48,923 nucleotides of DNA from a virus. The translations under genes were made by a program, and so were the position numbers. The notes beneath the pieces were generated by a model. The model ran no database searches. It saw nothing but the letters and a program-made list of their open reading frames with translations, and had not been told where the DNA came from. The stretch spans positions 1 through 48,923 of IMG/VR virus record IMGVR_UViG_3300024999_000153; one strand, given 5' to 3'. This document shows, piece by piece, positions 1-48,923 of the stretch (the stretch's first letter is position 1; every line of letters starts with the position of its first letter).

Positions 1-3
1 TAA

Positions 4-129
4 AAATAACTAGCTAACTAAGGAGAACTATAATGTATAGAATAGAATCTATCTTTCATCACCAAGGTTACAAGTGTGTAGTTATTTTTACAGATATTGG
101 TCATCGCTGTGGATATGTAGCAGTAGGCC
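4..129. repeat. terminal direct repeat, copy 1 (circular overlap)
   Basis: These 126 bases are identical to 48798..48923 at the other end of the window. The last gene's stop codon, the ribosome binding site and the first 97 bases of the first gene are all in the repeat. This is what a circular assembly (circularly permuted or covalently closed genome) looks like. A short physical terminal repeat cannot be excluded. Bases 1..3 do not match the other copy. Confidence 0.95.
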
Positions 130-572
130 CAGACCACCCTCTTTTCGGTATAGACTATAGTCAAGACTTGAAATCCAAAGAACTTCTTCAAGAAGTATCT
201 CATTCCACCCTAGGTAAACGTGGTATTATAGATGTCTTCTGTTGGAACGGTGAGGAAACTATACTTTCTCTAATAGTCAATGTTCACGGAGGTCTCACAT
301 ACTCTTCAAATAAACCTACTGGCAAATATCCCACTCTTCACATAAACGAGGAGTGGTACTTCGGCTTTGATTGTGCTCATTATGAAGATGGTAAGGATTT
401 TAATCTTGTAAAAAAGTACTTCTCCATCGAGATAGCAGAGTGTTTAAGAAGTTATTGGAACACTGGTTACCCAAGATCTTTAGAGTACGTCCAGAATGAA
501 TGTCGAAGTCTTGCAGAACAGCTTGAATGTATCAAAGATATTCTGCTTGAAACTAGAGGGCAATTAGCATAG
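33..572 (+). CDS. conserved phage hypothetical protein (179 aa)
   Basis: Clean ORF with AAGGAG at 20..25 and ATG at 33. It is soluble, with no signal or membrane segment. Recognisable stretches are a GYVAVGPDHPLFG block near residue 28, VHGGLTYSS in the middle and YFGFDCAHYEDG after it. That pattern (HP..G, HGGLTY, FGFD.AH.D) recurs in uncharacterised phage and plasmid proteins. The His/Asp-rich segment could suggest metal binding, but no known catalytic motif can be assigned. It follows the last gene of the circle (ending at 48811) in the same orientation and is probably in the same rightward transcript. Confidence 0.85.
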   Translation: MYRIESIFHHQGYKCVVIFTDIGHRCGYVAVGPDHPLFGIDYSQDLKSKELLQEVSHSTLGKRGIIDVFCWNGEETILSLIVNVHGGLTYSSNKPTGKYPTLHINEEWYFGFDCAHYEDGKDFNLVKKYFSIEIAECLRSYWNTGYPRSLEYVQNECRSLAEQLECIKDILLETRGQLA

Positions 573-593
573 TTACAACACCTAAGAACACTC

Positions 594-608
594 GCCCTCA
601 GTGAGGGC
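594..608 (+). other. leader hairpin before 621 gene
   Basis: GCCCTC, loop AGT, GAGGGC: a 6-bp perfect stem with a 3-base loop just upstream of the GGAG of the next gene. No T-run follows, so it is not an intrinsic terminator. Similar short hairpins sit before other genes (3385, 13452, 46131, 47333) and look like a recurrent 5'-UTR element. Confidence 0.6.
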
Positions 609-620
609 ATTGGAGAAACA

Positions 621-1154
621 ATGTCTGAAGAAAGAGAAGATTACGAATCACGTACTAACACTAAAGAGTATGCACCATTGTCTGAAGCATGCCCAGTAGA
701 TCTCCCACCATGTCCTGACACCTCACCTAAGGAAGACATTGCTACATTACATAATGTAACAAAGCAATCAATAAACAAGATGACTAAGTTATCTACCCTC
801 CGCTCTGCCTTAGCATCAGTGAGAGCATCTTTGACTGACTCCCTCTGCTGGGAAAGGCAGCTTGAGGCCGAACTAGTCGAAGCCAAAGCTGAGAGAAAGA
901 AATGGTCTGACCTCCAAACTCACATCATCATCAGGCAGGCAGAGCTCTCAGGTTTGGTCAGGAAGATTGGTCACCACGTATCTACCACTCAGCCGACTTA
1001 CACCCGTAGTTCTATGCCCAAGGCTGACCAAATGAAGGAGGTTCTCCAATCACTGAATAAGGACGAGAGGGCTGCCTTTATCGAGGAACTTCTCTCTTCA
1101 ATCACCTGTAAGTGTCAACCTTCTGAGCCGGTAGGACTACCAAAAGGACTATAA
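621..1154 (+). CDS. hypothetical coiled-coil protein (177 aa)
   Basis: ATG with GGAG eight bases upstream. The N-terminal ~50 residues are polar and low in structure. Residues ~50-115 form a charged, heptad-like helical region (repeated Leu/Ala with Glu/Lys/Arg), and a short acidic helix lies near the C-terminus (DERAAFIEELL). No catalytic motif was recognised. One copy of the 23-bp palindrome lies inside the reading frame, encoding part of ATLHNVTKQ. This could mean the element inserted into the gene, or that the N-terminal part is not translated as drawn. Confidence 0.75.
   Translation: MSEEREDYESRTNTKEYAPLSEACPVDLPPCPDTSPKEDIATLHNVTKQSINKMTKLSTLRSALASVRASLTDSLCWERQLEAELVEAKAERKKWSDLQTHIIIRQAELSGLVRKIGHHVSTTQPTYTRSSMPKADQMKEVLQSLNKDERAAFIEELLSSITCKCQPSEPVGLPKGL
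742..764. repeat. 23-bp palindrome copy 1 (inside a CDS)
   Basis: Left arm CTACATTACAT, centre A, right arm ATGTAACAAAG. Identical to copy 2 over the full element and its first flanking bases. One of only two copies that fall inside a predicted reading frame. Confidence 0.9.
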
Positions 1155-1156
1155 TC

Positions 1157-1426
1157 ATGTTAGATAATACCATCATTACGCATTCCTTTATAGCTAAGGA
1201 TCTTAGGAATCCCAACCGTACTATTGAGGCAGTAAGGTGGTCCAACTTTAATACCTCAATAAGAATCTCAACCTTCTGGAATGGGCCTGAATCTAAACCC
1301 TTCGTAACTGAAATGACTCTTACCCAAGAGGCCTTAGAACTCTTATCTAGGGCTCTTCACGATGCAGCTCACAACATGGAGAAGTATAAACTAACCTCTT
1401 CAGAAGAAGAGTCCTGCGATGAGTAA
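1157..1426 (+). CDS. hypothetical protein (89 aa)
   Basis: Starts two bases after the stop of the previous gene. Soluble; a beta-rich N-terminal half (SFIAKDLRNPNRTIEAVRW) is followed by an acidic helical C-terminus ending in EEESCDE. It is part of a tightly packed run of small early genes. No family recognised. Confidence 0.7.
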   Translation: MLDNTIITHSFIAKDLRNPNRTIEAVRWSNFNTSIRISTFWNGPESKPFVTEMTLTQEALELLSRALHDAAHNMEKYKLTSSEEESCDE

Positions 1427-1634
1427 ATATTATACTATCCAAAACAATAGAGTTTCTTTCCACTCTGCCCAAGTGAGAGATTCCACTCCTATACCTAGGA
1501 ATGCTACTCACTACAGCCTAGCATATCGCTATCCTAGCATAGTGGAGATAATGTGGCACTCTCAGACATGGTCCCGACTCACTCACCTCATCAAACCTAT
1601 ACCCATGGAGAAGATATGTACGAAGATACTTTAA
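1419..1634 (+). CDS. hypothetical small protein (71 aa)
   Basis: The start overlaps the previous stop (ATGAGTAA), suggesting coupled translation. Rich in Tyr, His and Ser. The last 19 bases overlap the next gene. No recognisable motif; real by packing and start position, function unknown. Confidence 0.55.
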   Translation: MSKYYTIQNNRVSFHSAQVRDSTPIPRNATHYSLAYRYPSIVEIMWHSQTWSRLTHLIKPIPMEKICTKIL

Positions 1635-1945
1635 TAGAACTAATAGAAGATAATATAAGTGTTATAGGAAGAGTAGTTAGTTACGAACCTGAGATAGGAC
1701 TTACCATAGTAAATTCAGAAGACTCAGAAGACTATTTAGTATGCCTAATTGGTCCTAAATCTCCTATAGCATTAAAGAATGAGAAGGGAGATTACACTGA
1801 GGAAGAAGCTAAGAACTTTAAACTAATAACATCCCGTATAGTACGTTGTATAGAAATGGGATTACCTTTACTTTATGGGGAGATAACTGATGGAGTCTCT
1901 TGTGGAGACGATCCCTCAGCAGAAGGCTGCCCCTTTAATCAATAG
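1616..1945 (+). CDS. hypothetical acidic protein (109 aa)
   Basis: The frame is open from 1553, but ATG 1616 has GGAG seven bases upstream and is the likely start. The protein begins MYEDTLIELIEDN and is strongly acidic, with a central beta-rich part (GRVVSYEPEIGLTIV), and ends with two Cys (SCGDD..EGC). Third base positions are AT-rich compared with the nuclease and polymerase genes. Unknown function. Confidence 0.7.
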   Translation: MYEDTLIELIEDNISVIGRVVSYEPEIGLTIVNSEDSEDYLVCLIGPKSPIALKNEKGDYTEEEAKNFKLITSRIVRCIEMGLPLLYGEITDGVSCGDDPSAEGCPFNQ

Positions 1946-2000
1946 GACTACATATGACCTTACTATTCCTATACGCAACTCTTACCCACGGAGATCTACT

Positions 2001-2243
2001 ATGCCTATTTATCACTTTGTAGCCAAGGTCCCTCTTACTGCTCACACCACAGTAGAGGCTAACTCTCTTGAGGAGGCTACTGAGATAGCCAGCTCAGAAG
2101 ATAGACCAGTATTGTACGAAGAAGACGATAATGATAATGATGACCGTGATCCCTGGATTCTCACCTCAGCGTGGGTAATCCGAGAGGTGGACGAAGGTCC
2201 TCAAGACATACGTCTGAGAACAGTAAATCCTATCACGACGTAA
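2001..2243 (+). CDS. small phage protein with acidic centre (80 aa)
   Basis: Start chosen at ATG 2001 (GGAG at 1990..1993); the open frame reaches back to 1890 but lacks a ribosome binding site. The pattern PIYHFVAKVPLTAHTTVEANSLEEA resembles small phage proteins of the type 'YxF.A.V......VEA.S.EEA'. An Asp/Asn-rich acidic stretch follows near residue 40. Last gene before the strong promoter at 2271. Confidence 0.7.
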   Translation: MPIYHFVAKVPLTAHTTVEANSLEEATEIASSEDRPVLYEEDDNDNDDRDPWILTSAWVIREVDEGPQDIRLRTVNPITT

Positions 2244-2270
2244 GTCGTAAATAAATAATTTCATTAGTTG

Positions 2271-2298
2271 TTGACATGGCCCACCAGCATGGTATAAT
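2271..2298 (+). promoter_or_regulatory. consensus sigma70 promoter with extended -10
   Basis: -35 TTGACA (2271..2276), 16-bp spacer, -10 TATAAT (2293..2298) preceded by TGG (extended -10). Both hexamers are perfect consensus. It drives the 2388 gene through an ~85-base leader that contains a TCACCA/TGGTGA hairpin (2335..2349). A full terminator follows that gene, so this is a strong, possibly monocistronic unit. Confidence 0.9.
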
Positions 2299-2387
2299 GG
2301 CCATTCATTCGGAGCACATCGTGCCCATTAACATTCACCATTCTGGTGATAAGCGTAGTACAAATAACATCAACTGGAGGTAACATC

Positions 2388-2783
2388 ATGGCTATGGAAG
2401 CAATCTCAGCAAGATATCAGGTAAAAGATGAGAACGGCAATGCTGTCCTGGACGGCGAGGGTAAGGCAGTGTGGCAGGAGTGTCAGGTGGACTATGACCT
2501 GGGAGATTCCATCGAAGCTGCCTCCGAGAAGTTTGGCTCTGACGTAGTCTTCTCTCAGTTCAAGGCCAACGCTCGTGTCGTAATCCAAGGGATCATTCGG
2601 GCCAAACTGAAGGCCGGCCTCTCTGCCGAAAAAATCCAGGAATTCATCTCCACTTACGTCCTCGGTGTGGCCGTCGAAAAGACTCAGGTAGACCCGGTGC
2701 AGGCAGTCAAGGCTGCCTTCGCTACTTGGACTCCCGAGAAGCAGAAGGAATACTTGAGGGAACTCGGCGTAGCCGTAGACTAA
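2388..2783 (+). CDS. highly expressed early phage protein (131 aa)
   Basis: ATG 2388 has a GGAGG seven bases upstream; an in-frame upstream start at 2346 has none. The coding sequence is noticeably GC-richer than its neighbours and uses well-translated codons. Together with the perfect promoter and its own terminator this points to high expression. Predicted soluble alpha/beta: a beta-rich start (YQVKDENGNAVLDGEGKAVW), a helical body and a C-terminal WTPEKQKEYLREL. The segment DYDLGDSIEAASEKFG..VVFSQF resembles an uncharacterised phage family. It could be a DNA-binding or host-takeover protein, but the sequence does not show which. Confidence 0.85.
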   Translation: MAMEAISARYQVKDENGNAVLDGEGKAVWQECQVDYDLGDSIEAASEKFGSDVVFSQFKANARVVIQGIIRAKLKAGLSAEKIQEFISTYVLGVAVEKTQVDPVQAVKAAFATWTPEKQKEYLRELGVAVD

Positions 2784-2813
2784 TCACCTTTAACATTAAC
2801 CTTGGAGTAATTG

Positions 2814-2851
2814 ATCCTCATCCTTGCATCCCGCAGGGATGGGGATTTTTC
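2814..2851 (+). terminator. intrinsic terminator
   Basis: ATCCTCATCC (2814..2823) pairs with GGATGGGGAT (2837..2846), a 10-bp stem with one T-G pair, followed by TTTTT. An inner alternative stem CATCCC/GGGATG also exists. It directly follows the strongly promoted gene. Confidence 0.85.
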
Positions 2852-2898
2852 TCCACCAGTTTGCCACAAATTAATATCAACCATCTTAGGAGACCTTT

Positions 2899-3132
2899 AT
2901 GCCTGAACTTAAATCATTATACTTCGCCCCTGATGGAACTTGGTTCTCCACACGTAAGGAGTGTGATGAATATGAATTAAAGAAAGAGATTTGTGACTTT
3001 ATTTGGGATAATCTTAATTGTTCATCTACCAGACAAGAGATAGAATGGTTTGTATCAATCATACTTACTCGCTACAATCTCGAACAGTGTTACGACTGGA
3101 AAGCCCCCACTAATGAAGAACCCGAAATCTAA
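2899..3132 (+). CDS. hypothetical protein (77 aa)
   Basis: AGGAG six bases before ATG. Starts with LYFAPDGTWFSTRKECDEYE, a pattern seen in small uncharacterised phage proteins (aromatic, PDGT, ECxxYE). No membrane segment. Unknown function. Confidence 0.75.
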   Translation: MPELKSLYFAPDGTWFSTRKECDEYELKKEICDFIWDNLNCSSTRQEIEWFVSIILTRYNLEQCYDWKAPTNEEPEI

Positions 3133-3171
3133 ATAACACACCTTGGCTCCTTAGGGCCACTGGAGTCCACT

Positions 3172-3360
3172 ATGAAAACTTTAGACAATACTCTCCGCCC
3201 TAAATGTCCAAAGTGTAATGAATACTTAAAACTAGTCCAGTTAAATGGCTACAGATTTACTTCTTATTACTGGTACTGTATTTGTCTAATTGATCATGAA
3301 GTTATGATTGACTCTGAAGAATTAGTTCAAGACATTACTGAATATCCCGAAGATAATTAA
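3172..3360 (+). CDS. small zinc-ribbon-like protein (62 aa)
   Basis: GGAG precedes ATG 3172. CPKC near residue 12 and a WYCIC stretch near residue 36 give four Cys in a zinc-ribbon arrangement; the C-terminus is acidic. Codons are AT-rich. It belongs to a set of at least eight small Cys-pair proteins in this genome. Partner or nucleic-acid target unknown. Confidence 0.7.
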   Translation: MKTLDNTLRPKCPKCNEYLKLVQLNGYRFTSYYWYCICLIDHEVMIDSEELVQDITEYPEDN

Positions 3361-3384
3361 CTAGAACTCTAAATGACATACCTT

Positions 3385-3397
3385 AGGACTTAGTCCT
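3385..3397 (+). other. leader hairpin before 3411 gene
   Basis: AGGAC/GTCCT (or AGGACT/AGTCCT with a one-base centre) directly upstream of the GGAG of the 3411 gene. The same layout (taa, AACA/ACATACCTT, hairpin, TGGAG) occurs before the 621 and 3172 genes with unrelated stem sequences, so structure rather than sequence seems conserved. Confidence 0.5.
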
Positions 3398-3410
3398 ATT
3401 GGAGCCCACT

Positions 3411-3767
3411 ATGATAACCAATCTCGAATTCCTTTCCGAAATTACCAACGCCCTCCGTGATGCCCCACCTTCTCATGGCATCCTGGGCATTTACTTGTTT
3501 AATGACCACCCGCAGGTTCACATGACTGAAGGCTCCTTCCTCCAACTCTTCCCCACCTACAAAGAGGAAAAGTGGGACGCCGGCACCTTCTCTACCAAAC
3601 TCGTGGCTACTATCAACGGAGCTGAGGTATTCTGCCTGACTAACATCATTCAGATCGAGGGTGAATTGAAAGAATGTAAGTGTGATATGCGTACCAAATT
3701 AGTCGGTGACGGATGCTCAGTATGCAATCCTGACTACTGGAAAGATATGATGAAGGAGGATCACTAA
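3411..3767 (+). CDS. hypothetical protein with C-terminal Cys cluster (118 aa)
   Basis: ATG 3411 with GGAG at 3401..3404. Body resembles a phage alpha/beta protein (ILGIYLFNDHPQVHMTEGSFLQLFP...). The C-terminus carries CKCDMRTKLVGDGCSVC, four Cys that could bind zinc. The next gene starts on its stop codon (TAATG). Function unknown. Confidence 0.75.
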   Translation: MITNLEFLSEITNALRDAPPSHGILGIYLFNDHPQVHMTEGSFLQLFPTYKEEKWDAGTFSTKLVATINGAEVFCLTNIIQIEGELKECKCDMRTKLVGDGCSVCNPDYWKDMMKEDH

Positions 3768-4030
3768 TGTTAAACACCACTAAAGATTTCGATAAGATGT
3801 ATAAATGTAAGGATCTACTTCCAGATCCCGGGCCTGAAGTAGTTAAAGGAATTCTTGATGATTACTTAGTACTTCTGGCATCTCATCAAAGACTTCTAGG
3901 CATAATGGCTCATGTAATAATAGCATTATATGAATCAGATAAAGCAACTGATTACCAACATTGGGTAGTAGGAAATGCTGAGAAGGTTCTTGCTAAAGCT
4001 AATGAGTTAGGAGATAAATCCTATGTCTAA
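3767..4030 (+). CDS. hypothetical helical protein (87 aa)
   Basis: TAATG overlap with the preceding gene and an AAGGAGGA just upstream: coupled translation. Mostly helical, with a hydrophobic run in the middle (LVLLASHQRLLGIMAHVIIAL) that is too amphipathic to be a confident membrane segment. Overlaps the ligase start by 8 bases. Unknown function. Confidence 0.75.
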   Translation: MLNTTKDFDKMYKCKDLLPDPGPEVVKGILDDYLVLLASHQRLLGIMAHVIIALYESDKATDYQHWVVGNAEKVLAKANELGDKSYV

Positions 4031-4889
4031 TCAACGCTCAGGAATTCAGTTAGCCTATCCCTTCGAAGAACGTCGCCTACTCAATCAAGGTCGCTTCTCC
4101 CTTCGATGGTCCCCTCCTTACATCCTTCAGCCCAAGCTGAATGGTGAGCGGTGCCGTCTTATTCACGAAGGAGATAGATGCCTCCTCCTTTCTTCTACCG
4201 AGGAGATCATCTCCAGCGTGCCTCACATCAATGAGGCTGGACTCCTCCTTCCCCAGGGTGAGTTCGATGGTGAACTCTATGTCCACGGGTGGACCTGGGC
4301 TGAAATTCACAGTGTGGTATCTACTACCTCCACAATGCACCCTAATTATGGAGCTATGCAACTTCACCTATTTGACATAATCACAGAGGGTTCTCAGATC
4401 TCCCGTCTAATCCAGTTGAATCAACGCTTCAGACTCAACGGACTGTCTCCATGCCTTCAACTGGTCGCCCCACATATGGCCAACACCTTGGAAGAAGTTT
4501 ATCAAATTTATGAGAAGTTCATTGGCCTTGGCTACGAAGGTTTCATCATTAGACATGTAGATGCCATTTACCTCCGCCGGCGAAGTCCTGCAATGATGAA
4601 ATTCAAACCTAAGGCTTTCGATCAGTATCTTATAACTGGAGTATATGAGGCCATATCTCAGAGCGGAACTCCTAAAGGTTTAGCTGGTGGGTTCAACTGT
4701 ATCGACGACATGGGTACTACCTTCTCCGTAGGTGCTGGTAAACTCTCTCATGATGAACGTAGAGAAGTATGGTACAGATGGCAAGAATGCCCAGAGACTT
4801 TGGCAGGATCTTATCTTGAGGTAGAGTACCAAACCATGTCTGATAAGAAACGAGTTCCCCTGTTCTCCAGAGCTGTGAGGATAATATGA
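4023..4889 (+). CDS. ATP-dependent DNA ligase (288 aa)
   Basis: Seals nicks in phage DNA by lysine adenylation. Motif I is KLNGER with the catalytic Lys at residue 38. EFDGELY near residues 80-86 is motif III, YEGFIIR near 171 is motif IV and MMKFKPK near 191-197 is motif V. The C-terminal ~90 residues fit an OB-fold. At 288 aa it is a minimal phage ligase without an N-terminal DNA-binding domain. The start overlaps the previous gene by 8 bases. It probably acts with the polymerase and the recombination genes downstream. Confidence 0.93.
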   Translation: MSNQRSGIQLAYPFEERRLLNQGRFSLRWSPPYILQPKLNGERCRLIHEGDRCLLLSSTEEIISSVPHINEAGLLLPQGEFDGELYVHGWTWAEIHSVVSTTSTMHPNYGAMQLHLFDIITEGSQISRLIQLNQRFRLNGLSPCLQLVAPHMANTLEEVYQIYEKFIGLGYEGFIIRHVDAIYLRRRSPAMMKFKPKAFDQYLITGVYEAISQSGTPKGLAGGFNCIDDMGTTFSVGAGKLSHDERREVWYRWQECPETLAGSYLEVEYQTMSDKKRVPLFSRAVRII

Positions 4890-5077
4890 ATACTACAGAT
4901 AAAGAATCTGCGGATTTTAATCTCAAATGGGAACGTTTAGGACTTACTACCTATCGTCTTCGCGTCTATGGAGGCTGGATGGTGACTACAAATAGTACAC
5001 AGAATAACTGTGTTGCAGAATCTTCCATTTTCATTCCAGATCCTCTCCATTTCTGGACCGTCGATAACGATGAATAA
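4886..5077 (+). CDS. hypothetical protein (63 aa)
   Basis: ATGA overlap with the ligase stop. Starts MNTTDKESADFNLKWERLGLTTYRLRV; beta-rich, polar, one Cys. No recognisable family. Followed by a 23-bp palindrome. Confidence 0.65.
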   Translation: MNTTDKESADFNLKWERLGLTTYRLRVYGGWMVTTNSTQNNCVAESSIFIPDPLHFWTVDNDE

Positions 5078-5081
5078 TTTG

Positions 5082-5104
5082 CTACATTACATAATGTAAC
5101 AAAG
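5082..5104. repeat. 23-bp palindrome copy 2
   Basis: CTACATTACAT, A, ATGTAACAAAG; identical to copy 1. It lies between the 4886 gene and the AAGGA of the 5121 gene, in the 5' leader of the latter. Confidence 0.95.
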
Positions 5105-5120
5105 CAACCAAGGAACCCTT

Positions 5121-5357
5121 ATGAATCGAACTATAACAATTGAGATCCATCCCACACCTGAAGAATTGGCAGAAATTTTCTGCGATATGGTATCTGCAGA
5201 CCAGGCAAGATTCTTCAACACCATCCATGAAATTTCTTCTAAATGGTCTGCACCTTTCTGCTTTCAGTTACAAGCCATTACTGATGATAAAGAACTATCT
5301 GACAATGGTAGATACATAATGAAAGAAATTGGTGAATATTCTTCCAAGAGTGTATAG
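5121..5357 (+). CDS. conserved phage hypothetical protein (78 aa)
   Basis: AAGGA upstream of ATG. The segment TPEELAEIFCDMVSADQARFFNTI is characteristic of a small phage-conserved family found in early or replication regions. All-helical with an acidic surface. Function not known. Confidence 0.8.
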   Translation: MNRTITIEIHPTPEELAEIFCDMVSADQARFFNTIHEISSKWSAPFCFQLQAITDDKELSDNGRYIMKEIGEYSSKSV

Positions 5358-5365
5358 GAATCCTT

Positions 5366-5719
5366 ATGACCATTTCTACAAAAGTATACGTGCCAAATCG
5401 TTCCTATCATGACTTTTCAGAAGCCACACGCTTCGGGGAGTTGATCTATCTTACCGCGGGCAAGATCAGTATCCTCTCCATCGGGCGAATGTACCGGACC
5501 TTCATGCCAGTAATCCAAGACTCCTCCAAAGAGGACTACATCCTTGTGAGTGGCCCCTCAGTTATGACCTCGATCTTATGCTCCATGTTCTCAATCCGCC
5601 ATGGTGTACTCAACCTCCTCATCTATCAAATCGGTGGAGACAACAAGGGCCATTACAAACAAAGGAGGATTTCTTTTGAAGAACTCTCTCAAGAAGCAGC
5701 CCTCATTAGCGAAGAGTAG
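5366..5719 (+). CDS. conserved phage hypothetical protein (117 aa)
   Basis: AGGA before ATG 5366. The start VYVPNRSYHDFSEATRFGELIYLT, a central DYILVSGPSVM and HGVLNLLIYQ match a phage-conserved alpha/beta family whose function is unknown to me. No catalytic residues can be named. The next gene begins inside its 3' end. Confidence 0.8.
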   Translation: MTISTKVYVPNRSYHDFSEATRFGELIYLTAGKISILSIGRMYRTFMPVIQDSSKEDYILVSGPSVMTSILCSMFSIRHGVLNLLIYQIGGDNKGHYKQRRISFEELSQEAALISEE

Positions 5720-5915
5720 GGCTTGGACTAAATTCCTCATCCGTGGAGTTGAGGCCTCCCTTACTAACCTCACTCGTAGGGATTGTATATCCCCTTCTGA
5801 GAAGTACAACTTAGATATGGCCTTAGCCACTGTTCGTCGCATCACTAATACCTGGGCCCTAACCAAGGAACTTCAACAATTGGAGAAGAGTTATGATACG
5901 AGAAAATCCCAATGA
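5676..5915 (+). CDS. hypothetical basic protein, TTG start (79 aa)
   Basis: The open frame goes back to 5601, but a strong AAAGGAGG (5661..5668) sits seven bases before TTG 5676 and fixes the start there. Overlaps the upstream gene by 44 bases. N-terminus basic (KNSLKKQPSLAKSR), body helical. The TTG start after a near-perfect ribosome binding site may lower or tune translation. Unknown function. Confidence 0.75.
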   Translation: MKNSLKKQPSLAKSRAWTKFLIRGVEASLTNLTRRDCISPSEKYNLDMALATVRRITNTWALTKELQQLEKSYDTRKSQ

Positions 5916-6084
5916 TCCAAAATCAGATGTATTACTATCTGCTGAAGAATACGAAGAACTTCTTGATAAGATAGATCTTCTAGAGGCTCTTCAAGAAGGT
6001 GGTGTAGATAACTGGAAAGGCTTTGAATACGCTATAGATATCTACTATGTAAAAGGACCTAAACGTAGGAGGGAATCTAAATGA
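5893..6084 (+). CDS. hypothetical acidic protein (63 aa)
   Basis: GGAG eight bases before ATG; overlaps the previous gene by 23 bases. Acidic helical body (LSAEEYEELLDKIDLLEALQEG) and a very basic tail (KGPKRRRESK). The LSAEEYEELL phrase resembles the dimerising helix of antitoxins and regulators, but it is too little to assign. Unknown. Confidence 0.65.
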   Translation: MIRENPNDPKSDVLLSAEEYEELLDKIDLLEALQEGGVDNWKGFEYAIDIYYVKGPKRRRESK

Positions 6085-6266
6085 CAACCAAACAATATAA
6101 GAAAGTCTTAGCTATGCATCGAGAGGGAATCTCCATCGAGATCTGCCTTGCTTCAATCATTGAGATGGACTCTGGCCTTCATGCAGTTACTATAGCCCAA
6201 GATGTGTTGCGCTTCATAGATGGCATCGCCTACATATCTCCCTTCACTAATGAGGCCAAATCGTGA
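6081..6266 (+). CDS. hypothetical protein (61 aa)
   Basis: ATGA overlap with the previous gene and AGGAGG upstream. Predicted helical; no motif. Overlaps the next gene by GTGA. Confidence 0.65.
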   Translation: MTTKQYKKVLAMHREGISIEICLASIIEMDSGLHAVTIAQDVLRFIDGIAYISPFTNEAKS

Positions 6267-6481
6267 TATCTATATCTAGAGACGAGTTAAATATAAGAGT
6301 TGTAGAAGATTTATCCAAGCTTATAAGATACCATCTAACAAATGCTGCGTATGAACAATACACTCCATCAAATGATCCTGACAAAATGGATTCTACCATA
6401 GCAGATGGGAAGCATAAAGCTGCAGAGCTTCGTAGAATTCGGGAAGAATTTGAAACTATAACCACAGGTATCCTACCATGA
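6263..6481 (+). CDS. hypothetical protein, GTG start (72 aa)
   Basis: GTG start overlapping the stop of the gene before (GTGA) and ending in the ATGA start of the nuclease gene: translationally coupled on both sides. Helical and acidic, AT-rich codons. Unknown function. Confidence 0.6.
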   Translation: MISISRDELNIRVVEDLSKLIRYHLTNAAYEQYTPSNDPDKMDSTIADGKHKAAELRRIREEFETITTGILP

Positions 6482-7431
6482 CCCTTCCTATCCCTTACCA
6501 TTCCTCTCAGGATGTACTGGACTCTACCAAGGTCCAAGCCTACCAATCTTGTCCAAGACTCTTCTTTTATGAGTACATGCTCGGTTGGAGATCAGCACGC
6601 CCGAACAATCATCTCCACTTTGGCAAAGCAGTACACATCGCCCTAGAACATATCATCCTCCATGGTTATCGTGTCGAGGCTGTGATGGAGGCTCTGGAGA
6701 TGTTCAACCAGGAGTACCGAGCCTTCTTCCCTGAGGAAACTGATGTCATATATTCTCCAAAGACCCCGACTCGCTTCTTCGACATGCTCATTCAGTATCT
6801 TAAGACCTACCCGGATGATCTCCAACGGTATGAGGTCTACAAGACTGAGTTCGGAGGTACTGTCTCACTGTCCGAGAAGCACAAGCTGGCCTTCAAGATG
6901 GACACCGTACTCATAGATCGTGAAACAGGTCTCTACTGCTCCTTAGAGCATAAAACCAAAGGTGCCAATTACATTGGTGATGGCTACTACTACGAACATA
7001 TGATGGGGATTCAGGTCGGGACATATACCCACGTATTAAATTGTATGGTGCCACCCTCTAAGGTAAGTGGTGTCATTATCAACTGTCTTTGTATGAAGAA
7101 AACTAAGAAACCCGAATACATTCTCCAGAGATTCCCAATCCTTCTAAGCAATATCCAAATGTACAAGTGGCTGGAGAACACTAAAGCCTGGATGGATAAG
7201 ATCTACCGAGATGTGGAAGAACTTGAAGCCTCGTCACCTAGTGACGATATTATGAAATGTTTCGTAATGAACGGTCGCAGCTGCACGAACTGGGGCCGTA
7301 CCTGTATCTACCTCGATATGTGCACCAGTCATGCAAATCCTCTCCAGCACATCGAAAGGATGCCCACTGACTTTGAGGTAAGTTTCTGGAATCCTCTCGA
7401 TGAAAATTTGAGAGAAGTTTTATCTTTATAG
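6478..7431 (+). CDS. RecB/Cas4-like PD-(D/E)XK exonuclease with predicted Fe-S cluster (317 aa)
   Basis: Nuclease of the PD-(D/E)XK superfamily. FGKAVHIALE (about residue 48) is the RecB-family N-terminal motif. MDTV (Asp ~142) and LEHKTK (Glu ~157, Lys ~159) form the active site, and a QVGTYTH segment follows as the QxxxY-type motif. Cys25 (QSCPR) plus a C-terminal trio (about 269, 276, 282) match the four-Cys 4Fe-4S arrangement of Cas4 and AddB. It precedes a RecA-like ATPase and an SSB-like protein, so a role in phage recombination or DNA end processing is likely. No CRISPR genes are nearby. Confidence 0.88.
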   Translation: MTLPIPYHSSQDVLDSTKVQAYQSCPRLFFYEYMLGWRSARPNNHLHFGKAVHIALEHIILHGYRVEAVMEALEMFNQEYRAFFPEETDVIYSPKTPTRFFDMLIQYLKTYPDDLQRYEVYKTEFGGTVSLSEKHKLAFKMDTVLIDRETGLYCSLEHKTKGANYIGDGYYYEHMMGIQVGTYTHVLNCMVPPSKVSGVIINCLCMKKTKKPEYILQRFPILLSNIQMYKWLENTKAWMDKIYRDVEELEASSPSDDIMKCFVMNGRSCTNWGRTCIYLDMCTSHANPLQHIERMPTDFEVSFWNPLDENLREVLSL

Positions 7432-7440
7432 AAGAATATT

Positions 7441-14001: not shown

Positions 14002-16485
14002 ATGAGAGCCACTTATGTACCTTCGGCAGGTTCTAAAGATGCCCCCTATATAATTGTAGGCGAACAACCTGGCAGGACTGAAATTATTAGAGGTAGACCT
14101 TTCTGTGGTCCTGCAGGTATGGAATTGGAAGATAATCTTAGGATAGCAGGTATTAATAGAGCAGATTGTTTTCTAACCAACGTCATCAAGGACGCTGATA
14201 GACCCCTCGGCCACTACATTGAATTCAATCCTAGGAAAGGTACAGTAATCCATCCTCCTGGACAGGAGTATATCAATGAACTCGCCCAAGAACTTACATC
14301 ATGTTCAGGAAAGATTATTATCGCTCTTGGAAACACGGCTCTATTTGCACTGGCCGATAGAGTGGGTGTTACGAAGTGGCGAGGATCAGTACTCTCCCCG
14401 ACACTGGTTTCAGATAAGATACTTATCCCGTCGATCCATCCTTCAACGATCATCTTTCCTAAGAACCAGTATACTAATAAGAGACTCCTCATTTATGACC
14501 TCCTCAGGGCGAGACAAGTTAGGGAGGGTAAATGGAAGACTTTAGAACGACATATAGCCATTAGGCCTACCTTTTCTCAAGCCCTCAACTTCCTGAACGT
14601 CTGCTCTATGTGGGGTAAACTTGGAAACCCAGTTGCTTATGATATCGAAGTGGACGTCTTCAACGGGGAGATGACTTGTATCTCCTTTGCCTACACTCCT
14701 ACTGACGTTATGTCCATCCCCTTTACTTGTGAGAGGGGGGACTACTTCACTCTTCCACAGGAGGCGGAGATCCTCAAGGCTATCGCCAAGATTCTCGAGG
14801 ACCCCTCTATCCCCATCCTAGGACAGAACCTTGTCTTCGACTGTCACTACATGCTGAGGAAATATGGAATACATACATCAAACATCCACGACACGATGGT
14901 TGCGCAGAAGACTTTACTTCCTGACTATCCAGTGGGCCTTCACTTCATTTGCTCACAGTACACCGACATTCCTTACTATAAAGATGACGGAAAATACTGG
15001 CTTAAGGGTATCGGAAACTGGGAAAGTGGGTGGCGTTACAATGCACTTGACTCTGTAGTCTGTGCAGATGCATACCCTAAGCAAATGGACGCGCTCTTCA
15101 AACAACACAACTACTTTGCCTACGAAAGAAAGCGAAAGTCTATTCTCCCCTATGTCTTCATAATGGAGCATGGGATCAAGATAAACCTCGGCTCCATGCA
15201 ACAAGCCTATGATGATGCGGAGAGAGAAGAGCAAGATCTCCTTCGTCAACTCCATCATAAATGTGGCTTCGACCTTAACCCTAACTCTCCCAAGCAAGTA
15301 GCCACCTACTTCTACGTAACTAAGAAACTCCCAGCATATAAGAACAAAACTGGAGGCAACACTACTGATGAAAAAGCCCTTAAACGAATCGCCCGCAAGG
15401 GTTACCCTGAAGCATCAATCATCCTTAAAATTCGTGGACTTAACAAAGAACGGGCAACTTTTCTCGATACTGCTAAAGTTGACCCTGATGGAAGAATGCG
15501 ATGCTCTTACAACCCCGTTGGAACTAGATTCTCTAGGGCTTCGAGCTCTGAGAATATATTCGGGACAGGTAACAATCTTCAGAACCAACCCCATAGGGTT
15601 CTTACACACTTCCTTGCCGATCCCTATCATGTCTTCTATGGGATGGACCTAAGTCAGGCGGAGAATAGGATCGTAGCCTATGTGGGACGCATCAGTCAAA
15701 TGATCGAGGCATTTGAAAATAAGGAGGATATACATGGCCTTACCGCCAAAATCATGGCAAATATCTTCTTCGGAGCTGAGAAAGCTCGCGACATTAATGT
15801 TAAAACTGCCATCGCTCCCATTGGGGATGGAAAGAAGAGTTGGAGGGATTGGGGAAAACGGGCAAATCACGGATTAAATTATGATCTTGGGTACAAAACC
15901 TTCTCGCTTTATAATGAGATACCGGATAGAGACGGAAAACTCATTGTGGATATATACCACAGAGCTTATCCTGGTGTCAGAAACGGATTCCACTCCTATG
16001 TACAAAGTTGCATCAACCGCAATCGAACCTTAACCAACCTGATGGATCGCAAAACTGTCTTCACGGACAAAATTGACGACTCCCTCTACAAGGACGCATA
16101 TGCCTGCATACCTCAGGGAACTGTTGGAGATGTCATTGATGAACGAGGTCTTAACTTCGTCTACTACCACAGAGACCCCCTCTTCAGAAGCGTTAAACTT
16201 CTTATCCAAGTTCACGATCAAATTGGATTCCAAATCCCGACGCCTCTGCATCCAGACACTCCCGTGTCCTGGGAAGATCATTCCAAAATCCTAGGGATGA
16301 TCAAGGCCTCACTTGAAACTCCACTCTACACCCACTACGGATTGAAGTTCACTATACCAGCGGACACTACCATGGGAATCTCATTGAATAAAGAGTTGGG
16401 TCAGGACCTAGATTCATTCGACCCTGAGTATTTGGAAAAGACTTACTACAAGTGTACTGAACGATGGCTTCCATTAATTATATAA
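14002..16485 (+). CDS. dpoZ: family A DNA polymerase with N-terminal UDG-like and 3'-5' exonuclease domains, DpoZ candidate (827 aa)
   Basis: Residues ~1-185 resemble family-4 uracil-DNA glycosylase (VGEQPGRTEIIRGRPFCGPAG, ALGNTAL, SIHPST). Then a DEDDy exonuclease: Asp214/Glu216, LGQNLVFD near 273-281, and Tyr...Asp near 346-350. The polymerase has motif A DLSQAE (Asp549), motif B R615...K619...N622-H623-G624...Y627, and motif C VHDQ (Asp739). Compared with E. coli Pol I, the O-helix Phe762 position is His and the motif C Glu is Gln. PolA proteins of this layout accompany PurZ in 2-aminoadenine phages. Replicates the phage genome; specificity for Z over A is inferred from context. Confidence 0.85.
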   Translation: MRATYVPSAGSKDAPYIIVGEQPGRTEIIRGRPFCGPAGMELEDNLRIAGINRADCFLTNVIKDADRPLGHYIEFNPRKGTVIHPPGQEYINELAQELTSCSGKIIIALGNTALFALADRVGVTKWRGSVLSPTLVSDKILIPSIHPSTIIFPKNQYTNKRLLIYDLLRARQVREGKWKTLERHIAIRPTFSQALNFLNVCSMWGKLGNPVAYDIEVDVFNGEMTCISFAYTPTDVMSIPFTCERGDYFTLPQEAEILKAIAKILEDPSIPILGQNLVFDCHYMLRKYGIHTSNIHDTMVAQKTLLPDYPVGLHFICSQYTDIPYYKDDGKYWLKGIGNWESGWRYNALDSVVCADAYPKQMDALFKQHNYFAYERKRKSILPYVFIMEHGIKINLGSMQQAYDDAEREEQDLLRQLHHKCGFDLNPNSPKQVATYFYVTKKLPAYKNKTGGNTTDEKALKRIARKGYPEASIILKIRGLNKERATFLDTAKVDPDGRMRCSYNPVGTRFSRASSSENIFGTGNNLQNQPHRVLTHFLADPYHVFYGMDLSQAENRIVAYVGRISQMIEAFENKEDIHGLTAKIMANIFFGAEKARDINVKTAIAPIGDGKKSWRDWGKRANHGLNYDLGYKTFSLYNEIPDRDGKLIVDIYHRAYPGVRNGFHSYVQSCINRNRTLTNLMDRKTVFTDKIDDSLYKDAYACIPQGTVGDVIDERGLNFVYYHRDPLFRSVKLLIQVHDQIGFQIPTPLHPDTPVSWEDHSKILGMIKASLETPLYTHYGLKFTIPADTTMGISLNKELGQDLDSFDPEYLEKTYYKCTERWLPLII

Positions 16486-16495
16486 GGAGAATACT

Positions 16496-16669
16496 ATGGG
16501 AATGTTATTATCTACCCCCGAGATAAGTATTAAAGTTAAAGAAGTACTGGGAGTAAATCAAGTTATAGTTTTAGAGATTACCTATAGAGATACTGATGGA
16601 CCCTATTATATAGGAGAACCTAGAATTAAAGTATTTAATTTAGTTGTTGGAGAGTCAGTTGTAATATGA
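16496..16669 (+). CDS. small beta-rich hypothetical protein (57 aa)
   Basis: TAAGGAG seven bases before ATG 16496, 10 bases after the polymerase stop. Begins MGMLLSTPEISIKVKEVLG and consists of alternating hydrophobic strands, with no Cys and no membrane segment. AT-rich. A palindrome follows its stop by three bases. Unknown function. Confidence 0.65.
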   Translation: MGMLLSTPEISIKVKEVLGVNQVIVLEITYRDTDGPYYIGEPRIKVFNLVVGESVVI

Positions 16670-16672
16670 TTC

Positions 16673-16695
16673 CTACGTTCCAAATTGTAACATAG
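16673..16695. repeat. 23-bp palindrome copy 5
   Basis: CTACGTTCCAA, A, TTGTAACATAG. Followed by AAGGAG and the ATG of the small membrane protein at 16712. Confidence 0.95.
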
Positions 16696-16711
16696 AAGAT
16701 AAGGAGATCTT

Positions 16712-16861
16712 ATGAGATACGTAAGTTTGGCAATCTCTATGGTATGCCTAATTTCTGCACTAATAATGTTGTATAAAGGAAATATTAGTGCAATGTTGGG
16801 ATGGCTAAATGGATTTACAGGATGGGGACTTCTCTATTTAGAAGAATGTAGGGGTATTTGA
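16712..16861 (+). CDS. small membrane protein (49 aa)
   Basis: AAGGAG six bases before ATG 16712; ends one base before the next gene. Two hydrophobic stretches (about residues 4-21 and 26-43) separated by YKGN predict a helical hairpin membrane protein. Could be a holin-like or superinfection-exclusion peptide, but its place among replication genes argues for neither in particular. Confidence 0.65.
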   Translation: MRYVSLAISMVCLISALIMLYKGNISAMLGWLNGFTGWGLLYLEECRGI

Positions 16862-16862
16862 C

Positions 16863-18068
16863 ATGGGCAGAAAGTTAGCAGACTGGCTCGACTCTTACAT
16901 GATCTATACGAATAATTCGGAACCACCAAAGTTATATCATACTTGGACCGCAATCTCCACAGTGGCCGCAGCCCTCCAGCGAAAGTGCGTGATGAATTGG
17001 GGACCTATTCAATTCTACCCTAATATGTACGTCGTACTTTGTGGCCCCGCGGGGAGGGCACGTAAGGGGACTGCCATGTCCTATGGCAAGAACTTCCTCT
17101 CTCGCCTCGGTATTAAGATGGCCGCGGAGTCCATCACCCGGGAGGCATTGGTAAGGGAAATCATGAATGCCCAGACCACTGAGATTGATACCGAGACTGG
17201 GGAGATGACATTTCACTCTTCCCTGACAGTGTATGCCCCGGAACTAGTAGTCTTCCTAGGCTATAACCAACAACAACTAATGATGGATCTTACCGACTGG
17301 TTCGACTGTGGCTCTGGACCTGATGGCAAGTGGACTTATCGCACCAAGCATCAAGGTACTGATGAGATAGTAGGAATTTGGATAAATCTGATTGGCGCTA
17401 CTACCCCTGATCTCCTACGCTCATGCCTTAGCATGGATGCCATTGGCGGAGGACTTACCTCAAGGATTATCTTCGTCTATGAGCCTGACAAGTTCCAATC
17501 TTGCCCTGCCCCTTTCCTCTCTCAGGCTGAGAAGGATCTGAGTGAATCACTCTACTATGACCTAGAACAAATCCACATGATGAAAGGAGTCTTCAAACCC
17601 TCCAAGGACTTCATTGACTTGTGGGTCGATTGGTACATCAAGAGTGATCAACAACATCCCTTTGATGATCCACACCTGGCCCCTTACTGTGAACGTCGCC
17701 CAGTCCATGTGATGAAACTGGCCCTAATCCTCAGCGCATGTCATACTGACTCGATGATTGTCACGGCTGACGACCTTAGTCGTTCTATCAGGACCATAGA
17801 ACAGACTGAAAGGAATATGCCTAAGACCTTCTCAGGCATTGGAAAGTCTCCTCATGCTGAAGTCCTATCTAAGGTCATGAATGAGATAGGATTAGCAGGG
17901 GAAATCTCCATGCGTGAGTTGCAGCAGAAGTTCTACCATGATGCGGATGCCAGAGTCCTTGAGCTGATTGTTCAGACTCTCTCCGGGATGGGCTTCATCA
18001 CCCGAGTAGAGAGAGGGAATGATACCATACTTAGGTACCATAAGGTTAGGCCGGGAGGTGAAGTATGA
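16863..18068 (+). CDS. DUF3987-like replicative ATPase (401 aa)
   Basis: The N-terminal part (LADWLDSYMIYTNNSEPPKLYHTW...YPNMYVVLCGPAG) is typical of DUF3987-like phage proteins thought to be primase-helicase-type ATPases. The P-loop reads GPAGRARKG (residues 61-69), a variant Walker A. A strand ending LTVYAPEL is the Walker B region, and a winged-helix-like C-terminus follows (ISMRELQQKFYHDADARVLELIVQTL). Placed between polymerase and purZ and coupled to purZ by ATGA. No separate replicative helicase or primase was recognised, so it is the best candidate for that work. Confidence 0.75.
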   Translation: MGRKLADWLDSYMIYTNNSEPPKLYHTWTAISTVAAALQRKCVMNWGPIQFYPNMYVVLCGPAGRARKGTAMSYGKNFLSRLGIKMAAESITREALVREIMNAQTTEIDTETGEMTFHSSLTVYAPELVVFLGYNQQQLMMDLTDWFDCGSGPDGKWTYRTKHQGTDEIVGIWINLIGATTPDLLRSCLSMDAIGGGLTSRIIFVYEPDKFQSCPAPFLSQAEKDLSESLYYDLEQIHMMKGVFKPSKDFIDLWVDWYIKSDQQHPFDDPHLAPYCERRPVHVMKLALILSACHTDSMIVTADDLSRSIRTIEQTERNMPKTFSGIGKSPHAEVLSKVMNEIGLAGEISMRELQQKFYHDADARVLELIVQTLSGMGFITRVERGNDTILRYHKVRPGGEV

Positions 18069-18988
18069 TAGATGTAATTGTAGGAGGTCAATTCGGATCT
18101 GAAGGTAAGGGTAAGGTTACATATATTCTTGCAAATGAATCTATCCATAAATGTGTAGCAAGAATAGGGGGTCCTAATTCAGGACATACAGTTAAAGGAA
18201 AAGTATTAAGACAACTTCCAGTATCTGTATTAATAGACCGTGGAGTATCCATAATAGGAGCTGGAAGTTATATAGATGTAAATATACTTGAAGAAGAAAT
18301 CTCTATACATAAACCTAAAAATTTATATATAGATTCTAAAGCTGTAGTAATAAGAAGAGCAGAAAAATCATCTTTAAGAGATAATATAGGATCTACTTTA
18401 ACAGGTACTGGGGAGGGGGTATATGATAGAGTGTCTAGAAATGATACTATATTTATAAAATCTTATAAAAACTTTGCTAAATATATAGTAGATACAGAAG
18501 CTATACAAGATGTAATTTCGAAAGGTTGTATAGTAGAGGGTTCTCAGGGATTTGGATTATCTAATATTCATACTCCACACTATCCCTACTGTACTTCAAG
18601 GGATACTACTGCTGCAGGATTTATATCTGAATTAGGGGTAAGTCCTCTTGATGTAAGAAATATTTATTTAGTTATTAGAACTTATCCTATACGAGTTGCA
18701 GGAAATTCAGGGCCACTACCATTTGAAATTTCTTGGGAGCATATAGGAGTTGCAAAAGAGTATACATCTGTAACTAAGAAAGTCAGAAGGGTTGGAGAGT
18801 TTGATCCTGAAATAGTAAGAAAGGCTATAAGATATAATAAGCCTACACATATTATACTTAATCATCTTGACTATATTCATAGTAGTCTAAGAAAAGATTT
18901 TGTGGAAAGTATAGAAATATCTATAAAATCTAAAATAGATTATATTGGATTAGATTCTGAAGATTTGTGTGATAGGAGTATATTATGA
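18065..18988 (+). CDS. purZ: PurZ: N6-succino-2-amino-2'-deoxyadenylate synthase (PurA family, 307 aa)
   Basis: PurA-family GTP-binding loop VGGQFGSEGKGK at residues 6-17: the catalytic Asp of host PurA (WGDEGKGK) is Ser12 here, the hallmark of PurZ, which joins Asp to dGMP on the route to dZTP. Also visible are RIGGPNSGHT (~33-42), VEGSQGFGLS, the TSRDTTAAG loop, YPIRVAGNSGPLP and KKVRRVGEFDPE. Much shorter than PurA (~430 aa), as expected of phage PurZ. Visibly AT-rich codon use (ATA, AGA, TTA) unlike the gene before it. ATGA overlaps on both sides. Confidence 0.88.
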   Translation: MIDVIVGGQFGSEGKGKVTYILANESIHKCVARIGGPNSGHTVKGKVLRQLPVSVLIDRGVSIIGAGSYIDVNILEEEISIHKPKNLYIDSKAVVIRRAEKSSLRDNIGSTLTGTGEGVYDRVSRNDTIFIKSYKNFAKYIVDTEAIQDVISKGCIVEGSQGFGLSNIHTPHYPYCTSRDTTAAGFISELGVSPLDVRNIYLVIRTYPIRVAGNSGPLPFEISWEHIGVAKEYTSVTKKVRRVGEFDPEIVRKAIRYNKPTHIILNHLDYIHSSLRKDFVESIEISIKSKIDYIGLDSEDLCDRSIL

Positions 18989-19302
18989 AACAACTAATCG
19001 ACCTCCTCCATATCCTTCAATGTAGGAAGAATCACGAGAGTGACATGGCCCGAGCCTTCGAGCGCTTAGAGAATGTTTGCTATTACTATCTGGAGAATGA
19101 TATAGCAGATGGAGAGTCTATGGAAGATCATACCATCTGGACTCAAAACGTGGAGAAGTTCAAGATAGCTATGAACTTAGGTAGTGACCAACAGACTATG
19201 GACTTCATAAGAGATTGCATCAAGATCTCCCATCAAATCCATAGTCTTTCCACTGGGTCTAAGTACAGAGTGGACTTTATCAAATCTCTGCTAAACCTCT
19301 AA
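18985..19302 (+). CDS. hypothetical protein after purZ (105 aa)
   Basis: ATGA overlap with purZ, last gene of the rightward arm, ending eight bases from the convergent structural operon. All-helical, with a YYYLEND segment and no Cys cluster or HD motif, so it is not DatZ. Co-translation with purZ suggests a link to nucleotide metabolism; no direct evidence. Confidence 0.7.
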   Translation: MKQLIDLLHILQCRKNHESDMARAFERLENVCYYYLENDIADGESMEDHTIWTQNVEKFKIAMNLGSDQQTMDFIRDCIKISHQIHSLSTGSKYRVDFIKSLLNL

Positions 19303-19310
19303 TGACTGGA

Positions 19311-22300
19311 TTAAAAGGAGGAAGGTAATCCCTTCCTTCTCCCATTCCCTCTTGGTGCTTCCTTATAAACTCCCATAATTACCTCATAAGGATTCCCTCC
19401 ATTGTAAGCTGTATTGATAGACTTCATTATCTGATTAGTCATCGGCACACCATAACTGTACCCCATAGCCTTAGCTATGAGTTGGATATTCTTCCTCTTC
19501 TCCCTTGGAGTCAACTTATTCCAGTCAAGGGATTCTGAGAACTTCATTGCTGCCTCAGGCACCAGTGATGCCCACTCTCCCATGATCCCACCTAGTGAAG
19601 ATCCATACTTAGCACTTCCACCGATCATAGGCAACTTCTCCAGGAGTTCTCCGGCCGCGGATGCGATTGCGTGAACATCACTACCATCATCACCCTTAAC
19701 TTTAAGATACTCTCCCACTGGATCAGGAACTACATTCTCATAGCCCATCATCTTATACAACTGGCCCGCGAGGACAGTCGCCACTACATACTTCGTAGCT
19801 CGCATCAATGCCTGCTTGTTATTCACATCTGCATTCTTAATCCCTAACACGTCCCTAATAATGAAGTTGAAGTCAGCAATTCCGAATGTCTGGAGTAGGG
19901 TCAACCACTTAGTAACCTTCCCCGTCTGTATATCTGAAACTGCCCCCTTAATCCCCATGCCCTGAGTCTTCTCCACCACATCATCTGCGAAGTGAACCAA
20001 GTCTTCACCACTCAGCTTAAGAGTATTCTTCCCATAATGATAGCCAGCATTCCAACTAGCCTCCGCCACTACTCCATCCACCCACTTCATAGGGGCCATA
20101 CTCTTATTGCCGAGCCAGTCCTTTGTCCCCGTGGCCAAGCCACGCTGAACATAATCAGTCCATTCGGAGTATGCTAGGTCGAACTCTCTGATAGCCAACA
20201 CTGAGGATTTCTGTTTGGCTAAGGAGGCCTTCCTACTGAATGTCCTATCTGCTACCATCCTACTCAGGCCATAGAGAGTACTCTTGGTATCTAACAAGGT
20301 GGGTACGGCTATGATGTAAGAGGAAGGTTGTACGAATATAGTCCTCAGTGATCCACCTATAGTAGCCAGTACCAGATTCTTACTTAATGACTCCAAGCCC
20401 TTATGAATCAAGGGATTAGTATTAGCCATTGCAGTAGCAGTCGGATCCTTACCCACTATCGCATCACTCCACTTACTCAGCATTACACTTAGGGCAGGAT
20501 TCCACTCACGAAGGGTTACCTTCCCAGTTCCTGAGGGATGGGGTAACTTAACATAAGCTAACTCCTTCGCTAAGGCTGCCACTGGACTAATATGGATTTC
20601 ATCCAGGCCATAGCTTGAGTATTTCTCAATAGCTTTGAAGGGATCCAACTCAATCGGTATGTCTGAAACATTTCTCTTCTTAGCATGAGGATTAAACATC
20701 CCGTTAAATGTCTTACTCAGTTGTCCAAGTTTGGCACTCGTTGAGTTAATCATTCCCTCTCCAAGTCCCAACTCTCGGAGGACATTCAAGTCTCTGAAGA
20801 GTGGCAGATAATTCTCCCTCCCCTTCATGTCCAATAACTTAGGTATGGCCTTCTGCCCTGTGTGGGTCCTCACGTAATTGGATCTCTCACGAAACTTCCT
20901 AGTGTAGTCAAGGAGCTGTTCCTTAACAAGTTCCTCATGAGGTAGGAGGGAAGGAATGTCTGTAATCTCCATCTTCTCATAAGCCTCCTTAACACTCTTC
21001 ATATCTGCATAACATACAATGGCGAAGTCCTTCATTCTTTCAGGAGCAATCTTAGACTTAAGACCCTCCAGCCACACCTTAACCTCTGCCTTCTCCGCCT
21101 TAGACTCCGCAAGTGAATCTCTCCATGTTCTATAAAGATCCCTAATAGGCCCGCGAAAAGCATTGATCTTAGTCTCCGTAGCTGTCATGAACCTATCTAC
21201 TACGTTGGTAGTATGTTCTACTATGACCCTGCCAGTCTTAGGATCAGTCCTATCTATATCCCTACCGAAGTTACTCTTCCTATCCATCCCCACTACACCA
21301 TCTGCAAGATCTTTAGGCACAGCAGGTTTAGTCCACACTACCTTCCCATTCCTATCTTTCTTAATAGTCTGGTGAGCAATAGGTCCAGTGGGGTCCAAGA
21401 TTTTGGCTCCCAACTTATCCCCATCCCTAATCTCCTGCTTCATCTGGCCCACATTAGCCAAAGAGGCCTTGAACAAGTCTATGGAAGCTTGATCTACACC
21501 CATACTAGAAAGGTAATCATCTATAGACTTCCCAACTTTCTTAGCCATCTTCACTACATTCTCTATCTGATCTACAGCCACCCTTAGGCCAGTCACATCT
21601 ACTGACCCGCGTTCATTACCTAAGATACTTTTCTTAGGTTTCTCGAATACTAAGATATCTTCAGCCTCAACCTTCGGTCTACTAATCTTTCCATCTGCCA
21701 AGCCCGAAGTTTTAATTTCCTCTCTATACATCAACTTAAATCCTGCCTCTTCCATAGCCTTAATATGAAAGTCTGTAACTGGTACTACTTTTCCACCACT
21801 AATAAAATCCTTCATATTAATTACAGCAATACCACCATCCTTAACAACTCTAAAGAATTCCTTATATGACTCCTCATGTAATTTCTTATACTTAGGTCCA
21901 AAGGTCATTCTACCAGAATTACCAGTAGTCATTTCCCTACCAAGAGAATTAGCATAGGTTAAAGTATCTACTTTCCCTCCAAGTCTAGGATAAGCTAGAG
22001 CATTTCCATAAGTGGGAGAGGTAACTATAGCATCAACACTTCCCCCCTTAACACCCTCCATATTCCTAGCATCACCAGTAATACTTACATCAACTTTATT
22101 CCCCTTATGAAGAGATGACCATTCAGCCTCCAATTCATTAGCAATAACTTTACCCTTAAATCCATGATCTTTAATCTTCCCTATATTTCCCACTCCTCCA
22201 AAGGGATCAAGTACAATCTTAGCACCTACCTTATTAACTATATCTGCAAATATGGGAAGAAATCTTTCTGAATAAGTAGCAGGATGTGTTATAACCTTAT

Positions 22301-25124
22301 CTCCCTTACTTCTATCAATAAATACTCCCTTCATTTTATCCTTAAATACTTCATTATGAGACTTGAAAATCAGGCCTAGGTCAGGGATAGTAATTGACCC
22401 CCTCTCATTATTCATTATACTCCACAAATCCCTTCCTGCCCCATCCCCTCTCTCACCATAATCCAAGACCTCATCTCCAAGTCCACCTTCCCTCCCATAG
22501 GATTCCTCAAGATACTCCTTCTCTCCAAGATCCCACATATCACCTTTGTCTAGGAGGTCAAGTTCAGGTTCCAAGAAATACTTCCCTGTGGCAGGATCTC
22601 TGATTATCTCCCTCTCAGTACCCTTAGCATCTCGGAAGGCCTCAGCATCTTCCACCTTGTCGAAGATTGCAAACTTGTCGTCGACTAATGGGAGGGCTTC
22701 CTTAGTAATTGGAGGAGTCTTGCCTCCCCCGGAGGCGGGGGTTGCTACGTTCCGTTTTGTAACATAGGAATCTCTCCACTCTAAGAACTTCTTTGCTGCG
22801 GAGGCAGAGTCTAAGGCTACGCCCTTAGGTATTTCAGAAGGGGCAGACTCTCTGGCTGCTTTGACTTCAGCCACTGCCTCCTCACCCAATCGAATCTCCT
22901 CAAGATTCACCCCCTGAGTAATCTCCTCCAACACCTTCCAATCCTCTGCAGTCACCCCATCACTGTAGAGGTCATCTACCTCTGAGGTACCCTCTTCCGC
23001 CTTCCTCGCTTCTTCCTCCTTAGCAAGTTCATACACACGACGGGCCTCACCATCTCCCATGTCCTCAGAAACATATTCTCCCCGAGGCTTAGTAGACTCC
23101 TCAGTATACTTCCCAACTCTATACTTCTCTCCGATCTTAACAATCTCAAAGTTAGCTCCCCTGCTGGAGGCATCGGCCTGGGCATCCTCAAAGGAGGAGT
23201 ATCTCTTCTTTCCTGGAAATTCATATCCTTCCTCCTTAGCGATTCCTACTGAATCAAATTCAGGTGTTATGATCTCGGGTGTGACCTCAATTACTGGAGC
23301 AGCAGCTACCTCTTTCACAGGAGGCTCAAACCCTCCCTTAACCTTCTCATACCTAGCCCTAACCTCCTCAGGTTCTAGACTTAATGAGGAGAAGTTCCTA
23401 CCTTCGCTCGTAATGAACTGGTGGGTTTCGAACTCTCCCAACTTTGAGGAACCTTGGTAAGTTATGCCAAGTTCCAGAGAATCTAATACTTCTTGAATAG
23501 GCAGAGATTCAGTAGGAGCTACTGAGGATTTCCTAACTGGGACTTCTGCTCTAGTACCTGACGGTACTACAGGAGATTCTACAACAGGGGAAGTCTGTGG
23601 ATCAGGAGGGCTGAACTCAGGAACTTCTCCAGTCCCCTCAGCTAACTTCCTTCTCTCCAATACCTCCTGAATCTTGGCACTAGTCTTCGGCCCTATTCCC
23701 TTAATTGCCTTATAATCAATAGTCCCAATATCTTCCCCCAACTCAGCAACTATCTTAACTGCATTATTGTATCCTCGCTTACTTCCACCCTGAGCCATCT
23801 CAGCTTCAAGTCTTAACTCACTCAGGACATCTGAGTTGCCTTCAAACTTGGGTGCCGGCCCAGAAGTCTTATCCACCCTGGCCTTAGCCTGTCCCTTATT
23901 AATTTGCTCTGCAATCTTATCCAGAGGGGTGGCCGCAGCCTGGGCCTTAACACTATCAGGAACTTTGGGATCAGCTAAGACTTTAGCTTTAGCAGTCTCC
24001 AATACTTCTGGAGTAACCTCAACATTACCTTTTCTCATAGCACGCGCCATTCTTCTAGCACCCCCTACTGCAAAAGGTGCTCCGAGAAGTGCTGTATTAG
24101 CCACGTATTGCCATGCCTTGGATCTCGTGACTAACTCTTCTTCTGAGGCACCCTCAGGTGCTGAATCTCTTGCTACCTTATCAACTGTACCAAGAAAGGT
24201 TCCAAAGGCTCCCTCAATAGGCTTCAAGAGCAGCTGTCCTGCTGAAGTCCTAGGCTGATGCATACCAATTCTATTGGCCTCTTCAGCTATGTCAAATGCC
24301 TTAGCCAATCCTTTCTTATTAGTGGGAAGTGCTCCAACTCCACCTATAACCTGTCCAGCTGGGAAGGACAATGCTCCAGATCCCAATGCTACAGCTGCCT
24401 CAGGTATTCCGAAAACTGCATCAATGGCACTCTTAACAACTGGATTAACCGAGGGATGCTTAAATCCCCAGGGTAACTCTCCTACTGGAGCAGGTGGAGT
24501 AATAGATTCCTTGGCAGAATCCACTATCATCTTTCCAACTTGATCATGTTCAACGAAGTTTCCTAGAGTAGAACTGGTAGGATCAACGTCTGGAAGTAGA
24601 CTAGTCTTCTGGTTCGAACTTGAGGGTTCTCCAAAATCGTTCCAACTCAATCTTGGAGACTTTGGGACTTGCCCCTCCATAGGACTAATTCCACTCTCAA
24701 CTTTGTTTATATAATCCTGAGTCTCCTTGGGATACTCTGCACCACTAGCCACATTCCCCATACCGAAGTTATATGCAGCAAGAGCCTTAACTCTATCACC
24801 CCCATACATATCCATTAACTTCTTAACATACCTAACTCCACCATCAATATTCTGGCGAGGCTCATACGGATCCACCACACCTAACTCCTGTGCTGTCGGT
24901 GGCATGAGTTGCATCAGACCTTTGGCACCCATCTTGGACGTGGCCCTAGGATCAAAGTTACTCTCAGTCTTCACCATAGATCTTATGAGACGAGGATCTA
25001 CTCCATGTTTGGTAGAGATCTCATCAATCAGAGGATAGAAATCCTCAGGACCTTGTATAGTAGGAGTAGCCTGTGTAACGGTGGGGGGAACTGAAGTATC
25101 GAATACATCCCAAGAGAGTGCCAT
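19311..25124 (-). CDS. giant internal virion 'polyvalent' protein: lytic transglycosylase + HhH + DNA methyltransferase (1937 aa)
   Basis: Residues ~28-135 are an SLT transglycosylase (VKTESNF with catalytic Glu54, GLMQLMP, AAYNFGMGNV) that would open peptidoglycan during DNA entry. Residues ~428-494 form a helix-hairpin-helix unit (SKRGYNNAVKIVAEL, IKGIGPKTSAKI) like the Pol-beta N-domain. Residues ~911-1166 are a DNA amino-methyltransferase: HPATYSERFL, SAM loop LDPFGGVGN (~973) and TSPTYGN (~1033). The C-terminal ~700 residues are helical, like large ejected proteins. GAGGT precedes ATG. The methylase part is more AT-rich than the rest and lies between two NERGS motifs. Last gene of the leftward operon. 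Confidence 0.88.
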   Translation of the reverse strand: MALSWDVFDTSVPPTVTQATPTIQGPEDFYPLIDEISTKHGVDPRLIRSMVKTESNFDPRATSKMGAKGLMQLMPPTAQELGVVDPYEPRQNIDGGVRYVKKLMDMYGGDRVKALAAYNFGMGNVASGAEYPKETQDYINKVESGISPMEGQVPKSPRLSWNDFGEPSSSNQKTSLLPDVDPTSSTLGNFVEHDQVGKMIVDSAKESITPPAPVGELPWGFKHPSVNPVVKSAIDAVFGIPEAAVALGSGALSFPAGQVIGGVGALPTNKKGLAKAFDIAEEANRIGMHQPRTSAGQLLLKPIEGAFGTFLGTVDKVARDSAPEGASEEELVTRSKAWQYVANTALLGAPFAVGGARRMARAMRKGNVEVTPEVLETAKAKVLADPKVPDSVKAQAAATPLDKIAEQINKGQAKARVDKTSGPAPKFEGNSDVLSELRLEAEMAQGGSKRGYNNAVKIVAELGEDIGTIDYKAIKGIGPKTSAKIQEVLERRKLAEGTGEVPEFSPPDPQTSPVVESPVVPSGTRAEVPVRKSSVAPTESLPIQEVLDSLELGITYQGSSKLGEFETHQFITSEGRNFSSLSLEPEEVRARYEKVKGGFEPPVKEVAAAPVIEVTPEIITPEFDSVGIAKEEGYEFPGKKRYSSFEDAQADASSRGANFEIVKIGEKYRVGKYTEESTKPRGEYVSEDMGDGEARRVYELAKEEEARKAEEGTSEVDDLYSDGVTAEDWKVLEEITQGVNLEEIRLGEEAVAEVKAARESAPSEIPKGVALDSASAAKKFLEWRDSYVTKRNVATPASGGGKTPPITKEALPLVDDKFAIFDKVEDAEAFRDAKGTEREIIRDPATGKYFLEPELDLLDKGDMWDLGEKEYLEESYGREGGLGDEVLDYGERGDGAGRDLWSIMNNERGSITIPDLGLIFKSHNEVFKDKMKGVFIDRSKGDKVITHPATYSERFLPIFADIVNKVGAKIVLDPFGGVGNIGKIKDHGFKGKVIANELEAEWSSLHKGNKVDVSITGDARNMEGVKGGSVDAIVTSPTYGNALAYPRLGGKVDTLTYANSLGREMTTGNSGRMTFGPKYKKLHEESYKEFFRVVKDGGIAVINMKDFISGGKVVPVTDFHIKAMEEAGFKLMYREEIKTSGLADGKISRPKVEAEDILVFEKPKKSILGNERGSVDVTGLRVAVDQIENVVKMAKKVGKSIDDYLSSMGVDQASIDLFKASLANVGQMKQEIRDGDKLGAKILDPTGPIAHQTIKKDRNGKVVWTKPAVPKDLADGVVGMDRKSNFGRDIDRTDPKTGRVIVEHTTNVVDRFMTATETKINAFRGPIRDLYRTWRDSLAESKAEKAEVKVWLEGLKSKIAPERMKDFAIVCYADMKSVKEAYEKMEITDIPSLLPHEELVKEQLLDYTRKFRERSNYVRTHTGQKAIPKLLDMKGRENYLPLFRDLNVLRELGLGEGMINSTSAKLGQLSKTFNGMFNPHAKKRNVSDIPIELDPFKAIEKYSSYGLDEIHISPVAALAKELAYVKLPHPSGTGKVTLREWNPALSVMLSKWSDAIVGKDPTATAMANTNPLIHKGLESLSKNLVLATIGGSLRTIFVQPSSYIIAVPTLLDTKSTLYGLSRMVADRTFSRKASLAKQKSSVLAIREFDLAYSEWTDYVQRGLATGTKDWLGNKSMAPMKWVDGVVAEASWNAGYHYGKNTLKLSGEDLVHFADDVVEKTQGMGIKGAVSDIQTGKVTKWLTLLQTFGIADFNFIIRDVLGIKNADVNNKQALMRATKYVVATVLAGQLYKMMGYENVVPDPVGEYLKVKGDDGSDVHAIASAAGELLEKLPMIGGSAKYGSSLGGIMGEWASLVPEAAMKFSESLDWNKLTPREKRKNIQLIAKAMGYSYGVPMTNQIMKSINTAYNGGNPYEVIMGVYKEAPRGNGRRKGLPSSF
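22745..22767. repeat. 23-bp palindrome copy 6 (inside a CDS)
   Basis: CTACGTTCCGT, T, TTGTAACATAG; the most degenerate left arm. Lies in the low-complexity linker of the giant protein just N-terminal of the methylase module, read as YVTKRNVATPA. Confidence 0.85.
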
Positions 25125-25131
25125 AGTCTAA

Positions 25132-25956
25132 TTACCTCGCCAGACCTAATTCTTTAAGAAATTGTTCAGGAGTCATTTTAAGTTCCTGAGCCTTTGCTAT
25201 AGCCATCTTCAGAGTAATTTCCTTACCTGAAGGACTTCTTCCTACTGTGGTACTAGGATCCATCTTCATAATCTCTACTGGATCCTTGGGAAGTTTCTTC
25301 CACTGAGCATCACCCCCAAACCATCCGCCACTTCCAGGAACTTTAATCCACTGATGAGTAGGATGCTGACTGTTATAGATCTCGGCATAGCCATCCAACA
25401 TCGCAGGATTATCTACATCCTGGGCCACCATAGATGCATCAATCTCTGCAAGCTTTCCAGCCTGAGAGAATTTCTGAGCCTCTGTCAACTCTCCCCCACC
25501 ATTCTCAGGTGATGCAAGGATTGCTCCAGGAGGAATAGCCTCATCTGGACCGATGAAATCCATCTGACCATTGGGTAACTTGAATACCCTCTCAGCTTGA
25601 GTACTCTTAGTAGCATTCCCCACTTTCTCTCTCTTTACCACATTCCCTTGAGCATCTGTCCAGTCAATCATCATCTTACCATTGACTTCGAAGGGAGCAC
25701 TTCTATTTAGCTTAGACTTTTTGGACTCAAACTCTTCACTATCTCTACGATCCTTCAGATCCTTGTAATAGTTCTCCACCATATTCTGGGCCTCAGTAAT
25801 AGCATGACCCTCCTGGGAGTTAGCCTGATTCCCCAACACCTGCTTATAATTAATCAGGTTGCCCATCAATGTCTGAATATCCTCTGCACTCATGCCCCTT
25901 AGATCCAAGGGCTGCCCTTCTCCCCCTGCTAACTGAGGTTGAGAAGGGCTCCCCAA
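25132..25956 (-). CDS. internal virion protein, C-terminal part (frameshifted with 25929 ORF; 274 codons)
   Basis: The only possible start in this frame is TTG at 25956, with no ribosome binding site; a stop lies just upstream. The ORF overlaps the upstream ORF by 28 bases at a CCCC-TTTTT-GGGG tract, and reading it needs a -1 shift. The two ORFs therefore probably make one ~400-aa protein, by programmed slippage or because of a homopolymer error in the sequence. Content: Gln/Gly-rich start, coiled helices (ENYYKDLKDRRDSEEFESKKSK), helical end. Structural by position; no enzymatic motif. Confidence 0.75.
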   Translation of the reverse strand: MGSPSQPQLAGGEGQPLDLRGMSAEDIQTLMGNLINYKQVLGNQANSQEGHAITEAQNMVENYYKDLKDRRDSEEFESKKSKLNRSAPFEVNGKMMIDWTDAQGNVVKREKVGNATKSTQAERVFKLPNGQMDFIGPDEAIPPGAILASPENGGGELTEAQKFSQAGKLAEIDASMVAQDVDNPAMLDGYAEIYNSQHPTHQWIKVPGSGGWFGGDAQWKKLPKDPVEIMKMDPSTTVGRSPSGKEITLKMAIAKAQELKMTPEQFLKELGLAR

Positions 25957-26354
25957 AAAGGGGACTGATCAGACACTCCTCCCCCCTGTAACGAAGTCAC
26001 AGACTCTGGTGGAACACTCGTTCCGAATGTACTAAGGTTTTTTGCAGATGGAATCTTACTCACCCTAGAGATAGTCTTCCCATCTGCAGTTTCTTTGATC
26101 GTAGTAACATTCTCATCAGGTCCTGCTTGACCCTGAGGAGTCGGAGATTGCATCAACTGGGGAAACACTTGTCCCCCTGCCTCTTGCATGGCCTTAGCCC
26201 TGATATTCGCCACGGCCGCATTCCCGCCTGCTTCTCCGAAGGACTCCCCCCTCCCTAATCCAGCCCCAAGTTGCCCCAACATACTAAAGAAATTAGGATT
26301 GAGTTGATACTGTCCAGCTGCATTAGTTGATCCCATAAAATCAAAAGCTCCCAT
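25929..26354 (-). CDS. internal virion protein, N-terminal part (141 aa)
   Basis: AGGAG nine bases before ATG. The start MGAFDFMGSTNAAGQYQLNPNFFSML and the Gly/Ala-rich LGAGLGRGESFGEAGGNAAVANIRAKA segment are typical of podoviral internal virion proteins. A Pro/Thr-rich linker follows. Ends 28 bases into the next ORF; see the frameshift described there. Confidence 0.75.
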   Translation of the reverse strand: MGAFDFMGSTNAAGQYQLNPNFFSMLGQLGAGLGRGESFGEAGGNAAVANIRAKAMQEAGGQVFPQLMQSPTPQGQAGPDENVTTIKETADGKTISRVSKIPSAKNLSTFGTSVPPESVTSLQGGGVSDQSPFWGALLNLS

Positions 26355-26367
26355 CTCTTATCTCCTA

Positions 26368-27207
26368 TTACATAAGTAATCCAGCAATTCCACCAATCAC
26401 TGCACCTGCGGCTGCAGCATAGGGATTACCAGTAGAGGCTCCCATAGCAGCACCACTCAACGCACCTCCCAATACCTTAGCCCCTGTACTAGCACCACTC
26501 TGCTTAGTATTGGACTTGACAGCTCCCTGCAACGCTCCCAGATTAGCCTTCTCATAATCCAATATGTCCATTCCCCACAAGGCACTCTTTGCTGCAATTT
26601 CCAAGTTCCCTTCCTCAATCCCCTGCTTGATGGTGAAGTAATGTTTCATTACATCCATGTAAATACTTATTACAGATGTATTCCATGCTAAGTGTGCCTT
26701 CCATCTATCCTCAGCAATAGGAATTAACTTATACCTAAGCTCAGCACTAAACTTCGCTACTGCCTTCTGCCTACTATCTTCAAGAAGTGCCTTACCAATT
26801 ACAAAGGTACTACTCATCACTGCATTCATGTCCCGCATCCCAGTCATGAACCTAGGCACCACTGTAGAATCTAACTCATCCTTTAAGAATGCACTCTCAG
26901 CCCTGACTAGATTTCCCACTTCGGGCCCATTAACTGTGGATTCAAACAACTCACTCCACACAGCCTCAATATTAAGTCCTGCCATAAACTTCCCATACAT
27001 ATCGTACAAAGATGGGAAGGATGCCATAGTATATCCAGCCCCGAAGAATCCAACATCTACTGGAATATTCTCGTAGCCATCATAGGGATTACTTGCTAAG
27101 GCAATATCCCTCAACTCCACAGTCTTCTCAAGGAATTCCTTATGCTTATCTTCAATATACTCAGCATATCTTACCGTAGTCTTACCACCACCGCCGCTGC
27201 TTCCCAT
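26368..27207 (-). CDS. virion structural protein with C-terminal glycine zipper (279 aa)
   Basis: GGAGG before ATG. MGSSGGGGKTTVRYAEYIEDKH is a start pattern shared with structural proteins of several podoviruses. The long helical body ends in a Gly/Ala-rich membrane-active segment (about 240-279: LGGALSGAAMG...AAAGAVIGGIAGLLM), which suggests ejection and insertion into the host membrane. Confidence 0.75.
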   Translation of the reverse strand: MGSSGGGGKTTVRYAEYIEDKHKEFLEKTVELRDIALASNPYDGYENIPVDVGFFGAGYTMASFPSLYDMYGKFMAGLNIEAVWSELFESTVNGPEVGNLVRAESAFLKDELDSTVVPRFMTGMRDMNAVMSSTFVIGKALLEDSRQKAVAKFSAELRYKLIPIAEDRWKAHLAWNTSVISIYMDVMKHYFTIKQGIEEGNLEIAAKSALWGMDILDYEKANLGALQGAVKSNTKQSGASTGAKVLGGALSGAAMGASTGNPYAAAAGAVIGGIAGLLM

Positions 27208-27208
27208 C

Positions 27209-27646
27209 TCAACCTCCTATAGGAATCTCAAAGGTACTAAAGGCTTCCTCAAATCCTACCTGCTTCCCCAACTGCATAACTCTAGCATTGGAGGTTTCGA
27301 ATATTATCTTAGTACACTTTTCTTTCTGGGCAAGTTCCCGAATTAATTTAAAGTCATCGTCCCATTCTCCAGGAGGAAATGCTTTGAATGCATACAGAGA
27401 TCTAATCTTCAGCATTTTTTCTCCTGAGTATTTGCCCTCAAGAATTTCAGTAACCATGATCCCTAACACATCCAGCCCCTCATTGTACTTAATGAAACAC
27501 TGCGCACGATCTGAGAGAAGGGCTGCAAACACCTCATTAAACTGTTGGAGATTGTTATCACTTCCCACTCTCTCAGTCTGTTGTAACGAGTACTTAATTA
27601 AATCCCAGAATTTCCCTATCTGTACCGAAGCCAATCTGATTACCAT
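27209..27646 (-). CDS. GNAT-like acetyltransferase-fold virion-region protein (145 aa)
   Basis: ATG 27646 chosen (AAGGGGAAGG upstream; an in-frame GTG lies just before). The beta-alpha pattern LGIMVTEILEG...KIRSLYAF, then FKLIRELAQKEKCTKIIFETSNARVMQLGKQVGFE, fits the GNAT fold, whose last part is the acceptor strand and 'GFE' turn. The acetyl-CoA loop is not clear. Similar proteins occur in podoviral structural operons; substrate unknown. Confidence 0.6.
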   Translation of the reverse strand: MVIRLASVQIGKFWDLIKYSLQQTERVGSDNNLQQFNEVFAALLSDRAQCFIKYNEGLDVLGIMVTEILEGKYSGEKMLKIRSLYAFKAFPPGEWDDDFKLIRELAQKEKCTKIIFETSNARVMQLGKQVGFEEAFSTFEIPIGG

Positions 27647-27656
27647 CACCTTCCCC

Positions 27657-28733
27657 TTATGTATCTATGGGACTATAGTTATGAATAACTCCCTTAATCC
27701 TAAGGTAGTCTACTTCAATAGCTGCCCCAGTAGTATTCCTCACCCTCACCTTAAACTCCTTTCCTGCACAATGTATGAAGGCCACTCCCTCAGGAGAGAT
27801 AGGTTTCCACCCCACACTGGTGAAGACTCCCTGAAGAGTGTTGGAGAAGTCCACCATTGCCTCAAGGTTCCCACTAAGGTTTGTCCCAATCTCAAGTTCA
27901 TGCAGAGTTTTCCAATTCCTACTTCCTATGTCCAAGATATCTGTCACTATTTCGAAGGTGGGTATAGATGGAGCAGCACTTCCGATTACATACCTAGATC
28001 CATTAACATATCCTATCCCTGTTATAGTGGTGGGACCAGTCCCGAAGGATTTATCTCCTAGACTATACACATAGCCATAGGTTCCATCACATATGTAGAG
28101 AAGATTCATACTCTCATCATAATTGAGTACAGGAGTAGTCATGAGGGAGAGGAACTCATCATATCCCAGAAGCTCCATCTGATCACCCATCTTCCACAAC
28201 CTACTTCTGGAATCTACAAAGAAATGAAAGTGCTCTGTTCCAGTGATGGCCCAGGCCCCCTTAATTCCAACCCTAGTCAGGGTCTTCATCCCGAAGATAT
28301 TATCCTTAGTGACCAATTGAGTGATTCCACCAGATCCGTAGACCATCACACTAGAGCCCAACTTCCTCACATCGTAGATGGTGCCAGGCCAATCCAGGGG
28401 CATCTCTCCTGCAACATTCTTCCTATCAATAAGGAAGGAGAATGATCCGATGTCAGACCACCTGACCCAATTATTAACTGGAAGTGATATGGCCAGTTCA
28501 CCCTCAATGAAGATATCCTCTAGATCTAAAGAAGTTCCACCCCACACAGCTGAAAAGATTGAAGATCCTTGGATAAGAATATCTCCCAAGTCTAAGGAGG
28601 TAGCAACTATACCAATCCCTATCCAATCTCCTGCGATGGCCACATGAGTGAGGAGTCTCCCCTGACCAACCACTCCTGAGGGATCATAATCTTCACAGTC
28701 AAACGTTATATCATAATCAGGATTTCTTGCCAT
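27657..28733 (-). CDS. virion structural protein, beta-rich (358 aa)
   Basis: GAGG before ATG; the leader holds palindrome copy 7. Repeated blades of the form 'tSLDLGDI', 'GYVYSLGDKSF' and many Gly/Asp turns suggest a beta-propeller or beta-sandwich tail or head-completion protein. No enzymatic motif. Confidence 0.75.
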   Translation of the reverse strand: MARNPDYDITFDCEDYDPSGVVGQGRLLTHVAIAGDWIGIGIVATSLDLGDILIQGSSIFSAVWGGTSLDLEDIFIEGELAISLPVNNWVRWSDIGSFSFLIDRKNVAGEMPLDWPGTIYDVRKLGSSVMVYGSGGITQLVTKDNIFGMKTLTRVGIKGAWAITGTEHFHFFVDSRSRLWKMGDQMELLGYDEFLSLMTTPVLNYDESMNLLYICDGTYGYVYSLGDKSFGTGPTTITGIGYVNGSRYVIGSAAPSIPTFEIVTDILDIGSRNWKTLHELEIGTNLSGNLEAMVDFSNTLQGVFTSVGWKPISPEGVAFIHCAGKEFKVRVRNTTGAAIEVDYLRIKGVIHNYSPIDT

Positions 28734-28747
28734 ACTAACCTCGCTTT

Positions 28748-28770
28748 CCTATGTTACATTATGGAACATA
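28748..28770. repeat. 23-bp palindrome copy 7
   Basis: CTATGTTACAT, T, ATGGAACATAG (+ strand). On the coding (-) strand it ends 14 bases before the ATG of the 28733 gene, just before its GAGG. Confidence 0.95.
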
Positions 28771-28781
28771 GCAATCCATCC

Positions 28782-29213
28782 TTAGATAGTCACTTTAATG
28801 TTGGCGATAGTGGCTATGCCTCCATCGGGCTCAGTATAACTTCCAAGAAAGTCTATGAACCCCACTATAGCATCAGCATTAGGAGCAATCAAAGTATCGT
28901 CATAGATAATAGCACCACAAGCCGGCCCGATATCTCCAGCGGCTGCAGTCCATGAGGTATTATTACACGTAATATAGACTCTATCATCCGTGTCATTCTG
29001 AGTTACTGTAACTCCTCCCAGAGTATTACCTCCAGTAGTATATCCAAATCCATTGGCCACCTCACTAGCACTCACATCAGCATAGAGATCATGAGTGTCA
29101 GAATTAAACACAAACCCCTCAGCCATCAAAATAATCTTAAAAGTATCCGCACTGAAATCCACTACCTTAGTTGCCAAGAGTACTCTGAAATTATTACTTA
29201 CCTTAGATGCCAT
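28782..29213 (-). CDS. conserved virion protein (143 aa)
   Basis: GAGGATGAG before ATG. The order DTFKIILMAEGFVFN...ADVSASEVANGFGYTTGGNTLGG...SWTAAAGDIGPACGAIIYDD...IVGFIDF is diagnostic of a widespread small phage structural family (minor head or decoration protein). Beta-rich, no enzymatic motif. Confidence 0.82.
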   Translation of the reverse strand: MASKVSNNFRVLLATKVVDFSADTFKIILMAEGFVFNSDTHDLYADVSASEVANGFGYTTGGNTLGGVTVTQNDTDDRVYITCNNTSWTAAAGDIGPACGAIIYDDTLIAPNADAIVGFIDFLGSYTEPDGGIATIANIKVTI

Positions 29214-29223
29214 CTCATCCTCT

Positions 29224-31293
29224 CTATTTAATTTTAAGTACTATGAATCCTTCAGTCGGGTGAAAGTCTCCATACTCTAAGTTAGGGTCTCTCCACCCAT
29301 AGTGATGACCATTGATTAGTGTGACCTCTCCAGACCTCTTCAAACTCCTAACACCTGCATCATCAGAGTTGTCCCAGACCAGGGGATCTCCAACATCTAT
29401 TCCATCCAATCCAGTAAGCATCCCTTCTGGCTCAGCCCCAAAGTCTTCCAAATATTGCTTCTGAGCCTCAAGCTGGTCAGCAGCTGCGGGATTAATATCT
29501 GGAGTACAAGTCACCTCAAAGTAAGCCCTAGATCCAGTCGGAATTGGAAAATAGCAAGAGTGCTGAATACAATTAGATCCGTATTCAACATCTGACCAGG
29601 CATCATCTCCCCAAGTATTATCTGGTACCCATCCATCTCTAGTCCCATCATATCTATGATAACACCTATACCATACGGTAAGATCCTCTATGGGATCAAG
29701 GCTGATAAGAAGCTGCGCATCCATAATCTCCGCTTCCCACCATCCGCCTGAAATATTAATAGCTCCAGGCTGCTTAACTCTCATCTCATACTCACACTCT
29801 ACAGGAAGGTCTACTGGACTTATCTCTGCATACTTCCTAACAAACCCCTCATTAACAGTCCAGGTCATTATACTATTAGTTACTATATGTCCATCAGTAA
29901 TATTCCACAATCCTACCTCAAGATCTTCTATAGTCACAGGAGTAACCATGTAAGAGAGCTCATAGTACTGAATAAAATTCACATTAGAGTATGCTCTCAT
30001 AGTAGATGCTACAACAGTATTAGCAGGAACTGTCATAGACCAGTAGGCAGCATAATGTCCCCATCCTGCACTATACGGATCTCCACCAAAATACACCTTA
30101 TAACTTCCCTGCGGAAAGACGGGATTTACTATAATTTCCCAAGGATCATTTGGATTCTCACTATCTGTTAGATGAATTAGAGATCCGGAAATAGGTGTGA
30201 GAACTGTACTATTACAAGTATCAGTATGGATTTGATTCTCATCAACCCATCCCAGAGGATCTGCTGTAGTACAGGCAGCGCTAGAAGAGGTGGTAGGAGA
30301 TTTATAAAGCATCATATTGAAATTATCTGGCCCAGTAGTAAGCGTCTGACTCCACGTCTTATCAGTAGTAACTCCCTCATAATGAGCACGGGCAGCCACA
30401 GAAAATATCACCTTACTTACATCTCCAATCTCTCCAGTCCTATGCTTCCAGATTGCAGTAAGCTCCCCTGAACTATACGCCACATAGGACCAGTCATTGA
30501 CCCAGGCGTCTGGAAGAGGAGAAGTCCCTATAGGTGCTGCTACCTTATACCCGATAGGATAATCATAAGGGGCAGGATCACTATAAGGATCAACCGTGTT
30601 AAAGGTCTCAAGTGCATATACATAACTACTAGCAAACAACGGAATTTGTAATCTAGTTTTTGTAGCCCCAGGCTGATGAGTAACTACTAATCTAGCATTA
30701 GTAATGTTGCAAGGGACACCGTTTGCCGGCCAATCACACGTAGGAACAAATACCTTCAACCCAAATATATTATCACCTGCAGTGGATCCAGATGCATCGA
30801 AGTCTACTCGAAGGCGCTTAAGTTCAAAGTCAGAAACTAATCCCATCGTATTAGCAGGAAGAGTAACACTAGCACATACTACATCATCAGTGTCAATGAC
30901 ACAGAGTTCAATATCTACAGCAACTTGATTTCTAAAAATAACCTCGAATTCTACCTTCTCTACAGAATCAAATTCAGAGGAATCAAATAGGATAAAAGTT
31001 TCAGATCCCCATACCCAATCATCAAATTGATAAGAAGGCTGTGCTGCCTCACCAGGTAACATCTCATGATATACTTCGAACATAGGAATTACCTCCTCTG
31101 GAGGGGTAGTGTAGGGAAGTCTTGGCCAGTATCCACAAGGATCATGTTTGCGACGATCAGTAATCCCATCCTGATCTACTACCCACACAGGATTGGCCAC
31201 ACTAGTGGTCTTATCTCCTTCATCATACGTAATCTTAGTCACTGGAGTACAGACCCAAGGACCTTCCCCTTTATAACTCATCCAATCAGTCAT
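29224..31293 (-). CDS. large beta-rich virion protein, possible tail or appendage (689 aa)
   Basis: ATGA overlap with the 31781 gene. Sequence is Tyr/Trp/Asp/Pro-rich with alternating beta strands and scattered Cys (CTPVT, DPCGYW, CNITN, NCIQHSC). Several sections look like repeated beta-sandwich domains (about 70-210, 220-340, 350-530). No enzymatic motif; position between small head-to-tail proteins suggests an adhesion or capsid-surface role. Confidence 0.7.
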   Translation of the reverse strand: MTDWMSYKGEGPWVCTPVTKITYDEGDKTTSVANPVWVVDQDGITDRRKHDPCGYWPRLPYTTPPEEVIPMFEVYHEMLPGEAAQPSYQFDDWVWGSETFILFDSSEFDSVEKVEFEVIFRNQVAVDIELCVIDTDDVVCASVTLPANTMGLVSDFELKRLRVDFDASGSTAGDNIFGLKVFVPTCDWPANGVPCNITNARLVVTHQPGATKTRLQIPLFASSYVYALETFNTVDPYSDPAPYDYPIGYKVAAPIGTSPLPDAWVNDWSYVAYSSGELTAIWKHRTGEIGDVSKVIFSVAARAHYEGVTTDKTWSQTLTTGPDNFNMMLYKSPTTSSSAACTTADPLGWVDENQIHTDTCNSTVLTPISGSLIHLTDSENPNDPWEIIVNPVFPQGSYKVYFGGDPYSAGWGHYAAYWSMTVPANTVVASTMRAYSNVNFIQYYELSYMVTPVTIEDLEVGLWNITDGHIVTNSIMTWTVNEGFVRKYAEISPVDLPVECEYEMRVKQPGAINISGGWWEAEIMDAQLLISLDPIEDLTVWYRCYHRYDGTRDGWVPDNTWGDDAWSDVEYGSNCIQHSCYFPIPTGSRAYFEVTCTPDINPAAADQLEAQKQYLEDFGAEPEGMLTGLDGIDVGDPLVWDNSDDAGVRSLKRSGEVTLINGHHYGWRDPNLEYGDFHPTEGFIVLKIK

Positions 31294-31781
31294 TTTGCAT
31301 TCCCTACAATAACCTGCCCGTTGAAGTTCCCTATGGCCATAGCCTTAGGAGCCGTAGAGGAGAGTGCCCACACATGAGTATTGGGATCTCTGATGACAGC
31401 AACTGTACCGTTGGAGGCATAGATGAAGTCATGACTACTGGCCACATTCCACTTACCTCCACCAGTCAATCCCGAGATCATAGTAGTCAGAGTTCCCTTT
31501 ACATTCTCCATAATAGAAGCCCTGTTACAAACTATGATATGACGCTCCAGAAGGAACAACTGAGGGAAGGGGAAGTCAGCAAGGGTAACTCCTGCCACAT
31601 TAAACATCGTACTAATAGTAAGTGCATCAAGTGTCTTAAGAGTTCCCTCATTACCAACTGCCCCTTTGCATTCACTAAGAAAGGAATTATTCCTAGGGAG
31701 TCTACGAGAGGGTCGTGCCCCGTGAGAGAGGGCCTCTGTGTCGTACTCCATAGAGAAGTAACCATTAGGTAGGATCTTCAT
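31290..31781 (-). CDS. virion-region protein (163 aa)
   Basis: Start set at ATG 31781 because it overlaps the previous stop (ATGA); the frame is open further. Contains HGARPSRRLPRNNSFLSECKG near residue 20, the N-terminal signature of phage beta-propeller tail proteins, but stops after ~160 residues, so it is short for that group. The final WALSSTAPKAMAIGNFNGQVIVGN is blade-like. Coupled at both ends. Confidence 0.65.
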   Translation of the reverse strand: MKILPNGYFSMEYDTEALSHGARPSRRLPRNNSFLSECKGAVGNEGTLKTLDALTISTMFNVAGVTLADFPFPQLFLLERHIIVCNRASIMENVKGTLTTMISGLTGGGKWNVASSHDFIYASNGTVAVIRDPNTHVWALSSTAPKAMAIGNFNGQVIVGNAK

Positions 31782-32125
31782 AAGGCACCATTCATACTCA
31801 TGCAAAGAGAACTCTTGTCCACAAGATCCATGTTTACTGTACCCTTAGACACGAGATGGGACTTAATCTTTGGCAGGGCAAGTTGAAGAATCTCATCGTA
31901 AGTCTTAGTAGGATTCTGCCCCTCCACTTCAGCCACAGTCTCCTTGACTATATCTGTGTGATTAGCAAGATAGGGATTATCCTTATAGAACTTACTCGTC
32001 AACTTGGAGTACATGGAGTTAGCCTTCATCAGATTCCCTACAACCTCCGGTAGCATACGAAGCATAGCCTCCAAGGCTTGCTGAATAATCTCTTCCCTCT
32101 CTTCCCTCTCTTCAATAGTTACCAT
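31778..32125 (-). CDS. small helical virion-region protein (115 aa)
   Basis: AAGGTGAAG before ATG 32125. Strongly charged N-terminus (VTIEEREEREEIIQQALEAML), otherwise helical. Lies between the adaptor and the propeller-like gene; probably a head-tail joining or minor structural protein. Confidence 0.7.
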   Translation of the reverse strand: MVTIEEREEREEIIQQALEAMLRMLPEVVGNLMKANSMYSKLTSKFYKDNPYLANHTDIVKETVAEVEGQNPTKTYDEILQLALPKIKSHLVSKGTVNMDLVDKSSLCMSMNGAL

Positions 32126-32134
32126 TTCTTCACC

Positions 32135-32899
32135 TTACCCATTCATCTGATTAATGTCAGCCACTTCTTGCTCTATGGCATCCTTCTCCAAATTAGTCAG
32201 CTCCCCTTCAATAAGGGCATCCCAAGAACTAGCACTCTTAGAGCCTTTGTACATAATCTCAAGATGCCTAAGGCTGGACATCACAAGTAGATCAGGATGG
32301 TTAGTTGACCAATAATTAGTATCGGTATCCACAGCCAATTTGGAGTCATAGAACAGGCCTCCTATTTCGATTGAGTAAGCCTCGTCGGTAGGAGGTAGTA
32401 TGATGATCCCTGTGTAGAGAGGGTCTGCAGGGGACACCGTATCGAGGTAAGTCTGAAGGGTGGATGAATCATCACTGACACCGAGAGTTAGGAAGTCATC
32501 CTCTGCAGGAGATCTTCTCCTATTGGTAGGATAGTAATAAATAGGGCGCCCACGATCTGCAATAGAGAGTGGAGTAGTATACATATTCTCCACAAACTTC
32601 TGATGAATTGCCTTCAGTGCAAATTCATCCAACTGAACTAACTGTGTCCGAGAGGTTCCATTCATCACCCATACTTCCTGAATAGCTCTACAATTCTTAA
32701 ACTGAACTCTATACGTACCAACTGCCAAGTCCTGGTAGACTTTGGCCTTCGTTGGAGTGAAATTAAGACGTCTCTCCAAACTCTTCTGACCCATCTCAAT
32801 GTAGAAGTCTGCTCCGGAGTTGGCAAACGTCGATGGATTGACAAGATCGTAGCGTCCGGAGATTTTGGCAAACTGCGTTCTTACTTCAAGTAAGTTCAT
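32135..32899 (-). CDS. head-tail adaptor-like protein (254 aa)
   Basis: ATG 32899 is chosen (AGGA seven bases upstream, formed right at the end of palindrome copy 8); an in-frame TTG lies two codons before. The pattern 'LLEVRTQFAKISGRYDLV...DFYIEMGQKSLERRLNF' at the start, a beta core and a helical C-terminus (LLVMSSLRHLEIMYKG) fit podoviral adaptor (gp4/gp11-like) proteins that sit under the portal. Confidence 0.72.
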   Translation of the reverse strand: MNLLEVRTQFAKISGRYDLVNPSTFANSGADFYIEMGQKSLERRLNFTPTKAKVYQDLAVGTYRVQFKNCRAIQEVWVMNGTSRTQLVQLDEFALKAIHQKFVENMYTTPLSIADRGRPIYYYPTNRRRSPAEDDFLTLGVSDDSSTLQTYLDTVSPADPLYTGIIILPPTDEAYSIEIGGLFYDSKLAVDTDTNYWSTNHPDLLVMSSLRHLEIMYKGSKSASSWDALIEGELTNLEKDAIEQEVADINQMNG

Positions 32900-32908
32900 A
32901 TTCAAATC

Positions 32909-32931
32909 CTATGTTCCATTTTGTAACATAG
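32909..32931. repeat. 23-bp palindrome copy 8
   Basis: CTATGTTCCAT, T, TTGTAACATAG (+ strand). On the coding strand it follows the GGAGGGG hairpin after the capsid gene by three bases and runs directly into the ribosome binding site of the adaptor gene. Confidence 0.95.
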
Positions 32932-32934
32932 CAA

Positions 32935-32959
32935 TGGAGGGGCCACTCAGACCCCTCCA
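32935..32959 (-). terminator. strong stem-loop after the capsid gene
   Basis: TGGAGGGG (32935..32942) and CCCCTCCA (32952..32959) form a perfect 8-bp stem with a 9-base loop, 19 bases after the capsid stop. There is no long U-run on the - strand, so it may act as a partial terminator or as a 3'-end stabiliser for capsid mRNA. Confidence 0.65.
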
Positions 32960-32978
32960 CATATTCCCCTACCTCAGA

Positions 32979-34283
32979 TTAGGAAAGGGTATTATCCAGG
33001 CCGATACCATTCAGGTAGCCCCAACCATCTGGGTGGTGATACTCAAGTCCACCCTCAGTCAAGTACTCTTCCTTGATACCATCCCTGTTGGTCCACCCAC
33101 CTTTCTCCATCGTAGTATCATCCTTGTACATCGTGTCGTCGATGAAGCGGAACTTAAGGTCCTTAGGTTCGAAGATTACTAGAGAGTTTCTAGTGGTCGG
33201 CTCAAACGAGAAGAGAGGATGAGTCATAAGATTGATCTCGCCGAAGGCAGTGACCCACCGTGTGACTTTGATACCATAATCTACTGTTGCTGAGGAGTAG
33301 TCAAAATTCCCCCCGGCCTTGATCAACTTGTTAATCCCCAGGATGGCACCCGATCCAGCAAGAGCCAACTTCTCCCGTCCACCATATCTGAAGATTTGCT
33401 CCAACTGGATATCCAGCCACTCTTCGCCCGAAGTAAGCCAGGTGTCTGCGGTGAAATCAGTATCCAGTGCATAGTTCTTCACCAGCCCTGCCGTCACCAC
33501 TCCATTATACCCACCTTTGATGGCAGGGATCAGGCCCAGAGTAGTACGCTCAGGCTTACCATTGTCACCAGTACGTTCGGAAGGTACACCAAACAGGAAG
33601 GATTTCTCCATCTCGATTGAGTGCATCTCCAAAGCCTCACGCTTAGCTTCCTTGTACTGAGCACCAGTCCTCAGACGAGTCTTCATAGCAGTACGAGTCA
33701 TCTCAAGAGGTGTGCGAAAGATCTGAGTATAGTTGTACCACTTGGTCGGATCATAGGCAATGGCATCCGGCATAGCCGCACCCTCAGAATTGATATTACC
33801 CACAATCAGTGCCACATCACAATCACTCAGGTCGCCAAGACTGGAGTTGTTATCCGCCTCAAGAAGGAGGCAGGAGATATACGAAGATGCTCCATTAATC
33901 GTTACTGTAGTAACCTTAGCATTAACATCCACTGTAAGATCACTAGCATCACGCAACAGTACCTGATGTCCTGCTCTGAAGTGAGCAATATCAGCTGCAC
34001 TCATCTTGACATAGACCATTGAGGATGCAGCACCGCCACTTACATAAGCCACACTCAGACCCGTGTCCGTATAGACTCCAGTCACAGCTGCCCGCTGATT
34101 CGGCAGGGACTTGGTCCACCAGTTGAATTCCGGATCATCAGTCTTCTCACTAGTCATCTTACTCAAGATGGCAGTAAGAGGAGCCATCCCATTCGGATAT
34201 CTGTAAAGGATGGTCTCCCGCCAATTCTTCGGACGCTGATCAGCTACCCAGTCACCAGTACCACGCATACCTAAAAATGCCAT
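32979..34283 (-). CDS. major capsid protein (SU10/DUF5309-like, 434 aa)
   Basis: GTGAGG before ATG. MAFLGMRGTGDWVADQRPKNWRE at the start, YTQIFRTPLEMTRTAMKTRLRTG in the middle and FEPKDLKFRFIDDT near the end are the marks of this HK97-fold capsid family. It lies after decoration and scaffold genes in the usual order. Slightly richer in G/C-ending codons, as expected of the most expressed virion gene, and followed by a strong stem-loop. Confidence 0.9.
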   Translation of the reverse strand: MAFLGMRGTGDWVADQRPKNWRETILYRYPNGMAPLTAILSKMTSEKTDDPEFNWWTKSLPNQRAAVTGVYTDTGLSVAYVSGGAASSMVYVKMSAADIAHFRAGHQVLLRDASDLTVDVNAKVTTVTINGASSYISCLLLEADNNSSLGDLSDCDVALIVGNINSEGAAMPDAIAYDPTKWYNYTQIFRTPLEMTRTAMKTRLRTGAQYKEAKREALEMHSIEMEKSFLFGVPSERTGDNGKPERTTLGLIPAIKGGYNGVVTAGLVKNYALDTDFTADTWLTSGEEWLDIQLEQIFRYGGREKLALAGSGAILGINKLIKAGGNFDYSSATVDYGIKVTRWVTAFGEINLMTHPLFSFEPTTRNSLVIFEPKDLKFRFIDDTMYKDDTTMEKGGWTNRDGIKEEYLTEGGLEYHHPDGWGYLNGIGLDNTLS

Positions 34284-34345
34284 AATATTACCTCACTAAA
34301 GTTTGTTATAAGTTGAGTTAATCTACACTACCTGTCTAAGAAAGA

Positions 34346-34819
34346 TTAGGTTGCCTGAGTCAGAGTAATAGCATCCTGAACATTACAGAAGCCAGTAGCA
34401 TACCAGTTAGTTCCATCAGATACCAACTTCACACTATCACCAATAAGAGCTTTGTTGGCCACAAAGGTGATGGTATCAGAAGCAGCCGCACAACCTACCG
34501 AACCAGCTGCATCCTCAGCACTGGCAACCACTCCATAAATTTTATTAGCACTAGCGGAGCTAGCAATAATATATGCAGTAGTGGGGGCTACCTTAACAAA
34601 GAACTGATAATTCAATCCTGCAGCCGGTGCAGGAAGAGTTACAGTAAATCCACCCGCAGTACCCAGCGTGAAGATCTTCCCGCTCTGGGCAGCCGTGAGA
34701 GTAGCCGAAGCAGTAAGAGCTACAATAGTGGAAGCATCAGTCCCGTCTCCACTCACAGTTCCCTTAACATTTACATTCCCTTGCATCAAACCATCTATAA
34801 ACTTACCTTCACCTGCCAT
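34346..34819 (-). CDS. capsid decoration-like protein (157 aa)
   Basis: AGGAG before ATG. Ala/Thr/Gly-rich beta protein (VTLPAPAAGLNYQFFVKV, VKLVSDGTNWYATGFCNV); this C-terminal block is typical of head decoration or fibre proteins encoded between scaffold and capsid. No enzymatic features. Confidence 0.72.
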   Translation of the reverse strand: MAGEGKFIDGLMQGNVNVKGTVSGDGTDASTIVALTASATLTAAQSGKIFTLGTAGGFTVTLPAPAAGLNYQFFVKVAPTTAYIIASSASANKIYGVVASAEDAAGSVGCAAASDTITFVANKALIGDSVKLVSDGTNWYATGFCNVQDAITLTQAT

Positions 34820-34836
34820 AGTAATTCTCCTTTAAA

Positions 34837-35631
34837 TTAATCGTCCAACAACTCGTCAATCTCACTCTGAAGTGAGCTCTTACTTGGGGGCGATCTCCTC
34901 GAAGTCTGTGTACCGCCCGGTAACACTGGAGGAGTTACCTTAGGTCTGACAGGAGGGATCGCCTGAATATTCAATGCTGCCTTAGAGACCTTTGCTGCCT
35001 CAGCAAGCACCTGGCCAACCTGCCAGTCAGGATGCTCAGCAGCTACGGTATTCGCTACATTTGCTACATACTGTTTTACTGCACCAAGTTCCGGATAAGT
35101 GTTATAGAACTCATCCCTCACCTTAGCCATACTTGTCTGCTGGGTCACCACCTGGGGCACAATCCCTTGGATATGCTTGGCAGTAGCAGTACTAGCTGCC
35201 TTAATCACGCTGCCAAGGAAGGACATGAACTTATCCTTATGTTCCATGATCTCATCGAAATCAGCCGCTTCCATTAACTCCTTGAGGTCTAACTCAGGCT
35301 CCGCAGCCACCTCAGTGGCAACCTTCGGTGCAGACAGAGTATCTACCAACTGGGTTAGGGAAGAAACTTGCTCCCGAAGAGCAGTAACCTCATCCACAAC
35401 AGGAGGAATAACCCCCTCTTCCACCCCTTCAACTTTCTCCCCAACAGACTCAGTGCCCTCGGGCACATCTCCTGTCTCGGGTGATACCTTAGGTGTGGGC
35501 GCCTCATCTCCTTCCCTCTCTTCTACAATCTCAGGAGTAGGAGTATCATCCAAAAAGTTTCCGATCTCATCTTCCAAACTGACAGGGGCCATCGCATCAT
35601 CAGCTTGGATATCTTCAATCTCATCAACCAT
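34837..35631 (-). CDS. scaffold / capsid assembly protein (264 aa)
   Basis: Acidic, low-complexity N-terminal ~100 residues, then a coiled coil (VTALREQVSSLTQLVDTL) and a helical C-terminal part with a basic/acidic end (KSSLQSEIDELLDD). Position between portal and capsid and this composition are diagnostic of scaffolds. Start follows the upstream stop directly, with GGAGG before it. Confidence 0.82.
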   Translation of the reverse strand: MVDEIEDIQADDAMAPVSLEDEIGNFLDDTPTPEIVEEREGDEAPTPKVSPETGDVPEGTESVGEKVEGVEEGVIPPVVDEVTALREQVSSLTQLVDTLSAPKVATEVAAEPELDLKELMEAADFDEIMEHKDKFMSFLGSVIKAASTATAKHIQGIVPQVVTQQTSMAKVRDEFYNTYPELGAVKQYVANVANTVAAEHPDWQVGQVLAEAAKVSKAALNIQAIPPVRPKVTPPVLPGGTQTSRRSPPSKSSLQSEIDELLDD

Positions 35632-35913
35632 TTACTTGTCCTCCGGCTTCTTAAGAGCCCCTTTTGAATTATTCAATAGATCGGTGAAAATTCCTCCAAT
35701 CAAACGTAGAGCACTCAAGGCTCCCTTAGTTTCTAGGTACTTATCCTTAGGACATACCTCATAGAAATCTCTCATATCTTCGATCCGAACTTTGATCTCC
35801 TCCAGGAAGTCCCTATACAACTGACCTTCCATGAAACTCTCGATCTGATTAGGGAGGGTCTTGGGAGTATAGTCCCTTTTCGGGGCAAGGATCTCTTCAA
35901 GTAAATCACTCAT
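35632..35913 (-). CDS. small helical protein between portal and scaffold (93 aa)
   Basis: ATGA overlap with the portal stop. Helical with charged ends (MSDLLEEILAPKRDYTPKTLPNQIESFMEG). Genes of this size between portal and scaffold usually encode portal- or scaffold-associated factors. No motif. Confidence 0.72.
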   Translation of the reverse strand: MSDLLEEILAPKRDYTPKTLPNQIESFMEGQLYRDFLEEIKVRIEDMRDFYEVCPKDKYLETKGALSALRLIGGIFTDLLNNSKGALKKPEDK

Positions 35914-37862
35914 ACCATCCCTCCCACGGGGACAAGGTTTCCCTGCTGCACTTGTTGGGCTACAGCCTCGTTGGGCATAGTCTTGGGCTGAATATCTCCA
36001 CCCCTCCTCACGAAGTCATTCACATTCTTGGCCCCAAGGTTCCGGGCAATATGGGTGAAGATTCGTACTATGTCAAAGTTCTGGGCAAGTTCCGGGCTAC
36101 CTGCTAAGGTCTGAAACAACTGTAACCAACTTGAGGAATAGTTTCCCCCTGGGACCGATCCATCCCTAACCACCACATCATAATTGATGTTTAAGGTGTC
36201 AGGAGACACATTGATTCGACCTCGATTGATATCCTGCCCGTATTCCTTCATCAGCACTTCTTGCCAATCTCCAGCCAACTTAACATAGGCAGGAATAGTC
36301 ATCATCTGCTTATTGTGATGTCCGAAGAAGGATCCGATATCTTGCATCCCCTGCATACCAACAACTTTAGCAATCCGTTCGAGTCTGTTGATACCTCCGC
36401 CCATTGTACCTTGAAATTCTGTACTTGTAAGCCTCTCAGGTCCGCCTTGTCGCAGGGAACCCTGCATACTGGCGTCGGCTCCAGATATGCGATCCATCCA
36501 CTGAACGATCCAGGTAGAGTCGGCCACATTACCTCGGGTGACGTCTGAGACGTTGAGTTGAGCTGCGACGTCCTTAACTCCACGTCCCCAAGCAGGCCTT
36601 CGAAGTCTAATAAGCTTACCCTCGGAGGGATTCTTAAGGTCATTAGAATTGACTTGGTAGGGATCATAGATAATCATATCATGTATGGCCTTCCTCACAT
36701 TGGCCACATGAGAGTTAAACATGAAATCAAGGACTCCTTGCATACCATGCAAGATTTCAATCCTCGAGACAGGACTCATGGAGTAGCCATCATAATCCGG
36801 AGCTATCACACTCACTGGGAACTTATTATGACTGTTGTTGGCCGGCTTAGCACAGATGACTATCTCATCAGATCCCAGTTCAAAGTACCATATCTCGGGG
36901 TATTCACCCTCACCAAGTTCCCAATCTTTAGGAATAATCTTGATGAACATCTTAATTCGATCTAAGTTATTGGTAACTCCATCTGCTGCATTAGTCCTAG
37001 AGTTTAATCCAGACTTGGCCCCACGACCAGAATTATCCCCGACAAAGATGCAACTCCTCTTCCCCGTGAGCTTCTTCAAGTACTTAACATTGAACATAGT
37101 GGGATCATTCTTCTCAGCAGTCAACAGGTCCATGTAATTAGATGGGGCAACCCACCCATTAAATTCCCCTCTCTGAGGCTCATGTATCGGGACATTGGGA
37201 TCTGGCAAGTATAAGTAGGGGTCAATATTCTCCAGAGCATTTCCCTCAAAGAAGGTTACGTCCTCTGTAATGGTCTCAGGCTTGGAACCAAATCCCATGA
37301 AGCCAGGTTTCTCCACAGTCCTAGTAGCGGTCCCAGTCTCTTTAACCCACGTAGGAGTAGTCACACCGAAGCCGTATGAGAAGGCATCTCTGGCCTGAGT
37401 GTGAAGATTCAATCCTACCTTATTCTTCGTACACTGAACAGCAATCAACTTCTCCAACAATATGGCTCCAATCACATCATTCGGCCCATTTCCTTCATAT
37501 CTGAAGATTGGATCCTGGAGAAACGCAGCCACATAGTAAGACAGGAGAGTTTCCAGGACTGTGTAAGAATAAGGAAATACAATACTAACTGGCTTCCTAG
37601 AATCTTCATCCTTTACCTTTCGCTCCTTATCGTCTGGTGCTATGTAGGCAGTAAGTGTGAAGTCAATATTGTTCCAAGTATTGTGACGTACAGACATTAC
37701 ATTGGCACTAGATCTGGCACGCTCAAGGACTGCATCCCGAATCTTAGTATGGAGCTTAGATCCAGGCTTCAGGTCCAACCCGTCAGGATACTCATACTGG
37801 AAGGACTGCCCGTAGATTGATCCGTCTGAGGCCCTGGAATCTCCATGAATTATTGCTGGCAT
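35910..37862 (-). CDS. portal protein (650 aa)
   Basis: Forms the dodecameric DNA gate. Podovirus-type portal features: long alpha/beta N-domain (RARSSANVMSVRHNTWNNIDFTL, SIVFPYSYTVLETLLSYY), a middle DYDGYSMSPVSRIEILHGMQGVLDFMFN clip/stem region and the tail DRISGADASMQGSL...GTMGGGINRLERIA. Directly follows the large terminase. AGGGAATAAT before ATG is contiguous with palindrome copy 9. Confidence 0.9.
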   Translation of the reverse strand: MPAIIHGDSRASDGSIYGQSFQYEYPDGLDLKPGSKLHTKIRDAVLERARSSANVMSVRHNTWNNIDFTLTAYIAPDDKERKVKDEDSRKPVSIVFPYSYTVLETLLSYYVAAFLQDPIFRYEGNGPNDVIGAILLEKLIAVQCTKNKVGLNLHTQARDAFSYGFGVTTPTWVKETGTATRTVEKPGFMGFGSKPETITEDVTFFEGNALENIDPYLYLPDPNVPIHEPQRGEFNGWVAPSNYMDLLTAEKNDPTMFNVKYLKKLTGKRSCIFVGDNSGRGAKSGLNSRTNAADGVTNNLDRIKMFIKIIPKDWELGEGEYPEIWYFELGSDEIVICAKPANNSHNKFPVSVIAPDYDGYSMSPVSRIEILHGMQGVLDFMFNSHVANVRKAIHDMIIYDPYQVNSNDLKNPSEGKLIRLRRPAWGRGVKDVAAQLNVSDVTRGNVADSTWIVQWMDRISGADASMQGSLRQGGPERLTSTEFQGTMGGGINRLERIAKVVGMQGMQDIGSFFGHHNKQMMTIPAYVKLAGDWQEVLMKEYGQDINRGRINVSPDTLNINYDVVVRDGSVPGGNYSSSWLQLFQTLAGSPELAQNFDIVRIFTHIARNLGAKNVNDFVRRGGDIQPKTMPNEAVAQQVQQGNLVPVGGMV

Positions 37863-37870
37863 ATTATTCC

Positions 37871-37893
37871 CTATATTCCATTATGTAACGTAG
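37871..37893. repeat. 23-bp palindrome copy 9
   Basis: CTATATTCCAT, T, ATGTAACGTAG (+ strand). On the - strand it is preceded by an ATTCCTC/GGGGAAT stem-loop at the terminase end and leads straight into the portal ribosome binding site. Confidence 0.93.
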
Positions 37894-37901
37894 CAATTCC
37901 C

Positions 37902-39455
37902 CTACAGGAGGAATCCCATCTCTGCAGGCCCCATCATCGGGTCATCACTTAACGAGTCAAATTCATCCTCGGGCATCTCCCCTTCTCCATTACCGTCAAT
38001 GGGATCGAAGTAGACAGCATGCTTCTCCATAATAAAGGTGATGTAGGCAGTAGCATCCATTACGTCCCAGAGTTTACTACGAGGGAACCCCAACAATTGA
38101 CCTTCAAGTTTTCCACAATTAGCCTTGTTGTGATACATATATCCTAAGCGATAGTTGGGAGCCAACGAGGCTACCCTATCTTCCTTCTTTCCTTTAGCTG
38201 GGAGTTCCATGAGGAGAGGATGAATCCCTCTCACTCTACACTCATTCTCCACAGGTTGAATAATGAACTGATTGATACCAGTTACCTCGTAGCCAAGAAT
38301 AAATGAGGAGTACTGACGTACTTGAAGGAACATCTGCTCATATAATTCATCAGGGTAGAACTTCCCACTAACTGCATCCCTTATAAAGATCTTCTTACTA
38401 GTTCGATCCACAGCAAGGGTGACTATAGCTGAGTCAGCACTCTGCAACTTGACAGTCTTAGCTGGATCTACTATGGTAATATGAAGCATGTTGTAGGTAC
38501 GAATAGGATCCCCAACTGGACGTCCGAACCTGTCAATTGGTTGCAAATGATCCCCATTATCTTCAAAGTACTTGAAGTACTCCTGCTTAAAGACTGCATC
38601 CTCTTTGGCTATAGGAACATTCATCCTCTCCATATAAAATGCGTCAAGAGTTCCCAGTCTCCGATGCTCCTCCACCTCCAACATGATCTCAGCATCTGTC
38701 ATGTAGTTAGTATCGTAGGACTTGTAGTTATCATCGCAGATGGAAAGCTGGACACTAGCCCATTCCGGAGATTCTATGAGATCCACTAGGAGAGAGTCCT
38801 CATGCTTAATAGTGTCAATGTAAATGAAGATGCATCCCGCTGAGTACCTGTCCTCAGTCTTCATCAAGTCAGACCAGAACCACTCCTTCAATTTCTTCCT
38901 ATTCTCTTCACTCTTGATTTCGTTCTTATCCTCTAAGTCATCGATGATTACTAATTCCGGACGGTGATTGTTCCAGTTAAGTCCACGAACCTGTTGACCC
39001 GCACCACGAGGGAGGATGAAAGTTTCGCCGAAAGCTGTCCAACAACTCTTGGAGAATGATTCGTCGATGGAATCTCCTCCTGAGATAGCATTCTTAATAT
39101 TCCCAAAGAGTTTCCTCACTTGCTGATTGGATATCAGGTCTCTCTTCAAGTTCTCAGTCTGCATCTCAGCAGAAGTCGCACTGTTGCTAAGATATACTAT
39201 GAACCGTTGAAGGCGGAACAGTATACTTCGCATTACAATTGCTCGAGCAATACTTGTCTTTCCAATACCACGAGGGGCTGCAATAGCTATCTTCTTCGCC
39301 CCGGAGTTAATGAGGTCAAAGATTTGCTGATGTAGGGTGGAGAAGGATGCATAGAATATATCCGGGAAGATAATCCCACAAGTATTTTTAATATCAAGGA
39401 TGCAGGAGGCAAGTATGCCATCTAACTCTTCCTGATTCATCACGTCTAAGTTCAT
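37902..39455 (-). CDS. terL: terminase large subunit (517 aa)
   Basis: Packaging ATPase/nuclease. Walker A APRGIGKTS (residues 60-68), Walker B ELVIIDDLED (about 168-177), then a C-terminal RNase-H-like nuclease with HITIVDPAKT (catalytic Asp) and later acidic residues (GYEVTG, WDVMDATAYI). Length is normal. AAGGA before ATG; palindrome copy 10 lies in the leader. Confidence 0.92.
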   Translation of the reverse strand: MNLDVMNQEELDGILASCILDIKNTCGIIFPDIFYASFSTLHQQIFDLINSGAKKIAIAAPRGIGKTSIARAIVMRSILFRLQRFIVYLSNSATSAEMQTENLKRDLISNQQVRKLFGNIKNAISGGDSIDESFSKSCWTAFGETFILPRGAGQQVRGLNWNNHRPELVIIDDLEDKNEIKSEENRKKLKEWFWSDLMKTEDRYSAGCIFIYIDTIKHEDSLLVDLIESPEWASVQLSICDDNYKSYDTNYMTDAEIMLEVEEHRRLGTLDAFYMERMNVPIAKEDAVFKQEYFKYFEDNGDHLQPIDRFGRPVGDPIRTYNMLHITIVDPAKTVKLQSADSAIVTLAVDRTSKKIFIRDAVSGKFYPDELYEQMFLQVRQYSSFILGYEVTGINQFIIQPVENECRVRGIHPLLMELPAKGKKEDRVASLAPNYRLGYMYHNKANCGKLEGQLLGFPRSKLWDVMDATAYITFIMEKHAVYFDPIDGNGEGEMPEDEFDSLSDDPMMGPAEMGFLL

Positions 39456-39469
39456 CTAAGTCCTTTATG

Positions 39470-39492
39470 CTATGTTACATAATGTAACGTAG
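39470..39492. repeat. 23-bp palindrome copy 10
   Basis: CTATGTTACAT, A, ATGTAACGTAG: apart from one G/A step at the end it is a perfect palindrome. Leader of the terminase gene. Confidence 0.95.
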
Positions 39493-39505
39493 GAATACTT
39501 ACTTA

Positions 39506-40114
39506 CTATGCTCCAACAATCTCCTTCCACCCAGCTGGGTAAACTGCAGGGCTCCAAACATTAGCATTGATTTTACTCTCATAGACCTTGCCATCAAAAC
39601 GCACCTTATCGCCGATGTTGTACGCGTCATGAGCGCCTGTCGGCTGTACCCAGTCGGGGATAACCCCAGGAGGTGCGGCAGCCACGAAAAGAGCCGGTAC
39701 GTTCTGCGGCTGCCAGTCTGATTGTGTGGTGTGAGCCTGAACAACCCGATATAATTTCACTTCTCTGACTTCACCAGTGATAATCTCATGCACCAGCATC
39801 TGTCCGATGGTGACAGACATTCCCGGTTTCCATACATCGTAAAGCTGCGGAGTGTTGGCAATGCCTTCTCTGATATTGCCCAGTGCTTTTGCAGCAATCT
39901 CGGAGATAGTTGCAGTTGGAAGACTGTCTATTGCCTCAGTAACCTCTCCTGACTGCAGGATCGGCCATGCACCCCGCTTCCAGATACAGTTGACGATCTG
40001 CTTCCCATCCACTACGCACACTGGCCATGCATTGAGAGGTTTGACTCCGTTGATTATGGTGGCGCCGAGAGCGTCGGAGATGTAGAATCCTGATATGTAT
40101 TCGTACTCGCTCAC
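39506..40114 (-). CDS. tail protein with C-terminal carbohydrate-binding module (202 aa)
   Basis: GTG start overlapping the previous stop (GTGA). Two CBM5/12-like (chitin-binding type 3) segments: LYRVVQAHTTQSDWQPQNVPALF around residue 120-145 and WVQPTGAHDAYNIGDKVRFDGKVYESKI near 155-185. Such modules occur at the ends of phage tail fibres and in fibre-associated proteins. It forms a pair with the 41424 gene. Base composition is GC-richer and less AT-ending than the neighbouring terminase gene, which suggests exchange. Confidence 0.75.
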   Translation of the reverse strand: MSEYEYISGFYISDALGATIINGVKPLNAWPVCVVDGKQIVNCIWKRGAWPILQSGEVTEAIDSLPTATISEIAAKALGNIREGIANTPQLYDVWKPGMSVTIGQMLVHEIITGEVREVKLYRVVQAHTTQSDWQPQNVPALFVAAAPPGVIPDWVQPTGAHDAYNIGDKVRFDGKVYESKINANVWSPAVYPAGWKEIVGA

Positions 40115-41424
40115 AGTGCATACCCCACAACCTTCAATATTTCCGCATCACTCGCCGATTTCGCCCACAGTTGAGTTTGAAGGAAACCTATAGGTACTGT
40201 GAGTCCGTACCCGAATCGCAGGTGCGTCAAGGGGTTCATGCTGCCGTCGTAAGCCACCAGAGCGCCCCAGACTATATTTGCATCTATGGGTGTCATTGCT
40301 GAGGTGTAGCGACGATAGCCTACTCGGAACTGAGTTTTCGCTACGTTGGTCTGTGATATAAGCAGATACTTAGTATTAGCCAACACTGCCCCAGCAATTG
40401 TAGCACTAGAAGTGCCATCGTTGCTGCGAGCAATCAGCGTGGCGCTATATGTAAGAAGCACGTCACTATTTATGCTGTTTCTTGCTCCTAGTAGAGTTGA
40501 ATAAACTGCTGTTGGATTATCATTTAACGGATGCACCAATGCAGCAGCTGTGAACGCACCGCCACTGAGGGCAGCCGTCATAGCTGCATCCAGCGGTATC
40601 GCCAGACCGTTGTTGCTGCTGGTCGCTGCTGTGGAGGTTACTGAGGTGCCTGGAGGGACGTAAGGGAGCTGAAAGGGTGAATCTGTTACTATCAGTTTAC
40701 TGTATACGTCAATATAATCCCCACCAACTATGGTTCCAAGATTTGCCCTAGTATCCGCTGTAGGAGTTGCCGTCCTACAAGGACATAATTCTGTCAAAAT
40801 ATAAACCTTTCCAGAACCGACAACAGGCACTGATAGATTTATAACTACTCCGATAGCAGAAAGTTCCGCTGTAACGGTTGTGCTGTCGGATGGGTTATTA
40901 ATCGCCGCAGTTGTAAGATTGACAGATATCCACTTTACAGTTGTCCCGTCTAGGTTAAGGGTGCGAATTGCGACGTATGGTACGTTCCCATATTTAATTG
41001 TGTATCGCGCAGATCTTGAGGTAGTAGTTACCACTCCGCCAGACATCCTAATAAAAGCATAGGTGTTGCTGGCAGTGGCGGCTACTCTGGTATAATCCCC
41101 AGTAGTTACCGCTGTCACACCTGTCATCTCCGTCGAGGCGGCTAGCAGTCCACTAGTAGGCCAGATATTCGTGTACGCAGGCTGCACCATCACACCTTTC
41201 CCTGGATGATTGACAGGCCACGGGACCATGTTGCCGTCAGCGTCGGGCTGGTTGCCTGCTACACTAGTGACTATCTGAGGACCGACTTTAGAGATAGTAG
41301 GCGTCTTAGCATTCCACAGGGAAATGAGGCCCAGAGGGTACATACTTCCACCCTCACCAATATTCTGAGTCCGTCTCCAAGCTGGACCGATAGCCTTACC
41401 TATCGCTTTTCTTATGGCTAACAT
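40111..41424 (-). CDS. receptor-binding / tail fibre-like protein (437 aa)
   Basis: ATG 41424 with AGGGTG upstream (an in-frame GTG precedes). N-terminal IRKAIGKAIG and GSMYPLGLISLWNAKTPTI look like a virion-anchoring and linker part. The rest is Thr/Ala/Ser/Gly-rich beta structure with a lectin-like C-terminal domain (TAALVHPLNDNP...LLISQTNVAKTQFRVGYRR...WGALVAYDG). Composition differs from the surrounding structural genes, as expected for a host-range gene acquired by recombination. Confidence 0.75.
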   Translation of the reverse strand: MLAIRKAIGKAIGPAWRRTQNIGEGGSMYPLGLISLWNAKTPTISKVGPQIVTSVAGNQPDADGNMVPWPVNHPGKGVMVQPAYTNIWPTSGLLAASTEMTGVTAVTTGDYTRVAATASNTYAFIRMSGGVVTTTSRSARYTIKYGNVPYVAIRTLNLDGTTVKWISVNLTTAAINNPSDSTTVTAELSAIGVVINLSVPVVGSGKVYILTELCPCRTATPTADTRANLGTIVGGDYIDVYSKLIVTDSPFQLPYVPPGTSVTSTAATSSNNGLAIPLDAAMTAALSGGAFTAAALVHPLNDNPTAVYSTLLGARNSINSDVLLTYSATLIARSNDGTSSATIAGAVLANTKYLLISQTNVAKTQFRVGYRRYTSAMTPIDANIVWGALVAYDGSMNPLTHLRFGYGLTVPIGFLQTQLWAKSASDAEILKVVGYAL

Positions 41425-41436
41425 CACGTCACCCTA

Positions 41437-41715
41437 TTAGAGTGCTTCATAAGTAATGTAGATAGGACTAGTTGTCGTTCCGACAATCTTGTATGTACCA
41501 GGGGTCAGCAGGATGAAGGAGGAATTAGTGTTACCAATCCTCGGAGATCCATCCACTACGTGGGGATACAACGCTGCATCCGGCCCCTTCTTCTGTAACC
41601 TCAATACGTCATTCTGACTTACGGAATAAATGTTAATGACTGTATTAGCAGTCATTAAGACCTCAGAAGATGCGACTGCACCATTAACTCCATCAACCCA
41701 TGTAGTTTCGGCCAT
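41437..41715 (-). CDS. small virion protein (92 aa)
   Basis: GTGAGG before ATG. Beta-rich small protein (TVINIYSVSQNDVLRLQKKG, FILLTPGTYKIVGTTT), probably a tail or fibre accessory. Leader holds palindrome copy 11. No enzymatic motif. Confidence 0.7.
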   Translation of the reverse strand: MAETTWVDGVNGAVASSEVLMTANTVINIYSVSQNDVLRLQKKGPDAALYPHVVDGSPRIGNTNSSFILLTPGTYKIVGTTTSPIYITYEAL

Positions 41716-41742
41716 ACTATTACCTCACATATAAATTTATTG

Positions 41743-41765
41743 CTATGTTACAAATTGTAACATAG
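41743..41765. repeat. 23-bp palindrome copy 11
   Basis: CTATGTTACAA, A, TTGTAACATAG: a perfect palindrome over all 23 positions except the unpaired centre. Leader of the 41715 gene. Confidence 0.97.
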
Positions 41766-41774
41766 AAGATAGGT

Positions 41775-42089
41775 TTATCTCATATCATTGAACTCGAGGG
41801 AGTAGTGATTTCCATCATTAAATCTACCTCCCCAGCTTCCACCAATAGACTCCCAAAATTCTCCAAATGGCTTATGATCATTAGAGTAAATTAGGTACTC
41901 AGAATCTTTGAACACATTTAAGTCAATGGCCAACTTCTTACCATGCAATGATCGAGGATGGCCATAAGGGCATCGTGGATCTCTATAGGCGTCTCCCAAA
42001 GTGAACTCATATCCACATGAGTGGATGTAGTTGAATAATAGTGGCAAGAGACGAGTAAACTCCTGCTGTCGCTTGAGAAGATCTGTCAC
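41775..42089 (-). CDS. endolysin, M15 (VanY/Ply-type) peptidase (104 aa)
   Basis: Zinc peptidase cutting the peptide part of peptidoglycan. LGDAYRDPR, SLHGKKLAIDLNVF (His49, Asp56), then WGGRFNDGNHYS (His95) give the H...D...H zinc site of the M15 family. No cell-wall-binding domain, as usual for Gram-negative phages. GTG start right after the stop of the membrane protein gene. Confidence 0.9.
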   Translation of the reverse strand: MTDLLKRQQEFTRLLPLLFNYIHSCGYEFTLGDAYRDPRCPYGHPRSLHGKKLAIDLNVFKDSEYLIYSNDHKPFGEFWESIGGSWGGRFNDGNHYSLEFNDMR

Positions 42090-42356
42090 TCATCTATCCC
42101 CTTTCAACACCTTTCCTATCTCTACTATAATTCCTGCCCCCATCATTCCACTGATGAAGGTTACCAAGATTACTATAAGCGTCTTACGAATAGTAGACTT
42201 GCTTTCATTCCATGCTGTGTTGAATGTTCTGAAGAACTCAATAGCTTCCTCCATATCCTCTGGGGTGGTCTGAGAGAAGCGACAATTCCTTGGATGATCA
42301 ACACTATGAATGGCCACCATAATGGCCTGAATATCTTCATCACTCAACTTCCGCAT
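42090..42356 (-). CDS. membrane protein, holin/antiholin candidate (88 aa)
   Basis: ATG 42356 with GAGG upstream (open to TTG 42380). Soluble helical N-terminal ~55 residues and a single C-terminal membrane helix (TLIVILVTFISGMMGAGIIVEIG). Directly before the endolysin; position supports a holin or pinholin partner, but a one-helix layout with a long N-terminus is not a classic holin. Confidence 0.65.
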   Translation of the reverse strand: MRKLSDEDIQAIMVAIHSVDHPRNCRFSQTTPEDMEEAIEFFRTFNTAWNESKSTIRKTLIVILVTFISGMMGAGIIVEIGKVLKGDR

Positions 42357-42900
42357 CACCCACCTCACTAACTTCCTCAAAAGAATCTAGTTCCTCTGTG
42401 TAAGGATAACGTTTACTTACAAGGGTGGAGGTAGGGAGTCCCATATCTGCCCAGGCTAGCTTATTCAACCTGTCACGAACTGTAGCACTCCGATAGGGAG
42501 AGATCGGGCCCTCTGCAGAGGAGAGAAAGATGGGCCATCCAACACTCATGACAACTCCTGTATACCACAAGCACCGGAGGTATGCCAGTGGGAGGGAATG
42601 CCAAGGAAGTTGAATGGCACATAAGGCCAGTAGATTCCGAAAGAATCTGAAGTTGGCTAGGGAGAACTCCCTAAAGGTGGGTGAGCAGAGGGCCCAATCC
42701 AAATCGTGGATGAGACAAGCGGGGGCTACACAGACTCCCTTTATGAAGTCTGGGACTAAGATATCACCAAGACCCTCTCCTGCCCCACAGTATGTAGGCC
42801 ACCTACATAGAGGAAGTCTGGGGGGTAGGAGAGGGATTAGGAACCCTGGAAGGGAGAGTGTCGCTCCTTGGTAGGTAGTGGTCTCGTGTGAAATAGTCAT
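42340..42900 (-). CDS. phospholipase A2-like protein in the lysis cassette (186 aa)
   Basis: CGAGEGLGDILVP (Cys38) and ACLIHDLDW (His65-Asp66) followed by FRFFRNL match the catalytic helix layout of secretory PLA2-like phage proteins (C.G...vP, aC..HD..y, d..F..NL). Hydrophobic stretches near 15-30 and 95-125 could contact the membrane. Lies in the lysis region upstream of the holin-like and endolysin genes. GAGG is 13 bases from ATG, a weak start. Assignment by motif only. Confidence 0.6.
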   Translation of the reverse strand: MTISHETTTYQGATLSLPGFLIPLLPPRLPLCRWPTYCGAGEGLGDILVPDFIKGVCVAPACLIHDLDWALCSPTFREFSLANFRFFRNLLALCAIQLPWHSLPLAYLRCLWYTGVVMSVGWPIFLSSAEGPISPYRSATVRDRLNKLAWADMGLPTSTLVSKRYPYTEELDSFEEVSEVGDAEVE

Positions 42901-42908
42901 ACTAGGTG

Positions 42909-43004
42909 TTAATCCTCACAATCGTCATTATCAGAAGGCCATCCACAAACTGGGCAATATCCCCCAGTATACTTATGCCCACAGATTTCACACACTATTA
43001 CCAT
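42909..43004 (-). CDS. 31-aa zinc-ribbon microprotein
   Basis: ATG 43004, seven bases after the stop of the 43638 gene. VCEICGHKYTGGYCPVCGWPSDND has two CxxC pairs spaced for one zinc site, then an acidic tail. No clear ribosome binding site, so coupled translation must be assumed. The alternative is a chance ORF, but the paired CxxCG motifs make that less likely. Confidence 0.5.
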   Translation of the reverse strand: MVIVCEICGHKYTGGYCPVCGWPSDNDDCED

Positions 43005-43011
43005 CTTACCA

Positions 43012-43638
43012 CTACCACTTGATGGTACAGAAGGAATACTTAACCTTATACTCCCCCACCACCACCAACTTCCCGTTGGAGTCGGAGATGGGTTTCCAAA
43101 TGAGGCCATTCTTCCCTTCTTGCCTCTTGCTGCCATCAGCCACAGTCATTTTATAGACTCCGTCTATAAAGATCTGAATATTCTTCCCGTAATAGGCCCC
43201 AGGATGGGGGAACCTAGCATTTCCCCTCTCCCCATTACCATAAGAACTGGGCTTTACACTCTCAATCCTATCACCAGTAGGGCCTGAGGGAGTGTCAGGG
43301 GCCTGTGGCACGGTGGACGTGGTAACAGTGAAGGTATAGATCGTCCCGTCAGCATGGGTGAAGAGGAAGTTCCATGGCTTAGGATAGGCATCACCGACCT
43401 TGAGGAAGCGCCAGACATCTCGACCGTTATGCTGATTACCTTTAAGAGCATCTTCTCCATTCAAGGAGACCTTAACCATTCCTGGGTCAATGAGGAGACA
43501 GGCGGTGCCATAGTAGGCACCAGTCCCCTGATCGGAGGTCTTATCAAAGGTTACCTTCCTTGGATATACCTTAGTCATCCCCGTAGTAGGAGTGGGCTCC
43601 TCTGGAAGAGCTTGGCCGCAGGTGGGACAAGTAGCCAT
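43012..43638 (-). CDS. hypothetical protein with N-terminal CxxC (208 aa)
   Basis: ATG overlaps the lipoprotein stop (TGATG). Starts MATCPTCGQALP, a zinc-ribbon pair, followed by two beta domains: one around KVTFDKTSDQGTGAYYGTACLLIDPGMVKVS, one near YYGKNIQIFIDGVYKMTVADG. Beta-sandwich-like; perhaps a virion surface or lysis accessory. No catalytic motif. Confidence 0.7.
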   Translation of the reverse strand: MATCPTCGQALPEEPTPTTGMTKVYPRKVTFDKTSDQGTGAYYGTACLLIDPGMVKVSLNGEDALKGNQHNGRDVWRFLKVGDAYPKPWNFLFTHADGTIYTFTVTTSTVPQAPDTPSGPTGDRIESVKPSSYGNGERGNARFPHPGAYYGKNIQIFIDGVYKMTVADGSKRQEGKNGLIWKPISDSNGKLVVVGEYKVKYSFCTIKW

Positions 43639-44033
43639 CACTCCACCTCCTCAAACACACCCTGACCACCTGGAACTATTGGATCTGGAATATCTGTGAT
43701 AGGAGGAGTAGTGGGAACCTCAGGAGTCACTGGGGCCGCGGGCGCGGTAGGAACTGTCTGGTCACCAAAGTTTAAGATTGAGGGGATCTTCTTTAGTAGG
43801 GATGAAGTCCCAGATGCTCCACTAAGCGCTCCTAAATCCAGAGGAACGGTCCCATCTGCAGCCTGATCCGTAGAGTCAGTAAGTGTGGACCCATCCGCTT
43901 TGATGGCCAAACTCTGGCTCGATGAACCATCTGACCTCATATCAAAGACTACTTTAGTACTCCTGTAGGTGCACCCAGAGAGGGATGAAATCATAAGAGT
44001 CAACGTCATCAGGGTCGCTAGAAAGGTATTCAT
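43638..44033 (-). CDS. predicted lipoprotein (131 aa)
   Basis: ATG 44033 with GGAGG upstream is chosen. Signal sequence MNTFLATLMTLTLMISSLSGC ends in the lipobox LSGC (Cys21). The mature part is Ser/Thr/Gly-rich and ends in a long Pro/Thr-rich region. Could be an o-spanin-like or exclusion lipoprotein, but no i-spanin partner is apparent. Supports a Gram-negative host. Confidence 0.75.
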   Translation of the reverse strand: MNTFLATLMTLTLMISSLSGCTYRSTKVVFDMRSDGSSSQSLAIKADGSTLTDSTDQAADGTVPLDLGALSGASGTSSLLKKIPSILNFGDQTVPTAPAAPVTPEVPTTPPITDIPDPIVPGGQGVFEEVE

Positions 44034-44102
44034 AGTAGATCCTCCAATCAACTGTGGGCACCTAACGTGGCCCTTGGCCATGCGGCGCGGTGGGTAGATA
44101 AG

Positions 44103-44705
44103 TTACTCAGTAAATCCTGCTAACTCCTGAGCTCTTTGCTTAATTCGATCCAGGTCTTCCATAGAAAGGTGGGCATGAACCCCACGGGTATCAACCCGCT
44201 GGATGGCCTTACCCATTTCCCTATCCAGGAGACCATTAGCCTCTTTGAGGATTACTGAGGCAGAGGCCTCCTTTCCCATAACAGCACCACTCTCCAAGAC
44301 TTCCTTTATGCGCTGTATGGCCAAAGGTGCAAGGTCTGCAATCTCCCGGGCCAAGTCCACCGTCCCAGCATCTCGGGCTGCCCTCATGATGGACAACTTG
44401 TCCTTTACCACGGGAGAGTTCTTCACATTAGAGACAGTCTGAGCCGTGCAACCCATCGCCTCAGCGATATCTAGATTAGACTGCCCCAAGACCAAACGTC
44501 TAGCAATCTCATGGTGATTGTCCCACATCTCTGAGATTTGCCATCCAGACTTCTTCTCTCCCTCCACCTTCTTCCCACCATTCCGACCACCATTCCTATG
44601 GCGACCATCCACCCTAGTGGAATCCAACCATCTGGACTTAGGATAAGTGTATGTCTTAATCTCCCCTGAGGGAGTGGTATATTCTGCTATTTGAAGATCT
44701 GACAT
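44103..44705 (-). CDS. terminase small subunit-like DNA-binding protein (200 aa)
   Basis: First gene of the leftward operon, 45 bases from its promoter. Basic N-terminus with Arg/Gly run, then a helix-turn-helix (NLDIAEAMGCTAQTVSNVKNSP, about residues 78-99) and a helical oligomerisation region. This arrangement is that of small terminase subunits that recognise the packaging site. A regulator is the alternative; the gene is far from terL but in the same operon. Confidence 0.72.
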   Translation of the reverse strand: MSDLQIAEYTTPSGEIKTYTYPKSRWLDSTRVDGRHRNGGRNGGKKVEGEKKSGWQISEMWDNHHEIARRLVLGQSNLDIAEAMGCTAQTVSNVKNSPVVKDKLSIMRAARDAGTVDLAREIADLAPLAIQRIKEVLESGAVMGKEASASVILKEANGLLDREMGKAIQRVDTRGVHAHLSMEDLDRIKQRAQELAGFTE

Positions 44706-44749
44706 TAGTGGCCCTATTAGTTAAGTTGGATCTATCCCCATTACCACAC

Positions 44750-44778
44750 AATGTACCAGACAAATTGAGGTCTGTCAA
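44750..44778 (-). promoter_or_regulatory. late leftward sigma70-type promoter
   Basis: On the - strand: -35 TTGACA (44778..44773), 17-bp spacer, -10 TACATT (44755..44750) preceded by TGG (extended -10). Perfect -35, 4/6 -10. Only promoter seen upstream of the small terminase gene and so of the structural operon; weaker than the three rightward consensus promoters. Confidence 0.7.
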
Positions 44779-44948
44779 TGAAGTAAATGGTTCATTAGAG
44801 AGTACTAGCCCACCAATTCCTGCCCATGGAATCCTCCACATAATAATGCTTATGAAAGGGATCTTGAAAGGACTGCGTGTCTGCTCGCTGTCGCTCGTTC
44901 CGCACCTAATGAACACCTCAGTGTTCGGGCCCATGACCAGAGTACTTT

Positions 44949-44971
44949 CTATGTTCCATAATGTAATATAG
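44949..44971. repeat. 23-bp palindrome copy 12
   Basis: CTATGTTCCAT, A, ATGTAATATAG. In the divergent control region, 171 bases behind the leftward -35. Confidence 0.93.
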
Positions 44972-44998
44972 GGATTCCACTCAGTGGAAGGATGATTG

Positions 44999-45021
44999 CT
45001 ACATTCCATTTGGTAACATAG
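44999..45021. repeat. 23-bp palindrome copy 13
   Basis: CTACATTCCAT, T, TGGTAACATAG. Nine bases after the TTCCAC/GTGGAA hairpin; 28 bases from copy 12, the closest pair in the genome. Confidence 0.92.
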
Positions 45022-45163
45022 AAGATTAAGTTTAGAAGAATTATTGGTACCAATTGGTACATAAGTCAAATCTTACACACAATGTAGGCAGGGGGTTCTA
45101 ATGCGTCGCCCACTAACTTTCCCCCATCATACCCCTTCACATGTGGAGAGCTGTTACATGGAA

Positions 45164-45192
45164 TTGACAACGTATGGGCAATGGTGTATAAT
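45164..45192 (+). promoter_or_regulatory. consensus sigma70 promoter, start of the rightward arm
   Basis: -35 TTGACA (45164..45169), 17-bp spacer, -10 TATAAT (45187..45192): both hexamers and the spacing are ideal. Leads to the 45243 gene. The first rightward promoter after the divergent region, presumably the earliest expressed. Confidence 0.9.
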
Positions 45193-45242
45193 GGATTCAT
45201 GTGAAAGGGCCATGTGGCCAAAGGATACGATGGGAGAATATT

Positions 45243-45422
45243 ATGAAATGGATCATGACCACACCCCGCAACGGGAAGATCAAAACATTGAATGAGAACG
45301 AGGTTAAACGTTATGTGGCCGTACCATCCGATATGGCCATATTGATGAGGATGGATATCGAGGAGAGTATTCGATTCCATACATCGGGAAGTTATTGGAA
45401 AGAGTTTAAACGAATTGAATAG
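45243..45422 (+). CDS. first early gene, hypothetical (59 aa)
   Basis: GGGAG eight bases before ATG 45243, 51 bases after the promoter -10. Basic small protein (PRNGKIKTLNENEVKRYVAVPSDMAILMRMD...). It is flanked by an inverted 13-base repeat (45208..45220 and 45447..45459). As the first gene behind the strongest promoter it is a candidate host-takeover protein; no family recognised. Confidence 0.65.
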   Translation: MKWIMTTPRNGKIKTLNENEVKRYVAVPSDMAILMRMDIEESIRFHTSGSYWKEFKRIE

Positions 45423-45443
45423 TCGATAACCGGGAATATCGAG

Positions 45444-45463
45444 TGGTGGCCACATGGCCACCA
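45444..45463 (+). repeat. hairpin / inverted repeat after the first early gene
   Basis: TGGTGGCC-ACAT-GGCCACCA: 8-bp stem. Its inner 13 bases (TGGCCACATGGCC) are the reverse complement of 45208..45220 in the leader of the same gene, so the mRNA ends can pair with each other. No U-run. Confidence 0.7.
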
Positions 45464-45495
45464 TTCACCAATAATTCAACCGAATGGAGCATATC

Positions 45496-45897
45496 ATGGA
45501 AATGAAATTCAGTATTGCAATGAACAACGAAGAGAAACTCATGAAGAATACACACGAAGTCATGATTAATGTGGAAAAGTGCGATGATGCAACCATGTTA
45601 AAGTATGCACTCAAGGCATACACCGTGGAGATTCAATCGCAGATTAGGAACAACTGGGATGCATTCATGAAGGGGGATTATCCCCGGGAATTGACCATTG
45701 GACAGGCCATGTTCCAGAAAAGGGTCGTCAAGGTTATGACCGAAGCGGAGAAAGTGGCTGCATACAAATCCGACGCCCTGGCAATGTCGGAGACCGAACG
45801 CCTGGATAAACTCTTCATGGATGGCCTCATCACGGAAGAAATGTATGATATGTTGATCAAGGTCGCCGTGGCTAAAGAAGAGGCCGAAGAGAATTAA
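45496..45897 (+). CDS. early hypothetical protein (133 aa)
   Basis: GGAG before ATG 45496 (frame open from 45484). Helical; MKFSIAMNNEEKLMKNTHEVMINVEKCDD at the start, LITEEMYDMLIKVAVAKEEAEEN at the end. Base use is GC-ending and host-like compared with other small genes, suggesting strong expression. Unknown function. Confidence 0.75.
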   Translation: MEMKFSIAMNNEEKLMKNTHEVMINVEKCDDATMLKYALKAYTVEIQSQIRNNWDAFMKGDYPRELTIGQAMFQKRVVKVMTEAEKVAAYKSDALAMSETERLDKLFMDGLITEEMYDMLIKVAVAKEEAEEN

Positions 45898-45955
45898 CTT
45901 CGGTCAAGCTAATAATGGGGCATGCTCCGATAGGTGTCTCACAACTAAAGGTGAT

Positions 45956-48923: not shown

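Follow-up and report, generated by a model that had tools for sequence, protein, structure and literature searches.

A lone PurZ-type synthetase gene in a phage genome belongs to a mainly chromosomal branch and appears to be a recent single-gene insertion

Introduction

Z-DNA, in which 2-aminoadenine (Z) takes the place of adenine, is regarded as a phage trait that comes with matched gene sets. To our knowledge the polymerase DpoZ is dispensable for a Z genome, as phage S-2L does without it. Three described groups of proteins lie closest to the one analysed here. Phage PurZ (phiVC8, S-2L and Acinetobacter phage SH-Ab 15497) has the PurA fold with Ser at the catalytic Asp and a shortened chain. 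PurZ0 (Arthrobacter phage Wayne and Gordonia phages; PDB 7vf6) has a GSE motif and also carries Ser. The archaeal short PurA (Pyrococcus horikoshii, 2d7u/5k7x) has the short fold but keeps the catalytic Asp. Four archaeal sequences with Ser or Gly were placed basal to PurZ and PurZ0 in 2026 (PMC12884076).

The DNA analysed, referred to as the window, is the whole 48,923-nucleotide stretch of IMG/VR virus record IMGVR_UViG_3300024999_000153. Its purZ gene resembles those of the known Z-phages in active-site residues and differs from them in ancestry and in the company it keeps.

The purZ gene and its product

The gene and its diagnostic codon are as follows:

18065..18988, plus strand: PurZ-type (Ser12) succinyl-transferring synthetase, 307 aa, ATG to TGA; based on family matches, composition, structure, tree and AU tests
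18098..18100, plus strand: codon for Ser12, in place of the catalytic Asp13 of E. coli PurA; based on alignment

The product contains VGGQFGSEGKGK and its residue 12 is Ser. The initial annotation had read a PurA-family loop in which Ser12 replaces the catalytic Asp; the ORF, the alignment and the family matches confirm this. The protein matches the NCBIfam PurZ model NF038379 (E=4e-67, 226 bits), PHROG 1211 (E=2e-65), PDB 7vf6 (PurZ0, E=6e-46) and Pfam PF00709 (E=1e-39), scores which at the level of sequence similarity rule out a chance match. The NF038379 score falls below the curated cut-off of 300 bits and the archaeal PurA model PRK04293 scores nearly as high (206 bits), so that by family scores the protein belongs to the PurA/PurZ superfamily as a Ser-type protein and the label 'PurZ' is not automatic. 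Used as a single query it retrieved no relatives from IMG/VR; a 10-row profile retrieved hundreds.

The AlphaFold model is confident (pLDDT 91) and has the PurA fold that, together with the change of Asp to Ser or Gly at the catalytic position, characterises the broad Ser-type clade. Structure comparison gave Z scores of 36.2-36.6 to PurZ, PurZ0 and archaeal PurA alike (6fm1, 7vf6, 5k7x), including 36.6 to phiVC8 PurZ with bound ATP and dGMP (6fm1). The fold was rejected as a discriminator of PurA and PurZ (36.4 versus 36.6), and the case therefore depends on residues and trees.

Residues were compared in an alignment of some 170 proteins, with E. coli PurA residue roles that, except for R303, S23, T273 and Q308, we take to be those of the established PurA literature. 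These four positions are discussed in PMC8342488. The position of Ser12 is occupied by Asp in 9/9 PurA rows and by Ser in every PurZ and PurZ0 row. The window protein has three PurZ-type changes, D13 to Ser12, G298 to Thr234 (T273 in S-2L) and R303 to Lys239, and keeps Lys15, Asn38, His41, Thr111, Arg125 (E. coli R143), Gln161, Thr177, Val211, Thr237 and Arg241 (E. coli R305). Asp269 of the purine-binding motif (E. coli D333) is also kept, as in PurA and PurZ0; its equivalent is Asn in phiVC8-type PurZ and Gln in S-2L. PurZ-type chemistry, that is dGMP-directed succinyl-amino transfer, is thus well supported at the residue level, and the enzyme would be expected to convert dGMP to N6-succino-2-amino-dAMP. 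To this extent the interpretation in the initial annotation stands (Ser12, Thr234 and Lys239, with His41, Arg125 and Arg241 kept); its extension to Z replacing A genome-wide does not.

Phylogenetic position

In an IQ-TREE tree of 79 rows, all Ser/Gly-type proteins form one clade separate from PurA (100/100), within which the characterised phage PurZ (100/100) and PurZ0 (99/81) each form a clade of their own. The window protein lies in a third clade (100/100), in which bacterial and archaeal proteins predominate: 22 members are chromosomal, spread over many phyla, and 8 come from phages. The window protein sits on a long branch, and the tree gives it no well-defined nearest sister. AU tests rejected forcing it into the PurZ clade (p 0.0003) or the PurZ0 clade (p 0.0001), and joining it to all phage PurZ/PurZ0 rows gave p 0.02. 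The clade is marked by NSGHT (versus NAGH in PurZ/PurZ0), Lys17, Thr181, Glu189 and His267.

The window protein is 41-49% identical to the chromosomal Ser/Gly-type PurZ-like proteins and shares their clade marks, but it is shorter (307 versus about 345 aa) and stands alone. Identity to phage PurZ is 30-33%, and although Thr is found at the S-2L T273 position, the window protein has GSEGKGK, NSGHT and Asp269 where phage PurZ has GSTGKGL, NAGHT and Asn/Gln. PurZ0 is about 36% identical and shares the GSE motif with Ser, the purine-motif Asp and Lys at R303, but is set apart by the AU test; the archaeal short PurA falls outside the Ser-type clade (100/100). Among 80 chromosomal homologues the catalytic position is Ser in 70, Gly in nine and Asp in none, and one fragment lacks the position. 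The initial annotation had named placement with PurA-like regulators outside the PurZ clade as evidence against a Z genome. The tree comes close to this, as the protein is apart from PurA (100/100) but outside both characterised clades. No assayed enzyme of its branch was found in the searched literature.

Insertion as a single-gene cassette

The gene is bounded as follows:

16863..18068, plus strand: primase/helicase-like gene (PHROG 14296) bordering the insertion on the left; its product is 99-100% identical (aa) in the closest relatives without purZ
18063..18068, plus strand: left junction, sequence GTATGA, with the primase stop codon and the purZ start codon overlapping in ATGA; from comparison with purZ-less L004, L008, L011 and L026
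18984..18988, plus strand: right junction, sequence TATGA, with the purZ stop codon overlapping the start codon of orf105; relatives have the primase joined directly to orf105 at this point
18985..19302, plus strand: orf105, a conserved small gene (105 codons), right flank; no family match

The composition of purZ (GC 31%, GC3 12%) is far from that of the primase, polymerase, DUF6378 gene and orf105 (GC3 47-54%). Among 27 IMG/VR relatives gathered by polymerase similarity, purZ is absent wherever the primase/orf105 junction is legible. In four of them (L004, L008, L011, L026), with 89-95% aa identity in the polymerase and 99-100% in the primase, the primase runs into orf105 through the same ATGA that purZ splits in the window. 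A PurZ profile found no match in the whole records of 17 relatives (four of them 46-50 kb) or in Desulfofustis phage OP947158. Two relatives hold other AT-rich ORFs at this junction (L006:13863-14057, 65 aa; L012:5954-6232, 93 aa), suggesting that the site takes single-gene cassettes. The two ORFs and the window gene are mutually unrelated.

These comparisons indicate that purZ is a recent, foreign, single-gene insertion at the primase/orf105 ATGA overlap, and the phage group may include further carriers. An assembly artefact was considered and rejected, as both junctions are exact ATGA overlaps and the flanks match relatives. Related phage copies of purZ are under purifying selection (dN/dS 0.14-0.23; the window copy stands alone and lies outside this test), which favours an active enzyme.

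Neighbouring genes and the Z machinery

Two neighbours had been cited as Z-linked in the initial annotation:

14002..16485, plus strand: UDG-exonuclease-PolA fusion polymerase, distinct from DpoZ and part of the phage group's core gene set; from family scores and relatives
12720..13205, plus strand: DUF6378 protein, the earlier MazG/MazZ-like gene, core in close relatives; from Pfam, its structural model being too poor for classification

In the polymerase, exonuclease and PolA domains are fused to a uracil-DNA-glycosylase domain at the N-terminus. The enzyme had been described as a PolA of the PurZ-linked type, a description not borne out by its scores against the DpoZ models (62 and 33 bits; cut-offs 500 and 350) or by its presence in relatives that lack purZ. 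The gene at 12720-13205 encodes a DUF6378 protein with no detectable similarity to MazZ profiles and is likewise common to purZ-less relatives. As a MazZ-like candidate it was set aside: hhalign gave a probability of 0.1% against MazZ-1, and a poor AlphaFold model (pLDDT 47.5) yielded no Foldseek match. The MazZ-like reading is unsupported rather than disproved, because Z-phage Bm1 of Burkholderia has a DUF6378 gene adjoining datZ/purZ (L034:5395-6081); on the same ground DUF6378 might touch nucleotide metabolism.

A complete Z-genome system would include an enzyme that clears dATP (DatZ, DutZ or DmtZ), one that supplies dGMP (MazZ-1, MazZ-2, DUF550 or DUF5664) and DpoZ. A phmmer search of all window frames found none of these, nor the partners from the chromosomal operon described below; it gave a weak generic PolA match only, and positive controls between Z-phages were recovered. 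Profile searches of the window likewise found neither DatZ nor the dCTP-deaminase-like operon partner.

A genome with Z instead of A throughout, like those of S-2L and phiVC8, was the view of the initial annotation and would have PurZ acting with unrecognised pool enzymes or with enzymes of the host. The PurZ signature is there, polymerases in general accept Z (PMC8342488), and S-2L likewise has no DpoZ. We nevertheless regard this as distinctly improbable: relatives without purZ have a PolA 89-95% identical and a near-identical primase, homologues of DatZ, MazZ, DutZ and DmtZ were not found in the window, the protein belongs to neither the PurZ nor the PurZ0 clade, and the ParB/N6-N4 DNA methyltransferase gene is common to the relatives. 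The claim is thus left unsupported by a recent insertion, a placement outside both clades and searches that found no dATP- or dGTP-clearing gene from the known Z systems.

Other features of the window were noted. A gene conserved across the phage group (10519-11916) encodes a ParB domain joined to an N6/N4 DNA methyltransferase. An AT-rich gene (13506-13997, GC 35%), by eye like an HNH homing endonuclease and without Pfam support, was not found at that place in most relatives. The interval between the polymerase and primase genes (16485-16870) is AT-rich with short ORFs and is missing in L004. On the minus strand, 19311-25124 encodes a 1937-aa protein, a probable polyvalent virion protein; by eye, its start resembles a lytic transglycosylase and its DPFGG and TSPTYG motifs resemble those of methyltransferases.

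The chromosomal purZ-like operon

Chromosomal relatives of the window gene lie in a conserved operon whose products are a DEDD exonuclease/DUF429 protein, the PurZ-like protein, a dCTP-deaminase-like protein containing a transmembrane helix and, in many cases, a deoxynucleoside kinase. The loci (L127-L206, with the PurZ-like gene near 4001-5005) come from many bacterial phyla and some archaea. At 76/80 loci a dCTP-deaminase-like (PF22769) gene follows or lies near the PurZ-like gene, at 72/80 an RNase_H_2 exonuclease/DUF429 gene, often with an AAA_18 kinase-like end, adjoins it, and a deoxynucleoside kinase (PF01712) is found at 31/80. No established name was found for the PurZ-like proteins of this operon. 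The searched open-access papers describe no PurZ operon with DUF429 or in a defence island, although the cellular proteins themselves may have been noticed earlier.

In the window none of the operon partners (exo/DUF429, DCD, dNK) was found, so the phage gene belongs to the branch by sequence and not by context. DatZ and the dCTP-deaminase-like partner were also undetected in 11 other phage records of the branch, many of them fragments, which makes the lone purZ a recurring pattern. Weak DCD-like matches in two PurZ-phage records (G048, G052) may be the phages' own dUTPases. Three phage contigs of 188-312 kb (L047, L053, L057) also have lone PurZ genes of the chromosomal branch.

The main rival to a partial use of Z, unlikely in our estimate but live, is counter-defence or interference: the four-gene operon would be a host defence module acting on nucleotides, which a solo phage PurZ neutralises or bypasses, for example by using up the operon's substrate, by providing or taking away its product, or by joining its complex. 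The lone phage genes described above fit this, as do the nucleotidase-like operon protein with a hydrophobic, membrane-type segment (71/72 dCTP-deaminase-like proteins), the exonuclease domain and the DUF429 protein, which weakly matches the PADLOC candidate PDC-S44. In 12 genomes the operon flanks matched 118 PADLOC models versus 10 for the flanks of canonical purA, and were also richer in restriction-modification matches; since the matches come from few proteins and from models that overlap one another, this counts as a hint. A relative of the window phage infects Desulfofustis (PMC10370329), and a Desulfobulbaceae genome carries the operon. Against counter-defence, PADLOC has no model for the operon as a whole, only weak matches to parts of it, and the kept catalytic residues point to enzyme chemistry rather than a decoy.

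With Asp269 of the GTP type and a residue at the R303 position that varies within the branch, the substrate could still be another purine. An enzyme that uses GMP, IMP, dIMP or a salvage product for general nucleotide supply would suit a branch tied to nucleotide enzymes in bacteria, with Asp269 and His267 unlike phiVC8 and S-2L PurZ. We consider this improbable, as PurZ enzymes that use dGMP show precisely the same replacements, Ser for Asp and Thr for Gly, and the hosts have canonical PurA for IMP (14/14 operon genomes tested).

More broadly, and tentatively, cellular PurZ may be part of a mobile four-gene operon of bacteria and archaea that produces or uses a modified purine deoxynucleotide, dZ for instance, perhaps against viruses, with phages carrying a lone purZ to exploit or counter it.

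Predicted function in the phage

The reading we prefer, at about even chances, is that the window protein, a compact PurZ-type enzyme from the chromosomal-operon branch, is probably active and gives at most partial 2-aminoadenine. In a phage group with otherwise ordinary A-DNA, a single lineage would have gained purZ as one coding cassette. The enzyme would join dGMP and L-Asp at the expense of a nucleoside triphosphate, GTP being the likelier donor because Asp269 is kept, and host PurB and kinases would carry the product on to dZTP. The dZTP would then compete with dATP, and since the PolA is generic and no gene for clearing dATP or making dGMP was recognised, virion DNA would contain partial rather than complete 2-aminoadenine, with a possible benefit such as protection from nucleases. 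Precedents exist in E. coli, where the S-2L Z-cluster led to 12% Z in plasmids and 4% in the chromosome, where S-2L PurZ with an incomplete cluster still gave Z in DNA at rates below those of the full cluster, and whose Pol I Klenow fragment does not discriminate between A and Z (PMC8342488). A fully base-replaced genome is unlikely because the partner genes of the known 2-aminoadenine phages were not found, although dGMP could be supplied, or dATP removed, by a gene that escaped recognition, or the phage could depend on host pyrophosphohydrolases.

Significance

What is new is the occurrence of purZ in a mainly cellular, little-noticed branch with its own operon and, in phages, as a lone and precisely inserted cassette. 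A PurZ-type enzyme is here a single swappable cassette in a phage group otherwise without purZ, and its nearest kin are cellular. If the enzyme is active, purZ can be gained first and alone, and partial Z-DNA would be an intermediate in evolution. Through the chromosomal operon, the role of PurZ chemistry in cells and its origin become directly testable.

Follow-up and report, generated by a model that had tools for sequence, protein, structure and literature searches.

The virus record analysed here over its whole length (48,923 bases; hereafter the window) encodes a giant polyvalent-type protein in which a methyltransferase lies between two copies of the short motif NERGS (Table 1). The locus raises the question of how such a module enters or leaves a giant protein in frame, and of what the repeated motif contributes to its position there.

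A methylase module between two NERGS tags

All motifs from which a sequence-only reading had proposed this arrangement were found, in one minus-strand reading frame; NERGSITI starts at 22409 and NERGSVDV at 21617, and the giant protein contains no NERGS beyond these two copies, set against an expectation from composition of 0.0015 per protein. The best-scoring internal repeat of the protein (aa 902-932 and 1166-1196) has a score of 44, which alone is not above that of shuffled window proteins (mean 43); the 60-aa flanks of the methylase also score 44, a value that two 60-aa stretches drawn at random from this protein did not reach in any of 20,000 draws. The significance of the NERGS repeat comes from its position beside the methylase, not from its raw score, and the framing of the methylase by the NERGS pair is real and more than chance. 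In the AlphaFold2 models, NERGS itself is a low-confidence loop; both tags in the window protein and in L065, another giant protein that carries the enzyme, are such loops followed by helices. The accompanying claim that the module is more AT-rich than both of its sides also held: GC and GC3 were 0.364 and 0.255, vs. 0.478 and 0.404 in the N-terminal part and 0.459 and 0.488 in the C-terminal part, and the lowest-GC stretch of 260 codons in the ORF begins at aa 911. This AT-richness is suggestive of import, with some small genes of the window being equally AT-rich. An origin of the module from early genes gained no support from a codon-usage test, in which the module fitted the late strand.

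Table 1. Positions and strands of the features discussed, in window coordinates.
Feature	Position	Strand	Remarks
Giant polyvalent-type protein, 1937 aa	19311..25124	-	Final gene in the late block, on the minus strand
Lytic transglycosylase (SLT) domain, aa 32-136	24717..25031	-	PF01464, E 6e-26; phrog_2013, phrog_342
Upstream NERGS tag AATGAGAGGGGGTCA, aa 906-910	22395..22409	-	Same DNA as the only tag at the L002 and L004 empty sites
Module inserted between the two tags, 259 codons (777 bp)	21618..22394	-	GC 36%, GC3 25%; no counterpart in L002 and L004
Complete methyltransferase core, 217 aa, HPATY...VFEKP	21636..22286	-	PF01555, 28.1 bits; 31-row alignment; AlphaFold2
HPATYSERFL motif	22257..22286	-	Seen in the reading frame
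SAM-binding motif LDPFGGVGN	22185..22211	-	Sequence and alignment
Catalytic-type motif TSPTYGN	22002..22022	-	Conserved at 90% or more in the family alignment
Downstream NERGS tag AATGAACGCGGGTCA, aa 1170-1174	21603..21617	-	Departs from the upstream tag at 3 synonymous bases, each on the side of the insert
Helix after the downstream tag, aa 1178-1196	21537..21593	-	Confidently predicted (AlphaFold2)
C-terminal trunk	19314..21602	-	Common to L002 (95%), L003 (65%), L004 (54%) and, distantly, L091 (24.6%, E 2e-20)
PurZ-type adenylosuccinate synthetase	18065-18988	+	phrog_1211, E 2e-65; FGSEGKG; GC3 0.12
ParB_N + N6_N4_Mtase fusion, 465 aa	10519-11916	+	98% identical in three relatives
DUF6378 protein	12720-13205	+	PF19905, E 1.3e-29; PHROG label phosphofructokinase; between exonuclease and polymerase genes

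The genes for terminase, head-tail adaptor and capsid lie upstream of the giant-protein gene on the same strand. The 1937-aa polypeptide combines SLT and methylase domains, and such a union of several unrelated activities in one chain is the criterion by which a polyvalent phage protein is recognized; these are very large multidomain phage proteins with SLT and methylase domains, as here, and their domains have accreted from free-standing versions, a further likeness to the window protein (Iyer et al., 2017; PMC5512222). A methylase embedded in a polyvalent-type protein is in itself a known kind of thing. The window protein differs from the polyvalent proteins in their LPD and metallopeptidase domains, which are frequent but not obligatory; the Pfam scan found neither an LPD nor a zincin-type peptidase domain in it. 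Its trunk had no match in named phages. An assignment of the trunk to LPD38 was tried by profile comparison with the trunks of L065 and L066 and gained no support, the profiles being very thin; L066, which carries the same cargo as the window protein, has LPD23 and a sub-threshold LPD38 match.

The enzyme passes the curated cut-off of PF01555 (N6_N4_Mtase; 26.7 bits), as do its free-standing homologues with 32.7-38.6 bits, and AlphaFold2 predicts a class I methylase core with confidence, mostly at pLDDT above 90. When viral contigs were scanned for (V/I)xTSPTYGN, blind to flanks, 47 were returned, of which 45 align to the window enzyme and 2 are chance frames. Most of these relatives are free-standing, with lengths of about 200-280 aa; they start at or just before HPAxY and end where the window core ends, and since they share its extent, the module represents a complete enzyme. 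The free-standing homologues, encoded on IMG/VR contigs, are 26-44% identical to the window enzyme and have the same motifs, motif order and length; the occurrence of HPAxY, LDPFxGxG and TSPTYGN in this order, together with the placement in the tree, identifies the window enzyme as a member of the TSPTYGN family. Besides the window protein, three giant ORFs carry the enzyme (L035/L065, 2502 aa; L051/L066, at least 1534 aa; L058/L067, 2522 aa). In the tree, these three enzymes and that of the window group as a single clade (support 99/98) nested in the free-standing phage methylases; most free-standing ORFs have the block RMADHHxAxDxSKRxTY past the catalytic motif, whereas the embedded clade lacks it. 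Named phages yielded only degenerate or distant methylase matches, and plasmids only distant methylases; two short-peptide-pattern scans of bacterial and archaeal genome contigs, which miss distant kin, gave no relative, and a sequence search of solved structures gave no match. In the Vibrio phages eugene 12A10 (L007) and helene 12B3 (L008), the gene for the enzyme of this family is disrupted by frameshifts and annotated as two hypothetical proteins.

Empty sites and tag frames in other giant proteins

A search with the trunk (window 19314-21602) recovered five contigs. Two relatives, L002 and L004, encode the whole giant protein without the methylase and with a single NERGS, within the empty-site peptide ...DLWSIMNNERGSVDVTxLRVAVDQIEN...; retention of both NERGS copies by these methylase-less relatives did not occur. 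Since their one NERGS is located at the exact join, NERGS marks the module junction, which agrees with the earlier proposal that it is a domain boundary and the methylase an extra module. The module and one NERGS appear to have been gained, or lost, as one unit. The DNA of the upstream window tag (AAT GAG AGG GGG TCA) is that of the empty sites; in the downstream tag (AAT GAA CGC GGG TCA), 3 of the first 9 bases differ, all synonymously, and past these differences the next 23 bases of the window are those of the L002 empty site. The module was absent from the L002-L006 records in a search run without a known-positive control, some of these records being fragments. In L003, a different left neighbour is fused to the same tag and trunk (...SIFSLLGNQRGSVDLT), and the tag region reads LGNQRGSVDLT; in L004, the N-terminal part and the tag are close to the window, and the trunk diverges about 200 bp beyond the tag. 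The different left neighbour in L003 and the trunk divergence in L004 point to this region as a recurrent joint, with sequence exchanged nearby. NERGS as a widespread fixed motif was rejected: a scan for LGN[E/Q]RGS[V/I]D matched only L003 and one chance-looking frame in L011, and this nearly empty result indicates that NERGS itself is local to the lineage of the window. The ends of the L002 contig (L111 end, L112 start) share about 127 bp, at 19157-19283 in window coordinates; on the basis of these overlapping ends, the contig is probably a complete circular genome.

The three other giant proteins with this enzyme were picked by enzyme motif, not by their flanks, and each frames its methylase with its own repeated short motif: LYSGIPIDEIVKRLGK and LYSGIPLNKLLEVGKLW in L065, KLYDIGGATVEGVKKVAK and KLYDIGGATEEAVKRAAK in L066, and TLDSLGLQQTYEGLRDMVKR and FDFMGGQQATEALYKLWRR in L067, where a third copy, TLDFMGLQQMYEMARDIFKR, precedes another module. 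The top internal repeat is formed by the tags in all four proteins, including that of the window, and in L065, L066 and L067 the tags remain alike into the helix that comes after them. When the 60-aa flanks of each methylase were compared with 20,000 pairs of 60-aa segments sampled at random from the protein that carries it, no random pair was as good or better in the window protein, L065 and L066, and 135 were in L067 (Fisher p ~6e-12, a value that overstates independence since the four enzymes are homologous, as are the trunks of L065 and L066).

L091, whose trunk is homologous to that of the window over 513 columns (Table 1), uses LYSGIP tags; these frame an LPD23-like/HExxH-type peptidase region (0 of 20,000 random pairs as good), and a similar LPD23/HExxH-type peptidase region is framed in L098 (12 of 20,000). 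A tag is located just before the trunk in L095, L097, L098 and L065, and in degenerate form in L066, L100 and L102; L097 and L100 have one tag only, and no cargo was found ahead of their trunks. With a profile made from the trunk-proximal tags, most second tags score modestly, at 4-10 bits (best shuffled 4.7). A LYSGIP scan returned 18 contigs, mostly with short, non-giant frames; long ORFs were found only in L035, L072 and L084. The framing rule is not universal. L102 carries a different methylase (DPPF motif; phrog_24333, E 1.7e-34) at aa about 1025-1260, ahead of an LPD38-type trunk, and the two tags flanking it are dissimilar (10,014 of 20,000 random pairs scored at least as well); tag pairs were found neither in AF_016 of Pseudomonas phage AF nor in the Desulfofustis and Maribacter giants. 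A search for a donor, that is, a NERGS-framed methylase in another protein, found none.

A proposed cargo slot, and possible cleavage and substrate

We consider it fairly likely that the module is cargo in a tag-marked slot, and that the tag is a tether and preferred recombination joint, not a cleavage site. The slot, in a giant polyvalent virion-type protein, would directly precede the conserved trunk on its N-terminal side, the tag would consist of a flexible NERGS loop and then a helix, and the exchange unit would be the module plus one tag. Recombination inside the tag-coding DNA would shift the module in or out, in frame; for the window, the simplest junction would be a crossover in or near GGGTCA, at which the donor would have brought the downstream NER codons. 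A filled slot would then have a tag on each side of the cargo and an empty slot one tag. The same layout with other tag sequences recurs in unrelated giants whose cargo is a methylase of this clade or a peptidase module. A more general rule, which we put forward tentatively and rate somewhat below an even chance, would be a slot with a protein-specific linker-helix tag before the trunk and one repeat per cargo (n modules, n+1 tags), allowing in-frame swapping of early effectors, with tags alike within a protein and different between proteins. Boundary tags that mark cargo and act as recombination joints could provide a testable answer to how polyvalent proteins accrete domains without breakage, and tag pairs could serve as a sequence signature for cargo modules in giant phage proteins. 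No earlier description of the enzyme family with its tag-framed slot was found, nor of such tags in the literature; the word "linker" is absent from the text of PMC5512222, and the paper does not describe tags repeated at module boundaries in such words.

The junctions alone appear to fit both a gain in the window and a loss in its sisters, as an identical empty site would result from a deletion between the repeats. If the two-tag methylase state is older, L002 and L004 lost the module by homologous deletion between the tags, and the empty-site sequence is the exact product of a GGGTCA crossover between them; this history is made unlikely by the GC and GC3 of the module, far from those of the rest of the gene, by both relatives being readable across the site without the module, and by the other left neighbour in L003. 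Insertion with duplication of the junction, as suggested by the sequence-only reading, is not the most economical account; a plain insertion of this type (transposition-like or by end-joining, the copies having drifted afterwards) would fit the flanking 6-bp exact repeat GGGTCA and the 15-bp repeat with 12 matches; yet every difference between the copies is synonymous and falls on the side of GGGTCA that faces the insert, the insert contains no Pfam transposase or Hint domain, and a chance duplication leaves the tag frames of unrelated giants unexplained, all of which renders it highly improbable. The insert-side synonymous differences and the own-motif frames in unrelated giants imply that the second NERGS copy probably travelled with the module. 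The suggestion that NERGS could be a cleavage site fared poorly as well. Release of the methylase, whether in the head or inside the host cell, would be served by a site that stands on either side of the module and is predicted as a flexible loop, and embedded metallopeptidases have been proposed to process polyvalent proteins (Iyer et al., 2017; PMC5512222); however, HExxH is absent from the giant protein and from every other window frame of at least 90 codons, L003 has NQRGS, and the similarity of the copies reaches the following helix in L065, L066 and L067, beyond the needs of a protease site, so that cleavage at both copies is very unlikely. The combination of embedded peptidase and conserved cleavage site that defines a self-processing polyprotein was not seen in the giant protein; a peptidase of another type, or one acting in trans, is possible.

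As to what the cargo modifies, Pfam and PHROG models favour DNA methylases, and DNA is probably the substrate. Methylation of tRNA or other host RNA, which would be compatible with a tag-marked cargo slot, appears somewhat unlikely, even though the nearest solved folds are the tRNA m2G methylases Trm14, Trm11 and TrmN (Z 16.5-18.1), TIGR01177 gives a weak match (19 bits, far below the cut-off of 316.55), and no separate target-recognition domain was seen in the enzyme. Other class I enzymes follow close behind in the fold search, with scores almost as high, and this search may overlook permuted DNA methylases; N6_N4_Mtase is above cut-off in the window and in the free-standing homologues, and the PHROG matches of the enzyme are DNA methyltransferases. 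The Trm11-Trm14 enzymes combine their catalytic fold with a THUMP domain and a DPPY-type motif; the likeness observed here concerns the fold of the catalytic domain.

Possible entry into the host, and other genes of the window

The SLT domain, the location in the late block and the polyvalent relatives suggest that the giant protein travels in the virion and leaves it together with the genome; the enzyme may then methylate nucleic acid at an early stage of infection, the entering DNA being the likeliest target. Phage P1 DarB is likewise a methylase on a large phage protein, supposedly active in the first minutes of infection, and protection of incoming DNA would follow this precedent, by an enzyme with neither a helicase partner nor the DarB motif. 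DarB consists of LPD36, a gamma-class adenine methylase (NPPY/F) and a SWI2/SNF2 ATPase, whereas the window has a 217-aa TSPTYGN enzyme and no helicase domain; classification as a DarB-type antirestriction protein was rejected, with no helicase or LPD36 match and with TSPTYGN replacing NPPY/F. The near-sister phages with and without the embedded methylase form a natural pair for the question of its role at entry.

The conserved ParB-methylase fusion (Table 1) indicates that the embedded enzyme would not be the only methylase of this phage. The window also encodes a PurZ-type protein, and the serine in its FGSEGKG motif marks phage PurZ (PMC12884076). The insertion point of the gene is exactly the ATG of the gene that follows, and three relatives (G001, G004, G005) lack it at this place; PurZ suggests a 2-aminoadenine (Z) genome, recently gained, and DatZ was not recognized among the genes scanned. 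If the window DNA holds 2-aminoadenine, an entry-stage role of the methylase would need rethinking. PurZ was found in none of 18 other records examined, several of which are fragments, and consequently no general link between PurZ and the embedded methylase was found.

Near the N-terminus of the giant protein, the SLT domain is bordered by ALSWDVFD (aa 2-9) and RLSWNDFG (aa 158-165); the bordering pair is clearly similar in L002 and L004 (ALSWDSFD / SMTWDSFD), and the N-terminus of L091 contains two VDWG motifs. Compared with 20,000 random pairs, these SWDxF-like frames of the SLT domain are weak in the window (647 pairs as good) and significant in L002 (11) and L004 (3).
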